NCBI GenBank assembly: GCA_964036665.1
Contig: OZ038526.1
Location: forward strand, 22,382,001 to 22,446,000
Direction: 5' to 3'
Source: Gordius sp. MW1
Lineage: Eukaryota > Nematomorpha > Gordioida > Gordea > Gordiidae
DNA: 64,000 nt
This document shows, in pieces, positions 1-64,000 of the stretch. The notes under the pieces were generated by a model. It made no database searches and was not told where the DNA came from. It saw only the letters and a list, made by a program, of their open reading frames with translations. Made by a program: the position numbers and the translations under genes. How positions within the stretch are numbered: position 1 is the first letter of the stretch; each line of letters starts with the position of its first letter.

Positions 1-870
1 TCTTTCCTATTCATAATGATAATGGATACTATTACCAAGGATTTGGGCGAGAAAACTCCTTGGGCAATGATCTTTGCAGACGATATAATCCTCTGTGCCA
101 AAAGTGAACAAGAATGGGCTAATAGTGTAAATAGATGGGTTGCAATAAAAAAAGGTGATCTCAGGGTAAATTGAAAGAAAACAGAATATATGAATACAAA
201 GTTTCAATCGAATGAGACCAGCTAAGTACATCCCTTACTTTAGGCGATTGGCAACTTGCAAGCGTGGATTCCTTCAAATATTTAGGATCAACACTTCAAT
301 CGGATAGTGGAATGGATAAAGAAATCCAGGCAAGGATAAATTCCGGATGGCTTAAGTGGACGGACTTGACAGGCGTTCTGTGTGACAAAAACATCCCGAG
401 AAGACTAAAAGGCGCACTGTATAAATCCATCATACAGCCAACAGCCTTGTATAGCTCGGAATCATGGGTTATAGATAAAAGAGAAGAGCAGCGTCTTGCG
501 GCCATGGAGATGAGAATGCTAAGATGGGTTCTAGGAGTAAACAAATGGAACATAGGCCAAATGAAGAAATAAGAAGAATTTTGGGTACTACATCTATTAC
601 GACAAAGCTCCTAACAAATAAACTAAGATGGTATGGCCATGTCGAAAGAAGGAACGATAGCTAGGTCAGAAAGATAATTGAGATTATAAATTTCGTAGAA
701 AAACGAAGAAGAGGAAGACCCAAGCTTACCTGGATTCATAAAATACGGCACGATATGAAAATCCACAAGATAAAGAAAGATCTATGTAAACATAAAGACA
801 AATAAAAACGAATGCTGAAAAGAGTGACCACCAGCCTAGGTGATAAACAGTCATAAAAAAAGAAGAAAGA
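1..870 (+). mobile_element. RTE-clade non-LTR retrotransposon fragment (3' part of pol, decayed)
   Basis: This is the 3' part of a reverse transcriptase of the RTE/BovB-like kind often annotated as craniofacial development protein 2-like. The first 120 bases encode the catalytic motif FADDIILCAKSEQE. A second frame at 264-572 carries the conserved C-terminal part with YLGSTL, RINSGWLKW, LCDKNIPRRLKG and RMLRW. Frame changes and stops separate the pieces, so it is not functional. The element is cut by the window edge at its 5' side and ends in an AAGAAGAAAGAAG-type tail near 840-875. It is closely related to the copy at 30265-31230 and more distant from the two minus-strand copies. Confidence 0.85.
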
Positions 871-1488
871 AGAAGTAGTTCAAATAGAGTTGTGGATTTT
901 TACTATACACTTGAAAATCATAGATATATCAAAGTACTTGCATATTTTACATACTGTGACTTTTTTCGATTATATAATAAATCCTAAACATAGTCATAAT
1001 TAATTTTATTTTGAAAAATATTTGTAAATGGTAATATTTATTTGCAACCATAACTTGAAAGCATTATTTGAGTTTACCAAAAGACTTCTAATTACAGGTA
1101 ATGAATTAAATTTAGGTCAGCATTCACATAATAACTTTTTAAAATGATTGTTTATAAATTTAATGATTTTTATATTTAAAATCAACATTCAAAATATCTT
1201 TATTATTAAGTTTTAAACAAAATTAGCTGTTTAAATTGGTGTCAACATTTAAAATAATAGTTAAAAGAAATACTAAAAGGTGCAAAGATATGTTTAATAT
1301 TAATATAAAATTAATTAAAATTACCGATCTAAACGTAGAAAAAGTGGCCAAATTTTTTCATCAGAACTTTAAAAGGAATTGATTTAAGATCCGACAACAG
1401 AATAACAAAGAGATTAAGAAAACACCTAAACTATACAAATAAATAAATCCTAACCAGGAGGAAAATCAAGATGTCACTGAATCTACCA
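871..1488. other. AT-rich intergenic stretch
   Basis: I see no supported coding region or clear repeat here. Confidence 0.4.
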
Positions 1489-1575
1489 GGGGCGTACGCA
1501 GGATTTTATTTCTGGGGGGGGGGGGGTCAAAAATTTTTTCTTTGAATATCAAAAATATTTATAGGAATTTTTTTT
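1489..1575. repeat. MITE fragment, GGGCGTAGCCAG family
   Basis: It starts with a degraded terminal repeat, GGGGCGTACGCAGG, followed by a run of G and an AT-rich stretch. No right terminal repeat is seen. The family has at least a dozen copies in this window. Confidence 0.5.
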
Positions 1576-2129
1576 TGCATTTTGATTTGTAGCATCCATT
1601 TAAGTTTGTCCAGCCAAATTTAAATTTTAAATCTATTGAGGCTGGTGTAAAGAAGATGAGAACAAAAAAAGCTAATATGGTATTAAAAAATTATAACACA
1701 ATACATCATGTTGATATGAAGTCTCACTTTGTAATTCTCCCTTATTTGTTCTAATAATTAAAAAAACTATCTCGATAATAAGTACCCACTTTTAAAATTA
1801 ACATGAAATTCATCAAAAAATATTTTTTAGTAGTTTCCCCCTTCCATTTAATGCCTACACAGGCGTAGGCGAATTTAGAGTCCTGCAAATTGTTTTTCAT
1901 TGGACTGAGCTCAATCCAAGTTTGGTTGTCCAAAAAATAATGTTTCAAAGGCCTTGTAATTAATAATTAATAAACAAATTATAATTCAGAATCTAAATTT
2001 ATCTCGTACCATACAATAAAGTTAATTACTATTAGTGAGAAAAACCATAAAATTTTTGATAAATGATTTGTTGACGATTGAATTGTTTTGCAACGATTAT
2101 ATCATCGTATTTTTCAATTCAATATTAAA
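1576..2129. other. AT-rich intergenic stretch
   Basis: No supported gene or repeat is seen. Short open frames here have no recognisable motifs. Confidence 0.4.
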
Positions 2130-2904
2130 ATTATTTGCTTTGCAGTTAAAAATCGGGTCGGGTCGGGTTCGGATGTCTTCGGGTCGGCTTCGGGTTGAAA
2201 ATTTTGAAATGCTTTCGGGTCGAGTTCGGGTTGTAAATTATGTTCTCGATCGGGTCGGGTTGGATTCAAAGTGTCGGGTCAAGGGTTATAAATCTTACAT
2301 TGCAGAATACAATAGACATATCGTTAAAAATAATGCTATTATGTATAATATTTTTTAATAAATATCGAAATTTATAATTGAAGATCATTCATTAAGTTAA
2401 TTAAATTTCCTTTTGTTTTTTAAATCTGATTGGTTTAATTTGGACGCAAATTAAATTTGACTGGTGAAAGGTAAAATATATCAACAAATTTCGAATCACA
2501 ATTTGGCCACATTTGAGCCAGCAAACGGTCAAAAAATCATATTATCAATGGTATTAACAGAACATAATATTAGTTTAATATAAAAAAAATTTGTCCTCTC
2601 CGGGGATTGAAGTAGCATCCAGTGTATTCTTAATGTTAATTTTTTTTACAACCAAAGAACGACAAATATTATGAATTTTCATGACGATTTCTGATAAAAT
2701 TACAGAGAAGTAAAAATAAGAATTGGTGTTATAAGTTCATGTTATTTTATTGTTTAACACATAGTTTACGTTGAAAAGTTGTTAAGGTATGTTTTAAAAT
2801 AGCAATTATTATATTTTTATCTATCAACATATTATTATAGGTAAACAAAATCCCTTAGATCGTATGTATGTTGTACTTATGTACGGAATGGAATAGTCAT
2901 TGAC

Positions 2905-3150
2905 TGATAAGTTGGCCCGCGCGTTTTGTGCCGATTCATTCCTTTAAGGGGCGAGGGGGTGGAGCGTAATCGATTGAAAAGCTATGCCCCTCCCCCCCCC
3001 CTCCCCCCGAGGGGTGGGAATAGTACTGCTGCTGTACTGTGTGAGGGAGGTTGTGTGTGTGGTGGCGGATTAGATTAATCTTGGCAATGAATTCGTTTTA
3101 TAAGCGCTTGCGCGACGCATTTTTGTCACTCACTGCTGCACTACTAAACT
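2905..3150. promoter_or_regulatory. GC-rich, CpG-containing island of unknown role
   Basis: This stretch stands out from its AT-rich surroundings. It has a C-run flanked by G-rich sequence (about 2950-3015), several CG dinucleotides (GGCCCGCGCG, GCGCTTGCGCGACGC) and a GTGTGTGTGG tract. It could be a promoter island or the end of a GC-rich transposon. No gene start could be tied to it. Confidence 0.25.
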
Positions 3151-3190
3151 AACTAACGTTGCTATAATTCTTAGGGGAGGGGAAAGGGGA

Positions 3191-4215
3191 GAAACCAGTA
3201 AAGCAACAGGACTAGGAGAAATACTTTATTTCCCACAATTTTAGTGACCTCAAATATCTGCGGTAAAACTTTGCTTTAAACTTAAGAATCAGTATCGCCT
3301 TAGTATATATGGACTGAAAACTTTGTTGTCAATGGATATGTGATAAGATGTAATAAAAGTTTGGCTTATATTTAAAACTTCGTTGGTCTTCGTAGTGCAC
3401 TTAGCTTAACATATTTGTCCTGTGATTTTAGTTAGCTGCAATTAAAATACTAAAACTTTACCCATGACATATTTCAAAAAATCATTAAAGTTAATAGGTG
3501 TAGTGTAAAAATATGAATTTTTCAGTAAATAACAAACATTTTAGAGTATTGTCCAAATTTCGAATATTTGCCTTAGACCTGAGTTTAGGTGATATATTGT
3601 CTTTCTTTAGAGTTTAGACTAAACTATGGTTATATTCAGCCAGTAAAATTATAGGTGTAATAAATTTTGTTTTTTTGCCGCGAATCAAGCTTCCTACTAA
3701 TCATATGGCCATTTAAATTGCTTGTTATAATAATTAATACTTACTAAGTATTTATATTTAGTTATATTGTTAATTTATTGATGAAATTTAACAACCATCT
3801 TTTCACATAATTAGGTAGGTTTGAAGTCATTTTGTTTCGGTAACTTAATATTTTTTTATAAAACAGATAATAAAATTTTTAAGAGGATAATAATCTCATT
3901 TAGGAGTACCGCAATTAACCTAAAAGTATCTTCATTAAAATCTTAACAAACCCGCAATTTGTGGAAAAAACTATTGATAAATATTAAATTTTGAATAAGT
4001 TAATATAGAACATTCATCTATGATTTTTGCGTCATAAATTTTGATTAACACTCTATAATGTAGCAAAAAATAAGATTATTTTCTTTTATATGGTTAGATT
4101 ATTGTCCAATAATTATTCCATTAATTTATATTAGTTGCAAGAGCCTTCCGATTTGATCCTTAAGCTTTTTCATCGTCATCAAAATTGTCATTAAATATCA
4201 AAATAACAGGCTACG
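3191..4215. other. AT-rich intergenic stretch
   Basis: No supported gene or repeat is seen. Confidence 0.4.
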
Positions 4216-4216
4216 T

Positions 4217-4387
4217 AAGGGCGTAGCCAGCCATTGGAATTAGAGAGGGGCAATAATGATTTAAGGGGGGGGGTGCAAAATGATCAGTTTTTAAATTTTA
4301 GCCATGATTTTAATAAATTTCAACAAAATTTTGAATTTAGGGGGAGGGCAGCTGCCCCTTACTGCCCCCATCCTTGGCTATGCCCAT
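4217..4387. mobile_element. MITE, GGGCGTAGCCAG family, both ends present
   Basis: It begins AAGGGCGTAGCCAG and ends CCTTGGCTATGCCC, the inverse of the start. Inside, a G-rich stretch near the left end is paired with GCTGCCCC-type sequence near the right end. It is about 170 bp with no coding sequence. Confidence 0.7.
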
Positions 4388-4554
4388 TAATTTCAGAAGC
4401 ATATTTTTTTGATAAATTACAAAATATATTTTTATGGAATTTAAATTGATTTCTTATTGACATATGACAAGGAAATGAAAAAATGCTTACCATTTGTAAT
4501 TAAGTTTCCTGCTCATAAATTTCTTTTATGACTCATAGATGCCGCTCTAATCAA

Positions 4555-5335
4555 CGAAATATATACAATTTGGCCAATGGTCATTTTTTTCATGGGTCAG
4601 TAGCCAGGACACGGTGAAAAAGATATAAATACATAAGAGACGAAAAAAAACGAGAAAAAAAATTTCAAATCACAATTTGGCCAATGGTTATTTTTTTCAT
4701 TGGTCAGTACCAAGAGACGGTCTAAAAATACATACGAGTCAAAAAAAAACGAAAAAAAAATTTCGATTCACACTTTGGCCAATGGTGATTTTTTTCATTG
4801 GTCAGCAGCCAGCGGACGGCAAAACATATTATCAATGGAATTAACAAAAACAATATATTAATTTGAAAAAAAAACGAAAAAAAATGTCGAATCACAATTT
4901 GGCCAATGGTAAATTTTTTCATTGGTCAGTAGCCAGGACAAAGTTAAAAAGTCATATTATCAAGGGTATTAACAAGAACAATATATTAATTTAATTTAAA
5001 AAAAAAAAAAATTTACCCTCTCCGGGATTCGAACCCACATCAGTAGAGGCATAGGCCCTTCTAGGGGAGGGCACAGGGTAATTATCAATGTTACCTAATA
5101 TACCAATTCAAAAACGAAAAAGGAAAATTTCGATTATACTTTGGCCAATGGTCATTTTTTCATTGGTCAGTAGCCAGCGGAAGGTCAAAAAGTCATATTA
5201 TCAATGGTATTAACAAGAACAATATATTAATTTAATTAAAAATCTCTCCGGGTATCGAACCAGCAATTAAGAACGTTAAAAGGACGGACGGACAACAAAA
5301 AGCGAGCCCATAAATTGCATAGCAATTAAAAGATT
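4555..5335. repeat. Tandem array of SINE-like units with tRNA-like box on the minus strand
   Basis: The block TTTGGCCAATGGTCATTTTT plus CATTGGTCAGTAGCCAG recurs about every 110-250 bases (near 4570, 4675, 4775, 4900, 5145). One unit contains CTCTCCGGGATTCGAACCC near 5020, which on the minus strand is GGTTCGAATCCCGGAG, a good match to the tRNA B box. The array ends with GCGAGCCCATAAATTGCATA and GCAATTAAAAG. The same order occurs at 37620-38460 and 57890-58770. The tRNA-derived SINE interpretation is inference from the B box and the shared tail. Confidence 0.6.
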
Positions 5336-5526
5336 ATGTTTAAATTTATTAAATGATTCATTTGCAAAACTCTATATTTTAAATTGAATGTGACCAGATA
5401 TTGTATGCTATCATATATATATATCTCTATAATAAATCATTAAAATAAATTTAGTAATTAAAATCTGTGGAATCAATTATTTTCAAAAATCGCACTTTAA
5501 TTTGTCGATTAAATTTTAAACACCCT

Positions 5527-5660
5527 CATGGGAGTAGCCAGGAAATTGAAATGAGGGGGGGGGGGGGAGGACAATAATGATTAAGGGACCATATATCTAA
5601 GTTTTTTTGATTTAGAGGGGGCCATCCGCCCGTTCCTGTCACCTCCTGGCTACGCCCATG
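5527..5660. mobile_element. MITE, GGGCGTAGCCAG family, both ends present
   Basis: It runs from CATGGGAGTAGCCAGG to CTGGCTACGCCCATG, inverted copies of each other, with an internal run of G. It sits inside the CGGGTC-array element (copy A). Confidence 0.75.
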
Positions 5661-6344
5661 CAAACCGCAATTTTTCTTACTCTCGCGTTGGATACCAAAA
5701 TTTGAAACACGTTCGAAAGGGATTCGGTTAACTTTTTCGGATCGGGCCGGGTCGGATTAGGGTTAGGGTTGAAAATTTTAAAATGCATTCGGGTCGGGTA
5801 GGGTTTGGGTTGAAATTTTTAAAATTATTTCGGGTCGGGTCGGGTTCGAGCTGAAAAATTTAAAATGCTTTCGGATCGGGTCGGGTTCGGGTTGAAAAAT
5901 TAAAAAAAAATCGGGTCGGGTCGGGTTTGGGTTGTAAAAAATGACTTTGCAGTTCTCTAAATCACACTTAGATTTTTCATTTTTTTAAATTTCAATTTTG
6001 TTTAAATCTATAATATAAAAAATTTTGCGAAATTAGATATGGTATATTATTTTAACTTTGACATTCCGAGGACAGCCAATTCCTCAAACAAACATCAAAA
6101 TTGATAACCTCCATCACACACGATCCAAAAGAATTTTTTTACATCAAGCAGAAAATCACCATGGAAATTGTAAAATCTAATATAATCTCAATCCATGGCT
6201 CGATGCCAGCTCATTAATTTATTATATTTTAGCATATAACATACATAATTATTTGGAAATAAACTTCTATCGGTTTGAAAAAAAACTTTAAATATATGCT
6301 ATTTACCATCAAAATTGATATTCAATCAAATTCGATACAGATTA

Positions 6345-6450
6345 AAGGTCTGCAAAGTTACATTTTTAACCCGAACCGAAAGTATTAAAAATATTTCAAC
6401 CCAAACCCGACCCGACCTCAGGACGGGTTTGGGTCTTTTTCAAACTTTCA
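6345..6450. repeat. CGGGTC-array remnant, inverted orientation
   Basis: AAAGGTCTGCAAAGTT at about 6345 is followed by CCCGAACCG and CCCGACCCGACC blocks. This is the reverse of the array and end sequence at 5735-5957. It looks like one end of a hAT-like element; the other end was not found. Confidence 0.45.
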
Positions 6451-7010
6451 AGCTCCCTCCCGCAATTTAAGTCTAGTTCTTATCTGTTTAAAACTTTAAT
6501 TACTTTAAAACATTATAATTATCAGTAATATCCGTTTTAGACGAGCTCGCCCTCTATTTTCCCTTTTTTTAGAAAAATGTCTCATATACTTTACGCAAAC
6601 TTTAAGAGATTAAGATTGGCTTTTTGATGTATATATGCTTATGCACATTAATTGATTATTAATTATATTTAAACTGAGACTGACAATTTTATAAGGCTTA
6701 GATATTATATCTTGATATATTACAAAATTTATTTTACCTCTCCAAGGCGTAATAGGATTTTCAATGCAATCAATTACAATATTTATTTATAAAATAAATA
6801 AGAAGCTTAATCGATGCATAGTTTGGACATCTTATGTCCCTTTCTATACAAACTATCTACTTTAAACATGAAAAGTCATTAAAATCACATGGAAAAGAGA
6901 GTCTATATTATATTCTAAAATTTAAAACACTACATTATCATATTAAACTTTATTGTTAATCTTATTTAATTTAACATTTTTCGCTAATATCCATAAATTA
7001 TTTATTTCAG
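6451..7010. other. AT-rich intergenic stretch
   Basis: No supported gene or repeat is seen. Confidence 0.4.
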
Positions 7011-7018
7011 GATGCCCC

Positions 7019-10000
7019 TTGATAGCTCTTCTTCTTCTTCTTTATCAGTTATTTGGTCCCACATTTGTGGGGTTTGTTTTTTTCTTCCATCTTGACCGGG
7101 TGAGTCCCATGTCATGAGTAATCTCTTTAGTTTTCATAACTTTATCACCTTGCCATTTCCACGTGACACGGTGTCGTCCTCTTCCTCTCTTCCCCGGTAC
7201 CTTCATGTCCAGTACTTTTCGATTTAGGTCATCCCTGTCCCTTCTTAGTATGCCCATACCACCTTAGCCGGTTTTGGTTAATCATGTCCGCTACAGGTTG
7301 AATACCCATTTTTGTCTTGAAAAAGTCATTCGTCATATGGTAGCTTAGTATACCTCAAGCTCACCGTATAATTCTCATCTCTGTGGCTTGTAATAGCTTT
7401 CCTTCAGTGGTGTTTAATGCCCATGTTTCACTTCCATAAAGTAACACCGGTCTTACGATGGATTTGTAAGCTTTGCTCTTCAACCATATTGGTTTCTTGT
7501 CGCACATTACACCAGATATACTTCGCCATTTAAGCCATCCTTTTTGGATCCGGGCAATGACTTCTGTTGCGCAACCTCCCTCTTGATGTAGCATCGAGCC
7601 GAGGTATGTAAGCCTGTCTACTTTTGGGTACTTTAGATGGTAATCCAGCGTTGGGGTGCTTGTACCGTTCATTTCCATGTATACCGTTTTTCGATCGTTG
7701 ACTTTAAACCATATCCAGCTAAGCGCTTTGACCACTTTTTGGCTTCTTCAAATACTTTCTCCCTTGTTTCCTCCCATAGTACTATATCATCGGCATATAG
7801 CATACACCATGGCGATGGCTTTTGAATGTCCCTCGTTATCGTGTCTATAATTATATTAAATAAAAAGGGACTTAAAGCAGATCCTTGATGTAATCCAATT
7901 TTAACCCGAAAAGATTTAGAGTCTCCAACTGTCGTCCTAACGCAAGAGTTTGAGGCTTCATAAATATTTTACATAAGCCGTATATATGCGTCAGGGATAT
8001 TTTGTTTTCTCAATACCACCATATTAAATCGCGGGGGACCGTGTCATAAGCTTTCTCGAAGTCGATAAAGACTATATGTAGGTCTTTCCTCTTTTCACCA
8101 TACTTATCAATCATTTGTCTTAGTGCTAAGATTGGGCCGATTGTGGATTTGCCGGCCACAAATCCGAAATGATTAGCCGATATTTCCACCTCGTTCTTCA
8201 GCCTTGTTACTAAGATCCTTTCCATAAGCTTCAAGGAGTGGCAAGTTAGCTTGATACCTCTGTAAGTGCCACAGTCTTGAGGGTCTCCTTTGCCTTTAAA
8301 TAAGGGTATAATCGTGCTTGCTCTCCATTTTAGGAATTCGCTCTTATACCAATATCTTGTAAATGAGGTTCGTCATGGTGGAAACTCCTTCTTCACGACA
8401 TCCGAGCAATGCTTTTGTAGGTATTCCATCTGGGCTTGCTTTTCCTTTTTGCATCTTTTTCATCTGTGTCTTAACTTCATCCTCCTGAAAGAGTTCGACC
8501 ATACTTATATTTGGCCAAATTTTGAAAAGGGAATCCTTGTCATTTGTAATATTCATAAGTTTCTTAAAATATCCTTTCCACCTTTCCATCACTTCTTTCG
8601 GCTTGAATAAGGTTTGACCATTCTCGTTTTTGACTGTTTTAAAAACTCCGACATCGCGACTTTTCTTCTCCCTTATCTTGGCCAATTTGTACATAAGCTT
8701 ATCGCCCCCTTTATGATCCAGTTTGTTTGCCATCTCGGTGTAGGCGGCATTCTTCGCTAATCCAACGGCCTTTTTTGCGACCCTCTTTGCGTCCCTATAC
8801 TCTTGATAATCTTCCACTTTGTTGATTTATGCCATCATCTATATATATTATTCTTTCTTTCGATGAAATCCCTATCCGATTGATCCCCACTATAGTTCCC
8901 TATTCATAGCTTTGCCTCCTTTGGTCTGTTCATCGCTGTTTCCTTAATGTCCTTAGATAGCGTCTCCCAATCACCGTCTACGTCCCTTTGCAACTTCCTT
9001 GCACCCAAGAGTGAGGAGGCTTCTTGATGGTATTCTTCGTTCGTCGACGTATCCTTTACCCTTTTGTATCGAATTCGAGGTGCATATACCTTTCTTCTTT
9101 CGGGAAATACTCTTCTGTCAAGATCCATTATAAGGGGACGATGTTACCTGACGATCTCTTCTCCCGGTATTACTTTGGAATCCTTGATGCTCCATAAATC
9201 CTTTCGCCGTATAAGCCATTAGTCAATTTAACTGAAATAATTCCCACTTCTAAAGGTCACAATATGATCTTCGCGCTTTTGAAAATAGGTGTTAACGATT
9301 GCCATGTCATATGCTTGGGATACTTGGAGAAGGCCCATAGCCTCCATGATTGCGTTCATACCCGAGGCGATCATTCCCTACGTGAGCGTTGAAATCTGCC
9401 CCAATGATTAGCCTTTCTTCCTGTCCTATTTCTTGTAATTCCTTTTCCAAATGAATCAAAGAATATGTCTTTCTCTGATTCGAACACCCAATTTGGGTAC
9501 CATACGCGCACATAACGGTTAGGAGGCCGCCTTGATCTGCAATCTTGACCCAAGTTACCCTGTCTGAACAACGCCTGACTTCTACCTTGTCCTTTAACGA
9601 TTCGCTTAGAACGATACCGACCCCGTTTCTACGATTTGGTGACCCACTGTAGAAAAGCTTGTATACTTCTCCTACTTTCATTCCATTCCGCCTCGTCTCT
9701 TGTAGGCAGGCGATGTGTACCTTTTTTCTTTTTAGCATTTGTGCGACGTCGACGCTCATCCCCGTCAACGTTCCCACATTCCAACACGTTATTTGCATTC
9801 TTTCAACACTTATATCTTTAACCGCCTTCGTTGTGAGTTGGGCAGTGACCCTAGTGTATTTTTCACATTGCACGGGTGGGGTATGCAGTGCGCGTCGTTT
9901 GTGGAGGACGCCCTAGCCTTTTCTTGTTAAATCATGTTTGAAACTATCATAATTTTAGAGTTGGTTTTTATAGCCGGTTTCCGACCTGACGCCAACCCTC

Positions 10001-10041
10001 CACTTTTTGCACACGGACTTGGGACCGTCGTAGGTAGTGTT
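7019..10041 (-). mobile_element. RTE-clade non-LTR retrotransposon, nearly full length, inactivated
   Basis: Read on the minus strand, an APE-type endonuclease (9873-9307) comes first. Visible motifs are CWNVGTLTG, CLQETR, GVGIVLSES, and GADFNAHVG. A reverse transcriptase follows (8817-8010), with FVAGKST, VFIDFEKAYDTVPRDLIWW and the linker KMQKGKASPDGIP. The C-terminal part (7735-7045) has YLGSMLHQEGG, WLKWRSISGVMCDKK and YGSETWAL. Several frame breaks make it inactive. The 5' end GGACCGTCGTAGGTAGTGTT matches the 5' end of the copy at 26396-29463. GATGCCCC flanks it on both sides (7011-7018, 10042-10049), with similarity extending a few bases further, as expected of a target-site duplication. 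The left end is a CTTCTTCTT simple repeat, the usual 3' tail of the family. Confidence 0.9.
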
Positions 10042-10049
10042 GATGCCCC

Positions 10050-10560
10050 AAGATAACTAAACCTATCAATTATGGGAAATAGTGGCTTGTTCCAACAATG
10101 GCTGTCTCAACTTTTATGATGGTATTGTTTTACTAACCATTGCGTTTCGAAATTAATTTTTTTTTATTTTAGAAGGTAGATATTTACATCCTGTCGGGTC
10201 TGAGGTAAATCTTAAATATATTTATTATGTTTTTCACTCTAGAATAATAAAACTAAAGTTTTAAACTTAATCTTATTTTATGAGACTAAAATCGCAATTT
10301 CAATTTTATACCTGAAATCTTTTCTTCCATCTTAATATGTCATCAATTTATTAAAACGTAATATAATAATTATAACGGTTTACAAATATAACGGTAGGAA
10401 GGATGCAAAGAGATACATCCCGAAGACGAGGTACATGAAATTGCGTGATAATCAAATTTTTATAAATAGTGTTTAATGTCATAATCACGTTTAGGGGTAA
10501 AGTTAAAATGACAAAAATCAAAGTAGCAAGATAAAAAAAATCAATGGGGTACATATACTA
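10050..10560. other. AT-rich intergenic stretch
   Basis: No supported gene or repeat is seen. Confidence 0.4.
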
Positions 10561-11589
10561 ACAATATAATAGATTGACGACAGCTGATTTTCGCAATATC
10601 TTAAGTGAGAGTTGTATAACATTTGAATGTTACTTAAGATAAAACATTTGTGATGCATGTTTAAAACAATTAACTAATTACAATGTTGTATATAATTTTA
10701 TTTGCCTAAGAAAAGTTTTTATTAATTGTAAAGGCTTTTGTTATGTGTTAGTAGCTCAATATATAATTTTGCATATAAATATTAAAATTCGACCCAATAA
10801 AATGCGTTTAATATGTAAATGAATGTTATTAAAGATGGCAGTCTAAATATTTACTAAAAAACTATCAGCTGTTTGCTAATCTAATATCATTAGGTGCCTT
10901 ATCAACTCGCCGAAAACCATCCCCCCGAATTGACCTGGGACAAAAAGACCATGTTCTCTTCATTATCATAAATACTGCCCTATATATAGTTTGATTTAAA
11001 AAAAATCTTGATTTTGACATTAATTTTAATTGAAGGATTATTAGGCTTTTCTGCTGGGGGACATTTTTTAATCCTGGGACATTCAATTGGGCAAGATGGT
11101 TTTCGGCAAGTTGACGGCAAGCCACCATATTATTTGTTTATATTAAAAGGTAATACGTGTTTACCTGAAGCATAGCTAAAGATATAGCTTATGTCACCAC
11201 CGATCCTAATACCGAATATGCCCTAGTCACTAAAAGCTATGATGATAAAGTCATAGTATTTTACAACTATTTATGATTAATTATTGTTTCACATTCAAGC
11301 ATTTAAAACATTTTTCATATCATTATTAATAATTTCATCATATCCCAAATATCATTATAGATTAAAGATTGGTTAACAGCCGATAATAATTAAGTTTTAT
11401 CTTAACAAACAAAACCCTATTCATTTTGTTGAATGATAGAATACGAAACTTATGTATAGAAAGATAAGTTTTTAATGTTCTCGTTATTCTTGATTCCATA
11501 TCTTTTACAAATTTTAGCTGCTCAGTGCACTTATTAGAAAAACCTCACTCGATGCAAAAATCAGCTGTTTAACCGTCTATTGTATTATT
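10561..11589. mobile_element. DNA transposon remnant with CAGCTGATTTT terminal inverted repeats
   Basis: The left end AATAGATTGACGACAGCTGA and the right end (on the minus strand AATAGACGGTTAAACAGCTG) are inverted copies with a few mismatches, both running on into ATTTT. No transposase is seen. A second inverted-repeat element (10893-11124) lies inside. Another element with related ends is at 55989-56280. Confidence 0.5.
10893..11124. mobile_element. Small inverted-repeat element (MITE), GCCGAAAACCAT family
   Basis: The left end contains GCCGAAAACCATCCCCCCGA and the right end, on the minus strand, GCCGAAAACCATCTTGCCCA. Similarity continues inward for a further 20 or so bases (CCTGGGAC on the left, GTCCCAGG opposite). 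It is about 230 bp and non-coding. Confidence 0.55.
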
Positions 11590-11639
11590 ATCTATTATGA
11601 TTTAGTCACAAAATGATGTTTAAATCTAATATTTAACAC

Positions 11640-11790
11640 CATGGGCATAGCCAGGATTAGATCTTAAGAGGGGGGGGGGGGGGGCAAAATAATGATTTCT
11701 TGAAATTTCGACAATAATTCTATAAAATTAAAAGGTTTATGGATTTAAAGGGGGCTGACGCCTCTTCCTGCCTCCCCCTGGCTACGCATA
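11640..11790. mobile_element. MITE, GGGCGTAGCCAG family, both ends present
   Basis: It starts CATGGGCATAGCCAGG and ends CCTGGCTACGCAT, with a G-run near the left end and CCTGCCTCCCCCTGG near the right. Confidence 0.75.
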
Positions 11791-12580
11791 AATCTAAAAC
11801 CCTAAATGTATCATATTTTTGATTGAAACATCATAAAGTCTCAGCTCTAAATACATGTTTAAAACGTTTAATCATTTTGATAAATATTAAAATGTGTTAA
11901 GTTAATATGTATTATAAATATTTCTTTAGACAAACAAAAATTTAGAAATTATAGTGTTGTTAATCTATTGTAATATGAATATATGTTTTTGGTAAAATAT
12001 ATATTCATTGTTTATACATATTCGCATATATATTTGTGTTTAGGCATTATTTGTTGAAGAATGAATTTAATTGTATAATATATAGGCGCAAACCGTTTTA
12101 ATGGACCCCTATAAAAATAATTCGGACACACATAAGTTTCACTCTGTTAGACATGATGCTCAAACTGTCAAAGTGTCATATGAAAATTTTGATTAATTTA
12201 ATTCAAATCAATATTTAAATACATTTACATTGCGTATTTTTATGAAATTTCAAAATATATGTTAGAATCAATTCTTTTGGATACTCATTATTGATTATGA
12301 TTAAGTTTCCCATAGAGGTACAGGTTTTTAAGGTACTCATTGTAGAAAAACGGAAAAATATGTATTTTCTGCTATATGACAAGTTAGATTTTGGAAATTT
12401 GAAAGAGCTGATAGGATTAATGTGCATTAAAATATAAATGTGATGTTATAAGTATAACTCCGTAACATTGCTTTTTTATCGACACCAGGCGAGCCCGAAT
12501 TCAATTTTTTCATTCTTAATTTGTCCAACCCTATTACGAAATCATTTTCTATGGCCCAAGCAGAGCCTGAGTTTGGCTAA
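11791..12580. other. AT-rich intergenic stretch
   Basis: No supported gene or repeat is seen. Confidence 0.4.
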
Positions 12581-12722
12581 CATGGGCGTACCTCCCTTTA
12601 AATGCAAAAATTTGTTAAATTGAATATAATTATGGCTAAAATTTTAGACAACTATCATATTGCCACTCTCTAGATCATTATTGCCCCCTCCCCTTTAATT
12701 CCAATCTTGACTAGGCCCATGG
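12581..12722. mobile_element. MITE, GGGCGTAGCCAG family, degraded
   Basis: CATGGGCGTA on the left and TAGGCCCATGG on the right flank the family interior, including ATTATGGCTAAAATTTTAG and GATCATTATTGCCCCCTCCC. Confidence 0.6.
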
Positions 12723-13361
12723 CTCAACATCTTTTATAAATGTAATTTTTAGGCCATTTTTACAATTTATTTTACATTATAAATTTCTATAATATTTGTT
12801 TAATTGAAGTAAGTAATTAAAGTTAATCTAACACGCGTGGCCAGATTTATAATTTCCAGGTGTGGCCATCAAACTTAACGATTTCTGATATACATATAAA
12901 AATAATAAACTCATGGAAAGCCTAAAAAAATTATCCTGTCAAATTTTTGCTAAAATTGTTTGCATATTTATTCCTTTAAAGGAAGAAAATTTATATGATT
13001 TTGATATATTATACAAAATAAATATCATCATCAAAGATTAATTTAAAATTAACGAGAAAATTCTTAAAATTAGTAACAATATGATAGAGGGGTTGTGCCG
13101 GCATATTTTAAAGTGGTTCGTATTAAAAAGCTTATCTTTTGATGGCGTATAAAACAATATTATAAAATGGGTATTGAACCCAAAGATATTGTTTGATAAT
13201 TCAAATACTTAGTCTCAGACAATAGGTATGGAATTCCAGGTTTCAAAAGCAAATGCAAAATTATTTGAAATCAATTGCATTCAATCATTGATTGTAAGTC
13301 AGCTGAGATGTGCTTTACAATGTCACAATTTAAAAAAACTTTGATGTATTTGTAGTTTAAA
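12723..13361. other. AT-rich intergenic stretch
   Basis: No supported gene or repeat is seen. Confidence 0.4.
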
Positions 13362-13506
13362 CAGTGGCGTAGCTAGCCTTTTTGCCTTGGGGGGCTGAGC
13401 GGGTCAAGCCACGGGGGGGGGGACAAAAAAAATTTTAACTACAAAAACTTAAAAATTAAAAAATGTTTTGCCCCCCCCCAATCCAAAACCTGGATATGAC
13501 CATGGG
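13362..13506. mobile_element. MITE, GGGCGTAGCCAG family, degraded ends
   Basis: It begins AGTGGCGTAGCTAG, has long G and C runs, and ends CCTGGATATGACCATGGG. It resembles the copy at 61132-61259. Confidence 0.6.
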
Positions 13507-13790
13507 TCAAGCGTATAGTTGTTATTGCTAAGTAGCTTCAACTAAAAACGCGAGCACGAACACTAGCTGTTTAATAAGCTAGTTTAGCACAATGAGTGCT
13601 AGCTGTTCGGTGCAATAGTTTTAACAGTAGCATTTAAAAATGCTCGAGAGGTTAGTCGAAGCAGCCAAATCTGTTATAAAATTTAGCAGAAGCTCGAGCA
13701 GTAAATTCGAGCAGATAGTAGATTGAATTGCTATTTGCTATAATTAAAATTTTAATCATATTTTATATCATAAATAAATTAAGAACTTTG

Positions 13791-14106
13791 CCCTCCCCCC
13801 TTATTTTTTACCCTCTTTCTCACCCGGGGGGAGAAGTGATTTCCTACCCCCCCCCCTTATTTTTACTCTCTTTCTTACCAGGGGGAAAGGGGGTGATTTC
13901 CCCCCCCCCGTATTTTTTACTCTTTTTCTTACCAGGGGGAGGGGGTGAATTGGCCCCCCCCCTTATTTTTTACTCTCTTTCTTACCAGGGGGGAGGGGGG
14001 TGAATTGCCCCCCCCCTTTTTTTACCCCCCTTATTTTTTACCCTCTTTCTGACCAGGGGGAAGGGGTCATTTGCCCCCCCCCCTTATTTTTTACTCTCTT
14101 TCTAAT
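13791..14106. repeat. Minisatellite array, left arm of the foldback element
   Basis: About five units of roughly 58-65 bp: TTATTTTTTACTCTCTTTCT, then ACCAGGGGG-type sequence, GGTGAATTGCC or TGATTTCC, and a C-run. The array continues after the hAT insertion, at 15198-15380. Confidence 0.8.
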
Positions 14107-15197
14107 TAGAGGCCTGCATCCTAAGCTCGCCCCGCAGGCCGTGCCTAAAATAGAGCAATAAAAAAGTGCGGGCCGGGCCTGGGTTTTGATAAGTGAAAAA
14201 ATCTGAATTTATTTAACTTTTTACTATAATTTTATTATAGAAACAAAAAATTAATAAAAATCTGGTGGAATTTAAAAATCCTTATATTAAAAAGTTTGTA
14301 AATGATGTAGGATAAAATAATCAGTTTTTATCCGGCAAAGATTTAATAGAAAATGAAGGCTTTCCAAAAAAATATATCATGCTATTAACGTTCACCTTAT
14401 GAAATGGCAAGCTTCGCGTTAGAAGCGGATAAGACACCAACACTCAATATTACCCTTTTATATAATACCAAATTTGTTTCCATCTTCTACGTGTACTGTC
14501 TTAGAGATCTATTAATTGAAGTCAAGAGCCAAAACTCCTAATTTTAAAGTTAAATATCGATATTTATCATAAAATATCACCTTTTTTGTTCCTAAGTTTC
14601 GCACGTTAAAAATGCTACCCGATGAAAGTAGCTTCGTAAAAACTACATTAAAAGAATTTTTAAAAATGTATATCTCTGTTTGGGAAGATGATGAAACGGG
14701 AAAGCTTCAAAATTTCAACTAAGTTGATACTTATCTTAAATTAAATCTAAAACCTAAAGATGTAGATGTAATAATATGGTGAAAAGAACACCACCACCAA
14801 CTTACGCTACCACTACCAAACTTAACAAAATTAGCTATTCAGTTTTTGTTAATTCCAGCCACTAGTGCTACGAGTGAATGCACATTCAATAAGGCAAGTC
14901 GCCTTAAAGAGCCGAGAAGAACGAAATTATTGCCTGATAGAACTGATAGTCTCATATTTTTAAATCACAATATAGCATATAATTTTTGATTAAAACCGCT
15001 TTATGTTATATTTTTTTAAAAATACAATTATTTTTATACTAATAAATAATTTTAAACAACGTAGATTTTTTTTACTCGTGCGGGCCAGATGCGGCGCAAT
15101 TTGTGCGTTTTTTTTGCGGGCCGAGTGCGGGCCAAAAAAATAATATTTGTGTGGGGGCCGGGCCTGAACCTAAAATTTCGGCCCATGCAGACCTCTA
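14107..15197 (+). mobile_element. hAT transposon remnant
   Basis: The ends TAGAGGCCTGCAT and ATGCAGACCTCTA are inverted repeats typical of hAT elements. GC-rich subterminal blocks with GCGGGCCGGGCCTG-like sequence lie just inside both ends (14130-14185, 15080-15165). The decayed transposase is described separately. It interrupts the minisatellite of the foldback element, so it is younger than that element. I could not find an exact 8-bp target duplication. Confidence 0.8.
14612..14989 (+). pseudogene. hAT transposase, C-terminal dimerisation region, decayed
   Basis: The conserved hAT C-terminal block is clear: LAIQFLLIPATSATSECTF, then NKASRLKEPRRTKLL and LIFLNHNI. It corresponds to the usual L-x-IPATSxxSER-x-FS-x-AG region and the following RR-x-x-L and FLN motifs. 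Here ER is EC and AG is AS. Upstream are YISVWEDDETG and stop codons (around 14722 and 14780), and no N-terminal zinc finger or catalytic domain could be read. It is a broken copy and cannot make active transposase. Confidence 0.8.
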
Positions 15198-16339
15198 GGG
15201 TGAATTGCCCCCCCCCCTTTTTACTACCCTCTTTCACACCCAGGGGGGAGGGTGATTTGCCCCCCCCCCTATTTTTTACTCTCTTACACCAGGGGGGAGG
15301 GACTGTGATTTGATCCCCCCCCTTTTTTAAAACCCTCTTTCTCATCCGGTAGGGGGTGTGATTTGCCCCCCACCCTTATTTTCTTCTTTTACCTGGCCCC
15401 GGGTGAGAAAGAGAGTAAAAAATAAGGGGGGAGGGCAAATCACCCCCTTCCCCCTGGTAAGAAATAGAATAATAAATAAGGGGATGGGGCAAATCACCCC
15501 CCTCCCCCCCCCCCCCCGGGTGAGAAAGAGGGTATAAAATAGGGGAAGGAGCAAATCACTCCCTTCCCCCCTGGTAAGAAAGACTGTAAAAAATAAGGGG
15601 GGGGGGGGCAAATCACTTCTCCCCCCGGGTGAGAAAGAGGGTAAAAAATAAGGGGGAGGGCAATGTTCTTAATTTATTTATCTATGTATATAAAAAAATC
15701 TAAGTCCCTTATTTTTGAACGCTAATAACTTTTAGAGTTCTCAACCGATTGCCACCAAATTTGGCCAGATTATTGCCTTAGCATTGTAGATGGTTTATAG
15801 ATACTTTTTATCAACCTGCGACAGCGGGAACCCAGTTTTTTGGTAGTCTATGCTGCCATCTAGCAGAATATTTATACTACATTTTTTGTACTTATTTATC
15901 GTTATAATGCTACTTATTGTCTTAAACTTTTTTCCACTATTGGTTTGTCATTTGTGTCTCAATTTTTTACTCAACTACGGCCGTTTTTTCCACAATATAT
16001 AAAGCTGTAACAAATAAATATTATCGGTACCGTAAAACATCACCATTTTCTTAAATAAATATAACGCTCGCTTCCCACGTTTCGTGCTTTTTCGCTATTT
16101 TTATGAAGTTCGGTAATTAATTATATATAACTACCAAAGATTCACATATCTATATATATAAAAATCTAAGTCCCTTTTTTTGAACGCTCATAACTTTTAG
16201 AGTTCTCAACCGATTGCCACCAAATTTGGCCAGATTTGCCTTAACTTTGTAGATGGTTTATATATCCTTTTTATCGACCTGCGACAGCATTAACCCTGTT
16301 TTTTGGTAGTCTTTACCGCACTCTAGCTGATTATTTATA

Positions 16340-16682
16340 CCTGACTGGACCTTTCACGGGGAAAGATATCTTCATACCAAGGATCCCTTTAATTCCAACA
16401 GATATGCCCTTTGAATTTAAAAGATTGCAATTTCCTTTCAAACTCGCATTTGCTATAACCATTAACAAAGCTCAAGGCCAGTCCCTTGCAATTTGTGGAT
16501 CAATTTAGAAACAGATTGTTTCGCACATGGACAATCATATGTTGCATGTTCGCGCGTGGGCAATCAACTTAATCTCTATATCTACCCAGAAAAGAACATT
16601 ACCCAAAATATTGTCTACCCCAAGCATTTTAGAAATTTCTTCCTTTCTAACCCCGCGTTCGTGATGACGCGCGAAGCGAAGT
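16340..16682 (+). pseudogene. Helitron helicase, C-terminal end, frameshifted
   Basis: The reading gives TGPFTGKDIFIPRIPLIP, then PFEFKRLQFPFKLAFA and INKAQGQSLAICG. After a frameshift near 16490 it continues LETDCFAHGQSYVACSRVG and NIVYPKHF. These are the C-terminal motifs of the Pif1-like helicase of animal Helitrons (INKAQGQ, YVACSRVG). The Rep nuclease and most of the helicase are missing. It follows the Helitron 5' end by under 200 bp, so this copy is an internal-deletion derivative. Confidence 0.85.
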
Positions 16683-17085
16683 GAATTTTTGTGCTAATTT
16701 ATCAAACATTTCACTATTTTTCTTAATATCTTATATTCATCGTGAATTTTATCATATATCAGGAAAATAAAGATTGTAAATATGAGGTGTTCATAGTGAT
16801 ACCGCAGACGATTATTTTCGCCCGCGGCAAAAAGCAAGGTACAAATCATTTTTTACTTTTCGCGCAATGGTTAAAAAATTATTTTCGTTCGCTTTTTGCC
16901 GCTGGCGAAAATAATCGTCTGCGGTTTCACTATGAACCCCTCATATTTACAATTGTTATTTTCGTGATATATAATAAAATTCACGATGAATATAAGATAT
17001 TAAGAAAAATAATGAAAAGTTTGATAAATTAGCACAAAAATTCACTTCGCTTTTTTTCGCTTCGCGCGTCATCACGAACGCGCGC
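16651..17085. repeat. Palindrome with about 190-bp arms around the Helitron helicase end
   Basis: From 16651 (CGCGTTCGTGATGACGCGC) to about 16838 the sequence recurs inverted at about 16889-17085, ending GCGCGTCATCACGAACGCG. Shared inner blocks include CCGCAGACGATTATTTTCGC and TCATCGTGAATTTTAT. The left arm includes the last codons of the helicase, so the arm includes former coding sequence. The spacer is about 50 bp. Confidence 0.85.
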
Positions 17086-17849
17086 GGCCTAAGGCAGAAG
17101 TTAAGCTGCGAAGCATCTCTTACCCGAACCTACAGCCATCTTTATAACGCCTCACTACTTTTCTGCGTGAATAATTAATGTTAGTGTTATTTCTATTTAT
17201 CCACTCATAAATTTTAGCAATTACCATTAAAGCCCATTGATTTTACTCGCGTACACCTTTTAAATTCTATAATTTTATATTTCTTTTAGCATTTCTCCCC
17301 TTTTTATTACGCCAGAGTATTATAACTAAATTTGACTAGACATTTACAAGAAGCTATAATACTCTACGTGTATTACCTTATTCTTCATAAGACCTATAAT
17401 TGATTTACCCTTTATCCATCAACTTTCTCTTGCAGGTTTTATTTTACTATTTACATCATTTTTTACATTATACTTTCAGCCAAAATCTTCATACAGCTCT
17501 TTATTACCCATACATTATTATAAGCTTTTTATATTTTAATGCCTAAATACTCTTATGAATTATTAATAAATATTTTATATCGCTCTTAAATAAATATTAT
17601 GGATATTTATTTGCATTAGCATTCGGACCTTTCACAATATAAATTAATTCATATATGACCACATTTTAGATATATTAATAGGTTATACTTATTTAACCAC
17701 TTAAGGGCTGAGTCATAGCAACGCTTGGCCGGGCACAGCTATTGATATATAATATGATTAAAATTTTAATTATAGCAAATAGCATTTCAATCTACTATCT
17801 GCTCGAATTTACTGCTCGAGCTTCTGCTAAATTTTTTAACAGATTTGGC

Positions 17850-18951
17850 ATTTATAACAGGATAACAGTGAGAACATTAAAGAGCCTTTTTTAAGGCTAG
17901 ATCCTCCAAAGGCGTAATTATAACATAAAATAAAAATTAATTATGAAATTAAAGTTCATTTGAGAATTAGTATTTAGAAGTTATGGCTCCTGATGATATT
18001 ATAGATATATTTGCACAACCCCCTCCCCTCTTTATACCACCTAAAAATTAAAATGAAGTAATAAGTTTAACGGCTAAATGAACCTTAAAAATATTCTGAC
18101 AAAATTAAATAAATCAAAATTTTACTTAATAATTTTAGATTAAATTAGAGCTTGTGTATATTTTGTTGAATTCAATGGCACACCAAAAGGATTTTTTTGA
18201 GGATTTTTATCCCTTTAAAGGTTTGATGCCTTAACAATTTTCTATAAAATTCAAGAATTTGTTATAAATACTAGTTTATCAAACTTTTGATGGGATATAA
18301 CTAATAAAGGAGAAAAAATGGTGTACAAACTATTTTTTGGAGAATCATTGGCTTTATATGTGCATGTGGTACATAAAAATATGCAAGATATGTTAAACAA
18401 TAAGCATGTGAGATAGCCAATGAAATTGAAACCAGGATGGAATTTTCGTAAATTTAATGATATTTTAATATATTTTGAAAGTGTTAAAAAATTTAAGACA
18501 AGTTTAAAAGCCCAGATAATTTTTCATTAAATATTAAAATTAGTTTTTTAATAATAGTTCATTACGCCTTTTACTCGATGCAACAAACGAATTTATAATA
18601 TTATCCGGGGGAATAACATTTATAAAGTCATGTCATGTTCTAAGCTCAGTAAAACTAAGGAAGATAACCTATCTTGTCCAATTGGAACGAAGATAGTTTT
18701 AATCCATTTTAGCAATGAGAACGATCCTTCGCATGAAATTATTTTAATCAAAATAATAAAATTTGGAAACACTATCGAGGGCAAAATTTTAATAGTGAAA
18801 GATATGATTGCATTTTATTTTATTCCAAGTAAATTATATATATTTCATAATATTTTTCCATTATTATTTCGGCATCTTGCAGTTTTAATTTATAATGGTT
18901 AATTACTTTTTATAAAAGAGATTTATCGCAAAAAAAGGGGATTTAAGCCTT
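17850..18951. other. AT-rich intergenic stretch
   Basis: No supported gene or repeat is seen. An open frame at 18630-18902 has no recognisable motif and biased AT composition. Confidence 0.4.
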
Positions 18952-19116
18952 CCATGGGCCTAGCCAAGAGGGGGGGGGCAGGGAGGAGCTGCCGCCCCCT
19001 CTAAACCCAAGTATTTGTTAAAATTTATTAAAATTATGGCTGAAATTTGAAAAAATAGTCATTTTGTCCCTTCCTAGATCATTATTATCCCTCTCTAAAT
19101 GCTGGCTACACCCATG
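18952..19116. mobile_element. MITE, GGGCGTAGCCAG family, both ends present
   Basis: It runs from CCATGGGCCTAGCCAAG to GCTGGCTACACCCATG, with a G-run and GCTGCCGCCCCCTC near the left end and ATCATTATTATCCC near the right. Confidence 0.75.
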
Positions 19117-19517
19117 AAACCTTCTAAACAACCTATATAAATTACAATTAATTTCCGAAAATCTTATCTTTAATTCTGCTATTATTCTATCGCTGATAGT
19201 ATAATATAAATCGATTTTGAAATCAATTAATGAATTGGTAGAATCAAAAGAGTAAAAAGTGTCATACTTTTTTGGTTTTTTAATACGCCTAGAAGGTATT
19301 AAATTAAAAATTGAAGCTAAATCTTTCGCCTTATTATCAAGAATTTGATATGATCCGCATTTCTAATATTATTAAAGTTAATATTAGCCTATTAACCGTT
19401 GAAATTGCATTTATTAAACAAATATTTTGGCTTTATATTATTTTTAAAATTTATATTCAAAAACAATTAATTATAATCTCCATAGTTTTTTTTAATTAAG
19501 ATAAAATAAAAAAATGG

Positions 19518-19652
19518 CTTATGGGGCTCAGGGGCCCAAGATTTTTTCCTTGGGGGGGGGGGGGGAGGGAAGGGGGGTCCCATTGGGCCGGTTATCGCTC
19601 TTTGGGGGGAGGGGGGCGGGCCCCGTGGACCCTCCATAGCTAGGTCACTGGT
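19518..19652. repeat. G-rich degenerate MITE of the GGGCGTAGCCAG type
   Basis: G-runs and CCTCCATAGCTAGGTCACTGG suggest a decayed member of the same family. Assignment is weak. Confidence 0.3.
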
Positions 19653-19989
19653 TTTAAAGGAACGATCTTGATTTTAAAAAAGGATAATACTCGTTAAAAA
19701 GCAGCCGAACTTCGAGAAATTTTCTTAAATCACGGTAAAATTCGTTTAAATATAGAACATTTTTAGCTAATCAAGTAGTTGTTAAACTTCAAATTTGATA
19801 TCATTAAGCCAACGTTTCAATGATGTGAACCCAAACTGTTCCCCACGGCTGGATTTTCCTGCTACTTGTAATTTTAAAGAGTTACGATGGTTTTACGGGA
19901 AGCTTATTAAAAACAATCCTTAACTTATAACACTTCGTTCTTGGTCCAAGTGGCACTATTCTATAAAGACGGAGGTTTATGTTAATCCA

Positions 19990-20790
19990 GCTGCTTAATT
20001 CTCAAGCTTTCATCTCTTCCTATAAATCTGTCCATGACTTAATCAACATGCTTACATCACCATGAAATAACCTTACTATTGAGCTGGATCTAGATTTCTG
20101 GTCCGCCAACATCAATCCAAAAATCCCATTTCTTATAGCTTCAAGATAAAAATTGATGCCTATCTCGTAATGCTCTCCGTTGATCATCTCTTATCGAGCA
20201 GCGATGCGCGCCACCATGTCAACGTAAAATCTTTTTTTGTAAATGGTGTAATAATCTTAATTTACCTTCTGTATTAATCTTTAAGGATCCGCAGCTCTCA
20301 ATATTCTACAAAACTTAGACTCAGATAATCTTACTCCAAACCTTTATCCTGCCATAGATGCTTCCTACGGGTGGACATGTAATAAAAGCCTTTTTTAAAC
20401 TACCTATAGAACAAATAAAAATTAAGGCACAGCAAAATTAATTACTCATCTAGGCTGCCTTTTAAAAAAAGCATCGTCCTACCGATCGTCTTCGGACCTT
20501 AAATTGGAAGTAGGAATGCGGTTCGACCACTTGACTCTCATCAACTTGGAAAATTGTCGATCTCTCAAATGAGAATTACCCTGAAGACATTTTTGCCCCC
20601 TCCAACCAATAAACGCTATAACTGTCACAGACGACGAAGATGGCCAACTTCAGGCCCTTCTTCCAGCTAACATATTTACCCTAATTGCCACCACGTGTTC
20701 AGAGATTTTTGGATTAGGCGCGAATAGAATTTTCAAAGAGATCAGCGGGCATTGCTTGATCTCATATTCCTTTAACCTTTTGCTTAAATA
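19990..20790 (+). pseudogene. Relic of the non-LTR family with restriction-like C-terminus
   Basis: With several frame changes it parallels the C-terminal half of the copy at 53153-54163. LLSSSDARHHVNVKS matches LLSSCDARQHFNLKS, and SGPPTSIQK matches the region around the SGLMLEDPE block. Traces of the PSVLEP and LPANIFxPI regions follow. It is badly eroded and has no intact motif. It ends upstream of ISCA1. Confidence 0.5.
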
Positions 20791-21055
20791 AAATTGTCAT
20801 CCCAATTGCTAAATTTATTAATCCCTGGCCGATGGCTAATCTCGAGGATGATACTTGCGATACCTTGCTCTATTTTTGTATGGTATTTTTATATTTTATA
20901 TCCTCTTATAATATTTATAAGTTCAAATGAAATTGAATTGTTTAACAAATGTTCTTCGCAAATGCAAAATGTGACGAATAGAAGTGTATAACGCGGTTGA
21001 CAGCTGGCAGCAAATAAGATATTATGTAACACAGCAAGTCTATAAATAAAATTAT

Positions 21056-21571
21056 ATGTCTGGAATATCGGTTACTGTTAAAGCATTAGGAGCTAATAGA
21101 ATTGTTCGGAAGGCAGCTTTAACTTTAGTAAGCTTTATAATTACAGTTGTTTAATTATTAAGACTCAAAATGCCGTTTCTAGAGTGAAGGATTTATTAAC
21201 GAAAAATCCCACAGCAGTAATATTTATTTATAACAATCTTCAAAATTTACTTTTTAAAATTATCTCGATATTAAGGTTGGTTTGCGCATCGGTGTTAAAC
21301 AAAAGGGTTGTAGTGGATTAGCTTATTATTTGGAGTACGCTAATCAAAAAAATAAATTAGATGAAGAAGTTGTACAAGATGGTAAGCTAAAATATAAAAT
21401 CTGCTATAATTTTATGACATAGGTGTGAAAATATTTATAGATCGTAAAGCGCAATTGAGTATTTTAGGAACAGAAATGGATTTTGTTAAATCACCTTTAA
21501 CCAGTGAATTTGTATTTAGTAATCCTAATATTAAAGGAACATGTGGATGTGGAGAAAGTTTTATGTTATGA
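21056..21571 (+). CDS. ISCA1: ISCA1, mitochondrial iron-sulfur cluster assembly 1 homologue (4 exons)
   Basis: A-type Fe-S scaffold or carrier of the mitochondrial ISC pathway, needed with ISCA2 and IBA57 for [4Fe-4S] cluster insertion. Exons are 21056-21127, 21163-21216, 21276-21381 and 21423-21571, joined by introns of 35, 59 and 41 bp, all GT-AG. The product is 126 residues; the human protein is 129. The three cluster-binding cysteines are present: C54 in GVKQKGCSGL, and C118 and C120 in TCGCGESF. EEVVQDGVKIFID, LLGTEMD-like ILGTEMDFV and SEFVFSNPNIKG are family signatures. The basic N-terminus (residues 1-24) fits a mitochondrial targeting peptide. The start is the ATG directly upstream of that peptide. 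It ends 219 bp from the convergent GDPD gene. The call is firm; the exon joins are read from the sequence, not from RNA. Confidence 0.93.
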
Positions 21572-21790
21572 CCCATTTTATTGTAAATTTGTTAAAAGTG
21601 TTGCAACTTATAAAATATGTACTTTGAATGTTACAGAAGCGATTTTTAGATTATTTATTGACAGGTTTCATAATACATGTACACATTTATTCTCTTATGT
21701 GTTACATTTTAATAATAATATATTAATTGCTAAAACATGAGGTTTTGTGATTAAAACAACAGCATATTTAAAAAATACAAATTTGTAAAA

Positions 21791-23171
21791 TTATGCCAAT
21801 TTATTGAGATATTCATTTAATTTGGTAGGACAATCTGTCATAACTCCTGCAACTTTCAATTTTTTAAATGCAAATTCAAAATCAATTTCTTCATTTAGTG
21901 TCCACAAAAATGTCTGTTTTAATAATATATATATATAATTAATAAAAAATTCACAAAATTATAAAATTCAATATAATTTAAAAAAATATAGTTTTTTTAA
22001 TTGTTGCTTTATAAGATATAAATTAATTAGTTGTTTTGCATAAAACTAAGATTAACCTGAATTCCACGTTTTTCCAAATGTTTAATGAATGATTTCTTTA
22101 ATAAAAATCTAAAAGATTCATAAACTTGGTAATAAATTATCATGACATACTTATCAGCAAGAAAATAAAGAATTTTTTTTGATTTAGGCAAGGGTTCAGG
22201 TCGAGATATTCTATAAAACAATCATGAAAATTAGAATAAAGGCATTTGTTACTTTAAAAGTGCACTAGGTACAGGTATTTCTAAAAAAGATTCTTTTAGG
22301 GGGACAAATGGTAATAATCCAGTGTAATATAGAATGACCAATAGCGAAACTCGTGTCAAAGAAAAATAAAGTGGAATATTTTTATCCTTTTTAAAATAAT
22401 ATAAATAAATCTAAAATAAACTGTTTTCCAGCATTGATTCTCTATACAGTCCAAGAATGATCCCCAAACTGTTATGTGTTCTCTTTTATAAGTTCTTATC
22501 AAATGTGCAACCTATTATTTCAATTAATAGAAATTTTTTTGAAAATACCTTGGTTATTAGCTCACAATTATTAACTTTTATGTCAATATTAATTGGAGTA
22601 TTAGGAAAATGTTTGAATATGTCTTCGAGTAAAGGAATTTGAATTATTTGATCAGTAGACAATTGAGAGTTTGCTTTATTATTTGCATTAGTAATTGGTA
22701 AGAGCGATGGAAGTTCCTGAATTTAAATGATAATTAATTAACTTTATCTTTTTAATGATTAGATCAAAATAATATTGAACTTTACTTTGTAGTTTGTATT
22801 AGCAACTCTTACTGAAACACCGGTGAGACTTTTTAGATTGTCATCGTGGACTACAACTACATTACCATCAAGTGTTAGATGACAGTCTAATTCCAACATG
22901 TCTGCACCTGTTAAAATTGACCTTGTTGAGTAACAAAAGCCTTTTTTTTTAATTTTGATAACAATTACCTTTGGAAAGCTTCAAGTGTGTTTTCTACATT
23001 TTCAAATGCTCCTATAAGCTTTACTAAAGAAAAGGTAATTTTATAAGTACCTCCACGATGACAAATATTTCTGCATTTGAATAAAAGTTTCTTTTTCTTA
23101 AAAATGAAATGAGGGTATTTAAAAAGCAGTAAAGATGTTGCTACATAACAACCCAAAATTAAAGCAATCAT
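21791..23171 (-). CDS. GDPD1-like glycerophosphodiester phosphodiesterase (about 9 exons)
   Basis: Membrane-bound enzyme of the GDPD1/GDPD3 (GDE4/GDE7) type, which hydrolyses lysophospholipids or glycerophosphodiesters. Exons read on the minus strand: 23171-23051, 23011-22969, an unresolved piece near 22940, 22907-22786, 22716-22549, 22511-22422, 22386-22253, 22210-22057 and 21913-21791. Most introns are 35-70 bp, the last 143 bp. An N-terminal hydrophobic helix (LILGCYVATSLLLFKYP) precedes the catalytic barrel. NICHRGG, FENVENTLEAFQ and ADMLELDCHLT carry the His, Glu and Asp active-site residues, then VVVVHDDNL with the second His. TPINIDIKVNN, the hydrophobic LVILYYTGLLPFVPLKE, KRGIQ and VAGVMTDCPTKL follow the family order to the stop. 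The join between exons 2 and 4 is off by one base and cannot be closed cleanly; this may be a sequence error or a break. Confidence 0.88.
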
Positions 23172-23439
23172 ATGTTAAAAATCATCTGTTACTCAGATAG
23201 GAGTGAAAATATCAAAATAAGGTAAAGATCTTTTAGATAAAGATGCAGAAAATTTAGATATGCAATAAAACCGAATAACCTAAACATTTTAAATTTAATA
23301 TTAAAAACAGTCTGGAAAGTACTTAGATATAAAGTTTTATTCATAAATATAGGATTTGTAAGGTTTTTCTTTGTTATTGCACTTCTTGACTCTCTTGTGG
23401 GAAAGAAAGTGATCAATCATAGCTAGAACGCTCTTCGCT

Positions 23440-23700
23440 TCTGTTCACAATGCCAATCGTCCATAATGCCAATGCTTTAGACCGCCAATGGCTTAACCAA
23501 TCAAAATTAAGGGGTAGGGTTAGGGTTAGGGTTAGGGGATAGTGTTAGGGCTAGGGTTAGGGAATATTATAAGTACAATAATGACACATGGATATAATAT
23601 AATCATTATAATAGAATTAACTGTATAATGAGCTATTACTTAAAAATAATACAGTCATTGGCATTGTGGATGATTGGCATTATGAATGGGATTCACGCTC
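23440..23700. mobile_element. Inverted-repeat element carrying TTAGGG repeats
   Basis: The left end CACAATGCCAATCGTCCATA then ATGCCAATG is mirrored on the right by CATTGGCATTGTGGATGATT then GGCATTATGAATGG. Between them is a TTAGGG-rich stretch (23511-23562) and an AT-rich block. The AT-rich block and one end recur in opposite orientation at 62689-63018. Confidence 0.6.
23511..23562 (+). repeat. Interstitial telomere-like TTAGGG repeat
   Basis: About eight TTAGGG-related units, some imperfect (GTTAGGGGATAGTGTTAGGG). TTAGGG is the telomere repeat of many animals. Here it is inside a small inverted-repeat element. Confidence 0.8.
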
Positions 23701-24784
23701 TTTCCTTCCCTAAACTTCTCATGCAACCTCCTCCTTTCCTTATTTTGTATGTGTTCTCACCACTCTCGCATTTGATAGGCACATCTTAATTTTTTAGTTT
23801 TTTTCAGTATTTCTAGATATCTAAATAAAGCAGAAATATCAGGCAAAATTTAAATATCATTGACTGAAATTATTAATATAAAACCTGTTCTTAATAAAAT
23901 TTTTGACAATTAACGTATAAATTACAAAATTGGTAAAAAAAATTAGAATGAACCATATTTAAAGGTTATTTTATTAACTAGTTAAAATTTAACTTTAAAC
24001 TTGAAACAAAGTTAATATAAATTTCGCTCTATAATTCTATGTTGGAGTAGCGTTTTTGCAATTTTAAATATCAAAAAATTTTGCAAAAAAATCGAAAAAT
24101 GTTTGATAAAAACCACCAAAGTATATAAAAGAGTGGCGATAACAAATACAAGTAAGGAAAGAAGTAGGTTGCATGCAAAGTATGTACATGGAAAGAGTGT
24201 TCTTTTTTAAAAGTAAGATGATTCCCCTTTTCTCTCTCACTAATGTGCGGGAGAGGGTCAAGAAGTCAAGAGCAAAGAAAAACCCTCTATATTAAAACCG
24301 CCAATTTTACCCCATTAATAGCATAATAATGCGAAACTACTATGTACTAGATCTAGCTCACGTATACAAAATTATTTTTTATATACATTATTAGAAAGAT
24401 GGAGGCATAAAAACTTCGCTAGTCTCTTTAATCTACTCAGTAAGCCGATGATACGGCTTTTCTTAACACATCTGCAGATCAATAATTTATTTAAACCCTT
24501 TAATGAGTTAGGTGTGTTTACAGTCCAGTTTATGAGAGTTTTCATGAGATTTTAACATATAGCAATAGTTTCTGCACGGTAAAAATAGCCGATGTTTTAT
24601 CATTCGAGTCATATCGGAATCGGACATTGCAAGCCTACATTTACATGTAATGTGGGCATAACTGTATTAAAACTCGAGCCGAGCTTACTCACAATTAATG
24701 AGGTATGGTCCTAGCTAACAAATCGTTGTTTAAAAAATACTCTTTCTGAGCGAACTTATGTTTACAAGTAATTTAACATTCATA
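23701..24784. other. AT-rich intergenic stretch
   Basis: No supported gene or repeat is seen. Confidence 0.4.
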
Positions 24785-24789
24785 TAGTT

Positions 24790-24872
24790 TACGATATGAG
24801 GGCGTGAGGCTGTAGTTGGTGTAGGCCTTGTCTTTGAACAAGAGCTCGGGGGTTCAAATCCCTTTTTTACCA
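24790..24872 (+). ncRNA. tRNA-like sequence, probably a SINE head or tRNA pseudogene
   Basis: TGTAGTTGGTGTAGG resembles an A box, CTTGT-loop-ACAAG a short anticodon stem, and GGGTTCAAATCCC is a good B box with a T stem. The acceptor stem does not close well, so a functional tRNA is unlikely. Confidence 0.35.
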
Positions 24873-24879
24873 CTTTCTT

Positions 24880-25372
24880 TCGAAAAGATGTAAAATATAT
24901 CACATTGTCAACACGGCTGTCAAGCCTGGAAAGCCGAGCGTCACCCATCATCTTACTATATAAAGAAGCTGAACATCTTAATGTAACAAACAGCTAGTTA
25001 AAATTTTTAGTATACATAATGTAGCTTTATAAAACTTAACATCCGTCCTGTTAAAACATTACATTGCTTGAATAATCTTAAATTTTCCCTTGTGTATGAA
25101 CACATCAAAGAATATTCTCTTAATTAGATTTAGGGATAATGAGTGCCATAAATTAAATTACATACATGCGAGTTTCTTTAATATCACATAATAATCGCTA
25201 ATCGTTTTTTATAATACATAAAATCAACATTACTATTATATTCAATTCCAATATCGACATGTTTTTCCAGTTATGTATTTATCTTTTTTAAATTAAATTC
25301 TTTACAAAATATATATTTTTTATAAATCTATTAAAGTCATTTTGAAAAATACAATAATAACCCCACAACCTC
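24880..25372. other. AT-rich intergenic stretch
   Basis: No supported gene or repeat is seen. Confidence 0.4.
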
Positions 25373-26395
25373 ACAAATTAGTGATGCGGAAAAACCGAGA
25401 AAATTCTCGGTCTCGTCTCGTCTTGAAAAACCGAGACGAGAATTTGAAAAACTGACCCGAGATCGAGACGAGAATTTTGATGTCGAGACGAGACGATACG
25501 AGATTTTTTCGGCGAGATCTCGACGTTTTATAGATTTTAGTCAATTACTGTGTATTTTAATTTGCATGATTTATATTTAAGGTATTTAGTGTTAATCAAT
25601 ATGTATGGAATATATTTAATATAAAAAAATTACTAGGTGTATTAAATATTATATACTTTTGCAAAAAATTTTAAATTTGGCAATCATTTATCTAAGTATG
25701 GTTGACCTTTAGGGTATGTGAATAGTTTTATAATATATTTATCACATATTTCTATTTGTATCCATAGCATTATTAAATGTTACAAAATTTTAGGTTTATA
25801 ATGAGTTTTGATGGAATAGTAAATATTACTAAACCATATTTGAATTTCGCAATTATATTCATCCGGTGATGCGGTAATTATAAATTGGTGGTCAAAGTTA
25901 AGCTAAGGTGGCTCGAGATTTTTGTGCACCCGCCTAACGATTTCAATGTTTAATAGAGTATTTAATGACACCGTAATAGATTTAATCTTCAATCATGAGT
26001 TTTCTAGGTATTTTTGTGCTTCAACTAATAGTGTACCTCTCAAATTTTTAAACCTTAATAAGACATTATGTGACATAGTTTTGTCACATGCATTTCACAT
26101 TATAAGCTGGGTTGGCAGGTGCATTCAAATATACTATGATTTCTATAATTGTGCAATAATAAATAGACGCACTATTTAATGGCAAAGTTAGTTAGAGGTA
26201 ATTATTTGGAATATAAATTGGATCATAATGATTTTTCTCATAAATAAAAATACGTGCCCTTTAATTTAAAGTTTATAACCTTATGTTCTTATTCCTATAA
26301 TAATGCTGATTTTATTGTTGTTTTTACAACGTTTTAATATGTGCAACTAGTTATCAATTCGGTAAATAACAATATTATCACATGCAATGAACACT

Positions 26396-29300
26396 CCTTC
26401 TTTATCGTGTTGAAAATCCCACAGACGTGGGGTAAGTTTTTAGCAGCCTCTTCCATCTGAGTCGCGTACATGCCATGCCAATTTCCATCTGTTTGACGTC
26501 CATATCCTTTTCGACCAGTCGTTTCCAGGTGGCACGTGGTCTGCCCCTTCCTCTTTTTCCAGGCACGTCCATCTCCAGCGTTCGCCGTGTGACATCGTCC
26601 TCGTCTCTTCGTAATACATGGCCGTACCACCGCAGTCGATTTTCTTATAAGAAGTCCTTCGTCGCTTGTATACCCATCTTTGTCATCAAGGATTCGTTCG
26701 TCATGCGATCCAGCTTGGTGTAGCCTAAGCTCCATCGCACCATTCTCATTTCCGTGGCTTGCAAGAGTTTCTCCTCCGCGGTGGTTACAGCCCATGTTTC
26801 GCTTCCGTAAAGCAAGACCGGTCGCACGATGGTTTTGTACGCTTTGCTTTTCAACCAAATTGGTATCTTTTTGTCACACATGACACCGGAGATGCTGCGC
26901 CACTTGAGCCATGCTTTCTTGATCCGAGAATGGACTTCGGCGGTACATCCTCCCTCTTGATGTAATAGCGAGCCAAGATATGTGAACTTATCAACCTCCG
27001 TGTACATTGGACCGTCATTTTTGTGCATTTGCGGACTACCTACCATCATTGCATGTAAACCGTTTTCTTCTCGCTGACTTTTAGACCGAATTCCGAAAAA
27101 CGTTCTGACCATTTTTTCGCCTGATGAAAAACCCCTTCTCTTGTTTCATCGCATAGGACAATATCATCGGCATATAGCATAGTCCAAGGGGCTGGCTTGT
27201 GCAAGTCCTTTGTTATTGTATCCATAATTAGATTAAACAAGAATGGGCTTAACGCTGACCCTTGATGTAGTCCAATCATTATTCGGAAGGGTTTCGTTTC
27301 TCCTACGGTAGTCCTGACAGATGCAACCGCGCCATTATACATTTCCTTGATAAGTCGAACATATACTTCGGGTATATTTCTGGCTCTAAGGGACCACCAT
27401 ATTAAGTCTCTCGGAACCGTATCGTAGGCCTTTTCTAAATCGATGAAGACCATGTGTAGGTTCTTTCTTATGTCGCCATATTTTTCCATCGTCTGCTTCA
27501 ACGCAAAGATTGGATCCATCGTTGATTTACCGGCCACAAATCCAAACTGATTGGGCGAGAGACAAACTTCGTCATTGAGCCTTTTCACTAGCACCCTTTC
27601 TAGTAGTTTTAGTGAGTGGCAGGTCAACTTGATACCTCTAAAGTTGCCACATTCCTGCGCGTCTCCTTTGCCTTTGTATATGGGTATGATCGTACTTTCC
27701 CTCCATTGGTCAGGGATACGACTCTCATACATAGCGTTAAATAGGCCTGTCATTATGTCGATTCCTTCTCCTTTGCACCCAAGCCAAGCTTCGATCGGTA
27801 AATCATCGGTACCTAGCGCTTTCCCTTTCCGCATCTTCGTTAGTTGCGCTCCTACTTCATAAGCCTGCAATGGTAAAACCAAGTTCGAGTTCGGTTCCAC
27901 CCTCTCTAGCGGTCTTCTATCATTTGTTTTGTTCATCATAATCTTTCCATCTTTTGATGACTTCCTTCGGTTTGCACAACGTTCGTCCCTCTTCGCTTTT
28001 AATGACTTTCAGTGTCCCGACATCTCGACTTTTTTCTCCCTGATCTTTGCGAGTTTATACATGACTATGTCGCCGCCCTTGGCATCGAGCTTGTTTGCCA
28101 TATCGGTGTAAGCCTCGTTCTTCGCTATCGCAACCGCTATCTTAGCTTTGCGTTTCGCTTCACGATATGCCACGTAGTCTTCTCCTTTCTTCGTTTTGTA
28201 CCATCGTAGGTACAACGCCTTCTTTTCTTCTATAGCCTCTTTGACCGAGTCATTCCACCACCATAGTTTACGCTTGTGAGCTCTGCCGCCCTTAGTTCGT
28301 CCCAAGATTTGAAAGGCCGTTTCCTTTAAAACATTTGCAACGGTGTCCCACCTTTTGTTAATGTCGCCCCCCAAGCCTGCAACCTTCAAGAGCGGAGTTG
28401 CTCGAGCGTGAAACATTTCATTTGCGCGATCATCCTTAAGCTTTTCGTACTTTGTACTTGGTGTGTAGACTTTTCTCCTTTCGGGAAAAATCTTTCTTGC
28501 TATATCGAGGACAACTGGCCGATGTTGCTTGGCGATTTCTTCCCCCGGTATAACCTTGCAATCTTTAACTTGCCACAAATTTTTGCGCTTCACTAGGATG
28601 TAGTCGACCTGTGTAAGGTGATCCCCACTGCTGTACGTCGCTAAATGTTATGTACGCTTCTGAAAGAAGGTATTCACAATGCCATATCGTAAGCTTGCGC
28701 CATCTGTAGTAACTTCTCTCCCTCTTTATTCTTCAACCCATAGCCATGCCCGCCGTGATTTCGTTCGTACACGCCCCTTTCTTTCCCAACGTGCCCATTA
28801 AAGTCTGCTCCGATGATGAGATTCTCGTCAGGCTTCGCGTAGCGTATTTCTTTTCGAGCTTTTCATAGAATTCGTCCTTCTCATTTTCGGAACATCCAAC
28901 CTGGGGCGAATACGCACAAATAACATTGACAAGGCCGCCTTGATCCGCCAGCTTTATGCACATCAATCTATCCGAGCATCGTTTGACTTCGACTACCTTG
29001 TCCTTAAAGGAATCGCTAAGCACTATACCGACCCCGTTCTTCCGTGATGGGGAACCCGAGTAGTATAGCTTGTAACCATCTCCTAGCTCCCTGGCTTTTG
29101 TTCCATGCCACCGCGTTTCTTGTAGACACGCTATGTGTATCCTTCGCCTTTTTAGCATCTGCGCAACCTCGATGCTCTTCCCCGTCAGCGTGCCCACATT
29201 CCAGCAGGCCACTCTTGTCCGTTCGACAACTAGATTCCTTAATCGCCTTCGTTGTGAGTGAGGCGGTAACCCTTGTATACTTTTCACATTGCACGGGCGG

Positions 29301-29463
29301 ATGATGCAATGCGCGTCGTTTGGGGAGGACGCCCTAGCATTCTGGTATAAGTTCGTATTTGAAGCTGCCATGTTGTTTGGAGTTGCTTTTTACAGCCGGC
29401 TTCCGACCTGACGCCAACCCTCCACTTTTTTCACACGGACTTGGGACCGTCGTTGGTAGTGTT
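26396..29463 (-). mobile_element. RTE-clade non-LTR retrotransposon, full-length insertion with TSD
   Basis: ATGCAATGAACACT occurs on both sides (26382-26395 and 29464-29477), a 14-bp target-site duplication. On the minus strand an APE endonuclease (29371-28733: CWNVGTLTGKS, CLQETRWHG, GVGIVLSDS) is followed by a linker region (28593-28009). The reverse transcriptase (27939-27046) has FVAGKST, VFIDLEKAYDTVPRDL, GLHQGSALSPFLF and LYADDIVL. The C-terminal region is 27112-26334 (YLGSLLHQEGG, YGSETWAV). The catalytic domain frame is long and intact, but the whole pol is broken into at least four frames. It shares its 5' end with the 7019-10041 copy and is nested in the GAGACGAG element. Confidence 0.93.
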
Positions 29464-29477
29464 ATGCAATGAACACT

Positions 29478-29920
29478 ATGGGCTATAATAGATGATGGTA
29501 ATATCAATGGACTTAAATGTTTGACTTAAATATGTTAAGGTCTTTGAAGCTTTAGCCAGGGTTATTAAAGGTTCTCAGTTTGCTCAATTATGCAAATAAG
29601 TGAACTATAAGCGAACTTATAATTTTCTAAGTCTATTTTGAGCTGGCAGACAAATTTAATACAAATGTTATAGTTTGCTAGAACAATAAAATTTAATACT
29701 TTAAATTTATTTATAATTTTTTTAGTCTGCACTTTCCATAAAAATTTTATTTTTATGAATAAATTCATATTATATCGTCAATGAAATGTCTTGTCCCGCT
29801 AAATCTTTAAAAAGTTTGTGTATTATAGTTTTTCAAAAAATATAAAAGTTTGCCAGTTAGACTTTTTAACACTTATTTTAAATTTTTAATAATACAGGAG
29901 AAATTTTTATCCGTATATTT
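29478..29920. other. Interior of the GAGACGAG element, right half
   Basis: AT-rich sequence with no recognisable coding motif. Confidence 0.4.
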
Positions 29921-30264
29921 TTGTTTTTAAAAGTCGAGATGAGACGAAAATTCTCGTCGAGACGAGACCGAGATTTTTCTAGACCGAGACGAGATTTTTC
30001 TAATCACTCCCGAGACGTGACGAGATTTTGTTTTCGAGACCGAGACGAGATTGAAACACTACAAATTAAGGATTTGGAAAATACTTATCAATCGGCACAA
30101 AAATAACGTTTCATACAAAATCATGGCAATATAGTTATTTCTGCTTAGGAGAAATCATTTGGATTTTTAATACAATGAGAGAATTTAACCGCACTATTTC
30201 GACCAAATGCGGTTACTAAATCTGCATTTAATATTTATGTAAAAATAGATCATAGTTCGATTTA

Positions 30265-31230
30265 AAATCTCAATAGAAGATATGTACAAGGGAAATAGAA
30301 CGTACGTTAGAACAACGGTGGGGACTACAAAGAGCTTTGCCATTAACACTGGAGTCCATCAAGGTTCAGCTCTTAGTTCTTTCCAATTCATAATGATAAT
30401 AAATATTATTACCAAGGATTTTGGGCGAGGAAGCTCCTTGGGCAATGATCTTTGCAGACGATATAATCCTCTGTGCCAAAAGTGAACAAGAATTGGCTAA
30501 TACTGTAAATAGATGGGTAAATGCAATAGAAGAAAGTGGTCTCAGGGTTCGATAGAAAACAGAATACATGTAGGCAAAGTTTAAATCGGATGAAAACCAG
30601 TTAAGTGCATCCCTTATTTTAGGCGATTGGTAACTTACAAGCGTGGATTCCTTCAAATATTTAGGATCAACACTACAATCGGATGGTGGAATGGATAAAG
30701 AAATCCAAGCAAGGATAAATTCCGGATGGCTCAAATGGAGGGACTTGACAGGCGTTCTGTGTGACAAAAACATCCCAAGAAGACTAAAAGGTGCACTGTA
30801 TAAATCCATCACACAGCCAACAGTCCTCTCTATAGCTCGGAATCATGGGCTATACGTAAAAGGGAAGAGCAGCGTCTCGCGGTCATGGAGATGAGAATGC
30901 TAAGATGGGTGCTAGTAGGAGTAAGCAAAAAGTAACAAAAGCGAAATGAAGAAATAAGAAGAATTTTGGGTACTACATCTATTACGACAAAGCTCCTAAC
31001 AAACAGACAAAGATGGTATGGCCATGTCGAAAGAAGGGACGATAGCTACGTCGGAAAGAAAACCGAAAAAAAGGAGAGGAAGACCCAAGCTTACCTGGGA
31101 TCCATAAAATATGGCACGATATGAAAGTCCAGAAGATAAAGAAAGGTCTATGTAAATATAGTGAGACATGGAAACGAATGCTGAAGACTGACCACCAGCC
31201 TAGTGACAAACAGTCATAGAAAGAAGAAGA
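30265..31230 (+). mobile_element. RTE-clade non-LTR fragment, 5'-truncated
   Basis: Starts in the reverse transcriptase: EDMYKGNRTYVRTTVG, HQGSALSSFQF, then after a frameshift the FADD region. The C-terminal part at 30643-30894 has YLGSTLQSDGGMDKE, RINSGWLKWRDLTG and DKNIPRRLKG. It ends in an AAGAAGAAAGAAG tail. Sequence and order match the fragment at 1-870 closely, so the two belong to one subfamily. It is inactive. Confidence 0.85.
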
Positions 31231-31819
31231 AAGAAGATTAATATAAAAACACTAAATCTTATTCTGAGATAAAAAAGAGATTTTTATGAGACGAATGAAA
31301 CTTGGCCTTAATGAGAGGAAAAGAGCCCTCTTATCCATTATTCCATATACCAATTTTATTCGAAGTGCGTTCTTCTAATTTCATGTTGAAATTATAATTT
31401 ATGTGATGTCTTTGAATATAGGATATATTATTGTAATTTACTTTGTTTTTATTTCCTTCTACAAATCCTGTTCTAAAAAAATTCTTCACATAATAGCTAT
31501 TAGATCTTTTAAAACTATGCAATGAAATAAATAGATTAGTTTTTTCATTATTAACTCAATATATAAAGATTTAATATAAAAGTTCTATTATGATACTTAA
31601 AATATTTTAAAGAAGGATAATTAATTTTTCATAGCATATTGATAGCATCCTTGTTTTAATTTAGCTATTTGTATCACTAACGATAAATTATAATTTTTTT
31701 TTCGGATTGAAAAAAATGAAGCGTGCTTCAACTGAGATCGTTCTTAACATAATTGATTCTAGGTAGGCCCCAGTCTATTAAACTTAGTGTATCAGGTAGG
31801 ATTCTAACATAGGGCAAGG
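31231..31819. other. AT-rich intergenic stretch
   Basis: No supported gene or repeat is seen. Confidence 0.4.
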
Positions 31820-32572
31820 GAGGGGCGTAACCAAGGGAAGGGGGGGGGGGGAAGTGGCCGCTGCCCTCTCCTCTAAATTCAAAAATTTATTAAAATTAAT
31901 TTTTAAAAATGATCACTATGCTCCTTCCTAAATTAAAGGCACACTAAAGCTAATTTATTAATTCAAGTTGCCCTTAAAAAGGCAAAAATCCCCTCAATCC
32001 TTGAGCCGTCAGATCCCTCTTGAAGGTAGGATGCGCCCTGACGACTCTTCTCTAGTCCCCTGGCAAAATGGCCTATCCCTTAAATGGGATTTCACTTGTA
32101 TTGACCTATTTGCCCCTTCCCATTTTAATTACGACCCTATCGCTACAGCAGAAGGGCGTAACTACAAAGTACTCTGCCCTTTTGGCATCTAATATTTTTA
32201 TCCCTGTCGTTGCCTTGTGCTCCGGTTCCTTTGGTGAACAGGCAATGGTTTTTTTTAAAGAAATCGGAAAACGCTCACCTAAATATAAAATTTCTGCGTC
32301 CTTTTTACTCAGGCAACAACTAGGGATTCCTGTTGTAGGATACAACATTAAATCCTTTGCCGACTCATGGCCTTTTAAGATAATGATATAGATCTTTGTA
32401 TTTAACCAATGTTTTTATTTTTGTATTTCGCTTATTTATGTAACTTTGTTTCGTGAAAATAAACTTTCTAACCATAACAAAAAAATTTATTAAAATTAAT
32501 TTTTAAAAATAATCACTTTGCTCCTCCTTAAATCATTATTGCCCCCTCTAATCCCAATGATGACTACCCCCT
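31820..32572. mobile_element. MITE of the GGGCGTAGCCAG family, split by a non-LTR insertion
   Basis: GGGGCGTAACCAAGG with a G-run opens the element, and TTGCCCCCTCTAATCCC with GATGACTACCCC closes it. The interior segment AAAAATTTATTAAAATTAAT and the bases after it appear twice, at 31881-31935 and 32481-32535, either side of the retroelement insertion. Confidence 0.65.
31936..32480 (+). mobile_element. 5'-truncated non-LTR element, restriction-like endonuclease end
   Basis: It encodes the C-terminal end of the family described at 53140-55250. The reading passes through two frames: LEPSDPS, RMRPDDSSLVPWQNG, LSLKWDFTCIDLFAPSHFNY, then ASNIFIPVVALCSGSFG and FFKEIGKRSPKY. RPD, a spaced Asp in WDFT and the Asp of CID resemble the PD-(D/E)XK nuclease core. 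The 3' UTR ends GTGAAAATAAACTTTCTAAC. About 55 bp of MITE sequence is duplicated on its two flanks (600-bp offset, few mismatches), which I read as a long target-site duplication. Confidence 0.75.
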
Positions 32573-32835
32573 TACCTCTTTAATCATAAATTATCTAAGT
32601 ATTAATTAAGATTATAACTATGATACTTAAGTACAAAAAATGCAAACTGTTGTATCCTCGCAAAAAAATTAATTTTTAAACACTTTAAAGTACATTTAAT
32701 AAATTAAATATTATGTGCCTACTTAGGTACGATTATATCCTGTAATCATGAGATGGAACTAGTAAATAAGCCTTCCAAACGTGTTAGAATATTGTAGAAG
32801 ATTTTTACACTTATAATTAATGTTCTTCATACATA

Positions 32836-32975
32836 TATTATCGGGAATTGTCGAGGGTGTTAAAAATATTATAGTTATTATAAAATTTCGTTTTGATGTT
32901 TTCTACGAAAACGATATATTATAATAACTATAATTTGTTTTTAACACCCTCGACAATTCCCGATAATATATCTAC
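32836..32975. mobile_element. Palindromic MITE, TCGGGAATTGTCGAGGGTG family
   Basis: Two arms of about 45-55 bp mirror one another: ATATTATCGGGAATTGTCGA then GGGTGTTAAAAATATTATAG on the left, and the inverse on the right, around a short spacer. A single arm recurs at 45662-45695. It could be a mariner-type MITE; it ends 25 bp from the mariner. Confidence 0.7.
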
Positions 32976-32996
32976 ACAGAGTGTTAGAATATATTA

Positions 32997-34250
32997 AGTT
33001 GAGGAAAAAGTTCGTAGAGTTTTTATCAAAGTCTTTTATTTAACGATTATTTATTGTTATAACAATAACTTATTCAATAATATATTCGCCGTTGCTGTTT
33101 ACGACCTCCTCCCACCTTTTGACCAATTTTTCGATGCCATTACGCCAAAAATCGACCGGTCTGGTATCGAAGAATTTGTTGAGCCAGTTTTTAAGGCCCT
33201 CTACATTGTCCAAGGTAACGCCCCTCATATGGTTCGAGAGAGAGCGGAAAAGATGGTAATCCGTCGGTGCAAGGTCCGGAGAATATAATAAATGCTGAAG
33301 GACCTCTCATTCGAGCTCTTGGAGAGCGGCTTTTACAACTTGAGCAACATGGGGCCTTGCGTTGTCGTGAAGGAGTATGGTCCGGCCTTGTCGATGGGGT
33401 CTTTTGAGTCGAATAGCCTCATTCACGCGGGGTAGCTGGGATATATAGAGCTCCTTGTTGACAGTGACATTCCTTTCCAGAATTTCCTTATGCAGAATGC
33501 CCTCCCAGTCCCATCAAACGCAGATCATGGTCTTTTATGGATGGAGGTCAGGCTTGACACTCGGCTTTGGAGTCGCTCCAGGAGCCACCCACTCCTTTTC
33601 TTGCTTCAAATTACAAACACCATTCCCATCTCCCGTGACGATTCGGTACAAAAAGCGCTGTTTTTGACCGCGGGTTGCTCGATGACGGGCGAGATGTTGA
33701 GAAGCAATTTGAGGGCGATTTTCATTGTGGCTTTCGTCAAGCTCGGGGCAAATCCCATCGAATGAAGATGATTTAGGATGGTTTTCTGATCGAACTTCAT
33801 TATTTCCGCCAATTCACGACTTGTTTGGCGACCGTCCTCCTTCAAAAGTGCTCTGAGACACTCCTCGTCGAATTCCGAGGGTCTTCCGCTACAAGGCTTG
33901 TCAGCGATGTCAAAATCGCCATTTTTGAACATTGCGAACCATTTTTGTGCTGTAGACTCAACTATGACACCTTCTCCGTCTACTTTACAAATGTCTCGGG
34001 GTGTTTCAGCAGCGTTTTGACCACGATAAAAAGCGAAGAATAGCAGGTGTCAAAAATGTTGATTTTTACCGTTTGGATACTCCCTTTTGACGTCGCGAAA
34101 GTTATAAAAAATGAATTTCTTAACGATTGGCACAGTTTTGTAGAGGGGAAAGAGTTCTACTTAATGAATATTATATAATTCATCCGAAGCAAAAAATCGA
34201 TAAAATAATGCAACATGTGTTGCACCCTACCGAACTTTCTCCTCAACCCA
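32997..34250 (-). mobile_element. mariner transposon, inactivated
   Basis: Inverted ends GTTGAGGAAAAAGTTCG (32998-33014) and CGAACTTTCTCCTCAAC (34231-34247) are bordered by TA dinucleotides at 32995-32996 and 34251-34252. The length, about 1.25 kb, is normal for mariner. The transposase is on the minus strand. The N-terminal helix-turn-helix part has SGRPSEFDEE and GRQTSRELAEIM. The catalytic part has VTGD, EWVAPG, HDNARPHVAQV and YSPDLAPTDYHLF, matching the DD34D triad positions. A frameshift after VTGD and a stop replacing Trp in the WWDW motif inactivate it. Confidence 0.92.
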
Positions 34251-34380
34251 TATTTCAAAAAACACATAATTTTCATTATCTTTTCTGGACGCCTTTAAAT
34301 TCAGGTATGGACCTCTTAATTTTGGTCCAGCAATTGTTAAATTTTTAATATGTTTTTCGAATAATCTAGATGATGCCGCC

Positions 34381-34443
34381 CAACTCCGACTTAACAATGG
34401 TTTTAAAAGGCAAACTCCGACTTAACAATGGTTTTAAAAGGCA
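34381..34443. repeat. Direct duplication of 31 bp
   Basis: AACTCCGACTTAACAATGGT followed by TTTAAAAGGC occurs twice back to back. Confidence 0.8.
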
Positions 34444-34669
34444 AAAAAGATCTATATTGTTACCCGTTTTTAAATCGCGCCATAATTAAATATGATCAAG
34501 AAAAACTGGGAATTAAAGAGATCAGTAAAAATGCATCATTACATTTTGGCTAGTTTAGGTTTTGCCTGGCTGAATGGTCTGCCAATAATTTTATCGTAAC
34601 CATTATAGATCAAGTTACCCTCATTAAGGCGCGTCCTTTTGATACTATTTCAAAATAGTCTAAAAATCA

Positions 34670-35356
34670 AAATGGAGCCATAAGATTGGATCGGATTCGG
34701 GTTGAAAATTTTTAAATGCTTTTGAATCGGGTTGGATTTAAAGTGTCGGGTCAAAAGTTATGAATCTTACATATACACGGGACATTTCTTATAAATTAAT
34801 GCTATATAGTATAATATTTTTAATTAATATCGAAATGTAAAATTGAGGATCATTCATTCAATTAATTTCCTTTTGTTTTTTTAAATCTGAATAGACGCAA
34901 ATTAAAATTTGACTCGTGAAAGGTAAATATGTTAACAAAATGATATTTTTAAATTAAATTTAAATAGTGTAAAGTGGTTTTTAATTGTCAATTTAAACTA
35001 CATAAATATAAATTCATAAACCAACATAAAAGTAAGTTTACATTTATTGCATTTGCAAAACTATATATTACAAATTAATTTGCGACCCTATATTGTTGAT
35101 GCTATCATATTCATACATCACTTTAATAAATCATCCAAATAAATTTAGTAATCAAAATCTGTGGTATCAAGTAGTTTCATAAATCGCACTTTAATTTGTA
35201 GATTAAGTTTTATAAACGGCAAATTTTCTTATTCCAGCGTCGGATACCAAAATTTGAAGGAGTTTATTTAAAAAAACTTTAGGGTCGGGTGGGGGTTGAA
35301 AATTTTTAAATGTTTTCGGGTCGGGTTAGGGTTGAAAAAGTGTTGCAATTTTCTAG
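34670..35356. mobile_element. CGGGTC-array repeat element, copy B
   Basis: Short CGGGTTGAAAATTTTTAAATG-type arrays lie at 34690-34750 and 35281-35345 in the same orientation. The interior matches copy A (2270-2480 and 5340-5730), for example AAATCTGTGGTATCAA and AATCGCACTTTAATTTGTAG. This copy lacks the SINE-like and MITE insertions of copy A, so it shows the undisturbed order. Confidence 0.55.
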
Positions 35357-35631
35357 TGGTTACTCATGATATCCCATAAAATTTTTTAACTCTTCATATA
35401 AACATTATAGTACAAATAGAGCCAACACCACACATTTGTTTATTTTTTTATGTACGCATTAACATAGTATTTAAAATATTATATTAGGTAGTAGGTATTC
35501 AATCCAAAACAATTTAGCAGTGTGCGTCGTATGTCTATGATATTATTGACTATTCGAAGCCATATAAAATCGAAGGTCTAAAACACGAGATGGGTTAAAT
35601 TAGAATTTTTCGATGGTGTACAGCTGTTTTT

Positions 35632-38600
35632 TTATCCGACGACTACCAGCGAGTCTGTGGTAAAATTATAGGGTGGTACCTCCAAGTTAAGGGGGGCGGG
35701 GCCCTTACGAACCCTGCCAGATCCATCATAATGACTCCCATGGCACGGGCAATAAAATCCATTATAATCTCCGGCGTTAGCGATGGGTATGCAACCTAAT
35801 ATACATTTCAAAGCGTTATAAAAACATTCATTCATTTGTCAATGGGATCCTGAATCCAGCACATTTGGCGAACTGCACATCTGGCGAAATTCAATTATAT
35901 TATTAGGCAAATATCTAATAAATAGGTCGAGTATTGTGTCAAGGTTAGCAACATTAATATTATCGCTAAATCCTTGCTTTCCTCTATTTAATATTATTCT
36001 TGCACAATTAAGACGAGCCATCATTAAGTCGGTATTTGTTTGGCATTAATGATCAATTATGACAACTTCATGCTAATATTGATGAATGGCAGCAGCCTGT
36101 TTATAATGGTATAATGAATATTTATTTAATTCATAACTTTTAAGTGAGGATTGACTTTTCTCCAGTTGTGCATTAAGCCAGTTGTGCTGGATTTGGATCA
36201 TTCATTCATTTATTCAATCATATAAAGTGCTCCTGGCCATCTGGCGAAATGCGCAGCTGGCGAATTTGCTAATATTAGGCAACAAATAATCTAAAGTTAA
36301 ACAACATATAATATTATCACTAAACTCTGATTATTTTCTGTGAAGAATATAATAATTCGGTATTGCAATTATCTCTTGCAAGTTATATATCTTTGTCACA
36401 CTTAGGTTGTCCATTGGATACTTAAGCACACAAATTTTGTATAGGTATGTTTAATATTACTATATATTGCAATTATAACAAACAGTAAAATGTATATTGT
36501 ATGTATAAATTATATATTCTATATATAAGCACACTTTTTTGCAACTATTATGACTTTTCGCCAGGTGGGCTGGATTCATATAAAGTTAAAGAGGTTTATT
36601 TGAGGCTTAAACGAGCACATTTTTAAGAAAAATTACATTCCTTTTATACAAATTAAGCAAATAAAAATAAAGACTCCATGGACGTAGCCAAAAGGATAGG
36701 GGCAGCTGCCCCCCTTTAAATTCAACAAATTTGTTACAATTTCATAAAATTATGGCCAAAATTTCATACTGCCTATGGCCATGCTAGACTCAATTATCTA
36801 ATCCAATCCCACAGATAAATACAAACAGACTATCAAACAGCGGATTTTTGCATTAAAATTTATTAAGTAACTATGCCGCCATTAAATGGGATTTTTTTTC
36901 AATATATGCATACTCGTGGACAAAAATTTGCAAAAGTTAGGGGAAGAGCAAGTGTTTGTAAATCAATGCATTAAACATGGTGGACTGCATCCTTAATTAA
37001 TAATCATCAGCTGTTTGTTATTAGTGTATGTGTATGTTCTTTAGCCTGACATAAGCTTCATTCAAACATCACATGCATTTACAACAAATCAAATAGTTAT
37101 ATAGAAAGAATACTTGATTTCGTATCAGTAAAATTATAACAAGTAGAAAAATCCTATAATTAAAACTTAAAGATTTTAGAGGGAGCTAATGTAAGCGAAG
37201 ATTTACTAAATTCAATATTGCTTTTTGTTTAAAATTTCTATGAATGCAAATTGGATTATTTGATTTTATGATCTTTATGTTTTTTTAACCTCGAATCCAC
37301 CTGAAACCCTTAAAAATTATTAAATTCAGTATAAATTTAGTTAGTTGGCATAAATATTTAAAAAACTTTGAGAAATTTGTAATACTAAAGCTATATCTTG
37401 AACAAAATTTGAGTTAGATTATTATTTATAATGCCATCTAAAAATATTTATTACAATTTTTTAATTGTATGATTACTAATCATTTTACAAAATCTGAAAG
37501 TCAAGAACTTTATTATTTTAATGAGTTAGCTACTATTAATTTTTCTACTTATTCATTCATTAAAGCATTTAGAGGTGTCGAGTTTTATTAAAATATATAC
37601 AAAATATTATATATATCAATGTTAACCAATTTAAAAACGAAAAAAATATTTCGATTTATTTGGCCAATGGTCATTTTTTCCATTCGTCAGTAGCCTGCGG
37701 ACGATCAAAAAGTCATATTATCAATGGTATTAACAAGAACAAAATATTAATTTAATTTAAAAAAAAATAAAAATTTTGCCCTCTCCGGGATTCGAACCCA
37801 CATCAGTAGAGGCATAGGCCTTTTGTAGGAGCACAGGGACCCATATCAATAGAGGCATAGGCCCTTGTTGGGGAGGGCATAGGGTAATTATCAATGTTAA
37901 CCAATTCAAAACGGAAAAAAAGTTCGATTTATTTGGCCAATGGTCATTTTTTTCATTGGTCAGTAGCCAGCGGACGGCCAAAAAGTCATATCATCAATGT
38001 TATTAACAGGAACAATATATTAATTTATTTAAAAAAAAAATAAAAATTTTGCCCTCTTCGGGATTTGATTCGAACCCACATCAGTAAAGGCATCTGTTTA
38101 CAAGCCGGCGCTATAACCCGTCACACCATGCTGGTTTTAAAATAGTAGTTTTTATGTTATTTATATAGATAATGAAATAATACCATAAATTGCATAGCAA
38201 TTAAATGTTGTGTTTTATGTTTAGAAAATCAATATATTTCATCGGTCAGTAGCCAGCGGACGGTCAAAAAGTCATATTATAAATGGTATTAACAAGAACA
38301 AAATATTAATTTAATTTAAAAAAATTAAAAAAAAATTCGTCCCCTCCCTGGCTTGAACCCGGAACCTCCAGGTCACAAAGCTAGCGCCAATAACTTGAAG
38401 GGTAACGGACAACGGACAATCAAAAACGAGCCCATAAATTGCATAGCAATTAAAAGTTAAAAATGATATTATAGAAAATATTTAACCAAAGCAACTCTAA
38501 AGATTATTTAAATAATTTCATCATTTTAACTTTTCTCGATTTTATTTACCTTTAAAGATTTTATAAACTACAAGCTAAATCACTTCAAAAAATTGATATA

Positions 38601-39685
38601 TTATATCCCACCTTAAATAGATTGGTAAAATCAATTCTTAAGTGTTTATATATAAATTTAGGTCTGTTAACGTTCAAATAAAATTTATATTTGTTTAAAA
38701 AATTTAAATTGAAAAATACCTAAATGAGTACAAATGCCAATGAGTATTAACCATTCCGGTTTTTGAACCCTATCAGAATCGAGTTGAGGATCTCTTAAAT
38801 GTGAAATATCAGCAGTTTCTTCTCTTTCAATTTCTTCTGAAGTACGGTGTTTAATAAAAAGTGGTTTTCCTCTCCACTTTAGTACTACAAACTTTCCCTC
38901 GGGGATGGCTATTAATTATAAATAAAATATTGCCTTAATTTTATTAAAAAGATAAAATATAAAAGAAAAGAAATTATAATGGGATCTTTTAAACAAAACT
39001 ATAGGTTAAATATTTATTAATTAGAAAGACTCTGGTTTAAATATATGAAAATTTAGCTAGTTTAATAAAATGTTAAGTTATAATCGCCATAATATGAATT
39101 TTACTTGATAAATCAACTTCAATCTGTGCCATAGCTAAAACGTCTGCTGATGCACTTAGATTATAAACAATCTTAGTTACAACATTTTTTGCTGCATACG
39201 CCCCAGCCATGCCCATACCTAATATTGAAATAAAATTTATTACAAAATTATTATATCAAACCTGCTGTAACCATATAGGAGAGTATTTTTCTTGAATCAT
39301 AAATATCTCTTGTCTTTACTTCAGGATCTAAAGTGTCACTCCTCCTATAATCATCAAAATCAGGAAACTTAACATCAGAGTGGGCCAAACGAATATGTGC
39401 AGAACCTTTTGTAAACAAGTTATATTAAATTGTTTGTATATTTGTTAAATTATATAAATGTTCATACACTATACCAAAAAATGGGTTGCATGCTTTATAT
39501 TCGCCAGGTATAATTCGTTTAGCTAATGCTGAGGATGTCAAAGTTTTTTGTGGCAAAGGATATTTTACATCCTTTGACTTTGGAACTGGCAAAGGTTTGC
39601 TAATCTCGCCATTGAGAGGACTTAATATAACGGTTCGGGCAGTGTTAGGCAAACCTTCACAAGACCGTGCAAAAAACGAATACAT
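35632..39685 (-). CDS. UQCRFS1: UQCRFS1, Rieske iron-sulfur subunit of complex III (5 exons)
   Basis: Rieske [2Fe-2S] protein that passes electrons from ubiquinol to cytochrome c1 in the inner mitochondrial membrane. Exons on the minus strand: 39685-39475, 39405-39262, 39218-39105, 38908-38720 and 35795-35632. Introns are 69, 43, 196 and 2924 bp, all GT-AG and all phase 1. The joined frame is exactly 273 codons plus stop (human 274). Exon 2 holds [14 protein letters not shown]; exon 3 the membrane helix ([18 protein letters not shown]) and the hinge ([16 protein letters not shown]); exon 4 [30 protein letters not shown] and CTHL. Exon 5 has GC and [20 protein letters not shown]. Ligands are C216, H218, C235 and H238; C221 and C237 form the disulfide. 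The last intron divides the CTHLGC box and is full of repeats. Confidence 0.95.
35851..36578. mobile_element. Inverted-repeat element in UQCRFS1 intron 4, two related halves
   Basis: TGAATCCAGCACATTTGGCG at the left end and, on the minus strand, TGAATCCAGCCCACCTGGCG at the right end are inverted copies. Related inner ends (GCCAGTTGTGCTGGATTT near 36178 and CTGGCCATCTGGCGAAATGC near 36232) suggest two tandem copies of about 340 bp. The left end starts just upstream of exon 5. Confidence 0.6.
36675..36790. mobile_element. MITE, GGGCGTAGCCAG family, in UQCRFS1 intron 4
   Basis: CCATGGACGTAGCCAAAAGG opens it; GGGGCAGCTGCCCCCC and TTATGGCCAAAATTTC are family interior blocks. The right end is decayed. 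Confidence 0.6.
37620..38460. repeat. Tandem SINE-like units in UQCRFS1 intron 4
   Basis: TTTGGCCAATGGTCATTTTT and CATTGGTCAGTAGCCAGCGG recur several times, with B-box-like CTCTCCGGGATTCGAACCC near 37780. A longer tRNA-like head lies at 38050-38135; on the minus strand it reads TGGTGTGACGGG ... GGCTTGTAAACAGATGCC ... GGGTTCGAATC. A different tRNA-like head is at 38335-38400 (minus-strand GGCGCTAGCTTTGTGACC, then GGGTTCAAGCC). The array ends GCGAGCCCATAAATTGCAT-like sequence and GCAATTAAAAG. Confidence 0.6.
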
Positions 39686-40143
39686 AAATCACAATGTATC
39701 AATTTTGGTCGAAATACTCAAAAACGTATGATGTAATCAGATTCAGTTGCAATTGACCAAAAAGCATATAATATATAATTGTCTAAAATGCATTTGTCGA
39801 TTAAAATGTGTGCATCTAATCCTAACCCAAATTCTAACCTAAAACCCCGACCTAAAACACTAACCCTAACGTTTTCGTCTCTGTAAACCCCTCTCAAGGA
39901 GCATTTTCGTTAAATATTCATAGACATTCATAGATATTTGGTCAGTTAAACTTTAATCAAATGCACCGATACGATCCAATCATTTACTTCGTTAAATTAT
40001 CAATGCCATTCAGCGCACATAGATTTTAAGGTTTTATTTAGGCTTTGAGTCTAATTAAGATGGCTAGGTCAAACATTGTGATTACCGCAATGTCACATTT
40101 TTGGTATCATATCATATCGTTCAAGAATAAGTTTAAAGGTGTA
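39686..40143. other. Upstream flank of UQCRFS1
   Basis: A patch with CTAACCTAAAACCCCGACC and ACACTAACCCTAACG (39830-39875) resembles decayed CCCTAA repeats. The promoter must lie in this interval, but no clear core element was found. Confidence 0.35.
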
Positions 40144-40280
40144 CATGAGCGTAGCCAGGTTTTAGATTAAAGGGGGAGGGGAATTATAAATTTCAAAAGG
40201 GAGGGGGGGGATGTCAAAACATATGTTTTTTTAATTTTTAAGTTTGCATTGAATTTTTTTTGAATTGGGGGGGGGATATA
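40144..40280. mobile_element. MITE, GGGCGTAGCCAG family, right end lost
   Basis: CATGAGCGTAGCCAGG with G-runs on the left; the right side has only a G-run and no CTGGCTACGCCC. Confidence 0.55.
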
Positions 40281-40289
40281 ACTCAATAG

Positions 40290-41040
40290 TATATTTTGAA
40301 TAAGTCCGGGATAAGTAAATTATACTGCACACTATTGATAAGTTATCACGCTTTTTTACATCATATTAAACCATAGACATGGAGCACTGTACTAGACCGA
40401 AAATCAATATAAAGTGCAAACTAACGGTCATAGTAATTTTCAATATTACTTTTTTATCAATGTTTTTGTGAAGAATTATATATAAAAAGGGCACGTTATA
40501 TAGATGTAACGTTCATCATCATGCATTTATATATTTAAAAATAAAATTATATTCTAATGTTTGCTTATTTGTTATTAAATTACGACGTGAGATTGTATTA
40601 ACACAGTGGCTTCTAATATATCTCTTAACGTATGGATAATAGATTGCAAAGGCAGGCAGGTCGGCCATTTTGTAATATTTCATAACCTCAATTCTAACTC
40701 ATTCCTACCGTCAATAATTTTCGCCATTACTATCTTTCCAATTTATAACTCTGATGTAGGTCAGGCTAGAACAAGTAGAGGTTGCAATTTAACTGAATTT
40801 CGCGAAATTTCCTTAAACTTGCTCGTGCTTTTACTAACTACTAGACGCTTTTACATGCATAGATATATGCATTCTAGGAGCTGGATCCTGAAAATAGAGT
40901 TTCAATGCAAAAATTGTTTGGTTCTCTAGCTGTCTAACTAACTGACTTTGTCAATGTTCCAATTGTCGAGAGTTAAAGCTGCTAGCGTTGGTTAAATTGT
41001 ATGTTTTAAATGCGATGTTAAGTCACAGTGTGTGTGTGTA
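40290..41040. other. Intergenic stretch without supported gene
   Basis: An open frame at 40606-40929 has no recognisable motif. Nothing else is supported. Confidence 0.35.
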
Positions 41041-41041
41041 A

Positions 41042-41330
41042 TAGTGTTGTAAAAACGGCTGGCTGGTTTTTCCCAGCGTATTGCTAAGCTAAGTTGTTGG
41101 CGTTTTTTTCACCCAACCTTTTCAGTGTTAGGTGAATTTTCTTGGGAGGGCTTTGGCGTTTAGCGTTTTCGTAAAAAACACCCAAAGCGTTTTGGGTGTT
41201 TTTTTGGGGCACCTTTGGCGTTTAGGTTTGGGTGTATTAAACAGCTAAAGGGTTTGGGTGGATAATATTATTAACCTTTTGGTTTGGTTTTGGTCGTTTA
41301 GGGTTGGGCATGAAAATATATCAATTTGTT
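41042..41330. repeat. hAT-like end with TTGGCGTTT / GGGTGTTT arrays
   Basis: TAGTGTTGTAAAAACGGCTG at 41042 matches the inverted right end of the MITE at 47659-47781. It is followed by repeated TTTGGCGTTTAG, GGGTGTTTTT and GGTTTGGGTG motifs. The opposite end was not found nearby. Confidence 0.45.
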
Positions 41331-41534
41331 TATATTGTTCATCATATTTGTGTATTTAGATTTAGGTAATGAACTTTTAATTTAAGAAAATAAAAATAAA
41401 TATATCATGACGTCACTGAGTTAAAACTTTTCCCATTGTGACGTCATAATGAAAAGTATTATAAAATAATAGTTAATTATTATGCATTATAGAAGTAGGT
41501 AATGAATTAATATATTTTGTTTATGAAAAAAAAA

Positions 41535-42580
41535 TTGTGAAGATTGCCGGGCCTAATTTATAAATTATAGGCCCGGCCCGGAATAATATATAAGAATCTA
41601 AGTAGTCTTTTATTCTGTTTAAAACAATCTATAATATTTCAAAAAATTTATTACAATGAATCTGTTAAACACTTATTTATTCATTTCGCGCTTATTCTAA
41701 TATACAAACAATTAAGTATGGAACAAAAAAATCTACTTCTAATAGCTAAAAATATTCAAAAAGAATTTTATAAAAAAAGAAAATCGTAGAGAAAAGAGTG
41801 AAGTATGGACAAGATTATAAGAAAATAAATTTTGTTTTTTGTAAGATTTGCAGGAATGTGTTATCCTATAATTCCTACTCATCAGGCAATATTTATGTTA
41901 GTTTTGATAATGCTTAATATGGAACACCCATCTCCAAAAACATAAATGCTGTAAAGAAGTCCAAGAAAATAAAAATTGGACAATCCTATGCAAGCCCTTT
42001 TTAATTAAACTTCAAATCCTGCAAAAATCAAAAAAGATCTCATATCCTCAATAGCCCAATTTTCTTGAATGGATATGGCATGAAACATCTTCTATGAAGA
42101 AAGAGGTAGAAGAAAATGAAGTTGAAACCAACACAAAGTTAAAGATCAATGAGAAAAAAAAATTATCGGATTGGTCGAAAGATCACAGTGGTCATTTCCA
42201 GCGCTTAGCCCTCTTGTTTGTAAGATTTTTCGACACCTGATTTGGCCTCGAGTGAGAGGTGTTTTTCGTCAGCTGGCCGCATTTATGAAGAGCGGAGAAC
42301 AAATCTAAAACACGGAAATTTTTGATGCCTGTGTTTTTTGCATTAAAATAGATTTTTATCCATTTATGATTTTTTTATGTGCGTTTTATTATTAAATAAA
42401 AATTTTTACCAAAATTCAGTTTGATTAAGTTTCTGAAATTACCAAAACTCCGGGCCGGGCCTGGCTCGGGCCTTGTTTTTAAAGATGCTAAAATACGGGC
42501 CCGGGCCAGGCCTATTTCCCCATTTTATGTCCAGGCCCGGCCGGGCCGGGCCTTAAAAAAATTGATTTTGCAGGTCTCTA
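41535..42580 (+). mobile_element. hAT transposon remnant with GGCCCGG-rich ends
   Basis: GC-rich blocks lie at 41548-41582 (GCCGGGCCTAA, GGCCCGGCCCGG) and 42450-42555 (GGGCCGGGCCTGG repeated). The right end is TTTTGCAGGTCTCTA, the hAT-type end seen at 15185-15197. Traces of a transposase are inside. The left end is worn. Confidence 0.65.
42165..42345 (+). pseudogene. hAT transposase dimerisation motif remnant
   Basis: The stretch reads LSDWSKDHSGHFQRLALL in one frame and, after a frame change, SSERCFSSAGRIYEERRT followed by NLKHGN. SER-x-FS-x-AG and RR-x-x-L are the signature of the hAT C-terminal domain. Upstream coding sequence is eroded. Confidence 0.75.
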
Positions 42581-45475
42581 CACGCAACAAAGAGCCCGTC
42601 CCGACGGTATACGCGTACAGCCACGAGGAAATAAAGATCGTAGCCAAGGTACAAGCCGATGTCCGAATGGGTAACACGAGGAAACAGCTGGCGTTATTGT
42701 TAGCAGACGTAGCGGGGCCGCCGCTGTGCGGGATCGATTGGATACAAGAATTCGAGCCCGAAATCTGGCATCAAATACGTTGGAACTCGGGAGCTGCGGC
42801 AGAGCGGTTCGCGGTCAATTACGTAGAAAGACCGAAGGATACCAAGTCCGCGATCCAGCACGTGATGAAGCAATGGGGTAGCCAGCTAAACGAATTCCCG
42901 AAAACAGTCAAGGGAATAACGGTGGAAGTACCGTTAAAAGAGGGCATAGATCCCGTATTTATCCCCGCACGAAGTGTGCCCATGGCGTGGAAGAAAGAAG
43001 TAGAAGAAGAGCTGAATAAATGGGTCAGAGGGTGATAGAACCAATCGATTTCTCAAGATGGGCCAGTCCGGTGGTACCCGTGAAAAAAAGCGAAGGACTC
43101 TGCGATTATGTATAGACTACGGTTTACTATAAACAAATACGCACAAGGTTTGTTGTACCCCTTACCCAAACTGGACCTAACGAAAGCGTACCTACAGCTT
43201 GAACTAGGTCCAGAGACAAGCCAACGATTGACTATCCCCACCCACAAGGGCTTATTTAAAGTTAACCGGATGCCTTTTGACTTAAATTGTGCCGCGGCGA
43301 TTTTCCAAAAAACAATGGATTAGATATTAGGAGGCATGGAGGGGGTAGCGGGATACATCGATGATATACTAATCGCAGGGGAAACAGAAGAAATCCAACG
43401 AGCGGTTACTCAAAGTACTAGAAATGTTACAAAAGTGGGGTTTCGGGCCAAACATTTCAAAGAGCATCTTGTGGGCGAAGGAAGTAATATTTTGGGATAC
43501 GTAATCAGTAACGAGGGGATTAAAATCAACGACAATAAAGCCGAACTGGTCAAGCAGTGGAAAAATTTATCAAACAAAAATGAAATAAAATCGTTCCTTG
43601 GGTTAATAGCATATTTTTCAAAGTTTATTAAGGACTACGCCAAAATCGTGCACGCGATTCAGAAACTTATGAAAAAAAACGTGTTGTACCATTGGGGTGG
43701 AGAACAACAAGGCGCATTTGAAGCCATGAAGTCCCCGCTGACTAAAGCCCCCGTACTGGCATTAAGGGAGATTGGGAGACTGGCCTGGTCGTAGACGTCT
43801 CTGATACAGGGTTAGGGGTTATCTTACAGCAACGAGCACCAGGGGAGACACCAGGGGAGAATTGGAGAGTGGTGGCCTATGCGTCAAGAGCGTTAACGAT
43901 ACCAAAAGCCGGTATTCGACGATCGAACGAGTGGCCCTTGCAGTGGTTTATGGACTAAAAAACAATTAATATATACAAGGACGAAGCGTTACTATCATGA
44001 CGGATCATAGACCCCTAGTATATATTTTTGATCAGAGCAAAAGGGGCAAGGAACAATGGTCACCACGTCTAACTAGGTGGGCGCTCATGGTATCAGGCTA
44101 CACGACTAAATTTGTGTACAACAAGGGATCCGAAAACGCGGCAGATTTCTTGTCCAGGAAACCGAACGAAAACGCGTATCAGTTTAGCGAGGAAAGTTCT
44201 CTACAGACACAAATCCATTTATATCATTGGACGTAGTGAGACAACACACCTTGGATGATCTCGGGCTACGTCAGTTAAAAGAGTGGATGAGAGGTGAACA
44301 AAACACAATGGTCACTAATGATCTAAAACGCTTTTACGAAAAACACCTGCCAAGTTACACGAAGCCATAAACATAATATTTTACAAAGGACGACGAATAT
44401 TAATTCCGGCTAAGTTACGAGGAGCGGCACTCCACAGACTACTTAGGGGCCACAAGGGTAACAAGCGGATGCAAGAAGTGGCGGGGCAGTATATACGGTG
44501 GCCTACTCTCGACGATGACTTATTGAGCGTAGCGAAAGGGGCCGGAATTGCAATTACACTGCCGCGGCGGCGAAGAAGGCACGGTTGATAGAGTGTCAAT
44601 CTAGCCATAGACCGTGGGTTCAAGTACATATCGATATTATGGGTCCTCTCAAGGGTAAGTCATACCTGGTTATGGTGGACAATGGCTGAAAATGGGTAGA
44701 GGTGTTTAAATTAGAAGACACCACACGACCACCATTATAAAAAAAACTTACCGAAATGTTTGCTAGATTTGGGAATCCACCATGGCTAATATCAGATAAC
44801 GGCCCGCAATTCAAAGGGCAGGAATTAAAGGATTTTTGCAAGATGAGAGGGATAATCAGCGATGGACAGCTCCTTACCATCCTGCGTCTAACGGTCTGGC
44901 AGAAAGATATGTACGATTAATTAAATAAGCCATTATTAGAAACGAGTCGGAATTAGGGCTAAGTAGATTTTTGGAAAACTACAGATCGACAAAACACCCC
45001 ACAACCAATAAAAGCCCAGCAGAGGTGATGCTAAAAGGGCGTATGCGAACCGAATGGGAGGTATTGAGGGAAACCGTATCACAACAATGGTTAGAGACCG
45101 GGAACCCGCGGATGTTCAACGTAGGAGACTTGGTTTGGGTACGTATGTTTTTAGGACCAAGCAAATGGGTAGAAGGCACGATAAAAACCAAGCACGGTAG
45201 TCGGTCCTACGATATATGGGCACAGGAAAGAAAACACCTCCGACACGTGGATCAAGTAAGGAAACGGAAAATCCTATATTGGACCACACTGGGACAAGAG
45301 AACGGGTGGCCGCAAAGGATATCATCACAAAGGGAAGAGGGAACAAGTGCTTCAAGGGAACAAATGCAAAAGTGGGGAGCAAGTGCTACAAGGGAACAAA
45401 TTCAAAACCAGTCAGGAACACCCAGAGAAGAACCTAGAAGGGAAATGAACAAAAACGCTAAACAATAAACCAGAG
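42581..45475 (+). mobile_element. Ty3/gypsy retrotransposon pol, decayed, without visible LTRs or gag
   Basis: Domains run in the Ty3/gypsy order. The protease tail is GPPLCGIDWIQEF (42710-42755). The reverse transcriptase (42950-43390) has IPARSVPMAWKKEVEEEL, LDLTKAYLQLEL, NRMPFDLNCAAAIFQKTMD and YIDDILIAG. The thumb and RNase H region (43400-44200) has SFLGLIAYFSKFIKDYAK, MTDHRPLVYIF and ENAADFLSRK. The integrase (44390-44935) has ALHRLLRGHKG, HIDIMGPLKG, SDNGPQFKG and NGLAERYVRLIK, i.e. the D, D and E positions. The C-terminal module (45110-45270) has FNVGDLVWVRM. Several stops and frame breaks inactivate it. The sequence between YPLP and KLDLTKAY is shorter than normal, a likely in-frame deletion. 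Its 5' side stops at the hAT end. Confidence 0.9.
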
Positions 45476-45660
45476 AGGAAGAAAAATGCGCATGTCGAAG
45501 GTATGTGAAAGCAAAAAGAACTAAGCTTTAATGTACACCCATAGTGAATACGGATAGTAAATGGTTTAAATGCAGATACATGAGGTTTAATTGGGCGAAT
45601 GAACTGACGCCCAAGCTAAAATTAAAGTCTATTTGTTTAAAAGATTTTGACGTTTTTTCT
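45476..45660. other. Flank of the gypsy element
   Basis: No LTR or polypurine tract could be confirmed. Confidence 0.3.
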
Positions 45661-45661
45661 A

Positions 45662-45695
45662 GATATATTATTGAGAATTGTCGAGGGTGGCATCC
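45662..45695. repeat. Single arm of the palindromic MITE
   Basis: GATATATTATTGAGAATTGT followed by CGAGGGTG matches the outer arm of the element at 32836-32975. Confidence 0.55.
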
Positions 45696-45699
45696 AATC

Positions 45700-47650
45700 A
45701 TTTAATACAAGCAAATCATAAAGCTAATGTAAAATCTAACCATTTATTTAATAACAAACCTAGTTTTAAGAAGCGAACATTAAAATCTCACTAGATATAT
45801 TGTCAGTTCTGTAGCAATAACTAAAGTAGTAATTTGATTAAAATTCTTCGAATTAAAATTTTGACTAGTGCACGCTTATTTTATACCATACTGTCTGAAG
45901 ACGAAATGAAGCATTACTAAATTGGAGCTGTTAAAGTTTCAGTGACTTTTAAAAAATATGTAAATAGTTACGATTACAGTTAAATTTTATTAAAATAACT
46001 GAATACAGTTGTGGTTATTTACTTAACTAGTTACATTTAAGGTTACCATCTTATTCTTCTATTTAATAGTACATCATTCATATAGTTAATCAAAACGTTC
46101 ATATAAAAATCACTGGGCATTTATTTATGATTCAATTTAAACAAAACATTATATTCAAGGTTGTTGTATCATCAACTTGTGCGCCTTTTATTAAATATTA
46201 AAATTTTCACTCAAAACGCTCTCACTGGTAGTGGTACATCAAATTTGACAAGAGTCGAATTTTTCTATATAAACTTATAGTAAATTATTACAGAAAACCC
46301 TTATTTGTTGAAATAAAGGTATGGATGTGTAGTGGAGTTAATAAACTTAGATTTCATTTATCTTAAAAGATTATTGGTATGGAAAGGCATGAGGGAAAAG
46401 AATCACATGATGAGACTTACCTTGAATTGGAATCTAAATTATTTTAACGGCACTTACTTAAATAAAATAAGCGTTTCTATATATATTCCTATTGCAAAAT
46501 CAATTTACAAAATCCTCTAAAGATGTATTCATGTGTTGCTTCAGATTATGTAAAATATAAAAATCCATGTTGTTACAAACGACGACAAGCACAACATCCT
46601 CAATTTAACCCCTAGTTATAGAAATCACTTCAAAATTTTTCAATAGTAATTTTTTAAAAAATTATTAATTTAAAAATGCTGATTTAACTTACTTGTAATA
46701 TAACTAACTAAAAGACTTACCTTATCATTATCGATACTTCAAGATAAATAGTTAAAATAGCTGTAATGGAAGATAAGCAACAATTATTTGGTTTTTAAAC
46801 GTTAGCACTTAAACGGTTCTAAATGATGTCAAATTGTAAAAATGAAGATATATTGGAACTAACTATAATATTATATTAAATTAAAAAGAGCAACAATATT
46901 CAAATTGGCTCCGCCAGGGAAACGGAATTTAAATGCGAAAAACACAAACTAAGATATTTGTATTTATTAATAATTTTAAATTTATTTAAAGTAAACTAAA
47001 ATAATGTAACGAACTACAAATACAGTTTCCTATCAATTATAGTAACCAATTAGAGTTACTTTTTTATTAACGGAACTCATTCAATAGTATTTCATTTGAC
47101 TAGTTACTTAACAGCTCTACTATTAAAACATCTGCAAAAAGTCCACAGCTTAACTAGTACCCTACTGTTAACACTAGTCAACAAACAAATAATGGACTTA
47201 TAAAATCAACCGGCAAATTGTTTGCTGAATCTGGTACAGTTTTTTACGAAGAACACTAATATAATTTTAGTTGTTTCCCTATACATCTTTTTGAAATTTT
47301 GCTGTCGAGGATGGCTAAAAATGCGATTTTCGCCTTTTTTTATTTCTTAGAAGATTAATCAAGTCATGGCTCATACCCGATCTAGATGGAAGAAATTCAT
47401 CAAGACAAACTCCATGGCTCAGCCTTTATTTCATCAGAAAGGCAATTTACATGGGAGTTGATTAACTGACTTAAATTTCTTTTAACAAGTTTATTCCACG
47501 TTTTATCACAAACGCCCTGCAATATAATGAAAAAAAAAATTTGTATGCATAACATCTTTAAATGTTTTCAATCATTTCCTTAACTAAATATAATTGGGAC
47601 TATAGACCCGTTAATTAATACAGTTTTCATCCTGTCTGGCAAAAACATAG
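45700..47650. other. AT-rich intergenic stretch
   Basis: No supported gene or repeat is seen. A 62-codon open frame at 46332-46520 has no recognisable motif. Confidence 0.4.
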
Positions 47651-47658
47651 GTTTTTAG

Positions 47659-47781
47659 AGGTGTTGTAAGACATCTGGGTTTTGTTAGGTCGACCTTTGG
47701 TTTTAGTCGACGTAGGGTTTTTGGTCACACCATGACCTTTGGTGTAAGTCGTCTAAAACCCCAGCCGTTTTTACAACACTT
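47659..47781. mobile_element. hAT-type MITE with 8-bp target duplication
   Basis: GTTTTTAG flanks it at 47651-47658 and 47782-47789. The left end AGGTGTTGTAAGAC and right end (minus strand AAGTGTTGTAAAAACGG) are inverted repeats. Inside are GGTCGACC, GTCGAC and paired GACCTTTGG motifs. It is 123 bp. Confidence 0.75.
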
Positions 47782-47789
47782 GTTTTTAG

Positions 47790-48104
47790 CAAGCCGTACG
47801 ATGACCATAACTTTTTAAAGTCTGACTCTGCTATTAAGGTGATGGATGACTGGTATTTTTTTTGATAATAATCTAGATTTTTTTCCAAATAATCTCAATT
47901 AATTCTTCTAATCATCTTTTCTTCTGACCTCAAACTAAAAGATAATTCCTTTATACCTCAAACTTTTTTTCAGCCAACAAAAACATCTTTGTTATATATA
48001 ATACATAAAGTGACTTATCATCTAACGAGCTTAATAAATACATATATTGTATAAACAATTTATTGCTCGCGCGAAAAGATCTTTGCCATTTCGGTGGGCT
48101 TGCA
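47790..48104. other. AT-rich intergenic stretch
   Basis: No supported gene or repeat is seen. Confidence 0.35.
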
Positions 48105-49406
48105 TCATCTTGAGAGCACGACAATTCAACACGGGCCGTTTTTAGATGGTCGGCCCGCCCGTACCCCCTTTCAAAACTTCAAGGCCCGTCCGAGCCCCTC
48201 CGTAAATTTTTAGGCTCGTTCGAGCCCGTCCGTAAATTTTTTAGGCCCGTTCGAGCCCGTCCGCAAATTTATCAGCCCGTTCGTACCCGTTTAGGAAAAC
48301 GTCAGGCTCACCCAAGCCCGTTTAAAAAGGAACACCGCGCCAAAACTGTATTTTATTTTTGACATATTTATAAAAAACATTATCATGAAAAAATAAAAAA
48401 TGATCAATTATTTCTGCAGGTAATACACCTAAAAAATTACAATATAGAACTATCATTAAATTACTAAAATTACATGAGAATATTTAACTTGCAATAATTT
48501 ACTTTTATGTGACTAATTTAAGTTAATACACTTTGGCATGTTAACTAGAGTTATTCTTATTTGATTCACCGTTACCACCCGTCTTAAATCGGGCCCTCTT
48601 TACAAAACCCAAAGCGGAATCGTATTTAAAATCTTTATTTCAACAATATTTTAAAAGTTCAATAAGCAATCCAACCCAAAGGTCATCATCCCCTCCATTG
48701 CAAATACGGCAAAGGCCGAAAACCCAGGCACACGGCGATCAACAAAATTATCGGCCAGTACCTTAGAAAGGCTGGCTACCCAAACACCTTGAAGTCCGTC
48801 GGCCTTAGCACCACCGACGGAAAAAGACCAGACGGCGTCACACTTATCCCATGGTCCCCGTGGACTGAATCTCACTTGGGACTTTACCACGGTCGACATA
48901 TTTGCCCCATCTAACTCCTCTTGCGACCTTATAGTCAGTGCAAAGAATAGAAAAACAACCAAATATTCCTCTCTCTCAGATAAAATATTCACTGCCGTAT
49001 TGGCAACCACAATCGAAAATGTGGGCATTTAAGCTCTCGTTCTCTTGAAACAAATTGGAAAAGCGATTTCTAACGTCTCATTAGATTTGAAAGAGTTTCA
49101 TCAGGCAAAAGATCACAATGGATCGTTAAATCCAACACGATTTTCATACACGGATCAATGCCATCCGTTTAGTTATAGTGAATTTTTTTTTAGTCGTGAA
49201 TGTAATTTTTTGTGTACCATTTAATAAATAAACCTTAATATCTGGAAAAAAAGCGGTTTACTTTAATATATTTAATTTATATCAGTAATACATCAAGCCC
49301 GTTAAAAAATCTCAGGCCCGCCCGAGCACGTTCCATTAATTGTTACCGTCTGGGCGCGGCCCGTTAATATTTTAATGATACAAAGCCCGTCCGTGCAGAT
49401 CTCTAA
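48105..49406. mobile_element. hAT-like element with GCCCGTCCGAGCCCGT end arrays
   Basis: An array of about 30-bp units (GAGCCCGTCCGTAAATTTTT and AGGCCCGTTC) lies at 48125-48320. A shorter one with AGGCCCGCCCGAGCACGTTC lies at 49300-49395. The right end CCGTGCAGATCTCTA fits the hAT-type end of the remnants at 14107 and 41535. No transposase is seen. A non-LTR relic (about 48560-49255) occupies the middle. Confidence 0.55.
48560..49255 (+). pseudogene. Non-LTR relic, restriction-like endonuclease end, second subfamily
   Basis: With one frame change it reads GHTAINKIIGQYLRKAGYPN, then TDGKRPDGVTLIPW, LTWDFTTVDIFAPSNSS and RKTTKYSSLSDKIFTAV. It has the same RPDG, WDFT and VDIFAPS order as the copies at 31936 and 53153 but differs clearly in sequence (GKRPDG rather than GRMRPDG). 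A stop follows VGI at 49029. The 3' end has AATAAATAAACC and a short A-run. Confidence 0.7.
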
Positions 49407-49739
49407 GAATGATAACGGCTATAGGGGGGGGGAGACATTGAAGGGATAAATTATATATATGCATATGATTAATCAAACGGTTTTTTATTGATAGATAGCA
49501 GTTAGTTTTGTTTAAAGAATATACAATATCGTCTGTTTTTTGATTTAGTAAGAAAAATTTTTCATTACTGTTATGTATTTAAATTAGATGTTATAGACTA
49601 AACTCTACTTTTGCTCGTATCACCCCACTATCATGCGGAGCGCCAGCATAAGACTTCACTAGAATTTTCAAATTCTACTTTAGCGCGTTCATTCCACTAT
49701 CACCCCACTATGTAACGCGTTCATTCCACTATCACTTTA

Positions 49740-51195
49740 CTAGTGATGGTAATTTTCTCCAGTGAGCATTGCTCACTGTGAGCTCTGTGCCCTCACAAGC
49801 ATTGTGTATCCTACTCTACTCATGAGTAGGATACAGTATCAGATGAAAATGGTGGAGAGGCGAAGGGGTAGTAGCAAAAAGTAACTCATGTATAGAGCTG
49901 TGTGCCTGAGCAGCATTATAAGTTAACCAACAACTTTAATATCAGCAGATGCTATGAGCAAGCAGTTTCTCTAAACTGCTCATAGCATCTCATATCACAT
50001 TATAATGTGTTGTTTTGTTTTAATACATTCTGTTGTTCAACAAGGCGTAAGTAGGATTTCCTCAAAGGGGGGAGGGGGGTATCAAATTTGTAAGATGACA
50101 ATTTTAATATGGTTTAAATTTATATTTTATCGTTTTTAAGAACAGGTGTCAATGTTATAATTTTATTAAATGTGCGAACTAATTTTTTTTGCAATTTTCT
50201 TTATATATGACTAAAATATGTTTAATGATATTAAAATTTATTTTTTATACATGCCCAAAAATTTTATAAAAATTTATTTAGTTATAAATTTTTGAATTTT
50301 CTGTCACACCCAGGTGGTAATAATTTTTTTGACAATTTTAATATGGTTTAAATTTATATTTTATTGTTTTTAAGAACAGGTGTCAATGTTATGATTTTAT
50401 TTAATGTGTGAACTAATCCTTTTTTTTCGATTTTCATCATATGTATCTAAAATGATTTTTAAAATTTATTTTTTATAAATGGCGATATTATTTTGTATTA
50501 TATAAATATATTTTGTGACATTCTTAATATGACTTAATGTTTCTAAATTTATATTTAATAATATTTTAGTCCAGGTCACAATGCAAAGTTTTATAAAAGG
50601 TGGGAAATTTTGCTTTATAGAATATTCTACATAGATAGCTAAAATCTGTTTAATGATTTAAAAATTAAATCTGTTTAATGATTTAAAAATTTATTGACAC
50701 CAAATCAGCATTATTATTTTATTAAATCTCACCAAATATACAAATAAATTACAACTAATAAATGGGGAGAGAGGAGGACTTTAAAATAAGAATATGAATA
50801 ACAACGTTTCATGCTATGCCTATGAGAGATAGGGAAGAGGGGATAGGCGATAAGTCAAATAAGACATAAGTAATTAACACATTTGCTGAGCAGATTAATT
50901 GCGATATGTCACATAATTAATTAACACATTCGTTGAGCAAAATGGATGAGCAACTTGCTATCAGCAATTGCTCCTACAAAACTACTTTTATTTAAAGTTG
51001 TAAACAAGCTAATATTCCTACTGCTTGAGCTTGTATTTGCTGTTACAACTTAACATCTTGAGCATTTTACCTCTCTTGATGACATAGCTCCTGCGTCAGA
51101 GCACATATGCTAGATATGTGTTTACGTCCAAGTCGGAGCGTTAGAGCAACTTTACAACTATACACTTTACTATGTAAATGTCTCACCCTACTATC
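49740..51195. mobile_element. Possible hAT-like element with dispersed TGAGCA motifs
   Basis: TAGTGATGGTAATTTTCTCC at 49743 resembles a hAT end, and CCCTACTATCACATA near 51185 is a weak inverse. TGAGCA or TGCTCA occurs many times near both ends (49765-49985 and 50880-51065), including a hairpin (ATGCTATGAGCAAGCAGTTT and its inverse, 49946-49990). The middle holds tandem repeats. No transposase or target duplication was found. Confidence 0.35.
50096..50700. repeat. Tandem repeat of about 230 bp, 2.5 copies
   Basis: GACAATTTTAATATGGTTTA and AAGAACAGGTGTCAATGTTA recur at 50096 and 50328, and a diverged third unit starts near 50515. A short duplication of AAATCTGTTTAATGATTTAA is at 50640-50690. 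Confidence 0.7.
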
Positions 51196-51199
51196 ACAT

Positions 51200-51689
51200 A
51201 TATATATACAAAAATTGTACTAAGATAGTCTCTTAGTATTTTAAATAAAGGCTTCACCAAAACCAAGACTCAACAATTACATTGGCGCGGCGAAATATGA
51301 CCAAGAATTCGAGGATAATTATTTCCATTTTATGACATCCCAAGAAAGTCATAATTAAAATCTGTTGGAGTGCATGTTTAATTCGTGTTTAGTTACATTC
51401 GTTTATATTAATTAAGTGTCAAATATATGTTTTTATCAAGTTCGAATATCAATGAATAGATTAAGAAAAGGCATAAAAATACACTATACTCTTATAAAAA
51501 ACTTTACTGCCATCTATACTAGAATAAAAATTATATCTTTTTAAAATCTCCATTCTTTACTACATTAAGGGTTTTATAATGAAAGCCTGTTTATTAAAAA
51601 ATTTATTAATACGAAGACGTAGTCACCTATATATATACATAAATAAATATAAACATATTAATTAGTAAATTATTATCATCTAAAACGGG
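51200..51689. other. AT-rich intergenic stretch
   Basis: No supported gene or repeat is seen. Confidence 0.35.
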
Positions 51690-52070
51690 CCAAGAATCGA
51701 AAAAAGCTTTAACGTTTAACCGCACTTTGAGCATCTCAAGTTGTTGCCCGAGTAAAAAGGAGGTAGATCAAAATTCGAAGGATGTTTTTCGATTTCTTAA
51801 AAAATACTCATAGCCGTTTACCGAAGGTGCTAGAACACGAGGCATCAACGGGGATAAAAAAATCGGACCTCAAAAGGGCAGAGTATTTAGTCAGTACGCA
51901 AAAGTCCTATTTAAGAGATTATCCATTGTGCCAAGGACTACATAGATGTCGTCAGAACGCATCCTTCCTTCCAAAAAGGATCCGACGGCTTCAAGATTGA
52001 GGGGATTTTTAACTTTTAGGGGCAGCTTTGATTAATAAGATAGGATTGGCCGCTGTAAATTAAATTATAT
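51690..52070 (-). pseudogene. Non-LTR relic, restriction-like endonuclease end
   Basis: On the minus strand KIPSILKPSDPFWKEGC and later the PLPF and IFPPVDAS regions parallel the copy at 31936-32480, including CAACTTGAGATGC near its 3' side. Stops and frameshifts are frequent. Confidence 0.6.
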
Positions 52071-52602
52071 GTTAGTAGATTCCGGGATACAAGTTCACTT
52101 ATCAATACATATTTTTAATTGTTTTAATTTATGATGCATTTATTTACCCACATAACACTTATTAATCCTTGCTCCAAAATGTTCCTCCAATCTATCCTTA
52201 CCAATAATAATTAAATATTGTGTCTGATTCCCTTTATTCTTCATATTGGTGTAATATTCATATCATAATATTTAATTTATATTTTGATGACGGGCCCTGG
52301 AACCTAAATGCTTTCCTCCTACTAACTTATCAACCAATGAGACCACTAATAAAAACAAACTTACATAAAGCTTAAAAAATTAGTACCCATACTATTTTAA
52401 AAACCTCTTTAAATCGCTGACTTAGGATTTTAATAATTTTTAAATCTCTAAATTTATAATTTTTAATAAATTGAAATTTGTATATATTCATGCGAAATAT
52501 GAAAGAGAATTTATGGTTTTGTTCATTCGAATAATTTTAACCAAATTTCTTATCAGTTATACAACATACATCTGTCACACAATTAAATGAAAGAGGTTTA
52601 TC
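52071..52602. other. AT-rich intergenic stretch
   Basis: No supported gene or repeat is seen. Confidence 0.35.
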
Positions 52603-52860
52603 ATAGGCGTAACTAGGATTTCCTCAAGGGAGGGTTATAGGTGAAATATTTTTTGTAACTATTTTTTTGAATTAAATGTTTTTCTTCCTAAAAGTTCAAA
52701 GTGACAATAGCGTAAAAATAATAAAATACTAAAAGTAAAATTCGTACAAATATTTATTTTTATTATAAATAATACAATGGAAAAACTATATAAATTTAAA
52801 ATCATGGGAGGGGTTTAAACCCGAAAATCACCCCCTACCTCCACCAATGAGGTTTATTAT
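52603..52860. repeat. GGCGTAACTAGG-type inverted-repeat element, decayed
   Basis: ATAGGCGTAACTAGGATTTC and CTCAAGGGAGGG on the left; ACCCCCTACCTCCACC on the right. A related left end occurs at 50042 (AAGGCGTAAGTAGGATTTCC). Confidence 0.4.
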
Positions 52861-53139
52861 AGAAACAAAAGATGCATAGATCTATAAAACAAACGTAATG
52901 GAATCATAATAAAATTATGGTGTAAAAGTAATTATAATATAGATAGACATTTTAATATGAACTTGTCTCTCGGAAATTGCAAAAGAGATTATATTTTAAA
53001 TTTTAACAGCAATATATTAAATTTTTTTTTTATTTAAAGTATATATTGTTTATTTGAACGTAAGAACATTATAAAAACGAAGTGTTAAAATTCGAAAAAT
53101 ATAAGAGCGGGTATAAAAAAAAATTATAATTAAAAAGCG

Positions 53140-55250
53140 TCGCATGTGTCATCTAATAAAAGAGGCCAGCCGTCGGCCAGGGATTTAAAATTGTACTTAG
53201 CGATAAAGATACCAATTTTTGTAAAAAATTTGTGGAATATTTAGAGGGCGGGCAGCGACGGCTGATATCTTTAAAAAGCTTGAAAGCGGCAGGACCAAAA
53301 GTCCCAGTACACGAGGCAACGATAGGGGTAAAGATATTAGAGGGTAGGAGGGCCTGGTATTTTACCGTTTTGCGGTGTTCGGCGAGGGTCAGAGCATTGT
53401 AGTTCTGGTTAGAGGGGGCGAAAATGTCTATGCAGGTGAAATCCCATTTAAGGGGTAGACCATTTTGCCAAGGGATGAGGGTAGAGCCGTCTGGTCGCAT
53501 CCTTCCCTCCAACGAAGGGTCTGACGGCTCTAAAACGGACGGGATATTGACTTTTTTAAAGGCGGCTTGGATAAGGCTATTCACCCTTTCGTGCCTTATG
53601 TATTTAAATTTATTGTAAAGGCTTTGTAGGGGGTGCCTTGCATAAATGTCTATGTTCTGGGAGCAGTTGCGGCAGGAATAATCCTTTGAATAGGGAATTC
53701 CTAGTCTGAGGGCAATGGAGTATGCTAGCTCTGGGTCCTCCAACATCAATCCAGAAAGTGAGCTAGGATAAGCTTCTAGCCACTCGTGACCCGATCCATC
53801 AGAAACCAAAGATTTAAGGTTGAAGTGCTGGCGGGCGTCGCAACTCGATAAGAGGTAATCAACGGAGCGCGATACGAGGCCAGCATTCCAATCCTTTTGT
53901 CTTGAGGTTATGGGGAAAGGGGTCCCTGGGTTGACGTTGACGGACCAGACATCTAGAGCTTGCACAAACGAAGGATCCTCACTTGTTGTGATTAATCGAT
54001 CAATCAAACCTTGGGCAGATTTATACGAAGAGATAAAAGCTGCTAAAGAAATTGAGGTAGCTGGGCGTATGCCTAATCCGCCAGCTTTGGAAGGTAATGA
54101 GGCTTGGAGCCACGAAGAAGTGCTGAATTTGATATTAAGGATGGCTTCTAGCGTGTTTTTCATGAAGCTATCGTAGCTTTTTAAAATCTCGGGTAATTAA
54201 AAAGCTGATGATGACCGGAAGCAGTGTTGAATTTTTGAGAAATTAAAATAATTTTTGATTATATAAAACACATGATGTTTTGGGAAGGTATTGAGAATTT
54301 GCGTCTTCGAGGAGAGAGTTGATAAGTGCCTATTTAAAAACTCTATTAAGGCGATTTGCCCACCTATTGGTGAGCCTAGATGAGTTAAACTCTTCATTTC
54401 AACTTTTAAAAAAGGTTTAAAAATTGTAAATATGTCTGTATCCGGGCACTGATATATCTCGCATTTAGAGATATTTAATTTCAGGTTAAGGATACCTTCA
54501 TATTCTCGGATTAAAAGAATGGCCTTAGAGATTTCTTCCGGGGGACCGCATAGGGTGGCATCGTCTAGGCACCAGACGTTTAATGATAAAGAGCATTGGT
54601 TTGAGAGAGATTCGGTTAAATTTTGATCCCTAGACAAAACAAAGGTGGACCTAGAGGGTCACCCTGTTGAATACCTTCTGCCGATTCAATTAAAAAGTCC
54701 CCAAACTTTAGTTTTGAAATGCAACCGTAACTTAAACTGATGTAATTTACAAACTTTGGGAACTCATCAATGAAGGAATTAATTATCGTTCCTTGGCGAA
54801 TATTATTGAATGCATTGGCAAAGTCCAATTTAATCATGCAGTGATTGGAGGGAATTTGTTGAAGACTTATCCGCGCAGCGTGACTGGCAGCCTCACAGCC
54901 GCCTTTAACCCCAAACCCTAATTGATGAGGAATTAACTTGTCGCTTAAACTGGATTTGATTGTCTTACAAATGAGTTTTGATATAATACATCGGAAAACA
55001 CTGCCCATAGCAATGGGTCTTACCGAATTATCAGGTTTTTTGATAGCGATGAGTTTAGCGCCGAACAATATAGGGATTATTTCGGTAGGGATATTACCGT
55101 TGACAACTAAATTGCAGAGGGACGTTATAGAGTTGAGTAAAATTGCGGCACTCACGTTTTGGAGGTTAATCAGGTCTTGTAAATAAACGGGGCGGAAACC
55201 ATCAAGAAGGAAAAATATATTTATAACAAAATTCAAGGTGTCATTTATAA
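53140..55250 (-). mobile_element. Non-LTR retrotransposon with RT and restriction-like C-terminal domain, longest copy
   Basis: On the minus strand the reverse transcriptase (55236-54616) has AKLIAIKKPDNSVRPIAMG, KLDFANAFNNI and GIQQGDPLGPPLF. The catalytic box after a frameshift is WCLDDATLCG, then LNLKLNISKCEIY (54637-54197). The C-terminal part (54163-53153, 336 codons) has LPSKAGGLGIRPA, a cysteine cluster CRNC with His nearby, PSVLEPSDPSLEGRMRPDGS and LPLKWDFTCIDIFAPS. RPD followed about 15 residues later by D fits the PD-(D/E)XK endonuclease of R2-like elements. The N-terminus is missing and there are two frame breaks. Family knowledge: R2/NeSL/Hero-type elements carry a zinc-binding motif and such a nuclease after the RT. 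Placement in that group is inference. Confidence 0.8.
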
Positions 55251-55259
55251 ACTTTTAAA

Positions 55260-55988
55260 ATATTTTACTATTTAACAGTGTGTTTCCTTGAGGATCAGTC
55301 AGAGCTAATAATATAATTTTAATAAAATCAACTCATGCACAAATAAATTAATGATGCTGCGTAAATATTAAAACATAATTTTACTACATTTGAATTAAAT
55401 TTATAGCATGTAAAAATTAATAATATTTTGAAATAATTTAGAAGAGGAAAATGTTTACTAAAAGTCCAATATGTAGGTGAATTACAAATTTTTTAAATAT
55501 TGAAAATTTTAAATGTCATATTAAAATTGTCTGGTCTATTTGCAGCAAGAACATTAAAAATTAGATTAAAATAATTTTTTTTTAATTTTGGATATATGAT
55601 TATAATAAAATTTTGATAACGTATACTCTATTTATGACAAATATTTAACCTGCGGGCAAAATGTAAAAAAAATATTGGTAAGCAGCATTTTTGCAATATA
55701 ATTTCAACGATCTTTAAAGGTTGTAGATACTTGTAACTATATTTCAATCAATAATAAAAAAATGATACAACTATTATATTGAATAATTATTAAAAATTGT
55801 TCTATACGAGCTTTATTTATACTTAAAGTTTCACTCAAGTGAAGAGCAACTGTTTAATTAAGTATCTATAATAGTGAGTCTATTATAATAATAGTGCCTA
55901 AAATTGTCAAACCCTGCAAGATTTCCATCACGGATTAATGGCATACGTTTACTTTAAGCCTGGATTAATTATATTAGCCCACTTTTGT
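55260..55988. other. AT-rich intergenic stretch
   Basis: No supported gene or repeat is seen. Confidence 0.4.
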
Positions 55989-56280
55989 TATGGTGCCCGC
56001 CATAGACTAAAAACCTTAGACTGCCGAACAGCTGATAATTTTTCAGAAAATATAGCAAGCGCCAGCATAATTTATTGTTCTAATTTAATTATTTTTTTAA
56101 TATTAATGAATTAAGCTATTAGTCTTACTTATTTTCTTCAATATTATATCGTGGAGAAGTATAAATATACCTGTTGTTGTGTTTTTCCTACAAGATGGTA
56201 GCTATTTTGGTGTCTGAATGATTTAGTAAAAATTAGCTGTTGGGCAGTCTATGATTTTATTAGTCTATGGTGCCCGCCCG
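55989..56280. mobile_element. Inverted-repeat element, GGTGCCCGCCATAGACT family
   Basis: TATGGTGCCCGCCATAGACT with TAGACTGCCGAACAGCTGAT on the left is mirrored on the right by TAGCTGTTGGGCAGTCTATG and TAGTCTATGGTGCCCGCC. The inner AACAGCTGAT part resembles the ends of the element at 10561-11589. Confidence 0.65.
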
Positions 56281-56910
56281 TGTCAGCTCGAAAGTCTAAT
56301 TTTACGACTGGTCTCTGATAGACATATATTTAGCTAAATTAGATTCAAATTAAAACTGCCTCTAGATGGCGCTAATTGAAGTTTACTTTGCGATATCTTT
56401 ATGGGTTTATAATTTATCTTCTTTAAACTAGTATATTAATGTGTGAAATTGGTATCACTTGTTAGAAATCTTTAGCTTGACTGCATACTATTCCGGTAAA
56501 TAAGCAGAATTTGAATGAAAATCATTGCCAAATTTTTTTGTTGATACCTATTATGTTAAGTTTGATTTCTTAAAATTTATGGCTTTATATATTGAGATGG
56601 TTGTGATCTTTTGAGTACAAAAGGTTAAATGGAATAATTTTTAAGCGCTAAAAAAACTAAAAAGAAAATTAAACTTAGAGTACAAAAGGTTTGTTGAGCA
56701 TGTGTTCTTAGACCTCGTATGAAATAATAATGTACTGTTTTAAGCAATATGCTAATTTTGATAAAATCTGGAGTAGAAAGTTTCTTTTGCCTTGTTGTAT
56801 ACAAACATTATCAATATTGTTGGAATTCCTACATAACACATTTTTACGCTTTTTCAATTAATAATTATTAATAATAATAATATGATCTAATCGATCTAAT
56901 AGACCATTGA
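56281..56910. other. AT-rich intergenic stretch
   Basis: No supported gene or repeat is seen. Confidence 0.4.
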
Positions 56911-56911
56911 T

Positions 56912-57235
56912 TTTAATTGGACTACACATGCATCGAATTGTTTGCCCCCTCTGATCTTAGTTATAACCACATGGCCCTCGCTGAAGAACGCGAGCTCCAA
57001 AAATATAAGACACTCTTGGAGTCTAGTATTTTTATCCCAATAGTTTCCTCCTGTTCACGATTATATGGAAAAATGGCTTTTTCCAAAGAAATAGGCAGGC
57101 CTCCCCATCCCTCTAAATATTACCCTCAATTATATTACCACAATCAATGGAAATTTTAATGGCACAATTTTAACACCTTTTTTAGATTCTTGGCTTCTTT
57201 TAGAAAAGGGAAATAAATATATATATTACTTATAA
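56912..57235 (+). pseudogene. 5'-truncated non-LTR copy, last part of the endonuclease domain
   Basis: It reads LDYTCIELFAPSDLSYNHMA, then KYKTLLESSIFIPIVSSCS and SKEIGRPPHPSKY, matching the end of the copy at 53153. The RPD box is already lost at the truncation. The 3' side has AAATAAATATATAT. Confidence 0.7.
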
Positions 57236-57384
57236 AACGTTTGTTTTAAATTATCCTAATTGTAATATTTTAAACTAATTTCATTATAATCAGATATATT
57301 TCGAAAAACTATGTTTTTACTTAACTCGAGAGAACTTATAAAAATATTATTTTTTGAGACTTCATCTTCATCTTCTCCTTTTTT

Positions 57385-57470
57385 TTTTTTTTTCCCCTGA
57401 AGATGGACTATAAGTGTCCGAAATATTGCGTTCCATTTCCCTCTACCTACGCTATCAATCCAAATCCACC
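57385..57470 (+). ncRNA. Hammerhead-like core, possibly from a Penelope-like element
   Basis: After a long T-run, CCTGAAGATGGAC, the loop TATAAGT and GTCCGAAATATTG form CUGA-x-GA, a short GGAC/GUCC stem and GAAA. This is the layout of a hammerhead core. Similar tails also occur in other non-LTR families without ribozyme activity, and stems I and III were not established. Confidence 0.25.
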
Positions 57471-57654
57471 GTATTTATACAATGAAATTTATAACTTATA
57501 AAAATATCAATCCTTGGCAGACTTAGGTATATCAAACCCCATTCTTAAAATGATTCTAACTTTAACACCAATTTTAAAACACTTCCCAGATTTTATATTT
57601 AAGTTTATTAAAGCTTCTTATAGGTTTTTAGAAAAAAGAATGATTATAAATGAA

Positions 57655-57768
57655 CCAGGGCCTTTGGCCCTGGTGGGAAGGGGAGGAAGGAAAGGAAGGG
57701 GGGGGGGGGTAAGGGAGGGGGGAAGGAAAGGGGGAGGGAGGTGCAGGAGGAAAGAGGGAACGACTCAT
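57655..57768. repeat. Homopurine tract (G/A)
   Basis: Almost uninterrupted GGGAAGGGGAGGAAGGAAAG-type sequence with a G-run. It may form G-quadruplex or triplex DNA. Confidence 0.7.
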
Positions 57769-57889
57769 CTAAACTCCGTATAAACGTAGCTTGCTATCCA
57801 ATTTATGAGCGAGAAAGGTGGGAAGGGGCGAGAATGCCTATAAGTTATAAAATGCAAAATGATTAGTTAATTATTTACACAAATCTTCA

Positions 57890-58770
57890 GTTTAGCCAGT
57901 GGTCATATTTTCTAATGGTTACCAGACATCCAAATAACTAGCCTATAATTATAATCTAGAAAAAAATCGATATTAATCTCTTTTTGGCCAGTGGTCATTT
58001 TTTTCAATGGTCAGTAACCAGCAGACTGCCAATACTGGCCAATAAATATAAGCTAGAGAAAAAATTTGATCTTAATCTCACTTTGGCCAGTGGTCATTTT
58101 TTTATTGGTCAGTAGCCAGCAAACGGCCAAATAACCTATATTTAATATATAGAAAAAAAAATTTGCTACACTTTGGCCAATGATCATTTTTTTCATTGGT
58201 CAGTAGCCAGGACACGGTCAAAAGATATAAATTCATAAGAGACGAAAAATAAATTTCGATTCACAATTTGACCAATGGTCATTTTATTCATTGGTCAGCT
58301 CAGCAGCCAGCGGAAGGCCAAAAAGTCATATTATTAATGGTATTAACAAAAACAATATATTAATTTAAAAAAATAAATAAAAATTTGCCCTCTCCGGGAT
58401 TCGAACCCACATCAATAGAGGCATAAGCTTTTGTGGGGGAGGGGGGCACAGGGACCCATATCAGTAGAGGCATAGGCCCTTTTAGGGGAGGGCAAAGGGT
58501 AATTATCAATGATAACCTAATATACCAATTCATAAACTAAAACAAAAATTCGAATCACAATTTGGCCAATGCATTTTTTCATTGGTCAGGAGCCTGGACA
58601 CGGTCAAAAGTCATATTATTAATGGTATTAACAAGAACAATATATTAATTTAATTTAAAAAAAAAATTGGCCTCACCGATCAAACCAGCAATAGATACAT
58701 GTTGGAGGACAACGGAAGGAGGACAACGGACGGACCACAAAAAGTGAGCCCACAAATTGCATAGCAATTA
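57890..58770. repeat. Tandem SINE-like units
   Basis: At least six TTTGGCCAGTGGTCATTTTT or GGCCAATG-type blocks with CATTGGTCAGTAGCCAG, a B-box-like CTCTCCGGGATTCGAACCC near 58390, and the tail GTGAGCCCACAAATTGCATA then GCAATTAA. The oldest units (CCAGTGG) are at the left. Confidence 0.6.
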
Positions 58771-59262
58771 ATGAACCCGAAGATTATTCATAAAAAATCA
58801 AAATGCTACGTTTTTTTTTGTCACGGACACCATACAATATATAAAATTTTAAAAAGCATATATTTTTTATTAAAAAAAGGTGGAAAAAATAAAAAAGCAT
58901 GCGGTTATACAGAAAAAATAGATATATCTAAAAAACCAGGGCCTTAGTTTTTAGGCTTGTTACTAATTTTAAAGGAACCTCTGGCTGAAAGAAAGAATGT
59001 AATTATAAATTATGTCTATTAAAAGTGTTAACAACCACAAGAGAATAGATTTTAAGGCCATATTTATTAGGCTTGTTTGAAATATATTGTATATAAGTTT
59101 GATAGAAGCAATCATGATACAAGGTAAGATTATCATTAAAATGCGTGTTTTTTTATATTTTTATAACGGGATATTCGATCTAATTTTTATGTATTCGCCA
59201 TCAAAAATTTGAGAAAATGTTAAATATAGTTTTCTTATTTTGAAATCTTTAGTTAATTGCTA
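58771..59262. other. AT-rich intergenic stretch
   Basis: No supported gene or repeat is seen. Confidence 0.4.
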
Positions 59263-59315
59263 TTTAATGGGCTCTCTTTTGTTTGTCTGACCGTCCTGTC
59301 CAACTTGTAATTTTT
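59263..59315 (-). repeat. SINE-like tail, solitary
   Basis: AATTGCTATTTAATGGGCTC then GTCTGACCGTCCTGTCC is the inverse of the GGACGGAC and GAGCCCATAAATTGCATAGC tail of the arrays. Confidence 0.55.
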
Positions 59316-59633
59316 CAATTTTTGCCGTGGAAACTTTTACAGGTTTTTCGAGGTTGTAAACTTCTGCTTTTGTAAAAGACTTCTATTTTGTTGATTAGTA
59401 ACCAGCATCAAAACCGGAAGAGAGATGGTAGAGGTTGAACTAAGTTGAACAGCAGAGCATTCATATGAACACCTCATTCAACAATCACTCCGTAATCATC
59501 ACTAAGCTAAGGCTTGCGAAACTAAGGGGCGAGTAGAGCAATTATACTTCCCTCACACCTCCCTATCCGGACAACAACAAATCATTATCCTCCAATCGAT
59601 CCTACACTTTTTTTACCAACCAAAGAAACACGG

Positions 59634-59943
59634 CCAATGTTACACGATCCAAATTCTTGTACTGTATAAGCGATCTGACTTTCCATTTTCTTATTCGATC
59701 CAAAAAAAGTTATTAAGTATCTTGAACCTAAAATGACTTAACCCTAACCCTACAAAGCCTGCCCTTGCGAGACCGAAATCACAATATGAAAACGCGAGTA
59801 AGAAATTTTGTTTATTTCTTACGATTTGTGTTTTTCCGAATGCGAAAAACACAAATCGGCGCTTCGTTATTTTTTGGATCGAATAAGAAAATGGAATGTC
59901 AGATCGCTTATACAGTACAAGAATTTGGATCGTGTAACATTGG
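59634..59943. mobile_element. Foldback element with about 73-bp arms
   Basis: CCAATGTTACACGATCCAAA then TTCTTGTACTGTATAAGCGA and onward (59634-59708) is repeated inverted at 59872-59943 with very few mismatches. Inside are smaller hairpins (CGCGAGTAAGAAAT with TTTCTTACG, and CGATTTGTGTTTTTC with GAAAAACACAAATCG). It ends 200 bp upstream of the SFT2 gene. Confidence 0.8.
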
Positions 59944-60143
59944 TCAAGAAACACTGGCATAGAAAAACACAGATCCATCTCTAAGTAATTTACCACTAAA
60001 TCAGGTGGCCAAATTCGCAAGCTCTCAAAATAACTTTTCGGTCAATCAAATGTTATACATATAAAACGTCTTAAATTTTATAATTTTTTAACCTTATAAT
60101 TTTTGTCATTATTTCCTAAAGCAGTAATCACAAATTTTTAACT

Positions 60144-60938
60144 ATGGAAGTGAAAAATGTGTATAATGAGTTCTCTAAAAAAGTTGTTTATTTAAATAAA
60201 CCTGACAAAGTACCCTTCCAATTTTTGGGAGGTTTATTAAATGGAAAAGTTCCCAATATGAAAAGTTTCATACCAGCAAACAAATTGAATATAAAAGTGC
60301 CCATTAAACATCCTCATGATTCAGCATTCAAAAATACTCATAGATATATGTTTACATTTTCTCTAAAGGAAAAATTTATGTTGTCCTTTGGGTTAATGAT
60401 ATTCTCAATACTATGCTTGGGACTTTCAATTATGTACATTCCAGTTATTTTAATTAAAGCAAGAAAATTTGCATTACTTTATTCTCTGAGTTCATTTTCT
60501 GGTATGAGTGGAATTATGATACTGGTATATGGCATTAAAGTTGATGTGAAATTTAATATTTTATCATTTTCAATGTTCAAAAATCAATATTACCCTGTGC
60601 CTCAACAAGAAAATGATAATACTGATTTAGTAAATAACTCCCCAACTGAGACATCATCAAGCCTATCAAAAAACAAATATTTCTATAACATGTTAATATA
60701 TCTTATTTCAAGTTTTTTTACTATTTATTTTGCCCTTTGGTGGAAAAATGTGATATTGACAATTCTATTTTGTTTTATTCAATTTAGCTGTATAATAATA
60801 ATTTTGATTAAAATGATCCCTGGGGGTGGTAAAAGTTTTGCACTATTAAAAAGAATAGTTACATATTCTATAACAAAAAATCTTTCAAACATGTTTGCAG
60901 AAGAAAAATCAAAACCTTATAATTTGTTACCAGTATAA
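60144..60938 (+). CDS. SFT2-family vesicle transport membrane protein
   Basis: Golgi/endosome multi-pass protein of the SFT2 (SFT2D) family, implicated in retrograde vesicle fusion with the Golgi. One uninterrupted 264-codon frame. After a 75-residue polar N-terminus, four hydrophobic segments lie at about 78-101, 109-130, 182-200 and 203-224. Signatures are KEKFMLSFGLMIFSILCLGL, ARKFALLYSLSSFSGMSG, YFALWWKNVILTILFC and IPGGGKSF, matching the order F-x-x-G..., KFA-x-x-Y-x-x-x, A-x-WW and IPGG of the family. The loop between segments 2 and 3 is about 50 residues and Asn/Ser/Thr-rich, longer than usual. The start ATG follows stops upstream. Two AATAAA signals at 60988 and 60995 suit the 3' end. 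The absence of introns could mean retroposition or intron loss; the frame is intact, so it is probably a working gene. Confidence 0.82.
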   Translation: MEVKNVYNEFSKKVVYLNKPDKVPFQFLGGLLNGKVPNMKSFIPANKLNIKVPIKHPHDSAFKNTHRYMFTFSLKEKFMLSFGLMIFSILCLGLSIMYIPVILIKARKFALLYSLSSFSGMSGIMILVYGIKVDVKFNILSFSMFKNQYYPVPQQENDNTDLVNNSPTETSSSLSKNKYFYNMLIYLISSFFTIYFALWWKNVILTILFCFIQFSCIIIILIKMIPGGGKSFALLKRIVTYSITKNLSNMFAEEKSKPYNLLPV

Positions 60939-60987
60939 TTTAAATTCTTATGCATATATATTGTATTTATTTTTACATATAAATTAT

Positions 60988-61000
60988 AATAAACAATAAA
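60988..61000 (+). terminator. Polyadenylation signals of the SFT2 gene
   Basis: Two near-overlapping AATAAA hexamers (60988-60993 and 60995-61000) lie 50 bases after the stop codon. Confidence 0.55.
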
Positions 61001-61131
61001 TTGCCCATAAATTTTATAGAAATTAATTTTATATGGATTTATATATAATGGTGTTGGTTTAAATGGCTGAAATTTTATATCATATATTTAAGAATATTTA
61101 TTACTCTTGTATGCTATATGCAGATGCACAG

Positions 61132-61259
61132 CCATGGGCATTGCCAGGGGGACCCCCCCCCCTAAATGCCGAAATTTTTTTTTCAATGCGAAAACCCTTA
61201 AAATTAAAAAAAAATACGTTTTGCCCCCCCCCCTAATCCAAAATCTGGCTACGCCCATG
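61132..61259. mobile_element. MITE, GGGCGTAGCCAG family, both ends present
   Basis: CCATGGGCATTGCCAGG to CTGGCTACGCCCATG with long C-runs. It is 130 bp after the SFT2 polyadenylation signals. Confidence 0.75.
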
Positions 61260-61263
61260 TGCA

Positions 61264-62028
61264 CAGCCTAATATTACTAAGATGATAAATTAATCAATAT
61301 TTGAATTGTGTAAAATATTGAAGGTTTAAAGATAGTGTTATAAAAATAAATTTTATTTCAAGCGATATTTTAAAATTTTTTTATTATCTTAATGCTTATA
61401 GGTTGTCATTTGTGTGTTGCATTATTTAGAGCAATAATAATTGTAACACTTTATATATTTTTTTGTTTATTAAGTAATTTAAATTTATTTAACCCTTGAG
61501 AGTACTTATGGGGTGTGAGAAACCCCACAAAAGTTTAAATTTTATATCACTTAGAAAGATAGATTTAGAACTTTGGTTTTTCCAGTATTTTAATCATTTA
61601 GCAAAAGCTATATTTCCTGAAAATTGCATGTGTTTTGCCCCAATAATTTTGGAGATATAAGCATTTGGGGTTCCATATACCCGCATAAAAAAAGTTTTTT
61701 TTATCCTTTTCAATTTTTTTTTATTTTAAAAAGTAACTTAAGCAGGCATATAATATCTGAAATGATTATTGTTACTATATTTTTTATTTCAATAGAATTT
61801 AAGCTTTTGTGGGTCTATTTTTACTAATTTTTGTTATAAGCTGTTCAGCAACTATTTACGACAAATTTTAGAATTATTTGCCAGACTTTAATAACTATAC
61901 TATAGGCGACTTAAATATGATTTCAAAACTGAACAATTTTACAGTAGCAATATGCAAAAATTTGGATGTTTTGACAAATGACAAAATAATGATTTTAATT
62001 TTTAACTATAATTCTTTTTAAATAGCAA
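61264..62028. other. AT-rich intergenic stretch
   Basis: No supported gene or repeat is seen. Confidence 0.4.
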
Positions 62029-62319
62029 GGGCTTCGCCCCCCCCCCTCCAACACCCCGCCGAGTGTCCGACTTGGAGTTTGTTTTATCGTAAGGTATTGT
62101 TTTTTTAATACTCATCATACTTATGCAATTTATGCGCGAGACCTATGGGGGAGGAGGGGGCAATGGTCAAATATTGAGTCAGAGAAAACAGTTTGGTCTA
62201 AAAGCTAGCCGCCCACACCAATTAAACTCTAACAAGAAAATTAACGAGCTAAAGAAATTGCCAAAAGAAGTTTATATATAAAGTAAGGCCCATAACGCAT
62301 ATGTATCAGAGACCAAATT

Positions 62320-62412
62320 GCAGGCCCGGTCCGCTGCCCGGCCTGGCCCACCAACTGTCTTAAATTTTTATTTTCGGACGGGCACGGCAGGGCACAATGA
62401 TAGAATTTGGGT
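62320..62412. repeat. GC-rich hAT-like end remnant
   Basis: TTGCAGGCCCGGTCCGCTGC, CCGGCCTGGCCC and GGACGGGCACGGCAGGGCAC resemble the GC-rich subterminal blocks at 42450-42555. The matching end was not found. Confidence 0.4.
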
Positions 62413-62688
62413 TGAATTAAATTTTTTAGATAATGTATTATTTTGTTACTTTTTTTATTTGATTGTATATATAAAAATTCTAATGAAAATGCTAAAAGAG
62501 TTAAAAAACTTGATTTCGCCATCCGTCCTCAAGTTATTTCTATAATTTTTACCAGAACCACTCCATTTTTTTCATATCCCTAGCTACATTCATAAAAATG
62601 ATTGAAATATTTATATTTATGTAGCTCTTTCATTGTTCGTAAATCACATGTGACGTCTATATAATACAAAAGCGGAATCCCATTCACA

Positions 62689-63018
62689 ATGCCAATCATC
62701 CACAATGCCAATGACTGTAACAAACTAGACACAAAAACTAAAAACTATAATTTAAATGGCAAAATTGTAATATATTAAAAAATTACTAAATATAAAGCTA
62801 TTAATAAAAAAATAAATAACATATGCATAGGCTTTTAATTTGTAGTTATTTGCACATAAACTAATGAATACTTATAGAGATTAAGGTGCACACGACCTTT
62901 TATAAGCTTACGTATTTTAAATGATAAGTCATATGTTATTATTTTTAAGTAATAGGTCACTATACAGTTAATTTTATTATAATGATTATCATATATCTAT
63001 GTGTACTTATAATGTTAT
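62689..63018. mobile_element. Second copy of the TTAGGG-associated element, without the TTAGGG part
   Basis: CCATTCACAATGCCAATCAT then CCACAATGCCAATGACTG matches an end of the element at 23440-23700. AAGTAATAGGTCACTATACA and TTTTATTATAATGATTATCA match its AT-rich interior in reverse. About 200 bp of different sequence lies between these parts. Confidence 0.55.
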
Positions 63019-64000
63019 TAAACAACAGTAGAATAATGACTATGTTTTAAATTAATTTTGCATTTTGTATATAAATACATTTACATTTGTATTACAATTA
63101 TGGCTTGTTATAGACTAATATATATTTACTTTATACCAAAATGCATAAGTTAATGATACTTATATATAGTTGGATATTAGCAAATTAATTATAAATTGAA
63201 AATTTTACATCTGATTAATGTAGATTTTTGGATTTAATTACATTATCTAAATATGTAAACTTTCTTATAATTATACTATATATTATTTGTTGACAAATAG
63301 ATTAGTATTGAAACATCTCTGGGATAATATTGATAAAACATAGATTTTTATGATTTGCATATTATTGCTATCAAATAAATTTTATAGTAATTGTTGCCTT
63401 TTCTATTTTCTAATATTGATAAATAAATTGGTATTAAATGGACATTAGCCTTATAATTTAAAAGATATAAACAATATGAAAAATAGAGATATACATGGCA
63501 TTGCTATAAAAAAGGACAATAGTTTAATTTTAAGAATAAAAATAATATTTTAGGTCTATATGTATATGTTACTAATTTAAACAAAGGTCATAAGGTAATG
63601 ATATTATAACACATTAACCAATGTCCAAATACTAAAATTCCTAAGTAAAATAAAACTTGAAATTTTTTTATATGAAACTCTTAATTTTAATTTTCAACAT
63701 TGACTTTTATCATTGATTTAAGTGAGTGAGATTAAATAAATTTGCCAGATTTTAATTACAATGATTAAACTTTATTATAATTAATGTTTATTTTATAGAA
63801 ACAAGTGAACTTTATAATTTTTTCTGTTTATCAAAGATATAAATGTTGTTAAATATGACAAACATTAAGTGATTTTACAATTTGAGATACGGGGAACACC
63901 GTAACAACGTTATACTTTATGATAAAATTGTGTTAATTTTGGAAATCACGTTTGACTTGGTTTGTTAACGTGAGTTTGCTACGGGGGGTTAGTGGCTCAT
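63019..64000. other. AT-rich intergenic stretch to the window edge
   Basis: No supported gene or repeat is seen. Confidence 0.4.

Follow-up and report, generated by a model that had tools for sequence, protein, structure and literature searches.

The window, a 64,000-nucleotide stretch of Gordius sp. MW1 DNA (C8:22382001-22446000), comes from a genome of 211.8 Mb in 12 contigs. It contains what is very probably a hAT-type foldback transposon of a non-autonomous class mobilised by a related hAT; this copy is truncated and interrupted twice. The parts of the copy are, from left to right:

13506-13513, no strand: left flank GTCAAGCG, a potential left copy of the 8-bp target duplication, placed by means of other copies
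13514-13790, plus strand: whole left arm with a TATAG-type end, 93.4% identical to the full arm of another copy
13791-14106, plus strand: left minisatellite array of C-first units (TRF rows 13791-14023 and 13957-14091)
14107-15197, plus strand: inserted hAT of another family with the TIR TAGAGGCCTGCA, placed by genomic copies with the same ends and a PF05699 match
15198-15396, plus strand: remainder of the left array, ending where the units change orientation (TRF 15200-15382 and self-alignment)
15397-15665, minus strand: right minisatellite array with inverted units (TRF 15397-15663; inverted match to 13770-14059)
15666-15681, minus strand: innermost part of the right arm, on the left side of the Helitron, from an arm match to another copy
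15682-17742, plus strand: inserted Helitron with a TC start, CTAT replacing the CTAG end and an A/T site, placed by the ends of other copies
17743-17849, minus strand: truncated remainder of the right arm, 97.2% identical to 13664-13770; other copies extend further

Self-alignment of the window confirms the inverted, nearly identical arms that an earlier note had read from the sequence, with the 97.2% identity of 13664-13770 and 17743-17849 extending over 107 bp. The arrays 13770-14059 and 15397-15681, each of about 290 bp, are mutually inverted at 80.7%. TRF detects C/G-rich tandem units in both arms with periods of 53-68 bp (a period of 117 is also called), in agreement with the minisatellites described before as lying in opposite orientation. 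The alignment of the left arm (13514-13790) with the full arm of another copy covers 290 bp and begins at the first base of that arm. On the right, the segment 15652-15681 matches the arm of another copy at 93% over 30 bp. The right arm stops at 17849. Its outer 150 bp or so are lost, and no further arm match occurs anywhere in the window. A second GTCAAGCG is likewise missing from both strands of the window, so the right target copy is absent. The arm has no match among phage records, as expected for a eukaryote.

The Helitron occupies 15682-17742, and the arm flanking it rejoins at an A|T site. This was anticipated by the earlier note; the start now lies at 15682. At the right end, two other copies read GCACAGCTAG followed by T, a third reads CCAG followed by T, and the window copy reads CTAT. 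A copy in another foldback, L095, begins with TCTATATATA directly after an A, which supports the window start. The ends are not fixed by BLAST extents alone, since matches start variably on the left (at query positions 27-48, around position 43; the L095 match begins at 3) and all 40 other rows overrun the right end, by 6-48 bases, into A/T-rich flank. Inside the Helitron, another 5'-like start lies near 16149, and an inverted repeat of 429 bp is also present. Two of its frames have no match in Pfam, and the label Helitron thus draws on the ends, the A|T insertion and one fragment that we take to be PIF1-like. L021 and L095 resemble the window copy in having a Helitron in the A/T-rich hinge that joins arm and array. 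In L095 its start is offset by about 8 bp from the insertion point in the window copy, which makes it a separate insertion.

The hAT at 14107-15197 has the extent first proposed for it. One genomic copy aligns over query positions 48-1138, which are exactly the proposed ends, and 29 of the 37 other matches reaching the right end stop at 1138-1140. A remnant of the dimerisation domain lies at 14783-14986 (PF05699, E 9.4e-11). By eye, the flanks TTTCTAAT and GGGTGAAT do not form a target duplication, and the junction lacks a portion of one array unit. The claim that the arms become continuous once both inserts are removed thus applies to the Helitron and fails for the hAT. Of the order of events proposed in the note, the foldback came first and the hAT and the Helitron later, while the order of these two is unreadable. 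The window hAT was also considered as the driver of the foldbacks and rejected; it is 37% identical over 41 residues to the transposase query P0003, described below.

The boundaries set previously at 13664 and 17849 proved to be internal. A search with the 127-bp left arm returned 41 matches (40 scored of 603 first-look candidates), 20 regions around arm matches were taken, and 15 two-armed copies were aligned. By eye, 29 of the 30 sides of these copies extend outward past 13664/17849, the exception being the left side of L013, and no other aligned copy ends at 17849. Related copies extend outward by roughly another 150 bp and have TAGAG/TATAG ends. Most aligned copies terminate in TAGAGTTGTTAAATTGCTAAC on one side and in TATAGTTGTTAAATTGCTAAG on the opposite side; the window copy has an end of the second kind at 13514. 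A few sides, such as the right sides of L009 and L011, stop short of the tip.

A scan of 87 sequences gave 39 paired ends after overlaps were removed. Among the 27 long pairs, which span 774-4340 bp, a perfect 8-bp duplication flanks 20, and at least 7 of the 8 bases agree in 24. The remaining three (L018, L067 and L081) lack a duplication. L067 (C1:14814528, 3616 bp) had been considered as an autonomous copy and was rejected, as its ORFs of at least 60 aa are not hAT-like by eye; it is probably not an element. The 12 MITE pairs measure 178-203 bp and include 8 with a perfect 8-bp duplication. A perfect duplication, AGGGTGGT, also flanks C1:2648862-2652880. The search for uninterrupted copies with target duplications thus found them, in accordance with the view of a mobile foldback. 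The size of about 1 kb given for it is typical, within the wide range of the long pairs.

The 8-bp duplication assigns the class to the hAT type. Eight bases fit hAT, whose superfamily has target-site duplications of this length, better than Mutator, and the duplication of Mutator/Foldback elements, 9 bp, is not what is found here. The end consensus of hAT elements is of the kind TAGAG/CAGNG. The present ends read TAGAG on one side and TATAG on the other, the latter fitting this consensus loosely. Helitron and Helentron elements make no target duplication. A Helentron-type element (HINE), with subterminal inverted repeats and internal tandem repeats, bears a general resemblance to the present structure, and the 8 duplicated bases exclude it to near certainty. 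According to the report on Tetris, most foldbacks seemingly belong to Mutator, and the three complete copies of Tetris have duplications of 8-9 bp (PMC4079207); those of Galileo measure 7 or 8 bp (PMC4168063). A Mutator- or P-type foldback like these, with a transposase of another family, is nevertheless improbable, given duplications of 8 bp, ends beginning with TAGAG/TATAG and hAT transposase sequence in elements with the same arms.

The class had been called uncommon, which does not apply to this genome. The exact 17-base end has 714 matches (reversed control, 1) and the 21-base TATAG end 115 (control, 0). A 40-mer of the arm has 212 matches with up to 3 mismatches, and the arm/array junction has 632 with up to 2; the reversed control is 0 for both. 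As an intact element has two arms, these counts suggest roughly 100 to 300 copies of the window class.

In self-alignments of 15 loci, long inverted arms are built largely of tandem repeats, which is the architecture of a foldback. The array units flip orientation exactly once in all 24 elements examined, and their number differs between the two halves (correlation of the two numbers, r = -0.04, with a motif that undercounts units). L054, L065 and L088 were left out of the analysis of orientation, unit number and CTCGAG. The CTCGAG motif occurs about 2.1 times per arm, compared with 0.015 in mononucleotide shuffles, an excess that counts as one observation because the arms are copies of one sequence. 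A test for unusually stable folding of the array units as DNA gave no consistent effect over three stretches (z of -0.52, 0.18 and -2.05). Other insertions are present within the arms or arrays of L065, L087 and L020. L087 had been considered as an autonomous copy on account of a hAT domain next to an arm. It was rejected as the driver, since that hAT belongs to the TAGAGGCCTGCA family and was inserted into a foldback, with a 6-bp CCATCT repeat at its junctions.

By eye, the interiors of 13 copies and of L089 consist of arrays, and no transposase of their own was seen in them. Since the C/G-array class is non-autonomous, membership of hAT is still compatible with this result. The earlier statement that the element carries no coding sequence fits the copies of its own class that were seen, and does not extend to the sister class with a 128-bp unit, which has members with hAT transposase sequence.

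Arms are more alike within elements than between them. Over 29 elements the identity is 87.7% within and 85.7% between, a difference reached in 35 of 20,000 shuffles, and the own partner is the most similar right arm in 3 of the 29. A set of 23 elements, formed by excluding L054, L065, L077, L020, L025 and the window copy, gives 95.8% within versus 93.8% between over 196 inner columns (0 of 20,000 shuffles), with the own partner best for 14 of 46 arms. Gene conversion and subfamily descent both fit this pattern. Assembly or long-read foldback artefacts are known (PMC12870357), and such an origin of the arms is scarcely conceivable here: the copies are many, with differing flanks and perfect target duplications, the two arms differ by 1-10% within each of the 23 elements, and the array halves differ in unit number.

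A MITE of about 200 bp shares the foldback ends and is homologous to most of one arm, being 77.7% identical to 13514-13648 over 139 bp. L054, which has a perfect duplication, is 84% identical to the MITE over 147 bp and 69-75% identical to the arms, and contains only a trace of the array. It is an intermediate between the MITE and the foldback. Both the homology of the MITE and the existence of L054 would suit an origin in which two inverted MITE copies captured the DNA between them, so that the link to hAT is kept and the foldback does not descend from a palindromic autonomous element. We regard this origin as unlikely, though a serious alternative. The inner terminus of the MITE is not clearly kept in the arm, and the palindrome on C4 described below extends into the gene, which an origin from two MITEs does not require.

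The sister class was recognised in L088 (C1, 2465 bp), which has the same arms, a 128-bp unit in place of the C/G-rich units, and a target duplication matching at 7 of 8 bases. The 128-bp unit has 827 matches in the genome with up to 3 mismatches. Arm identity is 91% between the C/G-array class (A) and the 128-bp class (B), and 94% within A. One place of the 128-bp unit coincides with a PF05699 place on C4, where L090 was taken. L090 matches PF05699 above the cut-off (E 2.1e-20) and PF14372 slightly below it (E 6.1e-6; 26.8 bits, cut-off 27).

The complete sister element on C4, C4:10714836-10726360, is 11,525 bp long, with a perfect duplication, CATGAAAG, and the ends TAGTG and TATAG. The reading of this element covered the two ends, a single copy of the gene, a section of the middle and an inner edge. 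Genome searches with two L090 frames revealed two inverted hAT transposase copies in it, the second 4.6 kb away, with their 3' ends pointing outward. The query proteins come from the (+) copy, which is split into separate open pieces of 313, 146 and 103 aa. Identity of the (-) copy is 90% to P0001 and 98% to P0003, the P0001 matches containing three stops in two pieces. No intact gene was read in the element. The 313-aa piece has no match in Pfam at E 0.01 or in the PDB at E 0.1.

The mirror symmetry of the sampled pieces of the C4 element extends over 3.3 kb or more, to 10718187 and 10722777. At the DNA level the mirror is 95% identical over 437 bp at the ends and 96% over 108 bp at the inner edge. 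It resumes further in, at 97% over another 100 bp, so the right half apparently holds an insertion. The sampled middle (10719900-10721100) otherwise has no long palindrome and is similar to other repeats. Remnants of the transposase are present in L088 (91% over 570 bp) and in L084 (96% over 423 bp and 94% over 243 bp). hAT transposase sequence is thus found inside elements with these ends, in one complete element and as remnants in two others, together with the inverted arms, the 8-bp duplications and the arms common to both classes.

The wider distribution of the transposase was also surveyed. Among the matches listed, 7 of the 15 loci with at least 80% identity to P0003 lie within 3 kb of an arm, an end or a 128-bp unit, the nearby places being picked by eye. 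By contig, these are 7 of 10 on C1-C7 and 0 of 5 on C8, which those matches hardly cover. For P0001, 127 of 444 candidates were scored and merged into 110 copies with 16 neighbour pairs within 8 kb. The 11 pairs separated by less than 5 kb are all on opposite strands, and 9 of these pairs are divergent (8 of 8 on opposite strands when four similar pairs on C3 are counted once); at 5-8 kb, 1 of 5 pairs is on opposite strands. This orientation test was post hoc, and fragments on the same strand within 1 kb of each other had been joined, so that direct tandem copies would have escaped notice.

We consider it very probable, judging from sequence comparison, that the foldback is non-autonomous and mobilised in trans by a palindromic hAT. 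An intact copy is ordered as an 8-bp duplication, an arm of about 280-330 bp, forward units, the switch, inverted units, the inverted arm and the second 8-bp duplication. Its TAGAG... and TATAG... ends, which differ mainly in the outer 50 bp or so, are most likely recognised by the hAT transposase of the related larger elements, which would move the foldback by cut and paste. As the source, the strongest candidate is the 11.5-kb C4 element, which has the same arms and is itself largely palindromic. Each of its halves appears to comprise an arm, the 128-bp minisatellite and an inverted transposase copy, placed around a middle of other repeats. Mobilisation by a hAT of the C4 type is the simplest account because ends and arms are common and a hAT gene resides in the complete sister. 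None of the transposase-bearing elements seen contains an equivalent of the C/G array, so cross-mobilisation is argued from the common arms and ends. A C4-type transposase would thus move the window class, its source being active now or having been so formerly, and formation of the palindrome would have preceded loss of the gene.

The palindrome itself may have originated through foldback-priming repair or through two inverted copies acting jointly. A more general scheme, which we put forward tentatively and with less than even confidence, is that this hAT lineage propagates as palindromes. An inverted transposon pair with two divergent genes would keep its outer 50 bp or so different, and deletion or replacement of the interior would yield foldbacks with interchangeable minisatellites as well as MITEs. 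The opposite strands of the closest P0001 neighbours accord with this scheme. As a speculative addition, the gene-bearing inverted arms could give rise to hairpin RNA that silences the family, a mechanism put forward for Mu killer and MuDR.

Foldback arms made of tandem repeats are also a feature of the Drosophila FB and sea-urchin TU elements. Hermes, a hAT, is of conventional build: it has a single gene, and its terminal repeats are short. Subterminal repeats are required in its ends and are arranged asymmetrically between them, according to the accessible part of the report (PMC10368747). The outer 50-bp difference between the ends of the foldback may play a similar role. In the maize Mu killer locus, as described in the available text (PMC3440606), a transposase gene is partially duplicated in inverted orientation, as in the C4 element. 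Mu killer is a silencing locus of the Mutator family, whereas the C4 element has its own ends and target duplication.

Galileo, of the P superfamily, lengthens its inverted repeats through tandem repeats and recruited internal sequence, and one copy has 69 bp of ORF inside the repeat, as stated in the part of the report available (PMC4168063). The transposase is of the P type there and of the hAT type here, with about 1.8 kb of gene (P0001 to P0003) in both arms of the C4 element. Among the titles and abstract openings found in the open-licence PMC literature, none names a hAT-type foldback or a palindromic hAT.

The closest likeness is to Tetris/DAIBAM of Drosophila virilis, which, in the sections of PMC4079207 consulted, also has tandem repeats within inverted repeats, is apparently non-autonomous and shares its ends with a MITE. 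Its repeats measure about 220 bp and its authors suggested Mutator, whereas here the repeats are C/G-rich units of about 53-68 bp or units of 128 bp, and some elements that share the arms contain sequence of a hAT transposase. Here the same arms occur within one genome in a foldback that is non-autonomous, in a MITE, in an intermediate with an internal deletion and in a palindrome that bears transposase sequence. This makes testable how foldbacks form and how a hAT transposase distinguishes ends that differ mainly in the outer 50 bp or so. For Tetris, the authors did not find an autonomous copy, to judge from the same sections (PMC4079207); here, a candidate source lies in the same genome.

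The A/T-rich hinge between arm and array holds a Helitron in three foldback copies, namely the window copy and those at two other genomic loci, L021 and L095.

Helitrons in the foldback hinge
Window 15682: Helitron in the hinge
L021 near 2140: Helitron in the hinge
L095 (C8:34531700-34532060): Helitron in the hinge

At least the window and L095 Helitrons are independent insertions, situated about 8 bp from each other. Given three occupied hinges and at least two independent insertions, the hinge may be a preferred Helitron target. Inside the window Helitron, a second Helitron-like 5' start (16149-16176) suggests that this element is a truncated copy fused to another. The same Helitron contains a 429-bp inverted repeat of 87% (16654-17082), perhaps a palindromic MITE.

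The array of another foldback, on contig C7, carries a hAT with the TIR type of the window insert (L087:1078-2227). This insertion is independent of the window hAT, and its junction repeat is 6 bp rather than 8 bp. The flank of the L087 foldback contains a short run of TTAGGG-like repeats (L087:97-150).

On its left, the window foldback is adjoined by a short G/C-run element (CAGTGGCGTAGC...; 13364-13505), and pieces resembling it turn up again elsewhere in the genome, among them in the central part of the C4 element, the largely palindromic sister. The window additionally contains coding traces of other kinds.

Other coding traces in the window
27049-28008, minus strand: reverse transcriptase (RVT_1), E 1.3e-33
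33609-34049, minus strand: Mos1-type HTH, E 1.2e-12
60120-60935: Got1/Sft2-like gene fragment, E 9.3e-13

Elsewhere in the Gordius genome, at C3:11640783-11686983, transposase relatives form four divergent pairs that resemble one another and follow at intervals of about 13-15 kb; their members match P0001, the transposase query from the (+) gene copy of the C4 element, at 54-57%.
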